From Glomus cerebriforme (lineage: Eukaryota; Glomeromycota; Glomeromycetes; Glomerales; Glomeraceae), in contig QKYT01000311.1 of assembly GCA_003550305.1 (NCBI GenBank), forward strand, positions 52,724 through 116,723: a stretch of DNA of 64,000 nt, given 5' to 3'. The notes beneath the pieces were generated by a model. The model saw only the letters and a list, made by a program, of their open reading frames with translations, ran no database searches and was not told the DNA's origin. Within the stretch, counting starts at the first letter, position 1; each line of letters opens with the position of its first letter. Made by a program: the position numbers and the translations under genes. Shown piece by piece: positions 1 to 64,000 of this stretch.

Positions 1-1166
1 TCTGAACATGCTCGCCAGAAAACACGTGAAATGATATCATGATCCTCTTCGCTTAGGTGTTGCCGTATCCTTTCTAGTATTTCATGTACTGTTGAGGGAG
101 TACCTGCTGTAACAGCTTTGAAAAGTTCTATTTCAATATCATCCAATACATCAGGTTCCTCTAATTCACCCATCGAATGTCTTCCTGGTGATGATGGTGG
201 AGTGGTGGACAATTTGATTTTTCTATCCTCGAGTTCCAACAAATTGGTTTCAACATTATCTGAAAGATAAGCAATAACGTCTCTATTAAAACATGGTTGG
301 ATTTCTACTTGCCGTGCAAGATAAAGTTCTTTGGTACTAGTTCTGGAACGCTTATCCCATTTTTTTAAAATTTTACGGAAACCTGTAGCATTAATCTCGA
401 TGAATTGCTAGAATATATGTAATAATATTAAGACTTAATATAATTAAAATTTAGTTGAACAACAAGAGATTAATTTACCTGCAATTTACTGAGATCTTGT
501 TGAAATTTCTGAAATGCTTCTGTTAATGTTACAAGGGATGATGAATGAGCAGATAGTCTTCGTTCGCTACCTAGTAAAATTTTCTTTTTATCATTCAAAC
601 TGCGTAATCTGACCTTAAATTCTGCTTCTTTTCGAAGATAAAAGGTATTCACCTAAGTAAAAAATAATTCGATTCAAAAAAAAAAAAGAAAGAAAAGAAA
701 AGGAAAGAAAGAAAGATTTGAGTTAGAAATAATGAAATGTGGATCATTATGAAATGGAAATGAAAAATTTTTTGAATGGAACACCTTTTCAAGCTCTCGC
801 TCAAGCTTGAAGAAGAAGGCAGCTTTTTGTTGTTGTTTAAAAACTTGATAATCATCAGGTTGTGAAGGATCGGCATTAGAAAGGATTCCGATAGTGACAG
901 GAGTCGGAGGTAACGATCGTTCGTTATTTTGGTACGCATTTTGAAGACTATTGATAATTTTTTTCAATGCCTTATAATTAACATAATGAGCGGCCCATTC
1001 TGTAGTTTGTTGATTGAGGATCTGTTTTCCGAACTATTATTTTGATCGAGGAATAATTAAATCATTATGAAATATCCAGAGGTAAGTAAGATAAGTAGCA
1101 TTATTTCGACAACATTTGAGTAAATATTTAGAAAAGAGAGGATCAAAGAATTTTATCTACCTTCAT
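1..1166 (-). CDS. SPX domain protein of the Pho81/NUC-2 type (5' part of gene; runs off left edge)
   Basis: Four exons join in phase: 1166-1161 (ATG AAG only), 1033-785, 652-479 and 407-1. The first ~165 residues form an SPX domain, the inositol-pyrophosphate/phosphate sensor: MKFGKQI start, YKALKKII, FFFKLERELEKVNTFYL, and the lysine-rich FIEINATGFRKILKKWDKR helix. After a Ser/Pro linker (STTPPSSPGR) the frame continues into ELFKAVTAGTPSTVHEILE, which looks like the first ankyrin repeat. SPX plus ankyrin is the layout of Pho81/NUC-2, the CDK inhibitor of the fungal phosphate pathway, which usually ends in a glycerophosphodiesterase-like domain; that part lies outside the window. Each splice site is GT...AG. 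SPX is certain; the Pho81 assignment is inference from the ankyrin-like start. Confidence 0.88.
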
Positions 1167-3779
1167 GATAATATAACGCGTAAAGTCACTTGTAATAAAA
1201 AGATAAAAGATACAAGTGAATGAAAACTATAAAAGAACGGCTGACAACACAAGCATTTAATGGTCTTAGTGCTTGGAATAAATAAAAAAAATAATAATAA
1301 TGGTTAAAGATATCGAACCAAAGGACCTTGAGTACAAAGGACGAAGTGTAAAAAATGAAAAATCTCAGGTATTTAAATATTAAATCAAAATAAAATTTGA
1401 TCTTTTAACATATATCCAAAAAAAGACGATAATTTTTTTTTTCTGTTTCCGTTGTATGTTTGACTATTTTGACGATTCCAAAAATTCAGTGAACCTCTAT
1501 TATGTAAAAAAATGATCGGCGTAATTATAACTTCTATGCGCATGATTGTCGCACTAAAAGTAAGATTTAATTAATGCAAGGATAAAAAGTACCGTGTATC
1601 CGTGCAAATTTATCCAATTACTCTATCACGACGTAGTTTTGATCTACCATCGACTTTTTAGTTTAGACACGATGACCAAATAAAGAAATTGGAAACATGA
1701 CACACCATTTTGATAAATTTGATAAACATATATAAACACAATTATTTTTATTCGCTACGTGAGGAAGGATAATAAGTGGATAATATTATTGGCTAAATAT
1801 AAAAAAGGAAGTTGTTTGTTATCTTTTTTAATATGTTGTTCTATTACTTAGTTTGGTATATGCGAAAATACTTAAAATAGAAATCAAACCCGGTTCCAAA
1901 AAAACTTGCGAGACAATAATTGAATTTAACTGCATTACCAACATTTTAAAAGATTTTCTAATGATATACAAAAAAAAAGGTTGAGAAACTAATTATTTAA
2001 ACATGACATTTGAATACGTAAATTGATTGGCTGAAAAAAAATGATCCATTACGATTAAAGTTTTCTTTCTATCTTTTTGAATAAAAGATAAAAGATAAGA
2101 TAACCAAATTACATAAATTTTAGTGAGACTAAAATTGTAGATATCATACGCACGTTTTTGATTGTATGGAACGATATGAACAAAAGCATGTGTTCTAACT
2201 TGGACATTATTTTATTAAATTAGATCCGGAATTTTCTCTTTCTTGTTTATAAGGGTTAAAAGGAGTAAATAAATTAACATATGATGTCAATGAAATAAAG
2301 TTTTTAAAATTAATATGTTTGTTAATTGATCAATGGACCCATTGACTACACATCAGTGAATTGTAATGGTTTGATTTACGAAAATAATTGGCTAATTAAA
2401 AATTAATTACCGTAATAGTATATTTTGTATTTTGAAGTTAAAAGACAATCATTTCAAACTATAAGATCTGTTTAAAATTAGAGTATATCAACTTAAACCT
2501 ACTTTCTAATCTTTCTGTTTGCCAAACAAATTTCTAAATACTACATTTTATCATGATAAAACTATTTTTCTTTTTTTTAAAAAAAGAGTAAGGAGAAAAG
2601 AGATAATTTATCATATATCATATGAAAATGATTAACTAGATGCGAAATTTTTTACGTATCGAATAAAAAAACGTGAAAGAGCTCTTCTGCACCTAAACGG
2701 TGTTAAGGACTCGGTCTTCCGGAAGCTACCTTAATAGGTTCATTCCAAGTTATGACTTAGAAGAACTTCCTTTTAAGATATAGTGAATCTCCAGCCGAGA
2801 TGTCCTCTCAGCGATCCTAATACGAAATATTTTTTAATCCCCATTCAGAAATTGTTAAAGGTCTTACGGTTAAGAAAGTTTGAACATTCTTTAAAAACTA
2901 TATAAGGTTGTGTTCAATTGACAAGCACAACTGAGAAATTTATAGATACTTCGTATTTCTGAGCTGAATAACTGGCCCTTTAGCACTAATTCTGTTAAAT
3001 ACAATGGTTCCAAAAGTTCATCCAGCAATCACCCATTATGTAAATTATCCATTGTTGTAATGAATTTATTATATTATGGTTGTGATCTTTTGTTTTTGAC
3101 CATTTGACAGGTTATTATGTATAACAAAAGCTTTTTTTTTAAAGGATAAACACCTCATGCCAAATACCGCATTTGGAAAAATGCAAAAATTCTTGCTTGT
3201 GTTGGTCATTCGTTTTATCAACCAGTTAGTCCCGAGAATAGCAGATCAAACATTACGGTATATGTTTACGTATGTTACATTTTATAAAGCTGAGATTCCT
3301 GCAAGGTTTTAATGGAGCTTGAAAAAGATTTATCACAACAGTTAATTAAAGTTCAAAGATGGCCGGCTAATAGTGATTTGTAAGTTGGTTTTGATCTTAC
3401 TGAACAAGCAGAAATAGAATCACTTTTCTTAACGGTAAATTCATGCTACTTGCATAGTGAAGCAAATCATACCTTTAAAATTATTGATCACCACTCAAAT
3501 ATACTGTAACCAAAATATCATAGTGCAAGTTGAAATTACTATAAACGATTTTATAAGAATAAATAGTACACATAATTTAGGCCGGAGTTAAAAATTTGAC
3601 CAATATTTTAAAGTATAATAAATACCCAGTCGTGTAAACTAAGAATTGGTATTGCAAATTTAAGAGCATGAAATTTTTTTTTATTTCATTTAATTTATGT
3701 ATAAAAGGTTTTTTTTTATAATCAATTGAAAACAAATATTGAATAAAATTTTAGTGATTAAAATGTTTATATCCATAAC
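1167..3779. other. Intergenic region between two minus-strand genes; no supported gene
   Basis: This is the AT-rich upstream region of the SPX gene. A short open stretch begins at the ATG at 1301 (MVKDIEPKDLEYKGRS...) and runs to a possible donor CAG|GTATTT near 1369, but no partner exon is evident. At 2690-2830 there is a less AT-rich island (ACGGTGTTAAGGACTCGGTC and following) with no open frame and no tRNA fold that I can see. Around 3140-3440 short open stretches in several frames suggest an old broken gene, but I could not name it. Confidence 0.4.
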
Positions 3780-4449
3780 CTAAATCGGAACCTCAACATC
3801 ATCCACATCAATAAAATCTTTAAACCAACGTTCCTCTTCAGTGATAGAAATATCATTTGCGCTCATGTTCCGACGCTGCATAAGTCCTTGTTCGTTAAAT
3901 GTCCAATGTTCGATACCGTAGGCTGAGAAAAAAGCACGTTAGATCCTACTTAATTATAATAATAAAAGCACATGAAAATTGCTTACATACCACGATGCCA
4001 CTATAATCATAATTCAATGTAGATGAACAATTAATTAGTCCTCGTCCCCTTAACGAACAAAATTATGATATTAAACCATACTTACGTGCTCCTGATTATC
4101 ACGATATTCATACCAAAACTCCACCGCAATCTTATTATCCGTCCATGCGAACAACTCCTTCCTCAACCTATAATCCAACTCCTTTGACCATTTATCCTTC
4201 AAGAACTCAATGATTGATTCGTGCCCGATAAAGAACTTATCACGATTGCGCCAGCTTAAATAAGGTTAAGTGTCAATATTTTCACGTCAAACGTTGTAAA
4301 TTTAAGATAAAAAAAGATACGTACATAGAATCTTCAGTATAAGCATTAACAACCTTATATGGATCCTTAGTATTCCACAAATTTTGCGCATTTTTCACCT
4401 TCAAATTCGCAGTTTCCCTCGTAAAAGGTGGTACAATTGGTTGAGACAT
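3780..4449 (-). CDS. NTF2-like (SnoaL-fold) DUF1348 protein
   Basis: Four exons: 4449-4325, 4254-4086, 4000-3991 (10-nt microexon TGGCATCGTG) and 3922-3780. Together they give 148 residues with all junctions in phase. The product opens MSQPIVPPFTRETANLK. It carries WRNRDKFFIGHESIIEFLKD, KELDYRLRKELFAWTDNKIA, VEFWYEYRDNQEHWHRAYG and EHWTFNEQGLMQRRNMSAND, which together are the signature of the DUF1348 family of the nuclear transport factor 2-like fold. These are small cytosolic single-domain proteins without an established reaction. The length fits the family (about 150). The ATG at 4449 is the only one upstream of the conserved start. The microexon is required to supply the conserved W-x-R-x-YG segment. 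Confidence 0.93.
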
Positions 4450-7342
4450 AATTTTTTGCAGCTAACATTCTGTATGCGCAAATTTCTCGGGTTTATAAAT
4501 TCCCAATTTAGATTATCGGTTGGATTATCTTGTTTGGGTTAAGGCCATATCGATATCCCGAAAAAAAATCCTTTTTATTTGATCACTGTGTAATAAATGC
4601 ACGGTTCTTTCATGTGTCACAACTTTAGCCGAAGGTCATTGAAATAATCAGAAATAACAGCATACGTACGAAGATCAAGCGGTTCAGAATATCAAGTTTG
4701 AATTAGAAATTGTGAAGAAAATTAATTGTAAATAATATTCAACGATCCAAAATTATTCCGTGCCGATTGATTATTTTTTCTTAGATCTCATAATATCGAA
4801 AATTTAAATAAAAATTAAAAACAGCTGCGCGATAAGCAATTATTTATTACAAAGAATTATTAAAAAGTAAAAAATCATCCAAACCGATCCAGGAATTATT
4901 ATAAAAATATCTCGAAATAATAATGTGGTATCCACAAAATTTTTTCATTTTCCAGTAACTTCATAGTATCGTATCATGTCATTTTTTGAAACTAAAATAT
5001 ACTATAGAAGTTGGGCAGTTGGGCTTGGCATTTCATATAGAAATTACATGTGAGCAGTGGCCGATTGATTATTTGAATTTTAAATAGTTATTTCTGCTTT
5101 TAAAATAATACTAGAATAAAAAAGTCAGATATTCAGATTGCTGGACAATTTATCCTATAATCATCCAGTAATTAATTTTTATAATATATTTTTATAGAAT
5201 AGTATTATTTTAAAATAGTAATAATAATATAAACATTTAATTTTTTCTTTTTTTCTTTCAATTTTATTAAGAAAAAGTAACAGAAGTACATATATAAGAT
5301 TACAAAAAGAGAAAAAAGAAATTGAAATAAAATCTGATGAAACTAACCTTTTAAAATATGGATAAAACTAACCTATATTATAGTTAATCTATATCCAAAA
5401 AAAAATTTCCAAATAAAATAAACTATAAACACAACTAAAAAAATAATACATTAATATTAATATTTAAATGTATATTTGAAGGGATATAAGGACTATCTAT
5501 AAGTTTATATTTATATTTTTGTTTGGTATCTATATTATGAGATAATTTATTATAAAAGTATTACATCTAGGTATTCAAGTTGAATCCATAAATAAACAAT
5601 AAATTAAATAAAGAATATAGAAAATAACATTAAATAAATTTGGAAATAATAATAATATAAGCATTTAATAATATATAAATATATGATATTGCCATTTATA
5701 TAAAGTAAAAATGGTTAAAAATTTGTTAAAACTAAGGTAAAATTGCAAGAAATAAGAAAGAAGAATTTGTATTAGAATAATAAAAAATAGGAAAAAGATT
5801 TTTAGAGGCCAGATTGTATAAAGAATTATTAGAAAGAAAAAATATAATATAGTTTTAAGTAGAAAAGTATTAATAAGAATAAATAAATAATATTAAAAAA
5901 AGTCTAAAATTTTCATTAATAAGAGTAGTTGTTTTAGTTATAAAGTAAAAATAATCCTTAATTTAGTTTTATTTAGTTCAGAATGTAATGTAAAACTATT
6001 AAAAGCCAGAATCAGTAATACAAAATGTCTGTCTGTCTGCACTTATATGATGTGACATGATTGATTGTATTTGTTACACATAAAACTCATAATTATATAA
6101 CAGCTATTTATTTAAAATTAATAATTATCAAATCTATTATTCATTATTCATTTCATTAATACTTAAAGTATCATATGTAGTGTCTGCCAAAGGCAGGCCT
6201 TATATATGATTATTAATTGTAAGTTATATTTTAAAATCATGTTAGGAGGATAAAGAATTAGGATTATAGGATTAGAAGAATTAGGATTTAAAGGGTCAAG
6301 ATATCTGCTTCTCATATGTGGTAGCAAGTGTTGATCAAATATTAATCCCTTTAGACTCAATAACAATTGCTAAAAATACCTAGTTTTTAATATTAAGACT
6401 TAAGACAAGATTTTTTAAACTTGGTATATAAGAGATTGTATAATTAAATTTAGTAATAGTAATTTCTTTTCTACTCTAATTTACTGATAAACTTAAAAGT
6501 AACTTTATTAAATCATCAGTATTTCTTTAAGATTATGATATACTATATAAATATCTAAGAAAATTCTATAATGAAATTCATTTGTAATAAAATAAATATA
6601 TAGCTATTTATGTTTATAATAATATAAATAAATAATGTAATATATAAGTAGTATAATTTTTATTAATACAGTCTAAAGTTATGTATTTATAAATAAAATT
6701 TAAATAAAGTTTCACTTTAAATAATTTAAAAAAAATGATTAATCAGTTTTTTTAACTTTATATTATTAAATAAAATTATTATTATAAATACTTATTTAAT
6801 ATTTATATTTTAAATTAAAATAAAATAATTTATTATATATATTTTATTACATTTTAAATTTTAATAAGTACAAATTTTGATATTATTTATAATTAAATTA
6901 TATTTAAATATATTTTTATTAATTATTTTTTTAAGAAAGATTCTAAGAATATTTATTAAACTTTTATTTATAATTAATTTTAATTTATAAATTTCTCTCA
7001 CTTTCATTATATAAATACAACTTGTCAATACAGTCAACTCTTTATATATGCATGCATATATAGAAAGTATGCATTTATAGAGAAGTATAAACTTTATATT
7101 ATAAAATTGTTAAAATAATAAAAATATTATTTATTTAATTTTTATTATCATTTATTGTAATTCATTATTCTAAAACAAATAAAACAACTATTAATTAAAG
7201 TACTAATGTATAATAGTAGTTTGTGCTTATTTTCTTTTAATAAATTTTTCAATTATATCTACTAATTTCTAATTTTATATATTCATTTGCATTCTTTTGT
7301 TAAAAAACTATAGCTGCAGTACTTATATCAATACATTACATA
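4450..7342. repeat. AT-rich intergenic block, low complexity
   Basis: About 2.9 kb with no coding signal. It includes a short (TGTC)n microsatellite near 6025, degenerate GAATTAGGATT copies near 6255-6295, and a TATATGCATGCATATA palindrome near 7045. An open frame on the minus strand at 6163-6366 has no domain or codon bias and is treated as chance. Confidence 0.45.
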
Positions 7343-8163
7343 TAGTATTTTAAAAAAATCTAATCTGAATCTGCAGATTTGATCTAAAACAGATTCAGAT
7401 CAGTTTGCAAATTTAAGATCTGTAAATCTAATCTGAAGTAAATAAAACTGATCTGAATCTGATCAGATCAAATCAGATCATAGTATAAAAAAATCTGGAT
7501 CTGATTCAATCGGATTCAGATTATTTTCATATATTAAATATAATAAATAAAAAAAAAGTTTTTTTTTTTATTTTTATCTTTTTTTAGAGACTTCAGAGAT
7601 GAAACCTGGATGACTGAATGAACAGTTCCTGAATAAACTAAAGGTGAATTTATTTTTTTTTTACTTTATTTTTTTTAGAAAAAGTAATTAATCTTCACTT
7701 TTCTCTTTTTTTAGGAAATCAGATGAACAGACGAAGCTGAATGAATAGAACTTGAACGAATGAACTAAGAGGTTAGTTCATTTGTTTTTTTCATTTTTTT
7801 TTAGGAAATCAGATGAATAAATGAAGTTGAATAAATAGAACTTAAATGAACGAACTAAGAGGTTAGTTCATTCATTTTTTTTCATTTTTTTTTACTTTCA
7901 GAGAATGTAATTAATGTTTCTCTTCTCTTCTTTTTAGAAAACTGAACAAACAATTAGATTCAAATCAGTTTAGTTTCAAATCTGAATCAGTTCAGTTTCA
8001 AATTAATTAGATTCAGATCAGTTTAGTTCATATCTGAATCAGTTTTAGATCAGTTCAGATCAAATCTAATCAGATTAATTTAAATCTGTTTTAGATTAGA
8101 TTCAAATTAAATCAGATTTAAATTAAATCAAATCTGATCTGAACTGATCTGTTTAAAATACTA
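7343..8163. mobile_element. MITE-like element with inverted ends and GATCTGAATC motif arrays
   Basis: The two ends are inverted: TAGTATTTTAAA at the left and TTTAAAATACTA at the right. Just inside each end lies an array of short motifs that are variants of AGATCAGATTC/GATCTGAATC (about 7360-7520 and 7940-8155), in opposite orientation at the two ends. The centre holds two tandem copies of a ~95-nt unit that includes GAACTAAGAGGTTAGTTCAT (about 7715-7890), plus a weaker third copy upstream. No protein-coding frame is present. Arrays of subterminal motifs are typical of transposase-binding regions in non-autonomous DNA transposons; the superfamily cannot be told from this copy. Confidence 0.55.
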
Positions 8164-8354
8164 ATTATACATAGCATGCATCATATTATACATGTTATGT
8201 ATATCTGAAACATAATTGAAAAAATAGTTTTAATAAATAGTCAAACATATTCATAACCATTTGAGATTATTTATAATCAGTTATATTGATATATATATAT
8301 ATAGAAATAAAATGAATTTTATTATTTTTATTATAGCAAAAATTGTCAAAATCA

Positions 8355-8705
8355 TATAAATGCATATTAAAGCTATCCTTCTAAACTAAAATTTATTTTC
8401 TAAACTAATTCTAAACTTCTAAACTAAACTCTATTTTCTAAACTAGTTTTGAATTTCTAAACTAATCCTAAATTAATTCAAATTTTAAAACTAATAGAAG
8501 TTAGCTCAAAATTAATTTAACTAATTTAAGCCTAATTTAAAACTCTAAAATTAATTTAAACTAAATTTAAAAATAAAATCAACTTTTATTTTTTAGTTTA
8601 GAAAGTTTTAAAATTTTAAATAAATTTCTAAACTAATTTAGAATAGTTTTAATTTAGAATAATTCTAAACTCATTAATTTAAAAGAGTAACTTTAATGCA
8701 TATAG
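8355..8705. mobile_element. Short MITE-like element rich in CTAAACT motifs
   Basis: The left end ATGCATATTAAAGCTATCCTT and the right end AAGAGTAACTTTAATGCATAT are imperfect inverted repeats. The interior consists of many CTAAACT/AGTTTAG variants on both strands, so much of it can fold back. It is non-coding, about 350 bp. Confidence 0.45.
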
Positions 8706-8867
8706 GTAAAAAATTTTAATATAAACGAAATTGGAAAATTATTGCATAATGTAAATAAAAGTATGCATTAAGCACTAATTCTTAACTTGGGACTGAATTA
8801 AAAGATGCATATTTAAAGAATATGTATATATAAATGGTACATATAGTATATAAAGAGTTGATAATCC

Positions 8868-9060
8868 AAGTTTTTATTATAAATAGTATATATTTAAAAA
8901 TTTACATCATAATTAGAAAAGTAAAATTAGATTTTTAAAATAATATTATTAATAAAAAATAGATTTTTTTATATAAAAGAAGAGAATACTATATATAAGA
9001 AAAATATTATAATTTATAATATATACTTATTAAATTAATTTTACTTATTTAGTAGTTGAT
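8868..9060. repeat. Dispersed AT-rich repeat (copy A)
   Basis: The stretch beginning TTTTTATTATAAATAGTATA recurs, with divergence and the same order of blocks, at about 56640-56850. Both copies contain a TATATA(A)GAAAAATATTAT block near the end. Confidence 0.45.
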
Positions 9061-9068
9061 ATCTGAGT

Positions 9069-9180
9069 GGCCATTTGGTATTCTAAGGTATGCTCTTCAT
9101 GCATAAAACAGACGAGTTGGACTTGTGGCTGCTCTTGGTAGACCCAAGAATGGGCTTAGCGTGGAGTTTTCTTGAAAGTA
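9069..9180. repeat. Dispersed repeat beginning GGCCATTTGGTATTCTAAGG (copy A)
   Basis: About 110 bp, less AT-rich than its surroundings. A second copy lies at about 61508-61620 in the same orientation (GGCCATTTAGTATTCTAAGG, then GACGGATGGGTTGAACTTATGG and GAACCCAAAAGTGAACCTAA). Both copies sit less than 0.8 kb upstream of a copy of the 540-bp palindrome. It is possibly a SINE or part of a LINE terminus; no clear A/B box was identified. Confidence 0.5.
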
Positions 9181-9184
9181 TACA

Positions 9185-9420
9185 TCAGCCATTTATAACT
9201 AAATAATATAATTATATTATTTAGTTATAAATGGCTTATTATATTATTTAGTTATAAATGGCTTAGATTAGGTTATTTAGTAATAAAATAATCTAGGTAT
9301 GACTAAATAATCTAAATATAACTAAATAATCTAAATATAATTAAATAATCTAAATATAACTAAATAATCTAAAGTTAATAATCTAATTATGAATAAATAA
9401 TCTAATTAAATAACTTAATT
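9185..9420. repeat. Tandem ~20-nt repeat (AATAATCTAAATATAACTA)
   Basis: About six degenerate direct copies of AATAATCTAAATATAACTA at 9295-9375. They are preceded by inverted TATAACTAAATAATATAATT / TTATATTATTTAGTTATA blocks that form a local hairpin. Non-coding. Confidence 0.6.
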
Positions 9421-9606
9421 GTGATAATTTTTTATACTTACTTATTTTTCTTATTATATTTCTTCCCTTTAAAATTGAATTTCTTTTTCTGTTTTCTATT
9501 TATTATTTGTGGTCATATGATTAAATAACCTAAATATGACTATGACTAAATAATCTGATTGTGCCTTTTTTTATCATATGCTATGCATTAATAAATAATT
9601 TCTATT

Positions 9607-9755
9607 ATAATTTACATTATTGACTCTTTGTGCCTGCTTGAAGGTCATATTCTATGAGACTGATGCTAACCCACTACACTAGTTTGAGATCTGGCTTCTA
9701 TAGTGAGGATGCTAACTCACTGTGCCAGTTTTAGGGTCAACTTCTATAATGAGGT
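9607..9755. repeat. Degenerate tandem repeat, unit about 46 nt
   Basis: Three successive units carry a GATGCTAACYCACTRYRCYAG block followed by GGCTTCTATAGTGAGG or close variants. Near 63066-63280 a similar pattern (GATACTAGCAACTGGCTTCT / GATACTAGTAACTGATTTTC) occurs, so the two may belong to one family. Confidence 0.45.
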
Positions 9756-9943
9756 GCTAAGTTTATGTTATAAATGTACGCCTATTTGGTTGCCTTTCAA
9801 ATTGGTAAAAAAATATTGCGTCAGGTGATGCAGTAGATCTGCAATTAATTTCAGCTAACATTATGCCATAATTCCAGCTGATCTTGAAACACATAATTTG
9901 AATCCAACTTGGTGATATGATGGCACCATGATAGTGTCATGAT

Positions 9944-10484
9944 CACTGATCAAAAACTGATCTATTTTACAGATATCTTACAGATAACTTATAAATATTG
10001 GATATCCAAAATGCAGAAAATCTGCTATATATTGAATACCCAATATGTATACTATAGAATTAAAAAATACAATTTATTAATTATCTCACTATCCAGTGAT
10101 TATAAAAAGATAAAATATAGCTTATTCAATTTATCTCACTAAGGCGTATCAAATGGTACTAAATTCGCATTTCTAGGTATGATAAATATCGAGATATTTG
10201 ACAAATTGGTATTTTTTGTTTATTTTTTTTACAATTTATCAAATATCTCAGCATCTATCAACCTAGAAATGCAAAATTAGTACCATTCGATACGTCTCAG
10301 TGAGGCGAATCGAATGAGCTATATTTCATCTTTTTATGATTACTGGATAGCGAGATAATTAATAAATTGTATTTTTTAATTCTATAGTATACATATTGGG
10401 TACCTGATGTATAGCAGATTTTCCACATTTTGGATACTCGATATTTATAAGATATCTGTAAGATAGATCAGTTTTTGACCAGTG
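9944..10484. mobile_element. 541-bp near-perfect palindrome (foldback MITE), copy 1
   Basis: The element reads from CACTGATCAAAAACTGATCT to its inverted end AGATCAGTTTTTGACCAGTG. The two ~255-bp arms are inverted copies of each other over nearly their whole length; for example GGTACTAAATTCGCATTTCT at about 10155 is answered by AGAAATGCAAAATTAGTACC at about 10265. The loop is the short T/A-rich stretch around 10210-10240. No protein is encoded. A second copy in the opposite orientation lies at 61928-62474. I could not define an unambiguous target duplication. The two copies share divergence within their arms, so this is an established family and not a local inversion. Confidence 0.8.
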
Positions 10485-10758
10485 TCCAGGATCCTCAACA
10501 CTATCATCATAATAGTTTCTACCACTAGAAGAATGAAAATCTAAAATCACAAAATATGCATGATCAAAAGAAGCGAAATATATGTAAGAACTAAAGATAT
10601 ATATCTTATCGAAGTACCCTATACTGCAGATTTATATCCGTTCATTAGACATACGCTAATTGAGAAAGGGTTCTTGGATAAAGTGAAGGAATAAAAGAGG
10701 AGGACTGATTTATCAGTCTAGTAATTTTTAGTATATCATTATTAATAGTTAGCTTAGC

Positions 10759-11531
10759 ATGAAAATAAAAAAACTTGAGCTAGTTAATAGACTTATATAC
10801 CATATTAACGAGATCAAAGTTGTCCAAAAATACAATGCCAATTCCAGTGTTCTCCAATGACCTTTCACTTTACTAATCTGTGGCTGTACTAATTCAGGAA
10901 AAACTAATGAGGTTCTTAATCTCATGCTCAAAAATAAGCTTTATCGAATGTTTAATGAGAAGAAGGAAGAGACACGCTATATCAAGAATGATGATTTGCT
11001 ATTGATCAGCCATCAACTCAAGGAGTTAAAATATTTGTATCTCAAATCGGCCTATCAAATAATTGCTAATAACCCAAAGCCATATTGTAAAAATATTTTA
11101 TTCTGAACTTTGAAGCCTGATAAAATCCCTAAAATAGATTCATTTTCTCTGAATAGGGGTACAGTAGCTATATTTGAAGATGTATATGTCGATCTAAAGA
11201 AAGTGCAGGAGAATTATTTCGTTGAAGGGCACCATTACAATGTCAGTTTAATATACTGTATGTATCATAGAGTTACTTCAACTGTCTAAAAATAATACGA
11301 AAAAATCTCACACATATCTGCCTATTTAATGAGTCTTGCACTATGGACGAGCTGAGCAGAATTGTGTGTCAATATGCTAATAACTGGTATAGTGTGGTTA
11401 AGATTATTGATAAGGTATTATGTGAGCAAAAATTTATTGTTTTTGATTTAACTGTATTCCGCGAGCATCCACACAGGATTCATGTTGACTAGGATCAAAT
11501 TTTGGAAAAAGGTATCCCAACTAATGAGTAG
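10759..11531 (+). pseudogene. A32-like (FtsK/HerA-fold) packaging ATPase relic
   Basis: In frame from the ATG at 10759 one reads a P-loop, [18 protein letters not shown] (Walker A GCTNSGKT). It is followed by [17 protein letters not shown], the hydrophobic strand with acidic end [11 protein letters not shown] (Walker B), then [11 protein letters not shown] and FIVFDLT. This order matches the ATPases of poxvirus A32/Polinton type that are multicopy in Rhizophagus genomes; family assignment is from memory. The copy is dead: TGA at about 10858 replaces a probable Trp codon just before the P-loop, TGA occurs near 11104, two stops near 11289, a frameshift near 11325, and a stop near 11490. It converges on the minus-strand coiled-coil frame at 11521. 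Confidence 0.68.
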
Positions 11532-11790
11532 AATCTGACTTCATGGATGTCAGCTTTTTTTCCGCTTCCAGCAGTTGCATCTTCAGATCTTCATTTTCAC
11601 ATCGCAATTTCTTATTCGTACTAATCTGCTCTCTATATTCCCTTTCTATATCTTGCATGAATTTTTCAAAAGAATCAAGCAGATGCTGGCAAAACACTTT
11701 AAGTTCATTCATAACCTGGTGATTATTCTCTTCCTCATGATCACAAATAGTATTATTGGTTTGGATTTCATTATCTACAACATATATAGC
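11521..11790 (-). pseudogene. Coiled-coil protein fragment, unrecognised
   Basis: The frame is open from about 11790 (YVVDNEIQTNNTICDHEEEN) through MNELKVFCQHLLDSFEKF to the stop at 11521. Its C-terminal ~60 residues (EREYREQISTNKKLRCENED, LKMQLLEAEKKLTSMK) have clear heptad spacing of Leu/Ile and charged residues. The 3' end overlaps the ATPase relic by about 10 nt, tail to tail. A possible splice acceptor TTTCAG lies at about 11800. The function is unknown, and the piece may belong to the same decayed element as its neighbours. Confidence 0.4.
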
Positions 11791-11847
11791 TAGCGATACT
11801 GAAAATATATTACATTCTGGCCAGCTTCAAGAGTGCAATAATTTTGT

Positions 11848-12078
11848 CTAAATCATATTTTTGCATTTCCTATTTAATAAATTCTCATAAACCTCTAATG
11901 TGTGCCTCAAATAGGATTCAATTCGTTTAGACTTTCCAGAAATAGATTTTAATGGAACAGGATCTTTAGAATGGTGCAAGAGTCTCTCACATGCCCTCCT
12001 AACAAGACTTTCAGGTAGCCTATTAATAATATGTTTATAGTCAAAGTGGAACATTTTATTAGATATAATTTTATGCAA
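11848..12078 (-). pseudogene. Short basic open frame, probable gene remnant
   Basis: 76 residues (MHKIISNKMFHFDYKHIINR, RLPESLVRRACERLLHHSKD, RIESYLRHTLEVYENLLNRK). It is rich in Arg, Lys, Leu and His with amphipathic helices, and has a protein-like composition unlike the AT-driven chance frames nearby. No family is recognised. It lies between the coiled-coil piece and the longer broken gene at 12408-14062, all on the minus strand. Confidence 0.35.
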
Positions 12079-12407
12079 AAAAAGTTTGCATGAAAAAATA
12101 CACTCATAGTAATATTACATTAAAGCTTTTATTTTATTAACAGCTAAAACACATCGAGACATGAGATCTGCTAGAAATATAACTCCGATCAAATCACATG
12201 ACTCTGATTGTAATGATTTTTTGCTGATCATTTTTGCCAAGAAAAATTGATCATATGTTTTTATTATCTAATGACATCCACCCACACGAAAAAAAATATG
12301 TAAAGATAGAAATAGGCCACCAGAGTACTTTATTGAATAAAATGATTTAATGAATACCTATCTAATCAGAATTTATATTTGAACTACCTTTATTTCTTTT
12401 GCTGGAT

Positions 12408-14062
12408 CTAACTGGGGGGTGCATTAAGTAGTAAAGACATATTAACTATTAGAGTGTTCTGTAGAATTAGCAGAGTCTTTACAAAATTTGTTACAGTAGA
12501 TGGATCGGATACTTGTACAGAAATTTTTGCTTCATAAAGATGGTAATAACAATACACATTTTTCACATTCCTAATAAGGACATTTAAATGCATCATTCGT
12601 CCAGTAACTTGCATTCCAATAATTCTGAATTCATCTTTATCCGGTCCAGATGATTTATGAATCCAATATATCATATCATTAGTTTCACGTCATAATTTGA
12701 TTTCATCATCCCTATCCTTTCCTATCCATACTAACCAAACTTTGACATTCAGCACTAAAAGAATGTTAATAATGACCATAAAATTTTGCAATAATACTTT
12801 TCTCTTACTATTATAAGTAACTTATGTGCTGATATAAGACAACTTTCCTAAAGGGAGACTTTTTAATGTAGCTCGAATAGCAGGTACTATTACGTTGGTC
12901 ACATAAGTACCTTCGTTTTATGATTTTGCGAACTTAGGACTAAATGCTGAATTATTTCATGAATTATTTAGAGAATCCAAAATTCTTGATATGACATCTG
13001 CAAGCTCCTCATCTGATTCTTTTTCCCTCCCATTATGCAAAAGTTTTTGTGGTAAAATGCTTATATTACTCTCAACAAAGCTAACCATGAATTCTTTACA
13101 TTTTTCCTATATAATTTGTGGAAGTGATGAAGGAACCATATCCTTTACTGGTTTCTAATAATAGCATGAATTAAAAATTATGTTTATATTGAAAAATTAT
13201 GTAACTGCATAAGAAAAAAGAAGAATTTTACCATAAAAGATTCTCTTAACCATTCCAGTAGTTTCTGCACTAAATCTAAATCATCACTAATCATTTGGTT
13301 GGCTAGAGAATCCTTCTAGGTTAACTCAGAAACAAACACTTCATTTACACCTAAAAACAAATGCTGGTAAAGCTGTGATGTATTTTTCTGAGTTTACTCT
13401 TTAGGGCCTTGATATTTTTTTTGATCTTAACTGAACTAAGAGGACTTTCTCCATTTGTTTTTACTGCACTGATATTATGTAAATTGCAAACTGTTTTAAA
13501 GGTAATTTCAAACTAACACAGATATACAATTAATTAGCCCTGAAAATATATATAAATAATTATCAAAAACGCATGTACTGTCAGATTTAAATAAAGCCCT
13601 ATTCTCACATGGTTAGTTACTCCAATGCTTAAATAAAAACTTTATGCGATACTAAAATAACTACATTGAATTAAGCATATACCTATAATCTAACTACCCT
13701 TCACACTGCTAAGAAAAAAATCCTATGAGTAGACTAATAGGATATTTAGTCTATTATGCTTTCTTCCTCAGAACGGTATCAGTCTGCGTTATTCATCATT
13801 CAAATAAATTTCTATTTACTTTACTTCGTAAATATCTTACCTCTGGTAGAATTTCAAGAAGAGTAGTATGATGTGAGAAATTTCAATCATATTGATTTTT
13901 CACAAATATCACAGTCTGCTCGATAATACTTTTTAGTTTGTTTTGAGATATCCAGAGATTATCATTGATCTTCTGATAGATAACAGAATCAGTGATAATG
14001 TTCTCTTCCTCAGTATTTAACAAGAAATTGTAAATTTTAGTATATAAATCGGTAGACATGAT
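12408..14062 (-). pseudogene. Broken gene of an uncharacterised AM-fungal multicopy family
   Basis: It starts at ATG 14062 (MSTDLYTKIYNFLLNTEEEN), and the frame breaks at a TGA after about 58 codons. Further readable blocks follow on the minus strand: ESDEELADVISRILDSLNNS (about 12960-13020), NEGTYVTNVIVPAIRATLKS (about 12855-12915) and finally 12674-12408 (DEFRIIGMQVTGRMMHLNVL, LLILQNTLIVNMSLLL). The order and wording of these blocks match a large Rhizophagus protein family of unknown role (NEGTYVTDVI..., ...VGLQIAGT..LNVLIKD..., LL.LRN.LIVNKSLL; recalled, not searched). At least five stops and several frame changes show it is dead. Confidence 0.5.
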
Positions 14063-14817
14063 AAAAATAAAAGAAGGTATAAGACGTAGAAATACTCATA
14101 ATTCCAATATACTACCCTTTTAAAGGTATTCTAAATTTTCTATTCACGACTCTTTACACTTACATTTATGTTGGGAAAAAGAATAGGAGAATATGTAACA
14201 AATACTTACACCAAAATTTTGTGCAAGAAATTAAGGCATGTGGAATGTGCATTGAAAATCTTGATATTTAGAATGGTGTTTGGAATAATGCATATACCTT
14301 TTTTTTGCCTGACCACTTAATATTAAGACCTGATAATGTTATATAGATATTATTTTACTCGAAATATAATAGAAATATCCCATCTCTCTGGAGCAAATAT
14401 ACATATTAATAAATGCTATGCTATTTTGCTAAATGTTGTTTAGCTAAATGTTGCAAGAAAAAAATTTGAAATATTTTTGGAGGTCGATTTCTTATGTGTA
14501 TAAATTATTTTGTCATACAAGCAGTCACACAGAATTACAGCTGATTTGGACAGTGTATCACTTATTACATCATATACACTTTAACGAGAATTAAAAACAT
14601 GCTAATTTATGTCACATACTGTTTTCCTACATGCATTGTGGCGGAGTGAAGTAAAATATATATAGTTTTTTTATTGATAATATTCAGAATCTTGATCAAG
14701 CACTAATCTGAAAAATTCATTCACAATTATTATTCATATTTAATAAATCTACATTAGTCACATTATACAACTGGAAATTTTATTGGAGAGTTATATGAGA
14801 TGTATTTCCTTATACTG

Positions 14818-15689
14818 TTATACACATACATTCATTCCAATATAATTATCCAGTCTAAAATGTGAATATGCTAACCAGATAATTTCATCACATGATTTAT
14901 TAAGATAAGCAGTTACTTGTCTATGATAATATTTAGAATTTTCAATTATTTTTACTGATACTTTGTGAAACCTTATAAATAATTGAATTTTCTTATCTTT
15001 TACCCAATCGCCACCTAAAAACTTCTTCTCATTAGTACTTAGTAGTACTATCATTTCTCAGTGCATTCCAAATTTGAGATGTGAATGATGTAAGTTTCTT
15101 CTTGTAACTCCTCTAAGCCTATTGGATAACTCTTACATTATTAATTAAGCGATTTACAATCCTTTTCTTAATTTTATTCGAATATTCATAAGTATAATTA
15201 TTCAAGCCTTTTCTAAATATAAAATAATATGTTTGGTAAATCTTTTCAATCTCATTAGAACTGAGTATTGATACTCTCTTTTGGCTTAGCGCAGTCCCTC
15301 TAGGATCTGCTCTTCCCTTTTTCACATTCTTTCGTGTATGATTAGAATATGCAAGATTCTTTTTAGCCGTTCTAGCAATACATTTATTAAGGTGATCACT
15401 CACACATTTGATGGTATTTTACGGATAAACACCAAGGAGTTGCATACAGTGCAATAAATATGAAATGAGCGTCCCCAGCTTTAAATTTCCCATCTATATA
15501 TACTTTTTCAATTATTTAAATAAATCCATTTTTGGAGAAGTATTTTGGGTTATATTCAAGAAGTTTCTTAAATAGATAACGAACACAAAAATACCATATT
15601 TCTAGTATTTCACCACTATACTTATATTGCAAATTGTTCAATGCCTGCACTACTACAGGATTTAAACCAGAATAGTTAGTTTTAACCAT
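14818..15689 (-). pseudogene. Broken gene, unrecognised family
   Basis: A single minus-strand gene appears spread over three frames. From ATG 15689: MVKTNYSGLNPVVVQALNNL, then YLFKKLLEYNPKYFSKNGFI, a stop, then EKVYIDGKFKAGDAHFIFIA. From 15403: RTAKKNLAYSNHTRKNVKKG and ILSSNEIEKIYQTYYFIFRK. From 15054: GGDWVKDKKIQLFIRFHKVS. Codon composition is protein-like across 870 bases, and stops and frame changes separate the pieces. I know of no domain match; the basic middle part could bind nucleic acid, but that is only a guess. Confidence 0.4.
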
Positions 15690-16423
15690 TTTTATAGTTT
15701 ATAACTGATCTTAGTGATTTATAGCTATTTAGTGATTTATAGCATTTTTAGCAATTTTAAAGACTTATAGCAATTTATAGCAAGTATATTATAATAAAAT
15801 ATCACATTCATTTTTATTCGATTGTTTGAGTGAAAAACAGATTCATTTTTTTTTGATTCGACTAAATTAGACCTGATCGATTAAACTATGCATAGCGCTT
15901 TTGGCTAAAATTTGTATTACATGTGATCTTCCTAGTTCCCTGCCAGTTTCTCAATAATTTTAGGAGAGTTCTAGAAGCTGGTGAGTTTTTATACACAGCG
16001 CTTTCAGCTAAATCATAAAATGATTGGCCAATCAGATTTTAGATTTTTTCTTTAGCCGATAAGCAAGACACAGTTTACAGTAATAAAAATGATTATGAAT
16101 AAAATGCATGTGATCGGCTAATTTAATCATGTGAATTTTTATTCGAAATCTTATTGGGAAAAATGTGACATTAATATCACAGCTAAACCAATAAGATTTG
16201 GCAAAGTTTTGGAACAGAGTTATGGGTTATACTGATTTAACCGAAGGTGCTATGCATATGGAAGAATAAAAACTGGAAAGTTTATGATTTTGGTTTTGAG
16301 AGCTGGGTCACTTCAGTGATCACACTACTTTACAAATAAAAAATCAAAAATGGCTGTAACCAGTCCTAAAGGGATCCTTTATTATTAAAAGTTACATAAA
16401 ATACATATAGCAGTAGGCACTAT

Positions 16424-17791
16424 TTATTCATTTAATTTAGCAATAAGAAAATTGACATCATCTGGGGATAAATTTAAGATTGTAGTAATATTAAAAGACT
16501 TTAACCATTCTATTGCTTCTATATTACCAACATTACTAAAGAGCCTAAAAATCTTTTTACGCCTTTTCTTTCTTTTTCAAAGGTTAGTCTTGATAAGTTT
16601 ATCTTGCATAGAAATCTGATTCATGATTTTATCATTAACTTTAGCATTAGATACATTCTCATTACAAGTTTTTCTAAAATGATCAAAAAACTGCTTAATG
16701 GCTTGACCAAAATTATAATAGCATCAAAGCAAATCATGAGTGGTTCTTCGAAGATTATCTTCAGCAGTACCACTCTTATTATATAAATCGAGAAAATCAA
16801 GCAAGTTTACATCCATTTTAGAGACACTCAATTGCAAAGTGATGAGGAGGTCTCAAGAGAAACCATCTTCTAGGGATTCAGAAAAAGTTAACTCTATAAT
16901 TAGTTTTTTTAATGTAATGGAACTATTTCTATTAATCTGCTTTCTAGTCTGCTTCGCTTTTTTATTTGAATCTTTTTTAGAAGCAAACTTACTAGAACAT
17001 TTTTTCTGTGCAGTACTTGAATTCTGCTTTATTGGAGTTTCCAAATCATCAATTTTCATATCAGTCGATGGATATATAGGACATAACTTTTGTGAATTGT
17101 CAATACAGTTGTAATATACAATATGCTTGCAGGTTAAATATACGAGCAGTTTTGGAGGATCTTGAGATTGGGAAGAGATTCAAAGAAAACCTAGAGAAGG
17201 GAGGGACAAAGAAAGTCTTCAGAATATTTAGCACATCTTAAAGTACTTTTGACTTGCTGAGTTGCTATACCTTCGATTCCTTCCATTCGTATAAATGGTG
17301 AAGATAAGGTAAACGTTCCCATTAAGTTGGATAAAAGTGAAATTCCACTTGATTGAGAGGTCATTTTGGGATCAGGTATTGGCAATTGGAAATGATACCA
17401 AGGGCATTAGCTTGATCTAAGATGTCCATATTCTTTCCACAGCTGGGAGCTGGACATGCGCTTGAAGTGCCAAGAAAAAGTTTTTTTCAATATAAAGTCT
17501 GTGAAAAATATGCTCGTACGTGAGGTATGAGAATGCTTTGAAAGGAGACATTAAAATATCATTACCACATTCAGAGCATAAATCTAATTCTGAAAAATCA
17601 ATATCTCCAACAGTTTTATCATTGAGACTTTTGAAGATATTATATCCAAGATTTTTAAGATTAATAAAAGAGGGTCTCTCAGATTCTGAAATACTGCTCT
17701 TTTCTCTACTTTGTGTATTGCCGATTGGGCCAATATTGATTTCATCAACAGTGATTACTTCTGTATTAACTGAGCTCTCTTGGTTCTTCAT
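16424..17791 (-). pseudogene. Double zinc-finger (RING-like) protein of an AM-fungal family, decayed
   Basis: From ATG 17791 the protein reads MKNQESSVNTEVITVDEINI. It then carries a first zinc finger, LCSECGNDILMSPFKAFSYL ... EHIFHRLYIEK; after a frameshift near 17485, CPAPSCGKNMDI completes the Cys/His set. A second finger has CAKYSEDF (third Cys lost to Tyr) near 17205 and TCKHIVYYNCIDNSQKLCPI at about 17080-17135. A Lys-rich linker (17059-16853) leads to TLKKLIIELTFSESLEDGFS, and the C-terminus ITTILNLSPDDVNFLIAKLN ends at 16424. The layout matches a highly multicopy Rhizophagus family (recalled). Several frameshifts and lost cysteines make it non-functional. Paired RING-like fingers would suggest a ubiquitin-related role, unproven. 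Confidence 0.55.
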
Positions 17792-17817
17792 ACCTACCTA
17801 CTTATCACTCTCGTGAT

Positions 17818-18623
17818 CAGCTATTTTGCTGGCTAAAGCTAAAGACAGGTTTTTATATCACTTGTAAATTTCGCAGAAGAAAACTTTCTCCAGATTTTTA
17901 TCAGCAATTACACACTGCATTTTGTCATTCCATTAATCCCTCTGCAAATTGATAAAATAACGAAGGATGAGCATACATATTCCCAAATCTCATATGCGAA
18001 ATAATGATTGCTGGAAAAAATAGCCATACCCAAATATTATTTTGTCAGTATGATAGTAGCATGTCTGAAGACATGACGCAAAAAATAAATGTCAAAAAAA
18101 ATAATGTGAATATATGTGATTCACATGTCGCACAGCTCTTATTCTTTGACAAGAAATTTTACTGATATCGTAATGTGCATTTCAAGTGATCGATTTTACA
18201 TAACTGGGTCTATGCTCTAAACATACAACTTATATGATAAGATTCATCCTTAAATTTGCAGTATATTGGAATTTTTTCATAATGTTTAAGCCTAAAAAGA
18301 ATAAGTATAAAGTATAATTCATAAAAAGCCAAATACAACTTTATTGGATAATTACACCATCATCACATGATTTAAGAAAGAATTTAAAAGTACACATAAC
18401 TCAAGTATTTCATGATTTACATACATGATTAACAGTTTGAAAAAGGTAAAAATTGATAAATAAATAACAACAATCTTCGTCACTTCCTAGAGTAAATGTT
18501 AGCAGATAAAAACTGAGTAAGCATTTTTTTCACCAAAGATAGTCACCAATTCCCTGAATTGGTTGTGCCAGAAAGCAAAAAAAAATGATCAAAAGTAATT
18601 GAAAATAAAATACAAAAAACTCA
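17818..18623. other. No gene seen
   Basis: About 0.8 kb of AT-rich sequence between the zinc-finger relic and a small gene end. I see no coding frame, tandem repeat or RNA gene in it. Confidence 0.35.
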
Positions 18624-18763
18624 TTAATTACATTGACTCAAAAACTGGGTGAGTCTTTCTTCATCTATACTATCTAAAAATTTTATTGGACGTCTCAGTT
18701 CATATGCATACGTAAGTTGATCGGTAACATCATTACTGATGAGGATTATATAGAAAAGATGTT
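18624..18763 (-). pseudogene. Gene 3' end fragment, unrecognised
   Basis: A clean minus-strand frame ends at 18624 with DVTDQLTYAYELRRPIKFLD then SIDEERLTQFLSQCN and a stop. The composition is strongly protein-like. An ATCAG possible acceptor precedes the conserved-looking part at about 18733. No upstream exon could be joined with confidence. Confidence 0.35.
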
Positions 18764-18949
18764 ATGTATAAACACCTATGTACGTAGCATATAGTAATAT
18801 TGCACTATATGCTGATTTTGATGGTTATGTAATATGACATGCGTCCATTTGTACGTACGTATACTAATTTACACGTATAGGTATATAACAATATAACAAT
18901 ACTGTACTTTTATTTTATTTTATTTATATTGTATCTTTAAACATTTGTT

Positions 18950-19960
18950 TTCAAATTATATAGTCATTCTCCTTTATATTTAATTTTATTTATTTTTTTA
19001 TCATCATTCTTATAGGAGTATTAATTAATATTCTTCTTCAATATAATTTATATTTATTTCATAATATTAATTCTTCTATATTTCTTTTCTCTATTAATTC
19101 TATATTTTTATTTTGCNTCCTTTTTTTATTTTCTTTTATTTCTTTCTCTACTTCTTTTAATCTCCAAAAAACTTTATATTTTTCTGTAATTTTCAATAAT
19201 TATTCTATATAACTTAATTCCATTTTTGTCTCTGTGTAATTTTGTATTTTACTTCTACCATTTTATCCATTATTTTAAACATTTTTCCTGCATTTTCTGA
19301 ACTTATTTCATTAAACCTATCATTATTAATATCATTATTAAGTTCCTTTCTTTATCATTATCATCTATTATTATTGATATAATTTCCTTTATCCTTCTAT
19401 TTATATATTTACACCATTATATACATATCCTATTATTCTCTTTCTTTTCTCTTTTTATCTTATATCTTATTTCATCTTCTTCCATACTATAATACCATTC
19501 TATAAATTNATCTTTCATCGCTTTATTCAAATTTTTATATNCTTNACTATTATTATCTATTTCAATCATTCTTTTATTTATTTTTTTCATTTTTTTAACT
19601 TCTATTTTTCTAAACGTTTGCTCATTTCTCTATATTTTTCCTTTCTCTTTCTTCATCTCTTTCTCTTATTTCTTTTTTAAATTTTCCTAGCTTACTGTAT
19701 ATATCTTGTAGTTCTTTATTATCTGTATTTTTCATTAATTCTTTTTCTATTTCTTTATATCACTTTGGAATTTTACCTCTAGTACTTCTTTAATTTACAT
19801 CACATATTTTTTTNCAACTTTTTAATTTATTTTCTTCTGTTATTATCTCTTCTATAAACTTAATTTCTGTTAGTTTTATACTTTTTTTATTATAACAATA
19901 CTGTATAACCTTTAGAATTTTTCATTTTTATAAATAATAATTCTAAATGAAGTTTATATT
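18950..19960 (-). pseudogene. Decayed LINE-type open frame (Lys/Glu-rich, reverse strand)
   Basis: The plus strand looks like pyrimidine-rich low complexity, but the reverse strand reads as broken, Lys/Glu/Asn-rich protein. The best block is RGKIPKWYKEIEKELMKNTD followed by KELQDIYSKLGKFKKEIRE near 19640-19790. These resemble the region upstream of reverse transcriptase in Rhizophagus LINEs (recalled). Five ambiguous bases (19117, 19509, 19541, 19545, 19814) mark unreliable assembly. No RT catalytic motif is intact. Confidence 0.35.
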
Positions 19961-20446
19961 TAGCAGTATAAATTCATTTTTTTTACAAATATCTCAAAAT
20001 GTTTTTATAATAAATAAAATATCTAAATATCTCAAACAGTTTATATATAAAAGATAAAATTCAAAGTGTTACTGTAGGTAATTTTTTTTTGGAATTATGA
20101 CACTTGGATTTTGATATAGTAATACTAATATCTATTTTTTATATATAAATACAAAACTTTTTTTTTAAAAAAAAACTATGTACATACATATGTTTGGACT
20201 CATAATTTCTTTTATATGTACGTACATTTTTATTTAATAACAATATAATTAAATATTAACATACATATATATACTCAATGCAACTATACGTACAAAGAAA
20301 AAAGCAGTATACACTACATACATAGGTCTATATATAACATGTTATCTAATTACCACTGATGAGTACGTACTCTACTTCATTTTCAGGAGCTTGTTCCCAA
20401 ACTAAAATCTTTACTTTGACCTATTTTGTCCAATTATGATTATTAC

Positions 20447-21154
20447 CTAGGTGAACTTTGCAATGATTTTATTTGAACCTCCTCCATAACCTGAGCTTAT
20501 TATAGGATTTATATTCCATTTCTCATTTCCCTGAAGTGTTCTTTTAATGTGATATGAAAAGATCATTGAAGGCGCACCTGTATCCATTACACATTCATAT
20601 CTTTTATTATTATTATAATGATCATACAAGTCATAATTTATTATAACAACTAATCCAGATGCTTCTGGTCTTCTAACGCTAGCTCTGACCTAAAATTAAA
20701 ATTGGTTTGAGAACTATATATATTCTTATGTACTAAAACTTATAATTTAAAAAGTTTTAAAAATAACTTTTTTAATTTATAATCAAACATGTATTCAAAC
20801 CTTGTAATCACCCCCATCATTAACACAATTAGTAGTTACTATCTTTCTTTTTTTACTGCATGGTAGACTTTTCTGGTTGACTGGAAATTGTATGGCACCA
20901 GGCATCTTTTTGAAAATATGGTTTAATTCATCATCACTATACTTTTTTTTATATGCCATTATTTCCTGATTGTATACCATAATCCATTCATTTTCGTGTC
21001 CTAAAAATTCTCCACTTTCAAGTACTTGGTAAAAGAATATGATGTTGTATCCACTTTGAACATCAATCTTGAACTCAGAATTAGTGATCTGGTTAAAACA
21101 ATATCTTCTCATATGTTCTGGTATTAAGGGGGGCCAGATAAAGTTATTGCTCAT
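20447..21154 (-). CDS. Retropepsin-like aspartyl protease domain protein
   Basis: Exon 1 is 21154-20801 (MSNNFIWPPLIPEHMRRYCF ... NCVNDGGDYK). The intron runs from GTTTGA to TTTTAG, and exon 2 is 20689-20447. Exon 2 holds ECVMDTGAPSMIFSYHIKRT: the D-T-G-A(P)-S active-site loop of a single-domain (retroviral-type) aspartyl protease after a hydrophobic strand (SGLVVIINYDL). A glycine-rich turn SSGYGGGSNKIIAKFT follows, like the flap region. A TAG at 20449-20447 ends the frame before the second conserved part of the domain (usually ILG.D). Just downstream, in another frame, VKVKILVWEQAPENEVEYVL ends cleanly, which suggests an original longer exon or an intron. The gene may therefore be truncated. 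About 198 residues as read. No reverse transcriptase or gag is nearby, so a host-type retropepsin-like protein is more likely than a retrotransposon. Confidence 0.7.
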
Positions 21155-21375
21155 ACAAGCTATAAATAGATCAAAAAAATAAACATCAAAATACTACTAT
21201 ATGTATCACCACTATGCTATTCAAGAAATAAAACTTTATTATCAAGAAACATTTCCACTTGATCAGGAATCCTCTCATACTTTAAGAAAGTTTGAGGCGT
21301 TTCAGAAAGAGATCCTACTGTTCGAGATAAAATAAAAAACCTAAAGAGACGTTAATTGATCTTAGTATAAATACT

Positions 21376-21633
21376 TTAATAGTACATGTTTATTATATAT
21401 TTATTCAGAAAAGATTTATACCCAGCAAATAAGACTGCAAATGAGAGCCAAATGGGAGTGAGTACAATAATTGTGCAAGTTATTAAAAGAAAAACAAAGA
21501 ATGCAGAAGGAAGTAATAGAATAAACAAGAAAACAATTAAGACAATTAAGAAAAGGTTCAGTAAAAGACTCTTGTCTTTATTAGTCTTGTTTTTAGTGTC
21601 TTTAGTTACAGTAGGATCAACGGGAATAGGCAT
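21376..21633 (-). CDS. Small two-helix membrane protein
   Basis: 85 residues from ATG 21633. A polar, lysine-rich N-terminus of about 23 residues is followed by LLLNLFLIVLIVFLFILLLP and SAFFVFLLITCTIIVLTPIW/LSFAVLFAGY, two long hydrophobic segments separated by a Pro/Ser turn, and a short Lys-containing tail. The hairpin-like layout with little loop recalls lipid-droplet or ER hairpin proteins (promethin/LDAF1-type), but no motif proves this. The opposite strand is also open (21386-21655), but its product is an unstructured basic peptide and is judged a shadow. The gene lies 220 bp downstream of the retropepsin-like gene start, on the same strand. Confidence 0.5.
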   Translation of the reverse strand: MPIPVDPTVTKDTKNKTNKDKSLLLNLFLIVLIVFLFILLLPSAFFVFLLITCTIIVLTPIWLSFAVLFAGYKSFLNKYIINMYY

Positions 21634-21659
21634 GATGAATTTGTTGTATATCTAATAAT

Positions 21660-23686
21660 TTTTTGTATGTACTAATGGTTAAAAAACAATCAGTCCAATT
21701 TTTTTTACTTATTTATATAAAATCTATTGTCACACATATTAATAAAAAATGTAATGATTAAAATCTGTAGCAAAATCAAGTATACTGGTATAAAAAGGTT
21801 TTAATGATTAATAAAAATAAAATCAAGTACTTATATAATAAGTATAACTATATGGATATAACTATATAGAAGTCCAATTACATAAAATGATGTAAAATAC
21901 TCTAAATAACTTAAACTTTAGTTTTTTCTTTCTCTTTAAATTATAAAAAGTTTTTATTGCTATTTAAACTACCAACCCTTAAAAATCTGAGGCTTATAAT
22001 AATTTAGAAATATTATAATGTTTAAATTAATTTAATTATAAGTCATAAATGAACTACATAAATTATGTAAAATGTTTCAAATTTACAGTAAATACCGCAT
22101 TTAATAATGGAATATTGGTAGTAATGATTCACAATTAGTATTCATTTAATACGTGGCTGATTAAAAATCCAAATAAATATTTTAAAGATATATTAATATT
22201 AATATCAAACTCCATTAGTCCAAATAATTTATTGAGTTCCTAGTCACAGTATATTTCTTTAATATTATAAATAACATTTTCGGCTATATATCTTTTTAGT
22301 GTTGCTACTTATTTCATTATCTATCCCTTTCAGATTCGTTCCTTTCATTACTAATTATATCCTTAAACGTGCATTTTGATGAGATTATCAGCTGGTAAAA
22401 TTTTAGTCTTAAAATTTCTCATTTGCTTATGGATAACTTTCTGCTTTTTTCATCAACCAAATTTTTGGCCGAAATTTAATCATAAGACCGAAATTAATCA
22501 ATAACTAAATGCTTTATTTGCTTTGTTTGCAAATGCTCACATTCTACAAATATTAGTATCTCAAGATGATGAAGTTCGTAATCTCAATTTGAGAGAAAGA
22601 CGAGATAATGTCTCTGACAAATAATTCTTTTATTGTGTCCGCTTGACTTAAGTTCAAAGATTTTGAGAAATAAAATTAATACTCTTAATTGTACGAAAAA
22701 GATTATGAAAGTATGAATATCATTTAAAAATCAAAGTACTGTAACTGTAAGACTGCATTCGATTTAACACATACAGTAAAATATTTAAAAACATAATTAT
22801 GTATTAAAGCGACAAATAAAAGTATAATGGACATATTATGTTAATTCCATTTAATATTTGTTTAAGTGTTTTATGGGAACCAAAAAGGATGAATTTGTGC
22901 AATTCCCGCCCTGTTTGAGTGGAAGAAAAGGTTTATATCTATCTGCAAACCAGATTTTGCATCTTTCATACAAAAGAATCTTTAATGTTGTTGAGATAAA
23001 GAGAAATTCAATTTGACAGGTTGCATTGTCTATTGTCTATTATCTTTATTGTCTGAATTACCAGTGAGTAGATTTTACATCCAAGAATTATGAATGACGA
23101 AAATGAATGTAAATTGTAAAATAAAATTATTTTAGTGGCGCAGAATTTCATATCGTATAGAAAATGCCGCAGCTTTATTAAAAATTCAGACATTTGTAAT
23201 CCTTAAATGTCTGAATTCTAAACATTTATTAATTAAGCGCATTTATAATATTTTCTAATGTAGTAATTAAAAGGAAAATCATCAGTATCTATCTAAACCA
23301 AATAAGAAAAAAATTAGCATTTGTATTATTTGTATTAGAATTTATCGAAATCATAAATTTTAGGAAACAAGACAATAAATATTTATTTCTCGATCTGATT
23401 CACTACATTACGTTTCGAAATAAATTGAATAAGTTTCGTATTTGTTTCGTAATTTAATTAAACTAATTTAAACATTCTCCCACGCTTTTAAGACCAATTA
23501 TCTTTTAATTTTTAATATGTAACACACGTACGACATAATCGCGTTTATTAATCCAGTTTATCATCAACCTTATAAAAACCCCTTTAATTTTATCTCGCAT
23601 TTCATCATTTTTTTTTTTTTTTAATTAAAAATCTTTAAATCTTTTAAAACTTACTTTTTATTCATTTCTTTAAACGTAAAATAAAC
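21660..23686. other. Intergenic, with the promoter region of the 6PGDH gene at its right end
   Basis: About 2 kb without a supported gene. The last ~200 bases before 23687 are pyrimidine-rich (T-run at 23609-23622, CTTTAAA, TTAAACG), as is common just upstream of fungal start codons. A minus-strand frame at 23008-23193 has no domain and is ignored. Confidence 0.4.
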
Positions 23687-25792
23687 ATGAGTGAACCAGC
23701 GTAAGTTTTTTTTCTATTGTTATTGACAATTAATTCTCGAAAGCATAGAATGAATAATTGTTAGCTGTGATTATTTTGGCCAAAGTATATTTATAGTAGC
23801 ATGTACTAAAAACAAAAACATTGACATTATTATACTTATTAATGTAGTGGAGACTTTGGTCTTATCGGCCTTGCTGTTATGGTAAGCATAAATTAAATTA
23901 TAGTGTATATTGACATTTTATATTAACTAAGTTGGTGAATTAAATTCTTTTTTTTGCGATCAATATTTAGGGCCAAAATCTTATCCTTAACATTAATGAT
24001 CATGGCTACACTGTAGTTGCTTATAACAGAACTGTATCTAAAGTTGACCACTTCTTGGCTAATGAAGCCAAAGGTAAGTTCGTTATTTATTAATCTATCA
24101 ACATTTTATTTGGTTCTCGAAAATTATGATATATCTAATCAGTTTTTTGATTTCTTATACATGCAGGTACTAATATTATTGGTGCTAAATCTATCGAAGA
24201 TCTTGCTAGCAAATTAAAACGTCCACGAAAGATTATGCTTTTGGTTAAAGCCGGATCTGCCGTTGATGATTTCATTGAACAAATCATCCCTCACCTTGAT
24301 CAAGGTGATATAATCATTGATGGAGGTAATTCTCATTTCCCAGATACAATTCGCAGATGCAAATATTTGGAAGATAAAGGTTTCTTGTTCATCGGCTGTG
24401 GTGTATCTGGTGGTGAAGATGGTGCACGTTACGGTCCTTCACTTATGCCTGGGGGTTCTAAAGCTGCATGGTAAAAAAAAAATTATAAGTAAATTATCAT
24501 TTATTGAAATTCTTGAATTGTTTGTTAAACAATTTATTATTAGGGAACACGTAAAACCAATCTTCCAATCCATTGCTGCCAAAGCCAATGATGAACCATG
24601 TTGTGATTGGGTTGGTGAAACCGGTGCTGGTCATTATGTTAAAATGGTCCACAATGGTATCGAATATGGTGATATGCAACTTATTTGTGAAGCATATCAT
24701 TTAATGAAAGAAGGACTTGACCTTACTCATGATGAGATTGGTGACGTTTTTGAAAATTGGAACAAAGGTGAACTGGATTCCTTCTTGATTGATATTACTA
24801 AAGATATTGTGAGATTTAAGGATGAAGATGGTTCACCCTTAGTTGAAAAAATTAAGGATACTGCTGGTCAAGTGTGTATATCATAAATATAAATATTTTA
24901 TATATTAAATAACTTATCTAAATGGTTTTTCTTTCTATTATTATAGAAAGGTACTGGTAAATGGACTGCCATATCATCACTTGACCTTGGCATTCCAGTT
25001 ACATTAATTGGTGAAGCTGTTTACTCTCGTACACTTTCAGCCTTAAAGGATGAACGTGTACGTGCAAGCAAAATCTTGCCAGGACCAAAGAATAAAAAAT
25101 TCAAGGGTGATAAACAAGTGTTTATCAAACAATTAGGCCAAGCTTTGTATGCTTCAAAATTGATTTCTTATGCTCAAGGTTTTATGTTAATGCGTGAAGC
25201 TGCTAAGGATAATGATTGGGATTTAAATAATGCTGGTATTGCTTTAATGTGGCGTGGAGGATGTATTATTCGAAGGTAATTATAAAATTAAACTTTTTAT
25301 AAGCTAATTAGTAAAATCTCTAATTAAAAAAAAATTATTTTCAGCGCTTTTCTTGGTGATATTAAGAATGCTTATACCAAGAATCCAAAACTTGAAAATT
25401 TACTTTTTGATCCATTCTTCAAGAAAGCTATTGATGATGCTCAAGATTCCTGGCGTCAAGTTGTAGCAGAAGCAGCTATTCTTGGTATTCCAGCTCCAGC
25501 ATTATCAACTGCTTTGTCTTTCTATGATGGTTACAGACATGAAAAATTACCAGCTAATCTTTTGCAGGTAACTTTAAAAAAAAACATGATAAGTCAATTA
25601 ATTAAAATCAAGTTATAATAATTAATTAATTATAATTAATTAATTTTTTAGGCTCAAAGAGATTACTTTGGTGCGCATACTTTCAGATATCTTGATGAAT
25701 ATGTTGATGAAAAACATCCTAAAGATAAAGATGTTCATGTTAATTGGACTGGTCATGGTGGAAATGTGAGTTCATCAGCATATTTAGCTTAA
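23687..25792 (+). CDS. GND1: 6-phosphogluconate dehydrogenase, decarboxylating
   Basis: Eight exons: 23687-23700, 23848-23881, 23971-24073, 24167-24470, 24544-24871, 24947-25275, 25345-25567 and 25652-25792. They give 491 residues, the usual length, with every junction in phase. The enzyme oxidises 6-phosphogluconate to ribulose 5-phosphate and CO2 with NADP+, in the cytosolic oxidative pentose phosphate pathway. Visible motifs in order: dinucleotide-binding [12 protein letters not shown] (residues ~10-20), YNRT (NADP selectivity), [18 protein letters not shown] (substrate loop), [20 protein letters not shown] with the catalytic Lys, [19 protein letters not shown], and the C-terminal [10 protein letters not shown] tail. 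The first exon is only 14 nt (MSEP plus two bases). The gene looks intact and single-copy. It is flanked by AT-rich repeats on the right. Confidence 0.97.
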
Positions 25793-28586
25793 ATTGCATT
25801 AAAAGCAATTCAATGCTATATTCTATGGAATAGTATAAGTAGTAGTTAAATTTTCTTTTGTATTATTTATTTTATATGTATGATATTTAAATTATATAAG
25901 CAAATAAAATCTTTCAGATAAGTAAATATAAGATTAAATCTTTATATTTAATAAAATGGATGTGGTTTTATTGAATGATTTTTTTTGTAATTTGAAATTA
26001 TGGTATTTTATAGTATTTTAGTATTAATGCTATTATACTTGTTATTTTCATAAATTTCTGAAAATAACTGGATTATTTACTAATCTTTTAGGAATCTCAA
26101 AGGGAAGAAAGCATCAGTAAATAAAGTTTTTCATAAAATTTCTATTGAAATAACAGATTTATCTTATAATATATATATACTGATGGGTTTTATATTTAAC
26201 ATACTTTTTTCAAACTGTTTATAAACTAATGAAATAAGTAATAAAAAAATACCAATAGGATAATTAATAGATATGTAATATATATTATATATTTTTAGTC
26301 TTTACTAATATAAAATTCTTTAGTAAGTATTTGTAAAAGTTTTTTTTCAATTTTACTAATTATTTTTTTTTTTTTTTTTTAATATTTTATCTAATAAAAA
26401 AATATTTGAAATATTTAAAATAAGAATCAAAGTAAGTTATATAAATAATACAAATATTTAATTATCATTAATATATTTAATTAAAACTTTTTATTATTAA
26501 TTATATATAATTATTAGAATTAATTTAAATTTCACTCTAGGTGATTTTTGAGTTTAATCACTTTAGGTGATTTTAATAATAAAAAATTTTAATTCCTCCT
26601 CATCCTCTAATTTTATATTATATGTTAGTAAAATATAGTATGTAAACATCATGTTTATTTTTTATTTTAATGTTTCTTTTCTTTTTTCTTTCTTTTAAAC
26701 TGGATTTAATTTTATATTTTAGAATGATAAGTAATTTATTTATTTTTTTTTTATTTAAGAATATTTACTAAAACTTTTCTACTATTTTTTATGTATATTT
26801 TAGCTCTAAAAAACTTTTAAAATGAAATAATAACTTTCAGATTTTCTATCTTTGATTTCAAATGTAATTTCAACACTTTAGTAATAAATAAAGAATCTTT
26901 TTAAGATTAAGCAAAGTTATTTGGCAGGTTCAAATCTATTTACATATAAATTTTTATAAGTATAGGTTATATATTAAAAAAGTTACTAGCATTTTTTCAT
27001 AGCTATACTAATTTTTGAATTTCTGTATTTAACTTCAAAATGTATTTTCGATACTTTGATAATAAATTAAGAGTCTCTTTAAGATTAGGCAAAGTCATTC
27101 AATAGATTCAATAGAGTTATGTATATTTTTCATAACTGTACTAATTTTTAAATTTTTATTTTTAACTTCAGAGCATAATTTTGATATTTTGGTATTAAAT
27201 AAAGTATTTCTTTAAGATTAAGAAAAGTGTTTCTATTCAATCATTACAATTAATAAATATTTTATTAATATTAACTTTAGAAATATTAATTAGATAACAA
27301 AAAAGCTTATACTTTATTATATTAAAAATAAAATACTTAGATTTCTTTTTATTCTATTTTTTATAAAAGTGATCTTTTATTTAATAAATATAGAAAAAAT
27401 AGATAAAGAACAAAATAAATAAAAAAATTTTTTTTTTAAAAATCTAATTACAGTTAAATTTCTATATAATCATTTTTATATAAGAGATTTTACATAAGTA
27501 CAAGACTTCTCACATACTTATTTTTATATATCTGGCTTAAAATATATATTATAATTTTTTATTATTACCAAAATAATTGTAATATATATATATTATATTA
27601 GTTTTATTAATATAAAAATCTTTTTATAATTATATAATTTCTGATTAGTTATATAATTTTATTTATTTCTACAGTATTAAAAAATTTTTATATACTATTT
27701 TATAATAAAAATTTATAATTTATACTATATAAATTATTAATATAAAAATAATTATTTTTTAATTTATAAATCTTTTTTTATAAAATTATTTTATTTTATT
27801 TTAAATATTCTTCTAATAGTATTGCAAGCAAATTTTACAATTTTATTTTTTAATTAAAATTATTTTTAAGTATATTTAAATATTTAATTTAAAAAACTAT
27901 TATTTTTATAAAAAAAAACTTGATTTGTTAATAATTTTTAAAAATTTAAAATATCTCATCATTTACTAATTCTAGAAATATAAAATTACTATCATTTAAT
28001 TTATCATTCTACAAATATAAACTACTATTATTAGATGTATTTCAATAAGAAAAATCTGATAAACTATATTTTATCCATTTCTGATCACTAAAATTTAAAT
28101 ATCTAAAATTTTCAAAAATTTTAAAAATCAATTTTTTACTATTATAATAGTAAATTAATCATATTCTTATATAATTATCAATTTTAATATAATAAATCTA
28201 GTAATTATAAAGAAGTCTAATTATATTTAAATTAATTTTTTTTTCAAACTATTAAATTTCTTTTAACTTGATATCTAAAAACTTATAATCAAATAATTTT
28301 TGTTAAACTAAATAATTTTACATTTATTATATAACAATTTATTAAAATTTTAAAGAGATTTTTTATACTATGATATTTTAATATAATTTACTTATTTAAT
28401 ATTATTTTTATATATATAATACATAGAATATATATTTATAATTTAAAATTAGTTAAATTAGTTCAATTAATTTTAAATCACTAATTTTTTATTTATAATT
28501 TTAAATAAAATTTTCTTAATTCTAGCTGAATTTATAATGCTAATCTAAATTCGAAAAATTCAAGTAAAGATAACATTTTATTTATA
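25793..28586. repeat. AT-rich gene desert with a degenerate tandem repeat
   Basis: There is no gene in about 2.8 kb. The 3' end of the 6PGDH transcript should lie in the first 150 bases (AATAAA at about 25903). A three-copy degenerate tandem repeat sits at about 26830-27235, and the rest is poly-A/T-like low complexity. Confidence 0.5.
26830..27235. repeat. Three-copy degenerate tandem repeat, unit about 135-175 nt
   Basis: Each unit carries, in order, a CATAACTRTACTAATTTTT-like block, an ACTTCAAAATGTAATTTTGA-like block, AATAAATAAAGARTCTCTTT, and ends in TTAAGATTAGGCAAAGT. The last block occurs near 26900, 27080 and 27212. Confidence 0.55.
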
Positions 28587-29187
28587 ATAAGTTGCCAAAA
28601 GTGATCAACTATCTAAAAATTAAATAAACTTAAACTTTTTAATAATAATTTTACATTTATTTTAAAGTTAAGAAACTATTTTAAGATATTTTTTTTTACT
28701 TAATTAATAATAAAATTATATATAAATATTTAATTTTAAAAGTAAAAAAAATTTTTACTTTTTTAACCAAAAACAGTTACAATAAAATAAATACCAAAAA
28801 TTAATTTTTTAACTCAAAAATAATTTATATTTTAAAAATTAGAAAGATTAAATTAGTAGTTATTGAAAAAATTAATTTTACATATAAAATTTGCAAAAAT
28901 TTATGATTTTTAAAAGTGGATTTCTTAATAACTACTGATCTAATTTTTTTGTTTTTTGAAATATAAGTTATTTTTGAATTAAAAAATTAATTTTTAGTAT
29001 TTATTTTATTATAACTGTTTTGATTTAAAAGATAAACCTTTTTTCACTTTTAAAATTAAATATTTATATATAATTTTACTATTAATTAAGTAAAAACAAT
29101 ATCTCCTTTAAAGTAAATGTAAAATTATTGTTAAAAAAGTTTGAATTTATTTAATATTTAAGTGATTAGTCATTTTTGGTAACCTAC
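28587..29187. mobile_element. ~600-bp AT-rich foldback element
   Basis: The left end GTTGCCAAAAGTGATCAACT and the right end AGTCATTTTTGGTAACCTAC are inverted copies. The arms continue as inverted repeats to the centre near 28890: ATTTAATTTTAAAAGTAAAA at about 28730 is answered near 29050, and AACAGTTACAATAAAATAAA at about 28775 is answered by TTTATTTTATTATAACTGTT at about 29000. It is non-coding. The ends differ from those of the 9944-10484 palindrome, so it is a separate family. Confidence 0.65.
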
Positions 29188-29289
29188 TGTATATAGTATA
29201 ATATAATATTTTTTTTATTAATATATTTTAATATTTTTAAAAATATTTCTATTGATTTTAAATATTAAAAATTTCAGTTTAATCAATTC

Positions 29290-31595
29290 AATTTGTACAA
29301 AAAAACATTAGAATTAACTCCATATAGAGATTCCTACTCATTAATTCCACCTACTGCTGACACTGATGATTTAGATGAATGCATTTTTACAGTCAGTAGG
29401 GATTCACCTCAGCATACTATCAAAAATCTTAAACTCACTGACCAACACTTTCTCCAAAGTTTCTCCTCTACATTACGTTTCATTAAACCTGACTGATTTG
29501 CTATTGGTTTTAGATAATAGTGTCCATTTACCGCAAATTACTATATCACATGTAGATCTAGTTCATGATTTATTAGCAGAACTACTCATCCGCTAACGTT
29601 TTACTGACACAGATATGGTCACAGCTCTAATGGAACTACTTGCACCTCACATTATTTCAAGAACCTACATTTTGATTTGTACACAAATAGATCACTCTGT
29701 CTTTCAAAAGATAATAGTTCTAAGATGAGAATTGGTTAGATTAATACTGCACATTCACATATTAAGTTCTCAGGATGCATTCACAACCTTCCATTCTTTA
29801 CTAAAGCAGAATTGGACGCTATACTTATGGCAGTCTTTACCATTTCAAGTCACTCTGTAGTTTTGATTTATATAGACAGTAAAAGTATAATCAAAACTCT
29901 TATAGATATTAAAGATTTAGTTAGTAATAATAGTTTAAAAAATAGGACTAGCAGTGATACTAGGAAAATATTTAGACATCATAATTATAGTTTATTGATA
30001 GACATTTGGATTTTTATTCATTAAAAACATTTAGATATAAATTTTATTAAAATTAAAGGATATTCTGTTATTAAAGACAATGATCTTGCAGACTTTTTAG
30101 CTAAACTAGGGATTAATTCTAATATTTCTATCACTTCTCACACTCTCTGTTCTAGAACTCATTTTTTACACTTTATTATATAGAACAATGATATCCTGAT
30201 AGACTTTAATCTGCAAAAACTTGTTAAATTATTACATAACATAGTCATTGGTAATAAATGGGTCACATTACACTTCAACTAAAATATTTATAATTCAACT
30301 TACTCTTTTGCAGAGTGGTCATTTTTGTGGTCCTCATTCGTGACACACAATAATAACCTTTGTTTTAACAATGATCTTCACTACTCTTTTATATATAGAT
30401 TAAAGCTTTTCAACTTACTTCTACCAGTAGGAGTTATTCTAGCTGAAAGAAATCTGACTTTATATTCTTTTTTTAAATGTTTGTATTATTCATATGCTAA
30501 AGAAACAGTGTACCATCTCACTGTATGTCCTGGACTTGATCATATCTAGACCAATATAAGGGCTTCATCAGTTAAAGAAATTATTATTCAATTAGATGAG
30601 TGGCTTTTAAAGATGTATTAGAATTCCATTATAGCCAGTCACATTATAACTACAGTTAAATTTTGGTTTTCTAGTTTCTTTTCAATCTTTAATATAATTG
30701 ATGATAATGGTAACAACACCCTATAGTTTTATCTTTTACATTCTATCATTAGTACCTATATATACACATGATTCCTTCACCAAGCTCACATGTTCAAATA
30801 ATTTAACATATCAGATTATGAACAGATTTATATTAATTTTTATTAAAGAATTCTATAATCAACTATAGATTTCTCATTGCAAACTTTTCAAAAAATGGGA
30901 AGAAGCTCATACTTCTGGGATGTCAGTACAGAATATAGCAGTTGGAGCTTCTTCCAACATATCTAATAGAAAAATTTTTTTCTACAAGAATGATATCCCT
31001 TATAATGAATTCAATCATCTGATTGCTGATAAATAATCAAGAATACAACAAGCTACTATCACTGGATTCCAAGTAGTCCAAAATTTTTTGAAGTTTGGTA
31101 TCATCCAAGATGCCTTTTTTTTTAAGAAGATATACTATCTATTAGATAAAATCCAGAATCTACATATTAAAAAAGTTCTGCAGTTTATTAGCTTGTGAAA
31201 AAATTGGAAATAATTCAGATAAATCAGATAGTTATAATTTTAGAAATAACTTTTCAAATAGAAACAATTTAGATAGTATTAATATTGACATTACAAAGGA
31301 TCTTAGCGGTAGTCTTAATAATAGTTTAATTAGTATGGATGGGATAAATAGACAAGATAAGGGTATTAATCTAGATAATTACATTGGTACAAGGTTAGAA
31401 GATTTGAGGTAGAGTATAAGAGCTGTTTACGTCAAGGAGAATTTGTTTGCAATTCCCATCCTTACAAACTAACAATCTTGCATGACAAGTTACATTTTTC
31501 TTTATAGAGAATGTATATGTAATTTATAGAATATATTCGTCATTTGACACTTAATACAATAAATACATTTAACTTGTCTTAAAAAAAAAAAATAA
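29290..31595 (+). pseudogene. 5'-truncated non-LTR retrotransposon (LINE) with RNase H domain
   Basis: Broken plus-strand frames carry the RNase H region found after the reverse transcriptase in I/R1/Tad-like elements: FDLYTNRSL (29660; the first catalytic Asp is changed), KMRIGWINTAHSHIKFSG, PFFTKAELDAILMAVF (catalytic Glu, 29805), SVVLIYIDSKSIIKTL (catalytic Asp, 29860) and IKGYSVIKDNDLADFLAKLG (final Asp, 30060). ETVYHLTVCP near 30510 resembles the following zinc knuckle. Stops occur throughout (for example 29494, 30022, 30547). The element ends with an ACTTGTCTT(A)n tail at 31578. No RT remains, so it was 5'-truncated at insertion or cut by the neighbouring foldback element. Confidence 0.72.
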
Positions 31596-31599
31596 AAAA

Positions 31600-32205
31600 A
31601 AATAAAATTAATAAATTAAAAAATATAATAAAAATAATAAATTAAAAAATATAATAAAAATAATAAATTAAAAAATATAATAAAAATAATAAATTAAAAA
31701 ATANNNNNNNNNNNNNNNNNNNNNNNNNNNNNNNNNNNNNNNNNNNNNNNNNNNNNNNNNNNNNNNNNNNNNNNNNNNNNNNNNNNNNNNNNNNNNNNNN
31801 NNNNNNNNNNNNNNNNNNNNNNNNNNNNNNNNNNNNNNNNNNNNNNNNNNNNNNNNNNNNNNNNNNNNNNNNNNNNNNNNNNNNNNNNNNNNNNNNNNNN
31901 NNNNNNNNNNNNNNNNNNNNNNNNNNNNNNNNNNNNNNNNNNNNNNNNNNNNNNNNNNNNNNNNNNNNNNNNNNNNNNNNNNNNNNNNNNNNNNNNNNNN
32001 NNNNNNNNNNNNNNNNNNNNNNNNNNNNNNNNNNNNNNNNNNNNNNNNNNNNNNNNNNNNNNNNNNNNNNNNNNNNNNNNNNNNNNNNNNNNNNNNNNNN
32101 NNNNNNNNNNNNNNNNNNNNNNNNNNNNATAATAAAAATAATAAATTAAAAAATATAATAAAAATAATAAATTAAAAAATATAATATAAAATAATAAATT
32201 AAATT
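31600..32205. repeat. 26-nt minisatellite interrupted by an assembly gap
   Basis: Perfect direct copies of the 26-nt unit ATAATAAAAATAATAAATTA+AAAAAT stand on both sides of an N run (31704-32128, 425 Ns). The array begins in the poly-A tail of the LINE, so it probably grew from that tail. The true array length is unknown because the gap lies inside it. Confidence 0.85.
31704..32128. other. Assembly gap (425 N)
   Basis: A run of N inside the 26-nt minisatellite; the size may be nominal. Single ambiguous bases elsewhere are at 19117, 19509, 19541, 19545, 19814, 54884, 54895 and 63841. Confidence 0.98.
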
Positions 32206-32691
32206 ATATAATATTACTTAAAAATTATATAATACAATTAAAAAATAAATAATAAAAAAAAAATAAACAAATTTTACTATAGGAATTTGTAAAAAAAAAT
32301 AATTTAGTGTGTATCAAAAAATCGTACTAATGTATGGATTTTATAAATATTATTATAACGTTTATTTTGCCTTTGTTATTAACCAAAACTAAAGAACCAA
32401 TACCTCCTAGTAGATTAATAATAAATTGTTATTTAATTAGTATTATTCAGGATGTATAAAATGCATCTGATGCATAAAATTTTTAATATATATTAGAATT
32501 AAAATTTATTACTAAGCTTTTTTAAGTAATTAATTTTTCTACAATCATATCATTCACATGTATATATATTATACTTATTTTTTTCTCACATTTCTTTTTT
32601 TTCATCTCCTTTCACTCTTTTTTATCTCTTTCTCTTTTTCTTATTTTCTTTCTCTTTTTTATTCTTTTTATTTTTACTTCTACTTATTATT

Positions 32692-35235
32692 ATGAGCAAT
32701 TCTGAATCTATTTTCAGTAAGTATTCCAATGATGAGTTTTTTGATGATAACTTTCTTAAAAATATTCTAAAAGATAGTAATTTTAGTAATAATAAAATTT
32801 TAGAAAGTGCTTCTTTCAATACAAAGTTAAATACTCAAACTTTGAAACTGGAAGTTGGTTTAACTTTTCTTATTTGAAAAGTTGCATTTGAATATATTAA
32901 AAATTAGGTATATCAGTAAAGGCTTTTATATTCATAAAGGGTGATCAGAAAAGGTTCAAAATAAGCGAAGAAAATAAATAATATTATGCCATTATGAAGA
33001 AGTTTATAATAATAGTTCAAAAAAAGATAAAAGTAAACTATTTAAAATATAATGTACTAATTGAAAATAGCATATTAATCTATTTCAACCAGTTAAAAAT
33101 TATGAAAATTTTATTATTTTTATTACTATATTATTTGATGAACATTTTGGGCATGATTTAAATCCTCTTGTATATTCTTTTAAAGCAAATAAAGCCTTTA
33201 TAAAGTCTATACTTGATAATATTAAATGGATGTACACATATAATTATTTAAAATTACTACAAATAAAACGTATGTTAAGAGTAAAATATAACAATAAAGT
33301 TTATAATCAGAATCTTTATAGAGTAATTAATAAATATTAGTATACTAAATTTCACCAATTGGATAATGATATTTCGACTCTTTAAATATCTTAAAATGTA
33401 TAAAGAAGATGATCTAAGTTAGATAATTTATAAAAATTGGATCATAAAACAAATACTTTAACAAAAATTTTTTGGATGAATCCTAAGCAATTAAAAGCTT
33501 GATACTAATATAATGATATAATTTTTAATGATAATACTTTAAAACAAATTGCTATGAAATGTTACTTTCCTTTTTTATGACCATTGATAATAATTTAAAA
33601 TCATGCATTGTAACTTAAGTATTGATAAACCATAAAACTAAAGATTCATATTCTTAGATTTTACAATGCACATTAAATGCAATAGGAATTGCTTCAAAAG
33701 TATTTGTAACAGATGCTAATTCTGGTATGGATATTGCCATTTGATTAAAATATTTATCTACCTTTTCTATATATTATATTTGACACATTAAATAGAATTT
33801 GCCTTTATAACTTAAATCTAAGCTTGATAAGTCATTTGAGAAATTTAAAAAAAGATTTTTACCATGTTAAAATAGCTTAATTCAAAAAATATTTGAACAA
33901 TAGTGGTCAAATTTATTGATAAAATATCAAAATACTATCAATTATCTTGAAAAATATCTTTATCCATCTAAGACTTTTTGAATACATGCATTTAGCATTA
34001 ATATTTTTACAATAAATGTGTAAACAACATTACGTTATAAATTTATTAATGCTACTTTTAAGCGGCTTTTGTATAACTTAAATAGTTTACTTATTGATAT
34101 ATTTTTAGCAGTTAAAGAACAATTAAAAGAAAAATAAGATAACTAATAAAGATTATACAAGTTAGAAAAATACTCTTTATTTATACAATCTGCTATTATT
34201 GCTTCATTCAAATGCTTTTATTAAAGTAATTGATAAATTTAAAGCATTTACTATTTTACCAATTTAGAAGATTATTTATAAAGAAATGGAATTAGCATTT
34301 AACTATAATGCAAAAGTATTAGAATAGAATTATATTAACAATGAAACCTTTTAGATAAGAAGTATTATTTTTTTTATGAAAAATATATCAAAATATATTT
34401 TCTGATTAAATTTTATATTTTTAGGGTTAGATATTTACTAATAATTTTATTGAAAATCAAGATATCTGATAAATTACATTTCAAAAACTTTTAGAAATAT
34501 GTAATCAAGAATCTATTAATAGTATTTGAAAAATCTGTTATTTGAGTTCTTTTAAAATACATTATATAGTTATTTTATTAAATGACAAAATATATAAGTA
34601 TTCATATTTATCTTTAATAACTTGTGGTATTATTTGTAGCCATTACTTTAGTGTAATATTACGAACATCAGAAGCTCAATTTCATATAGATTTTATCAAT
34701 TCACATTAGTTTATTTCAAATTGTTCAGATTTATAAAGTCAATTCTTTTATCCTACTTCAAAATTTACATCAGAATTGGAGATTCCATTTTTAAAACCTA
34801 ATAATATTTCTGATTTTCTTAATTCAATAAATATTTCTAATTCAAGTTACAAATAATCCATATAGTTCTTTAAGCAAATAATAGTTATATTATATGAATA
34901 TATAAGGATTAGTTAAACAAGCTAATCAAATTACTTGCAAATCTTATAATAAAAGTTTTATTAATTTGCTTCAAGAATATATTAATAATAAGAATTATGA
35001 AACTTTGAATAATCAACCTAATTTAAGTTCTACAGTTGATCAAGAAAATGTTAATCAAATTAGAAATCCTTTGATTAGATATCCTAAAGAAAGACCTGTA
35101 GAAATTACAAGATTTAGAGGACCTTTAGAAATCTCAAATAGATTCAATACTATTAATAATAGAATTCAGAATAGATACAGTTTGTGTAATAACATGAGTC
35201 ATAACTATACAATATGTTTATTAAATCCTAATTAG
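32692..35235 (+). pseudogene. MULE/FAR1-type transposase, heavily decayed
   Basis: The N-terminus MSNSESIFSKYSNDEFFDDN is open to 32877. After that, broken frames retain the family order. First comes a His-rich FAR1-like part (FDEHFGHDLNPLVYSFKANK, 33134). Next are the MULE transposase landmarks FWMNPKQLKA (33470), LINHKTKDSYS (33630) and FVTDANSGMDIAI (33700, the second catalytic Asp region), followed by YLEKYLYPSKTF (33940). The C-terminus 34966-35235 (GPLEISNRFNTINNRIQNRY, SLCNNMSHNYTICLLNPN) is a CCHC-like knuckle in which the first Cys has become Tyr. More than 20 stops are present. A shared GTATAAAATGCA block stands inverted at 32454-32465 and 35517-35528 and probably marks the eroded terminal repeats. 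Confidence 0.72.
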
Positions 35236-35752
35236 AAAAAAAAGGAGACAAGAGTAATAGTGGATAATAGTTATGAAGTTATAGTTAGCTTTGATTACTA
35301 GTATTATTAAAAACTCACTATTATATTGAATTAAATTTTTTTATATGTGTTTTATTTTATTGTATTTCAATTTTCTCTATATAATTATATATATTAAAAG
35401 AAATATATATGAAAATTTAATATGCATTGCTTTATTTTTAAAAAAATTTTATTTAAATTTTTAAATTATATGCAGAATTTTCAAATTCAAAAAGTTTATA
35501 TATAATTTGTATATCCTGCATTTTATACAGATGCACAGGAAAAAAACCTTTTTATTATTATTAATTATTATTATAAATTATTTTTTATTTATTAATAATA
35601 ATAGAATTAATTATACAATTATATTTTAAAATCAATATTATATAATTATGAATTTGAAACAAAAAGTGTGTAACAATATAATATATATATATTATATTTA
35701 AATTTTTTAATTTTTTTAAAAAAAAACTTCTTTTACTTTTCTTTTATTTATA

Positions 35753-36674
35753 ATGAAAGGCAGTTATTGTATTGCTTCTTCTTCTACTCCTATTGCTTCT
35801 GCTACTTCTATTTATATTAGTCAAGAAATTAATCGTCTTTCTATTATTAATATAGAAGAATTTTCTAATAAAGATATTCTTATATTATTAACTTATTTTA
35901 TTAAAAATAAAAGTAAAATATCTGTTATAAAAAAATTTTTTGAAAATAGTTCTGATAAAGAAAAACTTAAATATTTAAGAAAAGTATTAACATCAGGTAT
36001 ATTTTTAAAATAATTTAATATATTATAATATATTATTATTATTAAATATTCATTAAACTTTATATTTATTTTTATTTTTTATTAACAAATAAATTAATAT
36101 ACTAATTTTACTTTTATACTTTTTATTTTATTTATTTATTAATTTATATTTTTATTATATTAGAAATAAGAAATTTAACAGCTAATATGACAACAGAATT
36201 TCAATTTTTAGGTATTATAATTTTTATAAATTTTATTATCTTTATTTATATTTTATTTAATTATAATATAATTTAAAAAAAAAAATAAAAAAAAAATAGA
36301 TTTATAGTAATAAATTTATTTATATTACTTTAAAATATTAATTAAATTTTTTTTTAAAAAAGGGTTTCCAAATGTTTTTACTTTTTATAAAAGAAGAAAT
36401 ACTTTAATGACAAATAATACTTTAATGATTAGATCTAATGGTAATAATTATATATAGTATTTTAAATTATATATATATATATTTATTTATTTTTGATTTT
36501 TTTCATTTGTTATTTTTAGATGATCAAAATTATTTGGAGACAGAAAAAGAAAGTAAGTATATATAATTATAATAATTATAATATTATATTATTTTAATGA
36601 TGTATTTTGAATATCTATTATATATAAAACATTATTTTATTTTTATAGAATGGGAAAATCTTACTTATTTTTAA
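35753..36674 (+). CDS. Intact five-exon gene, product unrecognised (141 aa)
   Basis: Exons 35753-35996, 36164-36211, 36363-36440, 36520-36552 and 36649-36674 join in one open frame. All four introns are GT-AG and all are phase 1. The protein opens MKGSYCIASSSTPIASATSI and contains LSIINIEEFSNKDILILLTY and FFENSSDKEKLKYLRKVLTS, predicted helices with charged faces. It then runs TEFQFLGFPNVFTFYKRRNT, LMTNNTLMIRSNDDQNYLET, and ends EKEKWENLTYF. There is no signal peptide, membrane segment or zinc motif. I know of no family. That five tiny exons still join without a stop, inside a very AT-rich repeat zone where neighbouring frames are riddled with stops, argues for a functional or very young gene. 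The start is the first ATG in frame, 30 bases after a pyrimidine-rich stretch. Confidence 0.68.
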
Positions 36675-37035
36675 AGTAGATATTAGGTCATTTTCAATTT
36701 AAAGTAAATTTTATTAATAAAAAACAATTTAATCATTAAAATTTTATTTTATCTCTTAAAATTTCGGGATTTTCTTAAAATGTTCTTTTGTATATTTAAA
36801 ATCAATTTGATTTTTAAATATTTGATAAAACTTTATATACAGTATTGACATTTTTAAAAAGGTCTACAGTATAAAATAATGCTATATAAATTTGCATATT
36901 TAAAAAAAGATAATATATTTATACGCGGAAAAAAAAATGAAAATAAGTTTATTTAATATATAGAAAATGATAAACTATGCCATATGATAGGGTATACAAA
37001 GTCCATCAAGGAAATTGAATCAATAATTTTCCTTC
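36675..37035. other. Convergent intergenic region
   Basis: About 360 bases between two genes facing each other; AT-rich, with no coding signal. It should hold the 3' ends of both transcripts. Confidence 0.4.
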
Positions 37036-38271
37036 CTAATTATAATTAATATTATCACGGATGTAGGAAGGTAAACCATATTTTACAGGATCAAATAATT
37101 CCATAGAAAGTAACTTTTCAGTAGCATCATTTGCATCAGGATATAAAGCAGCTAAACCATGATCAGGTATCCAAATTACAGGCATACCAGCATTTTTAGC
37201 AGCTTGAACACCATTTAAAGCATCTTCAAAAACTAAACATTGTTCTGATGGAGGATTACCCAATCTTTCACGAGCTACTAGGAAAAGATCAGGAGCAGGT
37301 TTACCATGTTTTACTTCTGAATCATCACCACAAACAACACCATCAAATAACTTAAATAATTCTTGATTATTTTTTGTTTTGATTTCAAATGCATCTCGAT
37401 GAGAACTTGTTGCCACCTATAAAACGAGGACAAAGGAGTTCAAGAATATGTAATTATGATGTGCATAAACTATTGATGATATTTCTTACGATCATTGGTA
37501 TGTTATGTGCCTTTAAATGTTTTACAAGATTCTAATTTATTAAAGAGAGAGTAAGTTACGTATATATAGTAAGAAATAGAAAATATAATTTAAAAATTTT
37601 GGACAAACCATCACACCCGGCAATGGCTTAGTTGAAAGAAATTTTTCGTCCTATTAAAATTATAAAAAATTTTTAGATCAAAATAAATTTGTAAATAGAA
37701 AGAATAGTTAATCTTACTTGTTTAGCATTTCTTTCTTCAAGATATTCATCACTTGTCATCGAGATTCCAGTTTCTCTAATCAAAAGATCAGCGGCCTAAA
37801 TAAAATCAAATAAATATTTAAAATATTTATAAGAAAAAAATCAGTTTTTTTTTTAATTCAATTATTTAAAGAAGATAAATACATCGCGTTGACGAAGACC
37901 CATTAATTTCGATTTTAATTCCCATCCATAAGTTTTACCGAATCTTGATAAAATTTCGGCTAAAATTAAGAGATAAATTTTAATTAAATTAAATAAATAA
38001 TACAATAATAAATCGCGCAAAATTTCAAACAATTGATCAAAAGTTACTTGTTACTTCAGTGTATATCCTTTCGGTATCCTTTTTAAATATAATTTATTCG
38101 TTAATTCTTTAAGAAATGCGAAAAAGAAAAAACAAAATAACCTACCAACAAAAGTCCTATAAGGAATCATTTGATAAAAAAATAAAGGTTAGATTCAAAG
38201 TATGATGATATCATAAAATTATAAATTAACCAACCATCCATATCAAAAATGCAATGTGTAATCCTAGTCAT
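37036..38271 (-). CDS. HAD-superfamily phosphatase, pseudouridine-5'-phosphatase (HDHD1) type
   Basis: Eight exons: 38271-38235, 38156-38146 (11-nt microexon), 38078-38048, 37959-37883, 37795-37718, 37650-37609, 37531-37490 and 37416-37036. They give 232 residues in phase throughout. HAD motif I is FDMDGLLLDTERIYTE with the nucleophile and acid/base Asp pair at residues ~9/11. Motif II is ATSS after HNIPMI. Motif III is the Lys in HGKPAPDLFL, and motif IV is VFEDALNGVQAAKNAGMPV. A small helical cap (KLMGLRQRDAADLLIRETGI) sits between motifs I and II. This arrangement and length match HDHD1/GS1-like enzymes that remove phosphate from pseudouridine 5'-phosphate or related sugar phosphates. 2-deoxyglucose-6-phosphatase is the alternative; substrate cannot be told from sequence. 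Motif I is split by intron 1 and the microexon, so correct splicing is needed for any activity. Confidence 0.9.
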
Positions 38272-39004
38272 TTTTTTTTTTTTTTGCGATAAAAAAAAAA
38301 CATATATTTTTAGTGGGCGTTATCTTCGACCAAAATTAATTGTACAACTTTTTAAACGGGTAATTTTACAACTGGTAATATTCCTGATTCCTGATAATGC
38401 AAATCGTGAATGAAACTTTAATCTATTAATGGAAATTAATTATTATAACATACCCCGTGAGAAAAAGCTCCAACCACGATTTACCTTATATAATGATCTG
38501 CATGTTGTCAGTGGGCTGCAAAAGTGGTCTTTCTTTTTTTTTCACACATCCCTCCTTCTATAGGAAAAATTAAATTATTTTAATATTGCACATATTGCAC
38601 AGTAACGATTAACAACAATATACTTTTTCAAAATTCATTCAAATGATGCATAAAATTCCGTGACAAACAAATATTTAAATTATTTTTAGTTATTTCTAAC
38701 CCCTTTTCATTTCATTTACCGGAGACCTAATTAACGGTTCTAAGTACTTATCATTACCTGTGCGGTGTTGCTGGATGACACACAGCACATAATCCCGCGA
38801 TCACCTGACGTTGATCACTACACCCATATATGGAGTATAATCTGTTTCAATGGTTTTCTTGACTGCGTTTATTGATTTTTATAAATATTCCCTCTTAAAA
38901 AGCGGCTAAAATTCCAAATTTTTTCTTCAAAATCCTAAAATTTAATTTCCCAGCTATTTTTTTTTTTTTTTTTTGAAGTAAATTTGTAAGAATATAGAGT
39001 TCAT
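38272..39004. promoter_or_regulatory. Divergent promoter region, HAD phosphatase / ACMSD-like gene
   Basis: 733 bases separate two divergent start codons. The middle is less AT-rich than typical spacers here and contains GTGCGGTGTTGCTGGATGAC and ATCCCGCGATCACCTGACGT around 38760-38815, plus CCCCT at about 38700. Pyrimidine or T runs lie next to both starts (38268-38285, 38953-38972). I cannot name a bound factor. Confidence 0.45.
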
Positions 39005-40611
39005 ATGGCTCCAACTCCTTTACGTCAAAATGGTGGAGTAAATTCAATAAATAATAAATTTCTTAAAATCGATTTGCATACGTAAGTCTTCCATTCTTCT
39101 TACTTTTCTCTCAATTTTTTGTGAGAACTGTAATGAATATTTATTTTCTTTCTTATTTAGCCATATACTTCCTAAACAATGGCCAGATTTAAAGAAAAAA
39201 TTCGGGTATGGTCAATGGATACAATTGGATCATTTTGAGCCGGTTAGTGCTTCTAAAGAATTTGTCATTAACCCATGATCAACAATACCCGTGGCGCAGT
39301 AGTTTAACTATTATTTTTATTTTGCGTAAATTAGGGGAAGGCGAGAATGTTGTTGGATGGTAAGAATTTTCGCGAAATTAAATGTAATTGTTGGTCAACA
39401 GAAGAAAGAAAACGCGAATGTGATGACACAGGAGTCGATATTCAAGTATGTATAACTAAAAGTTGTAAAATTTTATTCATCGCTAATTATGACGAAATAT
39501 ATATATATATTTTTTTTCATAGGTATTATCAACGATTCCAGTAATGTTTTCATATTCTGCGAAACCTCAGCACACGCTTGAATTGGCAAGATGTCTTAAT
39601 GATCATATAGCTCAAGTATGTAAAGAAGATCCAAAAAGATTTGTTGGACTTTGTACTTTACCAATGCAATCTCCTGAATTAGCAGTACAAGAATTACGTA
39701 GATGCATCAATGAGCTTGGTCTTGTTGGTGCACAAATTGGAAGTCACATAAATGAATGGAATTTAGATGCACCTGAACTAGATCAATTTTGGGAAGTATG
39801 TATAATGGGCAAAATCTTAACAACAACAAGAGTAAGTAATAAAATAATTAATTCTATTTCATAGGCTTGTGAACAACTTAATGCAGCCGTTTTTGTTCAT
39901 CCTTGGGATATGGAAGATAAAGGTAGAATGGAAAAATATTGGTTTCCTTGGTAAGCAAATACAAAATTTTTTATTTAATGATTGTAAAATAATTTTTATA
40001 ATATTAACGCATTTTTTATTTTTTATTTTTACTTTTATTTTTTTTTTTTAATTTAATAGGCTCATCGGAATGGTATATTGTTAAAAAAATAATTAATTAT
40101 ATATATATTTATCACGTTTATCTAATTAATTTTTTTTTTTCGTTTTTAGCCCTGCGAAACTACAATCTCAATTTGTTCACTTATAATGGGAGGAGTATTT
40201 GAAAGATATCCCAATCTTAAAGTATCATTTGCACATGGAGGAGGTTCATTCCCAGCAACATTAGGACGTATTGCACATGGATTTAACGTACGACCTGATT
40301 TATGTGCTATGAAAATTAAAAAGAATCCTTTGGAATATTTAGATCGAATCTATGTTGATTCACTTGTACATGATGAAGATACTTTACATCTTTTAATAAA
40401 AAAATTGGGAGTTAATAGAATCATGTTAGGAAGCGATTATCCTTTTCCATTAGGAGAACATCATCCTGGTAAATTAATTGAAGAATGTGATTGGTTAACT
40501 AATGAAGAAAAAGAAAAGTTGTTAAGCGGAAATGCACTTCAATTCCTCGGGATTGAACATAAAAGAGATATGTTTATTAAGGAAAAGAGTGTACGATACA
40601 TAGGTAATTGA
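39005..40611 (+). CDS. Amidohydrolase, 2-amino-3-carboxymuconate-6-semialdehyde decarboxylase (ACMSD) type
   Basis: Seven exons: 39005-39081, 39161-39242, 39335-39445, 39523-39795, 39865-39950, 40060-40072 (13-nt microexon) and 40150-40611. They give 367 residues, all in phase. ACMSD removes CO2 from the kynurenine-pathway intermediate ACMS and so diverts it from quinolinate and NAD synthesis. Metal and active-site landmarks: KIDLHTHILP (H-x-H), VFVHPWDMEDKGRMEKYW (His), VSFAHGGGSFPATLGRI (His) and IMLGSDYPFPLGE (Asp). The conserved QHTLELARCLNDHIA and RFVGLCTLPMQSPELAVQEL are also present. About 20 residues before the H-x-H are extra relative to animal enzymes. Related decarboxylases of the family (for example on hydroxybenzoates) share the fold, but the long matches favour ACMSD. 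It is transcribed divergently from the HAD gene. Confidence 0.92.
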
Positions 40612-41275
40612 TTAAATATTCCAAAAAAACCCCAAATACGGCCAAATTATAAATTAGTAGAGAAAACAGTAGATTAAAGATTATTTAGAGTTTTGAGTGA
40701 TATTTATATTATATATATGAGTGATTTTCAAGAGTACAAGATGTCATAAAAGCGAAATTATTTCCGGCTTTTAACGGAACACGAACATTTTATTTTTCAT
40801 TTTCATAATAAATTGTTTATTTGCTAACTGTAATAAATTAGTTACGGTGATTTTTTTTTAAAGATAATCTATACATAATAAATTAATATAGTATTGTTAT
40901 TATATTTTTATGTTAGTACTATAAATTAATAGTGTACACTTACACAAATAAGACACAGCACAATCATTTAATGAATGAACATTTAAAATATATATATATA
41001 TATGTATTATTATTTAAAAAAGTGTTTTTTAATTTTAATTTCCTTAAATTTACGGTTTATACTATTTTTTTTATTATTATTCATTTTATTTATTTTTAAA
41101 ATAATATACAGTATATATACACAATATTTATAGCTTTTTTTTTTTATACTGAATAGAATAAAAAGCATGATCCCCTTTTTCTTTTTATTTTTGACTAAAA
41201 AGTTAAATAAAAAATTTTTTTACCGAAAAAAAAAAACAAATTAAACAAAATGTAGATTAGTTAAGACCAATTTGA

Positions 41276-41312
<37 letters not shown>

Positions 41313-42982
41313 TATTGAATCAGCTGAAAGTCTGAAACACTTCCCAATCCGTATTTAGTATGGTATATATTGTAGTATATAATATATATATATAATTGAA
41401 AAAAAAAAAATCTTTTATTTTTTATTTTTTTTTTTTTTTGATAACGGATTTTATATATTCATTTTATTTTATATATTACAGTAAAAAAACAATACCATCA
41501 TCAAATTACATTATGAATCATCAACAATCATAAAAAATATCGTGTGAACTTTATTATAAAAAAAAAAAAATTTCTCCCATTATATTTCTCTTAAATAAGA
41601 AAAACATTACTTTAAAAAAAAAAAATTTATAATTTATTATAAATTCCATTCCAGAATAATCACGTCCGAGAAATTCCGTAAGTATTACGTAGAACCGGAT
41701 TTTTAATTTTCAATTTATCTAGAAAGTTCTATAAGATTAAATTCTCAAATACAAATCACGAGTTTCTTTCATTGGTTAAAAGAAAAGATTTATTCTTTTT
41801 TATTTCTCTTTTTGTTTTTTTTTATCGGAGAAAAAGGAACAATAGTAACACCGCAATTTTCTTTGATTAACAAAATAAGAAATAGTGTCTTTATGATTTA
41901 ATTGTCTAAACAAAAAGCAGGTTTTATTATAATAATTATTTATATGGTAACAACATAAATAAAATAAATATAAATATTTCTAATAAAAAAAAAATTAATT
42001 TTAAATTTAAAAAAAAAAATTTTTTTATTTTTTTTTTAATCTAAAAAAAGATCCTTTGTCATATATATTTTATAGATGACATTTTATAAGTCATAATTTA
42101 CACCCGATAATGATAATGATAAATATAATAATGATAATTATTAATTAATAAAAATTGTTGCGCAGCATCAAAACACTTTTTTTGTATTACCTTAACAGAT
42201 TGGGTTACCAAATCAAAATTATATCCTAAAAAGGGTGTTGTTTTGCCACATGATCACTTTCAAACAAATGCTCAAAAATTTCTCTGATAACAAAAAAATT
42301 TTTTTGATAACGTAACACACCTCAAATTTTTATATATTCGCTTTTATATATATATATTTTTTTTTTTTAAAAAAAAAATCAATTGAATAGGGCTTATTAT
42401 TATAATCATCAATTTATACACAATTTGTTTGATAATATTTGTATTGTAATTACAATTTTTTCAATTCCAAAGCCCGTGGAAGAAAAAAATAATGAAACTA
42501 AATTTAACAATTATTAGATTTTTTTTCATAATGAAAAAAAATGTGTTATAGTAGTAAGTAAAAATATTAGGAAAAAAAAAACGGAAATAATATAAAATAT
42601 AAGTAGCAAATACAAGAGGAATCTAATTTATCCCAATTATCATTATCACAATAATAATATAAGGGAACCATTCTTTATATACAAGTAGGACAGTACACTA
42701 TTCTAAGCTCTAAAAATGACTGTCCAATATTCCTCTTGTAAGAGCTTTATGAATAAAAAAAACTATATGAGAAAATAAACAAAGAAAAAGATATATAAAA
42801 GCAATGTAATATGAAACAACCAAAGGCGGAATGAATAAAGCAGGCAGATAAAAAAAAAAAGTATATATATAAAAATAATTGTTCTTCAAGTAATAATATT
42901 TACTGCCTATGCTAATCGCCTTGGTGCATTAAAATATAAGAAGAGAGGGTAAATATACAAAGGGTAAGGGGGATATGATTTA
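40612..42982. other. Intergenic, homopolymer-rich, no gene seen
   Basis: About 2.4 kb between convergent genes with many A or T runs (for example about 41281-41312) and TATATA tracts. At 42655-42740 the sequence is less AT-rich and holds an inverted pair (CCTCTTGTA near 42733; TACAAGAGGAA near 42612), possibly in the long 3' UTR of the zinc-finger gene. No open frame of interest. Confidence 0.4.
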
Positions 42983-43696
42983 TTAATGTTGTTTTATACA
43001 AGCAAGATCAACGAGGATTTGCGCAGCCTAAAAAAAAAGTGAAAGGAATTCCGTGTTAAAAAACTTGAAATAAACTTTTATAATTTTGAACTTGTATAAC
43101 ATATAGTAATATTGTATTTCATTACCTCCATCATCTGAACCTGCTGGTGTTTAGTCAAGTTGAACTTAAGACATAGTTCCCAGCTTTCGTGGTGTTCCCA
43201 TAAGTGCTATAAATGATAAAAATAAAAAATTGTTAAAAAAAGAAAAATTTGTAAATAGTATCTACAAAATAAAGATTATGATACATACTTTGACTAAACA
43301 GTTTCGGTGTTTATACTTCTTACTACATACGTGACAAGTATATGTTGTTTTCGAAACCGAAGGTGATGGACTATGTTCTTTTGAACTGTCATGACTGTCA
43401 AGACTGTCATGAGGAGAACCTTGAATGTTATCTTCTTGTTTGACAGTTAGGTGTTGAGGTTCATGTCGAGTTTCTTCAACTGGAACGAGTAAAAAATAAA
43501 AGTAGAGTTGGTTGACCAAAGTTAAGGAAGGAAGTAAAAAAAAAAAAAGAAAAGAAAAGAAACGTGAATGGGAAAATAAAAAAGAAAACTAACCTAAAGA
43601 CAACTGACCAGGGTTAGTATTAACAGGAGCGATATCTTCTGTACCCATGGAATAATATTCAGCAGGCTGTACTTGATTAATAGAGTAAGAGTTCAT
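42983..43696 (-). CDS. Single C2H2 zinc-finger protein, fungal regulator type
   Basis: Four exons: 43696-43594, 43479-43289, 43206-43126 and 43027-42983. They give 139 residues in phase. The N-terminal ~75 residues are low-complexity and acidic/Ser-rich (MNSYSINQVQPAEYYSMGTE, DNIQGSPHDSLDSHDSSKEH). A C2H2 finger follows, TYTCHVCSKKYKHRNCLVKHLWEHH with C-x2-C-x12-H-x3-H spacing, split by intron 2 after LVK. The tail SWELCLKFNLTKHQQVQMME and AAQILVDLACIKQH is the conserved helix found after the finger in a small group of fungal C2H2 proteins (LSKHQQVQLLEAA-like). It is probably a nuclear DNA-binding regulator; targets are unknown. A 2.8-kb upstream spacer is unusually long for this gene island. 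Confidence 0.87.
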
Positions 43697-46551
43697 GTTT
43701 GATGTTTTTATGAAGAAGAGTTATGATTACTGTTTGTAGATGAGTTGATGATTTTTGAGTTGTTTATTAGATAGATAGATACTATTAATTTTTATCTGGA
43801 AAAAAAAAGGCAGGAAAAAAAAATTTTTTTTTTTGTGTTAACGGTTTCACCAAGCGCAGCGAGGTGCAGTATAAATTCTAAGGAAAAGTGGAAATAAAAG
43901 ATAGGGACGAGAAAAACAAGAGGAAAAGAACAAAATTTTGATATGAGAACTAAGAAGAAATATATATTAAAATAAGATTTATTTTGAAGAACAACACGAT
44001 AAAAATTTTTTGGATAAAAAAGGCCTTTTATAAGTTTTTTTGAATTTGATTAAAAAAAAAAAAAAAAAAATTTTTTTTTGTTTTGTATGACTAGTCTTTA
44101 TATGGTATCTAAACCAATTAGCATCATATCCCGAGTAAAATTGAAGCGATGAATGGCATAATCACGTGATAATTAAATTAATTATATGTGATAAATGATA
44201 AATGTTAATTACGATATTTGTTTGTTGTTTAGAAAAGTCGATAGTGCACGGGTCATTATAAAAAAAAAAAAAAAAATGTCGTGAATTCATATAAGGTATG
44301 TTGTATAATTATTATCTTGTTATATATATATTGATATTAATTGTTATCGTTTTTTGTTATTATTTTTTTAATACAATATATACTTGGCGTTGAGTACGAA
44401 TTTGCTGATCCGCAGTTTAATCAAATAGTTATAATAGTTATAGAGGCCCCAACCGGCATTCGTGTAACAACTTACAAGCATGCACCAGCCCATTTAACCC
44501 ATTTTAAAACGTATCAGTTTTTTTTTTCTGATAACAGAAAAAGACTAATTATATGCCGCAGTTACCAAATAATTTCTGGCCAATGGTATTTATGAAGATC
44601 AATCAACATTCAACTTTGTTAATGAGGCAATATTTCTACGAAATCTTGCAATTTTGAACTAAATTATTGTCCCAAAATAACGTAATAAAATTTACATTTT
44701 GTATGATATCATAAACTTCATTTTGGTAACACAAATTCAATCAGTTGACCAGTTTGCTTTTTTTTTTTTTTTCTTTTTTTTATATATATGTATTAATTTA
44801 AAGTAAATTTTCCATCTTTAGAATTTCTTTCCAAAAAAATTTTTCTTCCTATTTTTTTGTTTGTTTGTATAATACCGCCACATTTCTTAATTCAAATTTC
44901 TTTTTTTTTTTGACAAAATTTCTCCGCTTTTTGAATTTTCCCTTTTTTAATTTGATCACTTTATTGCTTTTTTTGTGATATTTTATTACATTTTTTCTCT
45001 CTGTTAAAGTTGGTGAGAAATTTTGTGTAATCGACTAATCATATTTTCGTTATTATATAAGGAGTCACTCCCGTGCTAAACTATCTTTTGTTTCAGTTTG
45101 CTTAGCAAATAAATTTGACACGTCATCATCTTTATCTCACATTTTACCGCAGCCTTATCATAAAAAAAAAAGGGATCGGCGTATTCTTTCTTTTTATTTT
45201 TAGTTTATATGCATAAAATTTTCGCATGCCCGAGAAAGATTTTCTTTGAGCATTTAAACACTAGTCAAAATAAGGTTTAACATAATTAAAATTAATGATA
45301 GGCGTAAAAAACTATAAAAAAAAAATTTTGTAATCAGCAAAATTTTATTGATTAGACGGATGGATGTCATAATTACTCATTTCCCTCGCAAATCCTTGGA
45401 ATCATCACGCGCTTTAAATTTTAAAATAATGGTTTGTGCGTGTTTAATTCTGCACCGCAGAAATGATCATTATTTATATTATGTTCATTGATTTTCCCTT
45501 CAAATTTCACGAGTTTTTTTTGAGTTTTTTTTGTTATATCATTTAGAAAAAGAAAAAGTGAAGGAAAAAAAGGGGTGAGAATTTAATAGTTTCAGTTTCA
45601 GTTTCGTCACGCGATTTCTTTGGCGCAAAAGAAACGTTTCCTCGCTTTCCTTTGATATTTTTGGTAAAAAAATCATTATCCATCACATCATATGAATATG
45701 TTATTTATATCACTCTTTTGGGGTAAAAACGCCGCTCTTATTCCCACGCTTTGACAAAGAAAAATAATTTCTCATGTGACAAGTGATAAAAATAAATATT
45801 TCTGCGGGGGAAAAAAATATATATATATATATTTGGAAAAAAAAAAACATACGTACTGCGGATGAGCGGATCATAATCTTGATCAAAATCTTGATCTAAA
45901 TTATCTTATTATTGCATGCTTTTTTTATGCTTTTCTGATTTGATTTTGACTTATTCTTTCTTTTGAATGTACAACTTTAAAGAAGGTGACAATTGAAACT
46001 TTAAAGTTTAAACCATCAATATTTATAATAATTTTTACTTATAAACAAAAAATATCTGAGCTATTTACAGTATTTTTATTTTTTTTTTTTTAAAGCTTTT
46101 ATATTGTAATAAATAATTTTCACTACATAAGATAAAAATATCGTACATAAGATTTTTATAAAATATTGCCCCACATTTTCTGTCATTGGATGAAAAAAAA
46201 AAAAAAATTTCGAAACAAAAGATTAAAAAAAATTAATAATAAAAGTCTTTCTTATTCTTCCAATTTTACTCTTTTTAGTTTGTAGTCTATTGAAGCTAAA
46301 CGGTAAAAAAAAAAAAAAAAGTAAAAAATTTTATGGGGTTTTAAATGGGTCAACCTTTTCGATGATTTTCAGCTGCTTTTATAATTTTTATTGTTAAGAT
46401 CAACAGATAATCATCATGAATTAATAACCAATAATCATGATCCCACGATCCGCAGCTAAATTTGCCAAATATATCTTTGACCAAACTCGAATTACTCGAT
46501 ATTTCACAGATCTTAAGAGTCAAATAATTAAAAAAAAAAAAAACATAAAAA
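43697..46551. promoter_or_regulatory. Long divergent spacer, zinc-finger gene / cap-binding subunit
   Basis: 2.85 kb with no supported gene. Long A/T runs alternate with less AT-rich motifs: TTTCAGTTTCAGTTTCGTCA then CGCGATTTCTTTGGCGC (about 45587-45625), CGTACTGCGGATGAGCGG (about 45853), TCCCACGATCCGCAGC (about 46440), TCACGTGATAA (44162) and CATCACGCG (45403). It probably holds 5' UTR and upstream control sites of both genes, mainly of the zinc-finger gene. The plus-strand frame 44341-44595 begins at a TTG codon and is judged chance. Confidence 0.45.
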
Positions 46552-49500
46552 ATGGAACGCTCACGGGATGAACGAGGAAATCGGCGAGAAAGTAAAATTA
46601 AACCAAATTTATTTACCTTTTTATAAAATTCGTCTGATTACAAATATTGATAACAACTTTAATAAATTCATTTAGATGCCAAAAAAAGATATAGAGGTAC
46701 GTTATTCGTTGAATACTTATAATCTCGGGGTTCTATTTTAAATTTTTATAGTATACACAGCTATTTATTTACTTTAGACGATGATCGTCGAGGTGGTGGT
46801 CGCGACCGAAGAAATCGTGAACGTGGAAGAAGTGGTTATATTGAAGTTCAAGAACAACTACCTGCGGAAGATAGTCCCGAAAAGAGATTGACAACTCTCT
46901 TGGTTATTTTGGGTGACAAGGTAACATCGTCAATTTGGTGTAAGTCAGTTTACTTTTTTGTTTTGAGTTTTAATTAATTAATATTTATCATTCTTTCCTA
47001 AATTCAATTAGATGACCCCAAAAGAAATAACTACAAATATCGATAAGGTCGCCAATATCTTAAAAAATGAATATTCGAAACTTGAGACTCAAGTATTGAA
47101 GGCTATAAAGGATTGGTATTTATGTTATTATTTTTGATCAATTTGTTTTTCGATCAATAATTTATTAATTTAATAAAAAATTTTTTTATATTCAGCTTCA
47201 TGGAGTTACCAATGAAGTCACACGTTTATGGTACCCTTATCGGTCTTGTGAATGTCACGCGACCTGACGTTGGGGTTAAGGTCGTGAAAATGACAACACA
47301 AACTTTACAACAATGTTTGAATGAAGGAAATTGGCGTGGTGCAAAATTATCTGTAAGATGTTTAAATTTATTTATTATTATTATTTTTTTTTTTTTTATT
47401 ATTTGATCTTTATACTATTATTATATTTGAACTTCATTCACTAATAAATCAATCATTATTCAATGTTATTGGTAAAAGCTTAAATTTTTTGGAGAGTTGA
47501 CAAATGCAAATGTTATATTACCTAGAACTATGTTGGATATTTATGATGATTTATTAACAACGCTCGATGAACAAAATTTGAAAATGGTATAGTTTTATAA
47601 TTTAAAATTATATATTTTAAAAGTTATTAAATTTGGTGTTAATATATAATCGAATTCTTATTTCAAATAGTCTCGCGCAGATACAATTGTATATATTGTC
47701 TTGGCTTCTTTACCTTATGTAAGTAATTTTTTTTTAAAATACATAAAATACATATAATTCTTATGCTTATATATAATAATTTATTTATGATTTAGGTAGC
47801 AACGAGGCTTCGAGAAAGGTGTCCAGATGTTTTAGAAAGCATGTTGGCGAAAATCGAACGATATTTCTATGCTAGAGAACGAACTATACTAGATATAGAT
47901 GGATCGGTCGTTCGAAAATCAATTCAACCTTACGTTGGACCTAATTTGCCATATGAACAACATGATGTAAGAGTTCTTCCTTCTTTTATTGGATATAATC
48001 GCGGTAGTACTTTCGATTTAACGTAATTGGAATCTATCAAATCAAAATTTGTGCATTCATAAACTTAATCATGGATAATTTATGAAGTTTTATTTATTTC
48101 GGTTGCATTTGATTATTCATTTTACATAAAAGAACTTTTTTATTATTCAAATCAAATTACGCGTTGAAAAATTAAAATGATTATTTTTTTTATTATTATT
48201 CAAGACGTTAGAATTACTATGGACTCAAATCCAAAATTTGAAAAATAATGATTGGGTGGTAAGCTATTTTTTTTCAAAGGATTTTTGATTTTATTCTTTC
48301 TGTAGTGTTACAAAATTCAATTATAATTATTTCATTAGTGCACAACCCTATTGAAACCTTGGTCGGAATATGATAGTGTATTGATAACTGCAGATCATGT
48401 TTGTTATATTTCTTTTTTTTTCATGATTTATTTTTTTCCATGTAACATGAACAATAATTTAACATCATATTTTAAATAGCACGAAGTTGAGAAGTTTATT
48501 GTACCACAAGAGTTTGGTGGAATGAATAATTCTTTACCAACTACGTTGTTCCGAATTTTTGTTGGCTTAGATGATGAGGTTCGTTTATACAGTATTTCAT
48601 AGCAATTTAATTATATATAATTAATAAATTTCTTTAACTTAATCTCTTTTATCTCTTTTTATTTGTTAAAACAACAAAGTCGATAAAAGAAGCTGATATA
48701 ACCGATATAACATATTTTATTATCAATGATATGATTGATGATATTATCGATATTATGGAAGTAAATCGTAAGGACTGTGCAAAATATCTCAAAGATCTTC
48801 CATATTGTTTTGCACCGGACACTTTTATTGGCAAAGATACAACTATTTCAGCAACAAAAGCTGATGTTAAAGTTGACCCAGAAGTAAAAATGGAAACCGA
48901 AGATGATTCATTTTCTAATAGTTATAATGATAACCCAGTTTCAATTGATACGTCTAATTCAAATCAAAATATTACTGCAAATTATCAACTGGAACAGATT
49001 GTTGTCGAGGTTGGCACAGATTTTCAATATATATAATATATATTCAATTTTTCAATTCAAAAATGAAAATACTAATTTTTATAAGTTTTTTTTATAATTT
49101 AGTCTACATTCAAGAATATCTTCCAGTTGCCACAACCCAAACATAAATACATATTTTATCATTCACTTTTAACTGAAGTTTGCAAGAGTATGCATGAAAC
49201 ATTTCCGCCTGTGATATCCTTTATTAACAAATGTTTTTTATTTAATTCTTTATAGAAAGTTTTTTAAATTATTTTATAATATTCCTTGACTTTAAATTAT
49301 TTTTTTTTTTTTTTGAATGGCGAATTTTTTACCTTGGTAAGGCCATAGGAATTTTATTTGATCGTGTCGATGTTATGGATGTAGAATGCTGTTATCGATT
49401 CTGGAACTGGTTTAGCCATCATCTTAGTAATTTCGGTTTTATATGGAATTGGAAAGATTGGTAAGCCTATAATAAGTTTTGTTACGTGAATTATTATGAT

Positions 49501-51100
49501 TATTATAATATTTATGTGAATTTTTTACATGAATATCAGGGAGAGTGCTTTACAATTAGATCCTTCACATCCAAAAGTATGTTTCTTACGAGAAACGTTC
49601 CAAAAGATGGTACGCTATAGTTATTATGAGAGGATCAAATCTACTATTCCAGACGAATTTTCATCCATTTTTCCGATAGACCCATCCACTAATTTTAAAT
49701 ATGAAGATTCTGGTAATATTTAAATAGATATTTACCTTAATTATATGTTAAAAAAAAATATATATATATCAGGTCAAGTTTTAATACATTATTATCATTT
49801 AGCCCATCCTTTACACGATTTGGCTGAAACTTTATTAGGAAAAATTCGTAAAAGAGCCTCCAATGAAGAGGTGCAAGCATATTTTAAAGAGATAGTTGCA
49901 GTATTACCTTCAAAGGAGCAAGATCAAACTATACGTGATGTATTTATTCAATGTGTTCTCATGCAAGGGTGTAAGAGTTTTAGTCACGTGCTTAACGTTA
50001 TTGAAAGGTACAATATTTTTTATATTTATCAAAATGATTAAATACACAAATATGTTTATAAATACGTGATAATTTTAAATACCCAAATTGGAATAGGTAT
50101 TTACCAATTCTTCAATCTTTAAATGAGACTCCTGAAGATAAATTACATACTGTCAAAATTGTCGCGGAATTTTGGAAGAAAAACACTCAGGTATTAAATT
50201 TTATTCGTTAATTTATTAATTTTGGGAGGATTTAACCTAAATTCAAATTCAATTTATTTTAGTTCTTGGGTATTCTTCTTGATAAACTATTAAATTATCG
50301 AGTTATTGACGCCAGTTCTATAATAACTTGGTTATTTACGAAGGATATGGAAACAGAAGTTACCAAGTGAGTAGTAATAATTATACAGTATTTGGAAAAG
50401 GGGATCTATTATCCTACATAATACTTATACTAAGCAATATTTCAGGTCATATATGTGGGAAATTATGAAAAACACCATAAACAAGGTTATATCACGAGTC
50501 AAGCAAGTTCAGTCTAAACTTGAAAGTTTGGTAAATCCACACGCAGATTCTGATATTATTGATATAACAAGTGATGGTATTTATTATTACGAATTATTTA
50601 TTGATATATATTTATTATATAATTTATTTATTATTATTATTTTCGTTACAGTGGATAAAAAAGTTAACCCTGAAGAATTACGTAGTCTTGAAAATACGTT
50701 GAGTAATGTGACTAGGGAACAGAAGGAAGTTTTATTAACCCTGGTTAATTTATTTGTTGGAATGCTTGATAACAAGTTAAAAGAATATAACGAACAAGAC
50801 ATTCAAGATCCTATGTCACAACATTGGTTCTGGTGGGCATATGGATTTTTCAAGGAAATCGGACGATTAGTAAGTATCTTTCTCACAATTATTCTTTTTA
50901 ATAATAAATTATATTAAAAGTATTTTGTTCTATGAAAAAAGTATCAACCACAAATGTCAACATTTATGGTAACATTGGAAACTGTTATTATTGATCCGTC
51001 GGATACTAAACCAACTAATCCAATTATCGTAAGTGTAATCGAAATGATTAAAGCATTTGGACGTGTGAAAGATGCTTCTGTCACTGAAGATTTATCATAA
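46552..51100 (+). CDS. NCBP1: Nuclear cap-binding protein subunit 1 (CBP80)
   Basis: I could join 21 exons in phase: 46552-46591, 46676-46696, 46778-46920, 47012-47115, 47196-47352, 47479-47586, 47671-47718, 47796-47966, 48205-48258, 48339-48398, 48480-48578, 48680-49009, 49103-49210, 49342-49460, 49540-49712, 49773-50007, 50097-50190, 50263-50366, 50446-50576, 50652-50869 and 50942-51100, giving 891 residues. The large subunit of the nuclear cap-binding complex pairs with CBP20 on the m7G cap and guides splicing, export and 3' processing. Landmarks: a basic N-terminus (RGGGRDRRNRERGR), first MIF4G domain TPKEITTNIDKVANILKNEY with LPMKSHVYGTLIGLVN, RRxx-like middle LPTTLFRIF, and C-terminal helices (FLGILLDKLLNYRVIDASSI, QHWFWWAYGFFKEIGRL). 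An acidic/Asn-rich insertion in exon 12 makes it longer than the human protein (790). The exon 13/14 junction (CCT|GTGATA ... GGTAAG|GCC) is the least certain. Confidence 0.94.
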
Positions 51101-51495
51101 TTAAGATTTAGTTATCTTCAAAGGTAAGTTAAAATTTACTTTTTTTTTTTTGTATGATTATTATTATTATTTTGTCACATAATTTTTAAACTGGAATTAG
51201 AAAAGTTGACATTTTTATATATTGTTAGTTATAGTTTAAAATAAAATAAACGTAATATTTACAATCTTTTTTTTTGTTATATTTATTCCTATCAATCTAG
51301 CTATTTGCTGTTACATCTTGTAAATATTCAAAAAGACTTTTTTCAGTATGAGAATTCATAATTTCATACTAAAAGTTTGTTCATAAATTATTGCAAATAA
51401 ATAACCGCAAAACTTATAATAATTACTACGTTATTTTAATAATAAAACTGGGTTGCATATTTTAAATAATAATTAAAATTTAAAATATAAACTTA
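51101..51495. terminator. Convergent 3' region of NCBP1 and AlkB-like gene
   Basis: About 395 bases between two stop codons facing each other. T-rich then A-rich tracts and AATAAA-like signals on both strands (AATAAAC near 51245; AATAAAACTG near 51440) fit shared polyadenylation territory. A GT-AG pair right after the NCBP1 stop (AAGGTAAGTT, 51120) may be a 3' UTR intron. Confidence 0.4.
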
Positions 51496-52492
51496 TTATT
51501 TGCGTTTTTTAATCTCAAAAGAAAATGAATTTGAATCATCTTTATTTAATAATAATTGATCTTGTTTCAATTTTCTTAAAGTTACGGATACTCTAATGTT
51601 TCGAATGATTTTTTCATCTCCAACCTTATCAATTTTAGTCTCTTCAATTCCATGAGTCCAATTATATCTAGCTGATCCACTTATAGAAAGAACGGATCCT
51701 GGTCTAAGAATAACTGGTATCATTTCATCAGAATGTTGAATATCCTTAAACTTGTTATAAGAATTAGTGTTATCATCATCATGTCCAATTTCATATAAGG
51801 GTTTGAATTGCATTACACAAGTTGATAATAATGATATAACTATAATCCCATCTTCAAATCTGTAAAAAAATAGGTAACATTAATTCATACAATTATATAA
51901 TCAGGAAAATAATTAGATTTACCTTGGTAAATCCACATGGCTTGTAATACCTTCCCCAGGTTTGTATAAATTAATGATTGACTGAATTTATAATAAGAAA
52001 AATAATTAGTAGAAATGGAAATTTTAGGATTTAAATCTACTGAAACATTTTAATGTTTTCATAACTTTTTAATAATTCTTTCACATGATTGATTGATTAG
52101 ACACACGCCTGATCGAATAAAGGCTTCCTATTCTGAATTTCATCAGGAAAAATTCCAGGTACACTAGAAATAATTTCGACAGCATGAAGAAGAAATGACG
52201 GTAATGCACCAAAACACATTGCCTGATTGGATTCTGGATTATCAAAATAATTCGCCTTTATTATACCGTTAATTAACTCATTTTGTTGTTCATCAGTTAA
52301 AAGGTTTTCATAAAGAATTAATCCTGATATTGAAGGAAAGGTTGTAGAAGAAAGATTAATTGGTTCATTTTCAGATAACGAATTCGATGAAACTTCATGA
52401 TCGAAATGTTTATTAGAAGAATTGGATTCTGTATTAGTATCTGAATGGTCACTAGGACCAAAAAGTTCTTCATCCGAAAGATCTTCGTACAT
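51496..52492 (-). CDS. AlkB-like 2-oxoglutarate/Fe(II) dioxygenase
   Basis: Exons 52492-52109, 51981-51923 and 51859-51496 encode 268 residues. After an acidic, Ser-rich N-terminus (YEDLSDEELFGPSDHSDTNT) comes an AlkB fold: FDQ|SIINLYKPGEGITSHVDL with the H-x-D iron ligands, DGIIVISLLSTCVMQF, LRPGSVLSISGSARYNWTHG with the distal His, and RNIRVSVTLRK with the 2-oxoglutarate-binding Arg pair. Members demethylate alkylated nucleic acids or proteins; the pattern DQ..IN.Y.PG.GI..H.D resembles ALKBH8/ALKBH6-like members, but the target is not determined. Intron 1 begins CAG|GC, not GT, if the frame SIINLY is used; the conserved DQ-(x)-x-IN spacing supports a GC-AG intron. It diverges from the SS18-like gene, 191 bases away. 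Confidence 0.88.
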
Positions 52493-52683
52493 TGTCTTTT
52501 ATTAGATTACTAGATGAAAGAATTGAGATGCGAGATTTACAAAATAAACTATCATTTTGTACAACTATGGGCATTTTGTACAACTATGGTGGATTGTCTG
52601 ATTTGCCTGCGTCGATGATCATTTATTTTGCCCATAATTTATAAACTGTACAGAATTGGAGAAAAATAATAATAAAAAAAAAA
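52493..52683. promoter_or_regulatory. Short divergent promoter with a 19-nt direct duplication
   Basis: 191 bases between the AlkB-like start and the SS18-like start. CATTTTGTACAACTATGGG occurs twice head to tail at 52553-52590, followed by GTGGATTGTCTGATTTGCCT. A run of A lies right before the SS18-like ATG. Confidence 0.6.
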
Positions 52684-53909
52684 ATGAGCAACGATTTTCC
52701 TTCTCAGTATATTCAAGCAAATGGAAATAATCCCTTTACAGGAGCCAATACGCAGCAAATAAATACTGGTTATGAAACTCAACAACACCAACCTACTTAC
52801 CCTTGGATGGGCTCAGATCAGCAACTAGTTCCTAATCAGACAATTATTTCAGGAGCAACACCACCAACGACTTTGAATGCTTCTAATGTTACTACAAATC
52901 CATCTAAATCTCTTTATCACACACAAAGTTCCGAAACCAACAATAATTTTATACAAGCACAAAATACTCCTGTAGTTGGCTCAAATGTTAGGAAATCAAT
53001 TGTCAAACAGACAGTAGAAAATAACTTAAATGCGATTGTAAACACGTCAAGTAGTGGAATTTCGATTGGAAATAATTATAATAAATCTCCAGAATATAGT
53101 AATTACAATATTATTTTTTATCAAAAAAAGAAGTTTCCTTGCTATTAATATTAACAATTCACGTTTTTTTTATTAGTCGATTATACTCAAAAATGCGTGC
53201 AATTGGTAACAGTCTTATAATTATTTACATTCAGAAATAAAAGTAAATATGATCTAACCAATTTGAATTTAGATTCTTGAGATAAACTACGAATTGATCC
53301 GTGTTTGTATTGATTATCAAAATAAAGGACTCGTTAATGAACAAGATTTGGCATTGTAAGCTTTTATAAAAATTAATTTTTTTTTTGTTCATGATTTCTT
53401 AATATTAAAAACAAATTTTTATGATATCAAAATAGATATAAAACACGTCTTCAGAACAATTTATCATATTTAGCAACTGTAGCAGATGAGTATAATGGAA
53501 ATTCCCGTAACGTAATTATTTAATTTTATATTTTTTATCATTACTTGATTCGATTATAATTTTTTTTTTATATATTCAATTTAAATTAAATATAGTTTGC
53601 GGACTTAGAATTCAAACAAAAGATGATTCCTGACTTATCCCCTTTACCTACTCCTCGTAGTAATTATGGACAAAAATTAAATACTCTTCTTCAACGAGCT
53701 AATCAGATTTTCTCTCATCATAAAAAATATCATAGAACTAGTAACAATAATGTTTCTAATAATAATAATTCTAACACAATACCTAGTCATGTGTTAGATT
53801 CAAGTTCAACATCACCTCCACGTCAATTTAAAATGGGACAACCTTCAAATAACATTTTAGGAGCTATGATGAATTCTACAGAATATCAATTATATCAGAA
53901 ACATCAGCA

Positions 53910-53941
<32 letters not shown>

Positions 53942-54771
53942 AACCACCACCACCTACAATGCCACCACAACAACATCCTCAACAAATTCAACAACAAAAA
54001 TCCCAACAACCTTCTTCACAACCTCAACAGAAACAAATGCTCCAACAACAAACATCCCAACAATTGCATCAACAACAACAACAAAATTCTCAACAATCTG
54101 CAAATCGATACACCAATTCTATGATGCCAAATGCAACAATTTCTACAACATATCAACAACACCACCCCACTTCTCAACATCAGAATATGCCTGTCACGAA
54201 CAATATTTCTGAATATTCGATGATGAACACTGCAACAAATTCGGAACAATCATATCAAGTATCATTACCACCTTTGGTTGGGATGGGAAACATATCAATG
54301 GGAAATACAGGTGCTGGGAATGGAGGGGCTGGAAATGTACAAGGATCAGGAATATTACCTTCCTTAATTGATCAATATGGAATGGCAACAGCTCAACAGC
54401 AGCAAATTCAACAGTTACAAAATGCTGGATATGCTGGATTTATGGGAGGTGGTGGTGGTGCAGGAATAAGTGGTACTGGATTTGGAGCAACAAGTGCTTT
54501 TATGATGCGATATCCAAGTGCTGGTGGAAATGGAATGGGAAATAATCCAATGGCCGGAAACTCATTGTCCGGAAATTCATTAACTGGAAATTCATTGGCT
54601 AACACTGTTTTAGGCGGAGGAGGAAATGGGCTAGCCGGCAGTGGATTAGCTAATAATATGGGAGGTAATAGTATTGGAATCATGGGTGGTAATAATTACG
54701 GAAGCAATACAATTGCAGGAAATGCATTAGGTTTACCGAGTATGATGAATCATGATAATAACATGGGATGA
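52684..54771 (+). CDS. SS18/SSXT-like (Snf11-type) SWI/SNF subunit, glutamine-rich
   Basis: Exons 52684-53098, 53177-53205, 53273-53355, 53436-53511 and 53596-54771 join in phase to 592 residues. Residues ~145-200 form an SNH domain: ILEINYELIRVCIDYQNKGL, then LYKTRLQNNLSYLATVADEY, closely following the animal SS18 and plant GIF pattern (.L..N..LI..I..YQNKG......Y...L..NL.YLA.IAD). In SS18 and yeast Snf11 this domain binds the SWI/SNF ATPase. The N-terminus is Asn/Gln/Thr-rich and disordered. Downstream come PDLSPLPTPRSNYGQKLNTL, a polyglutamine tract with Pro (53905-53960), a long Gln-rich segment and a Gly/Asn/Met-rich tail with GNSL repeats (54550-54600). It is nuclear, and a coactivator role is inferred. 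The antisense frames under this exon are shadows. Confidence 0.85.
53905..54085 (+). repeat. CAG/CAA repeat coding polyglutamine in the SS18-like gene
   Basis: A pure run of CAGCAGCAGCAGCAACAACA type codons (about 53906-53944) is followed by imperfect Gln/Pro codons. CAG and CAA are interspersed, which limits repeat slippage. Confidence 0.85.
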
Positions 54772-55089
54772 TATTTTAGTTTGAAAAATTTTTCAGGTAA
54801 AATTTTTATTTTACCGTTAAAAAAAATGGACTTTCATTAAAAACGATGCGATTAGAAAGATTTTTTTTTAATTAAATTATTCANAAAAAAAAAANAAAAA
54901 AAAAAAATTCCATTAATTTGCATTTAATTTTTTTTTTTGTTATTACATATTGTCAGGAAACAACCAATTTATTAATGCTTTAATAATTATGACAATTGGC
55001 TATTTAATGACTAAAATATTTAAAATACTAATTACTGTATTAAATGGTAAAATTATAAATAATTAATTTTTAGAATTTATCTCATTCAA

Positions 55090-56390
55090 CTCATTCAAAT
55101 GACATTCCATTGCACGTAATTCATTGTAGTTAAAATTGCTTTTGATATTGGTGGATTAATTATATCATAAGTAAACATATTAGTTGGTCGAAGATGTAAA
55201 AGGTTATGTTCAATAAGTGAATAAATTTTGTTATGACCAATTTCATTAATTAAATCTTGTAAAAGAATGAAATTTTGATTTTTTATAATTAATTCCATGA
55301 TTTTAATAAAATCTTTTTGTTTCCAGAGTGGAATATGAAAATCGATTGATAATCTTCAGGATGAAGGTCAAATAATAATCGATCATACTCTTGTCTAAAT
55401 ATTGAAAATTCTATAAAATAGCATATAAACATATAAATATATACTTTTGAAATCTCCTTTATGAAATCTATATTGATCAATATATCGTTTAATAATAATC
55501 ATACGTGTACCAGTTACATTACAAACATTATCAAATTTTCCTTCAAGTTCTTAACAAAGTTCACTATCTGCTTAAAAAATAATAATCATATAAGTATTAT
55601 AATATATAAATATAAATAAAATATAATTGATAACTTAAAAATTTGATAAAAAATATACTACATTGAGAAAGTACCATCTTGAAATATTCTTCACCTTCTT
55701 TCTTACTTAAATCACCAATAACATATGGGATTATATATTCTATATGTATTTCTAAATAATAAATATAAGTATAATATAAAATTAAAGAAAAATATTATTA
55801 TTAAGTACAATTCCTAAATAAACTTACTTGATTCAATCCAATTTAAAAAAAATGAATCCAAAGAAGTAAACACTACTTTTCTTACTTTGTATATTTTACT
55901 AACCAATTAAAAAATGATCTAAAAAGATTTTATTCTTCTGGTGTATTAGTAAGTTAGCTAAATTTATTTACTTTATCAATAATTAAAATTGGAATTTGTT
56001 GTCCTTTTCAAATAGAAAATAAGTTGGAAAATATTTAGTAATATATTTAAGTAATTTAATAATATCTTTAGCACTTTTTTCAGAAATTTTATCTTGTATC
56101 ATAAATTATAAATTAAGTAATAAAGTCTTTAATGTAAAATTAACATTTATATTTGTAAAATTTCTGATAAATATTCTTTTAATTGTTTAAAAAATAAGTA
56201 AAAATTCTAGAAATTAAATAATATAAATTTATTGGTATATTAAATTATCAGATTAAAATTATTTTTAGTTACTACTTTATAGATCAAAGAAGTTTTTTTC
56301 AGTATTTGAAAATCCTAAAATAACATGTATTGCTGTAGTATTGGTCGAAGATGCATTTATAAATTTAACAAGTTGCTTGCAATTAAAAAA
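55090..56390 (-). pseudogene. P-loop ATPase of the Crinkler-associated kind, decayed
   Basis: Reading the minus strand from 56390: AIHVILGFSNTEKNFFDL is an eroded Walker A (GxxxxGKT has become GFSNTEKN). GQQIPILIIDKVNKFS near 56010 is a Walker B-like IIDEAN with Glu lost. FFNWLVKYTK (55905), EYIIPYVIGDLSKKEGEEYF (about 55710) and KFDNVCNVTGTRMIIIKRYI (about 55520) follow, then HNKIYSLIEHNLLHLRPTNM (about 55190) near the C-terminus. The order matches archaeal-type ATPases that form the C-terminal part of many Crinkler-like proteins in Rhizophagus (recalled). At least eight stops and several frame changes; no Crinkler N-terminus is seen. Confidence 0.6.
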
Positions 56391-56639
56391 AAAGTTTTTT
56401 TTATGTTTTTAAAATATTAGAAATATTATAAAATGAGCAATATAACTCTTTTTAAATACAATTAATAAGCATTTAGTTACAAATATACTAAATTTTTTTT
56501 TGCAATTGTTAAATTAGCTAGCTAAAAAGCTTATAAAAAAAGGAATAATAATAATAAATCTAACTACTATATAACATAGGCTACAGTATTCTGAATATCT
56601 TGCAAATTTTGAAGAATTGATTTTATATTATTAAATCTA

Positions 56640-56850
56640 TAATTCAAATTTTTATTATAAATAATATGTATTTAAAAACTTATATTATAATTAGAAAAAT
56701 ATTTATATATAATTTCTAAGTAAAATTAAATTTTTAAAATAACAATATCAATAAAAATAAACCTTTTTTTTGCACAAAAGAGAAAGAAATATTATATATA
56801 GAAAAATATTATGACCTGTAATATCAGTATGCTAATTTAAACTTTTATAT
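56640..56850. repeat. Dispersed AT-rich repeat (copy B)
   Basis: Diverged copy of the repeat at 8868-9060, same orientation, starting TTTTTATTATAAATAATATG. Confidence 0.45.
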
Positions 56851-57499
56851 AGTATTTAATATAAGGTTTTATGTAAACCATCATTGATAATTTTCTTAAA
56901 TATCATCTAGTTTTGTATTTATATGATTTTTGTTATACAGTATATAGTGATGTGATTATTATTATTAATAATCAGATTTTTTTTTCTTTCGTATTATACA
57001 TTATTTTTACATTTTTTCTTTATTTTTTATTACCTTTCTTTAGCATAACTTTTATTTGATTTTAATCTAAATAAATCAACCTGAAATACCTACTTTATTA
57101 CTTCCTTCTCATAATGAAATATCCAAAAGATATCCATTTAAAACACTTAATATACTAGATACTGCTTTTGAACAGACATCGTGTATTAGAATGCAGTTTA
57201 ATTATTAGAATTACATAAATTTAGTTTTGTTAGCTTATAGATAATGGACTGGCTTTATATGATGAATTCAAAATAAGTGTCTTAATAAAATACTTTACAT
57301 ATCCATTTGGTTCTCAATTTATTAAATTCCAATTAAAGTTTTTTTTTTGTCATAATACTTTATTTGAAACAATCTTTAAAACCTGATTTGAAGAATTATA
57401 TGTAAACTTTTCAGATGTTTTATTATATTTAAGAATTACATTATATCTAATTAAATATCAATGGACTAAATATTTTATATTTTAGACATATTATTAAAA

Positions 57500-57710
57500 T
57501 TGATTAGGGTAAAGTTGTAATTAAATATAAGATTAGAGTAAGATTGGGATTAGAATAAGATTAGGGATTAAAATAAGATATGAGATTAGAGTAAGGTTGA
57601 GATTAGGATAAAGTTAGGATTAAAATAAGATGTTAGATTAGGATAAGATTAGAAATTAGAATAAGGTGTAGGATTAAAGTAAAGTTAGGATTAGGATAAG
57701 GCATGAAATT
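57500..57710. repeat. Degenerate GATTAGGATAAG tandem repeat
   Basis: About fifteen successive variants of a 10-14-nt unit (GATTAGGATAAG, GATTAGAGTAAG, GGATTAAAATAAG). All purines of note are on the plus strand, so the strand asymmetry is strong. Non-coding. It starts near 57495 and ends near 57710. Confidence 0.7.
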
Positions 57711-58058
57711 AATATTTTCATTTTTTTTTACTTAGAAATTTAATATTAATATGTCATCAATTCAACAAGTGGAATTTATCAATACTATTATTTATAAATA
57801 TGTCAAAACAAAAAAAATGGTTAAAGTTTAATAATTAAATTTTTATTATAGCTGGATAGTTTTATTTAAATTTTTTATTGCAGCTATATACTGTAACTTG
57901 TATTTATGTAGATTGTATAAAAATTTAATAAAATATTGTAAAAATTACATGATTTATATATTATATCATAATGAAATAGTATTTAATAAAATCATCAGAA
58001 ATGATGATTAGAAAAACTTATTTAATATATAATAATATATAACTTATCACTAATATTT

Positions 58059-60680
58059 GGGTGGACCTACAGCAAAAGGTGGGGCTTGGACCGATCACAT
58101 GATTTTGGGATTTTTTGATTTTTAGTTATTTATCAGTCTTGTTTTTATGGGAATAAAATTTTCCATTAGATATATTTAATAAAAAAGTTTACAATTAACC
58201 TTTTTTTTCTTTGTATTATTATTATAAATATCGTAAAAAAATGTAAATATTGCAAAATTAATTTTTAACAAAAATATGGAGTATGGTATTAATTCTATTA
58301 AAGATGATGCAAATAAAACTATTTTGACTGTTTTAGAAGACTTAGATAATACTTTTTTTAATAAACATTTATATTCTAAAGATAAAGAAGAATTTAGTTT
58401 TACACTAAATAATGATAATAATTCAAATTTAATAGATTTATCATTAAAATTAGCCAATACTCGTTTAGATAATTTTGAATTTGAAGAAAATCCTAATAGT
58501 TATTTATGTCAAAGATAAAGTTTATGATCAATTGAAATTAAAAGTTAATGAGTTTTTTAAAAAAGAAAAGTGTTCATGTCATTTTCCTAGTCAACCATAT
58601 TTTATGAAAATCAGTTATAAACAGTTTCTTGCATATCAAATTGAATTTGAAAGTTTGGACAAAAAAATGTGAAATATAGTAGTTAAAAGACAACTTATGG
58701 CCTTTCAAAAGAACGAAAATATAAGAAAGAATAGTGAAAATAGAAAATTTATATACTTTAATTATTATTATAATAATGATATTTTAATTTGTCATATAAT
58801 GTATGAAAATCTTATTGGAGTTAGTCATAAACATTTAGATATGATTATACAACACTTAAAAAAATATGGTATTGACAAAGCTCCAAAAAATATGAATTGC
58901 ATTGAAGTTAATTATAATGTAGCATATGATATATTTGCATTTTTAAAAAACTATTCAGATGTACATGGTATACCTTCACCCAGGCGGTATTGTAATGAAG
59001 TTATTATACTAATTGTATTTCTTCTAACTAGTTATAGCTATTCTTTAGTATATCGTGATTATGTGCAAGTTTATAAAAAAAAATATGAAACAGAAGGGTC
59101 AGAAGTTCATGTGATGATTAAACAAACTTTTATTAATATTTGAAAATCTTTAATTTCATCACTTCAATTTATGTCACCAAAATCTGATTTATGTAAAAAA
59201 TGTGAGTTAATGAAAATGGATATTTAATATATTACGTAACATGAGAAAAAAATGAAAACTACAGAAAATTACTTGGCCTATTTAAAGCGTGCACAGCAAG
59301 AATGAGATTATTATAATTCCAATATTACGCGCATAATTAAAAATGGCAGAAATAATCCTAATCCATCCAGATCTCAATCATTATTTAAAACATTTGAAGA
59401 ATATGCTCATATTGTATATAACTGGACCCAGAATGTGCAAATTCTATACTTACCACAGCAAGTAGGATCCTTATTTTTCAAAAGTTCATAAAAAATGCAT
59501 TTATTTGGTGTTTGTAATATTAGCAACTATCCTAATATACAACAGACCAATTATGTAATTGATGAAGATGAAATGCCCGATAATGGTAGGGTGTTAACTG
59601 TACATTAAGTTTGGTTTTACATGCAATTAAAAAATATAATTGTGAAGAAAAAAAATTAATTGTTGCATGTAATAATTGTATAGGGCAAAACAAAAACAAC
59701 TACTCCTTATTTTTTTATTCATGGCTAATTGATCATGATATATATAATGAAATAGAATTAAATTTTATAATACCTGAACACACAAAGTTTATTTGTGATA
59801 GGTATTTTGGTCTAATTAAAGTTTCTATAGAAAGAGTAAGGTGAATACTATAGATGATGTAGTTTCAATTATTAACTATTCTACTACAAATAATTTCAAT
59901 ATTGCTTAGCATTATTTAAATAGAAAAGATTTTTAGTATTACAATTTTAAAAATCATTTTCAAAAATTTAAAAAGTTACCTAATATCCAAAAATATCATC
60001 ATTTTTATTTTTCTTCACAACATTCCGAAGTTATCTTTTATAAAGGTAAACTTAAGATAATTATAAAAAAGCTACAATTCATACTATTTCTTATACTACC
60101 AATATTTTACCATTTACAATTTCTTTTAGATATCTTTTCTTAAAAAGACAAGAGGAATTGTATAAAAAAATTGCGCCCTATGTTGATTTACCCTTTCGTG
60201 AAATTACTTGCCCTAAACCCAAATAAAAATTAATTTAAAAATTTTTTTTATATAGTAAGACAAAATTTTCATTATTACGTATTTTTTAATTATAAAACTT
60301 ACATTTTTTATGGTTTTTACATTATAAAACTTATATTTTTTACATATAAAATATATAAAATAAAAATTTTTATTGTTGAAATTATAAAATTACGATTTTA
60401 TTAATTTGAAAAGTACCATTTCGAAATAAACAATTTTGTTATTTTTTTTTAAAGTTTATAAAGGTTATACTCTTACATATTCAATAATACAGGTAAAATA
60501 AAGTGTTAAATAGAAGCTAATATTCTTAAAATATTGCCTGTAAAATTTTTTTTTTTAAGTTATAAAAACCATTTTTAAGAAATCTGAAGTAATTAGGCAA
60601 AAATTATGTGAAAACTTTAACTGCGATTTTCTCAAAATCACATGACTATCTGAGCTCCACCTTTTGCTGTAAGTTTGCCC
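58059..60680 (+). mobile_element. 2.62-kb TIR DNA transposon, complete ends, 4-bp target duplication
   Basis: The left end GGGTGGACCTACAGCAAAAG and the right end (reverse strand) GGGCAAACTTACAGCAAAAG match for about 52 bases, including AAAGGTGGRGCT and TCACATGATTTTGGGA versus TCATGTGATTTTGAGA. ATTT stands immediately outside both ends (58055-58058 and 60681-60684), consistent with a 4-bp target-site duplication. The interior carries one plus-strand gene (58276-60225). The termini do not match Tc1/mariner, hAT or MULE ends that I know. Confidence 0.78.
58276..60225 (+). pseudogene. Transposase-like gene of the DUF7869-type family, inactivated
   Basis: It starts MEYGINSIKDDANKTILTVL (58276), with a frame change near 58500. 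It continues KCSCHFPSQPYFMKISYKQF, then after a TGA at ~58671 (Trp-like site) FIYFNYYYNNDILICHIMYE, LIGVSHKHLDMIIQHLKKYG and YDIFAFLKNYSDVHGIPSPR. FMSPKSDLCKKCELMKMDI (59170) carries a C-x2-C. The core ACNNCIGQNKNNYSLFFYSW (59670) and IPEHTKFICDRYFGLIKVS (59770) is the hallmark of widespread uncharacterised arthropod/fungal proteins (CDNCSGQNKN ... PGHTKF..D..FG), thought to be RNase H-like transposases. The C-terminus KKIAPYVDLPFREITCPKPK ends at 60225. Few stops (about ten) and intact ends suggest fairly recent death. Family naming is from memory. Confidence 0.68.
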
Positions 60681-60684
60681 ATTT

Positions 60685-61507
60685 AATAATTACTTTAATT
60701 ATAATAATTAAAAAAAATTAATATTTTAGTTATTATTTTAAATATTCTATATTTTTTTTTGTATTAATTATTTTTATTTTTATTTTTTTAATAAGTTAAT
60801 CATATTTATTATATTAGTATTTATCAGATAAATATATTATATAAATTATAAATATATCTTCTATTATAAAAAATGTAACTTATTATATGAGATAATGGAT
60901 TTGCAAAGGTGAAATATAATATTAATATTTTCTTAACCAAAACTAATCTTTATATTTTATTTAAATATTTTCTGATTCTATACTATATGATTTTTAACAT
61001 ATCTGCCAATCTGCATAATGTATATAATAGTTTTAATGGAGAAATTTCCCATCAAACATTATTAAAATATCACATGCAATTCCACAAATCGGTAGATATG
61101 ATGTTTATTAATTAATTAACTAAATATATTTTGCTAATTTATTAATTTTTTTTTGTATTAATTATTAAATATTTATTAATATAAATTAAGCAATAAATTT
61201 TTTATTAATTTATATAGCAATATATTAATTTATATAATTTAATATATATACTATATTGGAGCAACTCTTCCTGCTGATTCTTATACTATTTTTCTAAAGA
61301 AATTTTGGAAGAAAAGTTGTTCTTTTTGCTATTTTGCACTAAGAAAACAGTTTTTTAGTCTTAGAAAAAGTTGTTCTACATCACTGAAGTTAATTAAAAA
61401 GGTTTAAAAAGTTTGAAATATAGTCTCTAACTTACCAAGTTTCTTTACAAGTCAGGTTTACAATAATTTTTAATCACCTATATCTTTCTTTATGTTAATA
61501 TTTGAAA
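60685..61507. other. AT-rich spacer, possible small gene remnant
   Basis: No clear gene. The plus-strand frame at 60909-61115 ends with LHNVYNSFNGEISHQTLLKY and HMQFHKSVDMMFIN, whose composition is less AT-driven than its surroundings. It may be a transposase fragment, but I cannot name it. Confidence 0.3.
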
Positions 61508-61620
61508 GGCCATTTAGTATTCTAAGGTACCTTTTACGAGCACAAGACGGATGGGTTGAACTTATGGCTACTTCTGATGAACCCAAAAGTGAACCTAACA
61601 TAAAATTATTTTAGAAGTAA
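61508..61620. repeat. Dispersed repeat beginning GGCCATTTAGTATTCTAAGG (copy B)
   Basis: Matches the repeat at 9069-9180 in the same orientation over about 110 bases with moderate divergence. Confidence 0.5.
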
Positions 61621-61927
61621 ATAGCTTTTCACAAAGTTGAAACATGAGCTTAGTGCAGCAGAAAAAGTCTTTTCTGATATATATATTTGGTGAAAATTTT
61701 CTTTATTATAATTTATTTTCATTTTTGTTGGTAGAAAGGTGATAGGACATTAGTTTTTTTATACTTGTGAAGATAAATTAGATTTCCCAGTTGGAAAGTA
61801 TACCTTATCTCATCACCTTTGTATTAGACCTCCTTGAGTTTATTTCACATTATACCAATTATAGAATTTTAGTACTCTAAGCGGAATGGGATATTAGAAA
61901 AATTGATTGACAGTTGATCATCTATTA

Positions 61928-62474
61928 CATTGGACAAAAACTGATCTATCTTATAGATAACTTATAAATATCGGGTATCCAAAATGCAGAAAATCTGCTA
62001 TATATCAGGTACCCAATATGTATACTATAGAATTAAAAAAAATACAATTTATTAATTATCTTGCTATCTAGTGATCATAAAAAGATAAAATATAACTCAT
62101 TCGATTTGCCTCATTGAGACGTATTGAATGGTACTAATTTTGCATTTCTAGGTATGATAGATGCTGAGATATTTGATAAATTATAAAAAAATAAACAAAA
62201 AATACCAATTTGTCAAATATCTTGACATCTATCATACCTAGAAATATGAAATTAGTACTATTCGATATGTCTTAGTAAGGTGAATCGAATGAGCTATATT
62301 TCATTATTTTATAATTACTGGATAGTGAAATAATTAATAAATTGTATTTTTTAATTCTATAGTATACATACTGTATTAGTTATTTAATATATAGCAAATT
62401 TTCTGCATTTTAGGTACCCGATATTTATAAGTTATCTGTAAGATATCTGTAAGATAAATCAGTTTTTGACCAGT
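61928..62474. mobile_element. 547-bp near-perfect palindrome (foldback MITE), copy 2, inverted
   Basis: It runs from CATTGGACAAAAACTGATCT to CAGTTTTTGACCAGT. It is the same family as 9944-10484 and almost collinear with it, but the loop (ATAAACAAAAAATACCAATT) is the reverse complement of the loop of copy 1, so this copy lies in the opposite orientation. A small direct duplication (GATATCTGTAA twice, near 62445) lengthens the right arm. Confidence 0.78.
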
Positions 62475-62559
62475 ATTGATGATTGGTTTTCTTATTATAA
62501 CACATTCTCTAAGTTTTAATCTCATAGTGATAATCCCTTTTTTTTGTCTCTTAAAATGA

Positions 62560-63590
62560 CATCATATTTAGGTATTATTAGAAAAATCAAAAAAAGTTAA
62601 AAAGATGTAGAAGATTTGGTATAAGATCAGTTTACATTAACATAGGATCTTGGTGGGAGTAGTTGCATTGTTGGGTGTTATTTTTTATAATAGGTATATC
62701 AAGAATAAAGATTTTTAAATAGAAACAAGTTGAATGGTTATAAACTCATAGTATATAAATACATATTCACTTTAAGGTAAGCAGTCAGCTCGATTCACAG
62801 AAAAATATCTGGCAGTACTATTAGAAATTGGCCTATTATGGAGGACTACCATCAGGATGGATGGTATAAGAATTTAGTTTTTTTCAATGAGATTGGCTAA
62901 ATATTTGGTAATGGTCTTTAGATAAAACAGTATAAGCAATCAACTCAATTCATCTGAAGTATCTATTAGGATAACCAGATATTGATTCTAGTGAAATAGA
63001 AGAATTGCTTGAAGTAGGATTAGTTTAGTTTCTTTATTTGTATTTTAGTATTAGTTATTTTAGATAATTTCTTCTTCCTAGAGGTTGATACTAGCAACTG
63101 GCTTCTTTAAATTTTCTTATAAAAGAGGTAAGATTTCTTTTATAATATTTTGTGCTAATTTGAAGACCTGAATGTATAGTTCTATGGATATCCTTTATCC
63201 TGAAGATTGATACTAGTAACTGATTTTCAGAATCTCACTAATGTTTCGTACTAGTTTGAAAACTCATGATGTTGAGGAAGATTCAGGTAAACTAAACAAA
63301 AGGTATTTTATTTAACAGAAAAATTCAGAAAAACTGGTTTAAAGGATTTATTTTGATATCTAGTACTGGGATATGATAGAGAAGATTCAGGGTATATCTT
63401 ATCTAAAGAGGCTCAGTAATGCAGCCTCACTCTGAGAACTTATATGATATACTAAGTATAATAAGTTGGGCATTTCTGCTTTCAATGTAGAGAAAGAGAG
63501 CTTATATAATTATAATTATCCATTTTTGTAATTTGTATTATCACAGTCTTTACATTAATAAATTTGATTATTCAACTTGTCTTCAAAAAA
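62560..63590 (+). repeat. Retroelement-like repeat with LINE-type 3' tail
   Basis: Scattered short open stretches (GKQSARFTEKYLAVLLEIGL near 62780) are separated by stops. An internal degenerate duplication, GATACTAGCAACTGGCTTCT (63088) and GATACTAGTAACTGATTTTC (63210), is present. The stretch ends ATAAATTTGATTATTCAACT, TGTCTTC and poly-A at 63582. The end of the dead LINE at 31.55-31.6 kb has the same AATAAATAC..TTTAACTTGTCTT(A)n layout, so this is probably the 3' portion of a related element. Confidence 0.5.
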
Positions 63591-64000
63591 AAAATATACA
63601 TATACTATATTATTATTTATTATTTATTATCAATCGGTGGTCATTTCAGATCACGTGTCGATCACTAATTAAAAATTGATCGGCAAATAAATTACACGAA
63701 ATACCTGTCTAATATAACGTGATTTTTTTTTCAAGCAACATGCCCAAACTTTGACGAACTTCTATTTTTTATATTTTGATTTATATATTTTAATACTTTT
63801 TTTTTACAATAAGTCACTTTTAAAAAAACTTTATTATATANGACTTTCACCTATTTTTTTGGCTTTAACCTCCAGATGTAACCCCTAAACGAAAAATAAA
63901 TACAGTTTTAAATTACCAATTATACGTAATTTTTTACGCGCAATCGAGTTGCTTAGGCTTTAAAAGGTGATTAAATTAGTAATTTTTGTGGTAATTGAGA
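63591..64000. other. Right edge, no gene seen
   Basis: AT-rich. A GATCACGTGTCGATCA near-palindrome lies at about 63649-63664, and the last 150 bases (ACCTCCAGATGTAACCCCTA, ACGCGCAATCGAGTTGC) are less AT-rich and may approach the next gene outside the window. One N is at 63841. Confidence 0.35.

What the first reader, a model, noticed from the sequence alone, without database searches (positions are those of the whole stretch)
58059..60680. Complete 2.62-kb TIR transposon carrying a DUF7869-like gene
Seen directly: ~52-bp inverted ends beginning GGGYRRACYTACAGCAAAAG and ATTT on both sides as a 4-bp target duplication, around a single gene with the C-x-GQNKN ... EHTKF..DR.FG signature. That protein family is widespread but, as far as I know, poorly characterised. 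A bounded copy ties it to defined termini and target-site length, which could define a DNA-transposon superfamily or lineage in early-diverging fungi.
Basis: partly seen in the sequence, partly recalled or inferred. Interest (0 to 1): 0.78.

Follow-up and report, generated by a model that had tools for sequence, protein, structure and literature searches.

The report
Decayed Sola-like transposon with bacterial kin
The stretch is a real but decayed jumping gene of an arbuscular mycorrhizal fungus; its enzyme family, listed in databases as 'function unknown', is very probably a cut-and-paste transposase whose relatives in bacteria carry similar DNA ends.

Summary
Window 58059-60680 is a 2,622-bp element with ~52-bp inverted ends and a 4-bp ATTT duplication. 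Of 12 two-ended copies in its genome (window included), 11 carry an exact 4-bp duplication, none at 3 or 5 bp. Gene-less 403-406 bp derivatives and empty-site-like sequences exist. The window copy is dead: frame changes, stops, two of three predicted catalytic aspartates lost. Relatives show conserved D-D-D and a predicted RNase H fold resembling DDE integrases and transposases. So PF25273/DUF7869 is very probably the element's own transposase. It is not a fungal invention: 10 bacterial loci encode it, and all 13 ends recognised in seven of them share the fungal register (G-tip, AAAA at 16-19) next to ANNT; only 2 of 6 two-ended bacterial copies have an exact duplication. DDD transposase, 4-bp AWWT duplications and a bacteria-to-animal range fit the Sola superfamily, Sola2 in particular; no reference Sola protein was available for a direct test. 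Verdict: new member of a known kind, probably Sola2.

The parts
58055..58058 (.). left copy of the 4-bp target-site duplication, ATTT
58059..58110 (+). left terminal inverted repeat (GGG start, CAAAA at positions 15-19)
58276..60211 (+). transposase pseudogene (DUF7869 family): similarity to relatives in pieces 58276-58506, 58505-59650, 59590-59823, 59823-60041 and 60056-60211 in changing frames, with in-frame stops
   Evidence: one search counts 26 stops in one match that runs across frame changes, so many of those are out of frame
59420..59422 (+). place of predicted catalytic Asp 1 (D384 of P0002), Asn in this copy
   Evidence: position read by eye
59590..59841 (+). open piece that matches Pfam PF25273 (DUF7869), E 1.1e-13
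59671..59673 (+). place of predicted catalytic Asp 2 (D471 of P0002; motif DNCxGQNKN), Asn in this copy
   Evidence: position read by eye
59797..59799 (+). place of predicted catalytic Asp 3 (D513 of P0002; motif GHTKFxxD), kept in this copy
   Evidence: position read by eye
60629..60680 (-). right terminal inverted repeat
60681..60684 (.). right copy of the 4-bp target-site duplication, ATTT

Best explanation
The element is a cut-and-paste DNA transposon. Its single recognised gene encoded a ~640-660-aa transposase with a mostly helical N-terminal region and an RNase H-like catalytic domain carrying a D-D-D triad, followed by a short beta-rich part. Inferred steps: the transposase binds the ~52-bp ends (conserved G-tip and AAAA block at positions 16-19), synapses them, cuts the element out at the boundary with ANNT and joins its 3' ends to the two strands of an AT-rich ANNT target four bases apart; host repair then leaves the 4-bp duplication. 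Internally deleted copies that keep both ends were moved in trans. Shown here: the ends, the 4-bp duplications, the derivatives, sequences like the empty site, the conserved triad and the predicted fold. Not shown: any biochemical activity. The window copy itself is a relic that could move only in trans, if at all. The most likely published home is the Sola superfamily, Sola2 group (my estimate about 0.65).
Against: Foldseek with the fungal model found nothing better than E 0.035; its top hit is an Argonaute MID-PIWI domain, not a transposase. The Foldseek hits of the bacterial model have low whole-chain TM-scores (0.13-0.23 for the three quoted). Only 2 of 6 two-ended bacterial copies have an exact duplication; the other four have A..T on both sides but different middle bases. 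One fungal copy (L033) has ATGT/ATAT. Empty-site junctions were read from alignment spans only, as the letters could not be fetched. Against the Sola2 label: one classification (PMC3985635, passage) places Sola in a clade with RNase H1, whereas the best structural matches here are integrases, Mos1 and Tns-type transposases. No activity data.
Confidence: 0.9

Rival explanations
1. Same mechanism, but the DUF7869 elements form a superfamily of their own that is not Sola and has not been named.
For: No transposase family of Pfam or NCBIfam was matched better than E 0.0015 (DDE_Tnp_ISAZ013, in 4 of 52 members). Pfam still calls the family DUF7869, and no held paper contains that name. One classification puts Sola with RNase H1 (PMC3985635 passage).
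Against: Every published Sola hallmark that could be tested here is met: DDD, 4-bp duplications, AWWT preference, size, TIR length, presence in bacteria and metazoa (criteria; results).
Confidence: 0.3
2. DUF7869 is a passenger nuclease and the element is moved by an unrelated transposase acting on its ends.
For: Activity was not tested, and the 403-406 bp copies show that movement in trans is possible.
Against: It is the only long frame that I recognised as a gene in elements of 2.06-2.7 kb of bacteria and about 2.4-2.9 kb of the fungus; ends and protein go together across very distant hosts; the predicted fold is that of DDE transposases.
Confidence: 0.03
3. The inverted ends and ATTT are a chance pairing in AT-rich DNA around an ordinary gene.
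For: The window is AT-rich, ATTT alone is a weak signal, and the 15-mer scan with mismatches is not significant alone.
Against: Same ends and 4-bp duplications in 11 of 12 copies, none at neighbouring lengths; sequences resembling the empty sites.
Confidence: 0.01

Closest known systems
Sola superfamily, Sola2 group (eukaryotic DNA transposons)
   Same: DDD transposase, 4-bp duplications, AT-rich AWWT targets (ATAT, AAAT, ATTT are named for dictyostelid Sola2 in PMC3627910, passages read), size 2-9 kb, TIRs 11-1124 bp, range including bacteria and metazoa (PMC10741241, passages).
   Different: The dictyostelid Sola2 elements have short TIRs (12-21 bp), an 888-aa transposase and Fanzor1 cargo; here TIRs are ~52 bp in the fungus, the protein ~660 aa, and no cargo was seen. 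No direct protein comparison was possible.
Pfam PF25273 (DUF7869)
   Same: 52 of 52 members of A3 match it (they were gathered by homology to such proteins). The profile covers roughly the second half of the catalytic domain and what follows.
   Different: Pfam gives no function; the data here assign it to a DDD transposase.
Tns-type transposases, MuA, retroviral integrases and Mos1 (solved DDE enzymes)
   Same: RNase H-like catalytic domain.
   Different: No sequence relationship detected in PDB sequence searches; other termini and duplication lengths (recalled).
ISAZ013 / Zator (PF07592, DDE_Tnp_ISAZ013)
   Same: Weak profile match in 4 of 52 members (best E 0.0015).
   Different: Below the curated cut-off in the one protein whose score was shown (12.9 against 26.9 bits); its link to Zator and Zator's 3-bp duplications are recalled.

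Membership tests
Sola superfamily | transposase with a DDD triad in an RNase H-like domain | tested here: met
   Three conserved Asp at RNase H positions in two predicted models; prediction only, no biochemistry
Sola superfamily | 4-bp target-site duplications | tested here: met
   11 of 12 two-ended fungal copies, plus L063 and L064 read by eye; bacterial copies 2 of 6 exact
Sola superfamily | element mostly 2-9 kb, TIR 11-1124 bp | tested here: met
   Nine gene-bearing fungal copies with an exact duplication are 2,440-2,674 bp; L033 (mismatched duplication) 2,860 and L037 3,481 bp; six bacterial copies 2,056-2,715 bp (ends); criterion from PMC10741241 passages
Sola superfamily | transposase homologous to the reference Sola1, Sola2 or Sola3 transposases | not testable with these tools
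   Two reference papers not held; no family named Sola among the Pfam and NCBIfam matches; look-ups in supplementary files are capped at 0
Sola2 group | AT-rich 4-bp target AWWT | tested here: met
   Of 13 exact fungal duplications 12 fit AWWT (ATAT 8, ATTT 3, AAAT 1) and one is AAGT; criterion from PMC3627910 passages
PF25273 (DUF7869) | profile match over the curated cut-off | tested here: met
   Window piece 51.6 bits against a cut-off of 26; seven relatives whose scores were shown 66.9-89.4 bits
piggyBac / Kolobok | TTAA duplications | tested here: not met
   No TTAA among 12 copies; criterion from PMC9587614 passage
Tc1/mariner | 2-bp TA duplication | tested here: not met
   Duplications are 4 bp, mostly AWWT; criterion from PMC10741241 passage

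The most novel reading that the evidence does not exclude
DUF7869 elements are a superfamily separate from Sola and every other named one, exchanged between bacteria and eukaryotes, in which enzyme, end architecture (G-tip, AAAA at positions 16-19) and ANNT target choice have stayed locked together across the domain boundary.
Probability: 0.27. Interest if true: 0.72.

Novelty: new member of a known kind. Interest (0 to 1): 0.55.

Why it matters
It turns a widespread 'domain of unknown function' (PF25273) into a testable transposase with defined ends, target and triad, so that many 'hypothetical proteins' in glomeromycete, mollusc, sponge and environmental data sets can be recognised as probable transposons. 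It gives a concrete terminal signature for finding gene-less copies. It also shows fungal and bacterial elements with the same end register, which makes the question of transfer between domains testable. If it is Sola2, PF25273 becomes a Pfam handle for that group.

Tried and rejected
Chance inverted repeat: rejected by the copy comparison. Passenger gene: disfavoured (see rivals). PDB sequence searches with one protein and with an alignment gave nothing. NCBIfam gave only one sub-threshold match, to an unrelated family, and PHROGs none. No relatives confirmed in IMG/VR viral contigs (61 stretches matched a pattern), in plasmids or in phages (bacterial protein only). Searches of the held papers for DUF7869 (0 papers) and GQNKN (5 papers, unrelated by title and abstract) gave no prior name for the family; the library lacks most subscription papers, so this does not show absence from print. 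Passages on Sola in three further papers gave no sequence or motif to compare (the one in 106 is an author's name).

The 15-mer scan of the window is not significant alone and is not used as evidence. Non-exact bacterial duplications: I considered a 2-bp AT duplication, which fits four of the six but fails L046 and L047, whose exact duplications are AAAT and AATT. In L048 the left flank holds a frame that looks by eye like an IS3-type transposase, cut off at the element, with no frame running on at the right, so a later deletion or rearrangement is a likely reason there. Not resolved for the other three.

Rows dropped before counts: of 17 loci fetched (16 gene places and one end-only place), six (L025, L026, L031, L032, L035, L036) lack one or both recognisable ends and are not in the 12-copy count. 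Of 10 bacterial loci, L051 has one recognised end and L049, L052 and L054 none. In one search the right end of L064 was set one base short, so its row (TATG) and register are off by one; its duplication (ATAT) was read by eye.

Full report
WHAT IS IN THE WINDOW. Positions 58059-60680 (2,622 bp) form an element whose two ends are imperfect inverted repeats, about 78% alike over 46 columns and recognisable for about 52 bp. ATTT stands directly outside both ends. Between them lies a decayed gene. Pfam PF25273 (DUF7869) matches the open piece 59590-59841 with 51.6 bits (cut-off 26, E 1.1e-13). Against relatives the coding region falls into pieces in changing frames with in-frame stops; one match counts 26 stops, but it runs across frame changes. 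Two of the three predicted catalytic aspartates are asparagine here.

OTHER COPIES. The window's genome (112.5 Mb, 1,117 contigs) shows 17 places over the PF25273 cut-off, the window included (a lower bound), and 75 matched stretches to a relative's protein. Contig C416 has the same length (133,735 bases) as the contig of protein P0114, labelled Glomus cerebriforme, so the genome is probably Rhizophagus (Glomus) cerebriforme; this is inference. I fetched 17 loci, the 16 other gene places and one place known by its end only; 11 of them plus the window have both ends. Eleven of these 12 have an exact 4-bp duplication: ATAT in six (L022, L023, L029, L030, L034, L038), ATTT in three (L024, L027, window), AAAT (L028) and AAGT (L037). 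L033 has ATGT/ATAT. Lengths 3, 5, 7 and 8 give 0 of 12; cross-copy pairings match at 4 bp in 42 of 132, because ATAT is common; permutation 10 of 100,000. Three copies of 403-406 bp (L038, L063, L064) keep both ends and all three are flanked by ATAT; L038 aligns with the two ends of L024 and lacks its middle. The window's closest copy is L037 at 90% identity, elsewhere in the genome and with a different duplication (AAGT), so these are separate insertions.

EMPTY SITES. The flanks of L022, joined with one copy of ATAT, match a dispersed repeat end to end at many places (66 rows listed; 974 candidates, of which 40 were scored), e.g. C440 over 220 bases at 87%. The joined flanks of L027 match C347 (84%), C989 (79%) and C682 (73%) across the junction. 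L027's own flanks return as two hits that overlap by four query bases, the duplication.

BACTERIAL RELATIVES. A scan of GTDB species genomes found 10 loci; nine cover most of the query at 29-37% identity, one is partial. They include the isolate Desulfocicer vacuolatum DSM 3385 (147.8-kb contig) and a 48-kb contig of Desulfobacterales HSG2, so they are not simply eukaryotic contamination. The family is rare there: 7 of 389 genomes in the class of the Desulfocicer genome, two of them only with distant lineages; 1 of 369 over the cut-off in the class of the Thiomargarita genome, plus one weak match below it; 1 of 395 in the phylum of the Nitrospirales genome. In the last two the one strong match is the genome I started from. 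Six loci have both ends, one has one end, three have none that I recognised. Of 13 bacterial ends 12 begin GGGG and one GGCG, and all 13 carry AAAA at exactly positions 16-19. Of 28 fungal ends 22 have AAAA at 16-19, the rest being shifted by one or two bases or altered; G stands in 26-27 of 28 at positions 1-3 and in 16 of 28 at position 4. The flank reads A..T at 13 of 13 bacterial and 27 of 28 fungal ends, the exception being the end that I set one base short. Two of six bacterial copies (L046 AAAT, L047 AATT) have an exact 4-bp duplication; four (L045, L048, L050, L053) do not. In L048 the left flank holds a frame that looks like an IS3-type transposase, cut off at the element with no continuation at the right, which suggests a later rearrangement there. 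In a tree of 43 proteins the seven glomeromycete rows form one group with four environmental ones (100/99), while bacteria and animals each need three changes: the sponge Ephydatia groups with two bacterial lineages (99/97). Two bacterial rows have very long branches and an unsure place. This fits old exchange between domains but does not date or direct it.

HOW IT WORKS. Most likely the protein is a DDD transposase that binds both ends, cuts the element out and inserts it by a four-base staggered attack at ANNT; the duplication follows from gap repair. Binding, cutting and joining are inferred from general knowledge of DDE enzymes. Trans-mobilised deletion derivatives are inferred from the three short copies.

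WHAT IT IS CALLED. Published descriptions that I read in passages: Sola elements encode a DDD transposase, make 4-bp duplications, are mostly 2-9 kb with TIRs of 11-1124 bp, and occur in bacteria and metazoa (PMC10741241); Sola2 of dictyostelids inserts at AWWT, with ATAT, AAAT and ATTT named (PMC3627910); Sola-1 and Sola-2 families are reported in R. irregularis (PMC11075540). Against it, one classification puts Sola in a clade with RNase H1 (PMC3985635, passage), while the best structural matches here are integrases and other transposases. The features that could be tested are met, and 12 of 13 exact fungal duplications fit AWWT. The defining test, homology to a reference Sola transposase, could not be run: two reference papers are not held and no library match bears that name. 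I therefore say 'works as a DDD cut-and-paste transposon' with 0.9 and 'is Sola2' with about 0.65.

NOVELTY. The element as such is ordinary: an old, low-copy, decaying DNA transposon. What is useful is the assignment of DUF7869 as a probable transposase and the terminal register shared between fungi and bacteria. I found no held paper that contains the name DUF7869; with the library's gaps this is not proof of absence.

Noticed in passing
window 58059-60680 against L037, L027, L029: Decay is almost purely by transitions: of 108 changes special to the window copy (1,802 columns) 79 are C>T or G>A and only 2 are transversions, in every CpN context, highest in CpG (4 of 13) and CpA (44 of 175). 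This looks like deamination or a RIP-like process.
   Followed up: partly
L048 4262-4792: The Desulfocicer element abuts a frame that looks by eye like an IS3-type transposase and stops at the element's left end, with no continuation on the right.
   Followed up: partly
L045, L048, L050, L053: Four of six two-ended bacterial copies keep A..T next to both ends but lack an exact 4-bp duplication.
   Followed up: partly
proteins P0044 and P0090: Proteins labelled as from Nitrososphaeraceae archaeon MAGs; P0044 groups inside the glomeromycete clade in the tree (P0090 was not in it), so they are probably fungal contigs binned by mistake.
   Followed up: partly
homolog lists: For many environmental members the longest contig is 2.0-2.4 kb, about the length of one bacterial element, as expected of a repeated mobile element in assemblies. 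Not counted.
   Followed up: no
L057 and L059: Two very distant bacterial DUF7869 proteins (731 and 659 aa frames) with altered motifs (DNGPTNKN, DNCRGHNKN); a motif scan did not show their element ends.
   Followed up: partly
L037 (element 3136-6616): This closest copy of the window element is 3,481 bp, about 0.85 kb longer; probably a nested insertion.
   Followed up: no
L053 205-290 and 2834-2919: The ends of this bacterial element repeat a block like CAAAACGTACCTATC, possibly two transposase binding sites per end.
   Followed up: no
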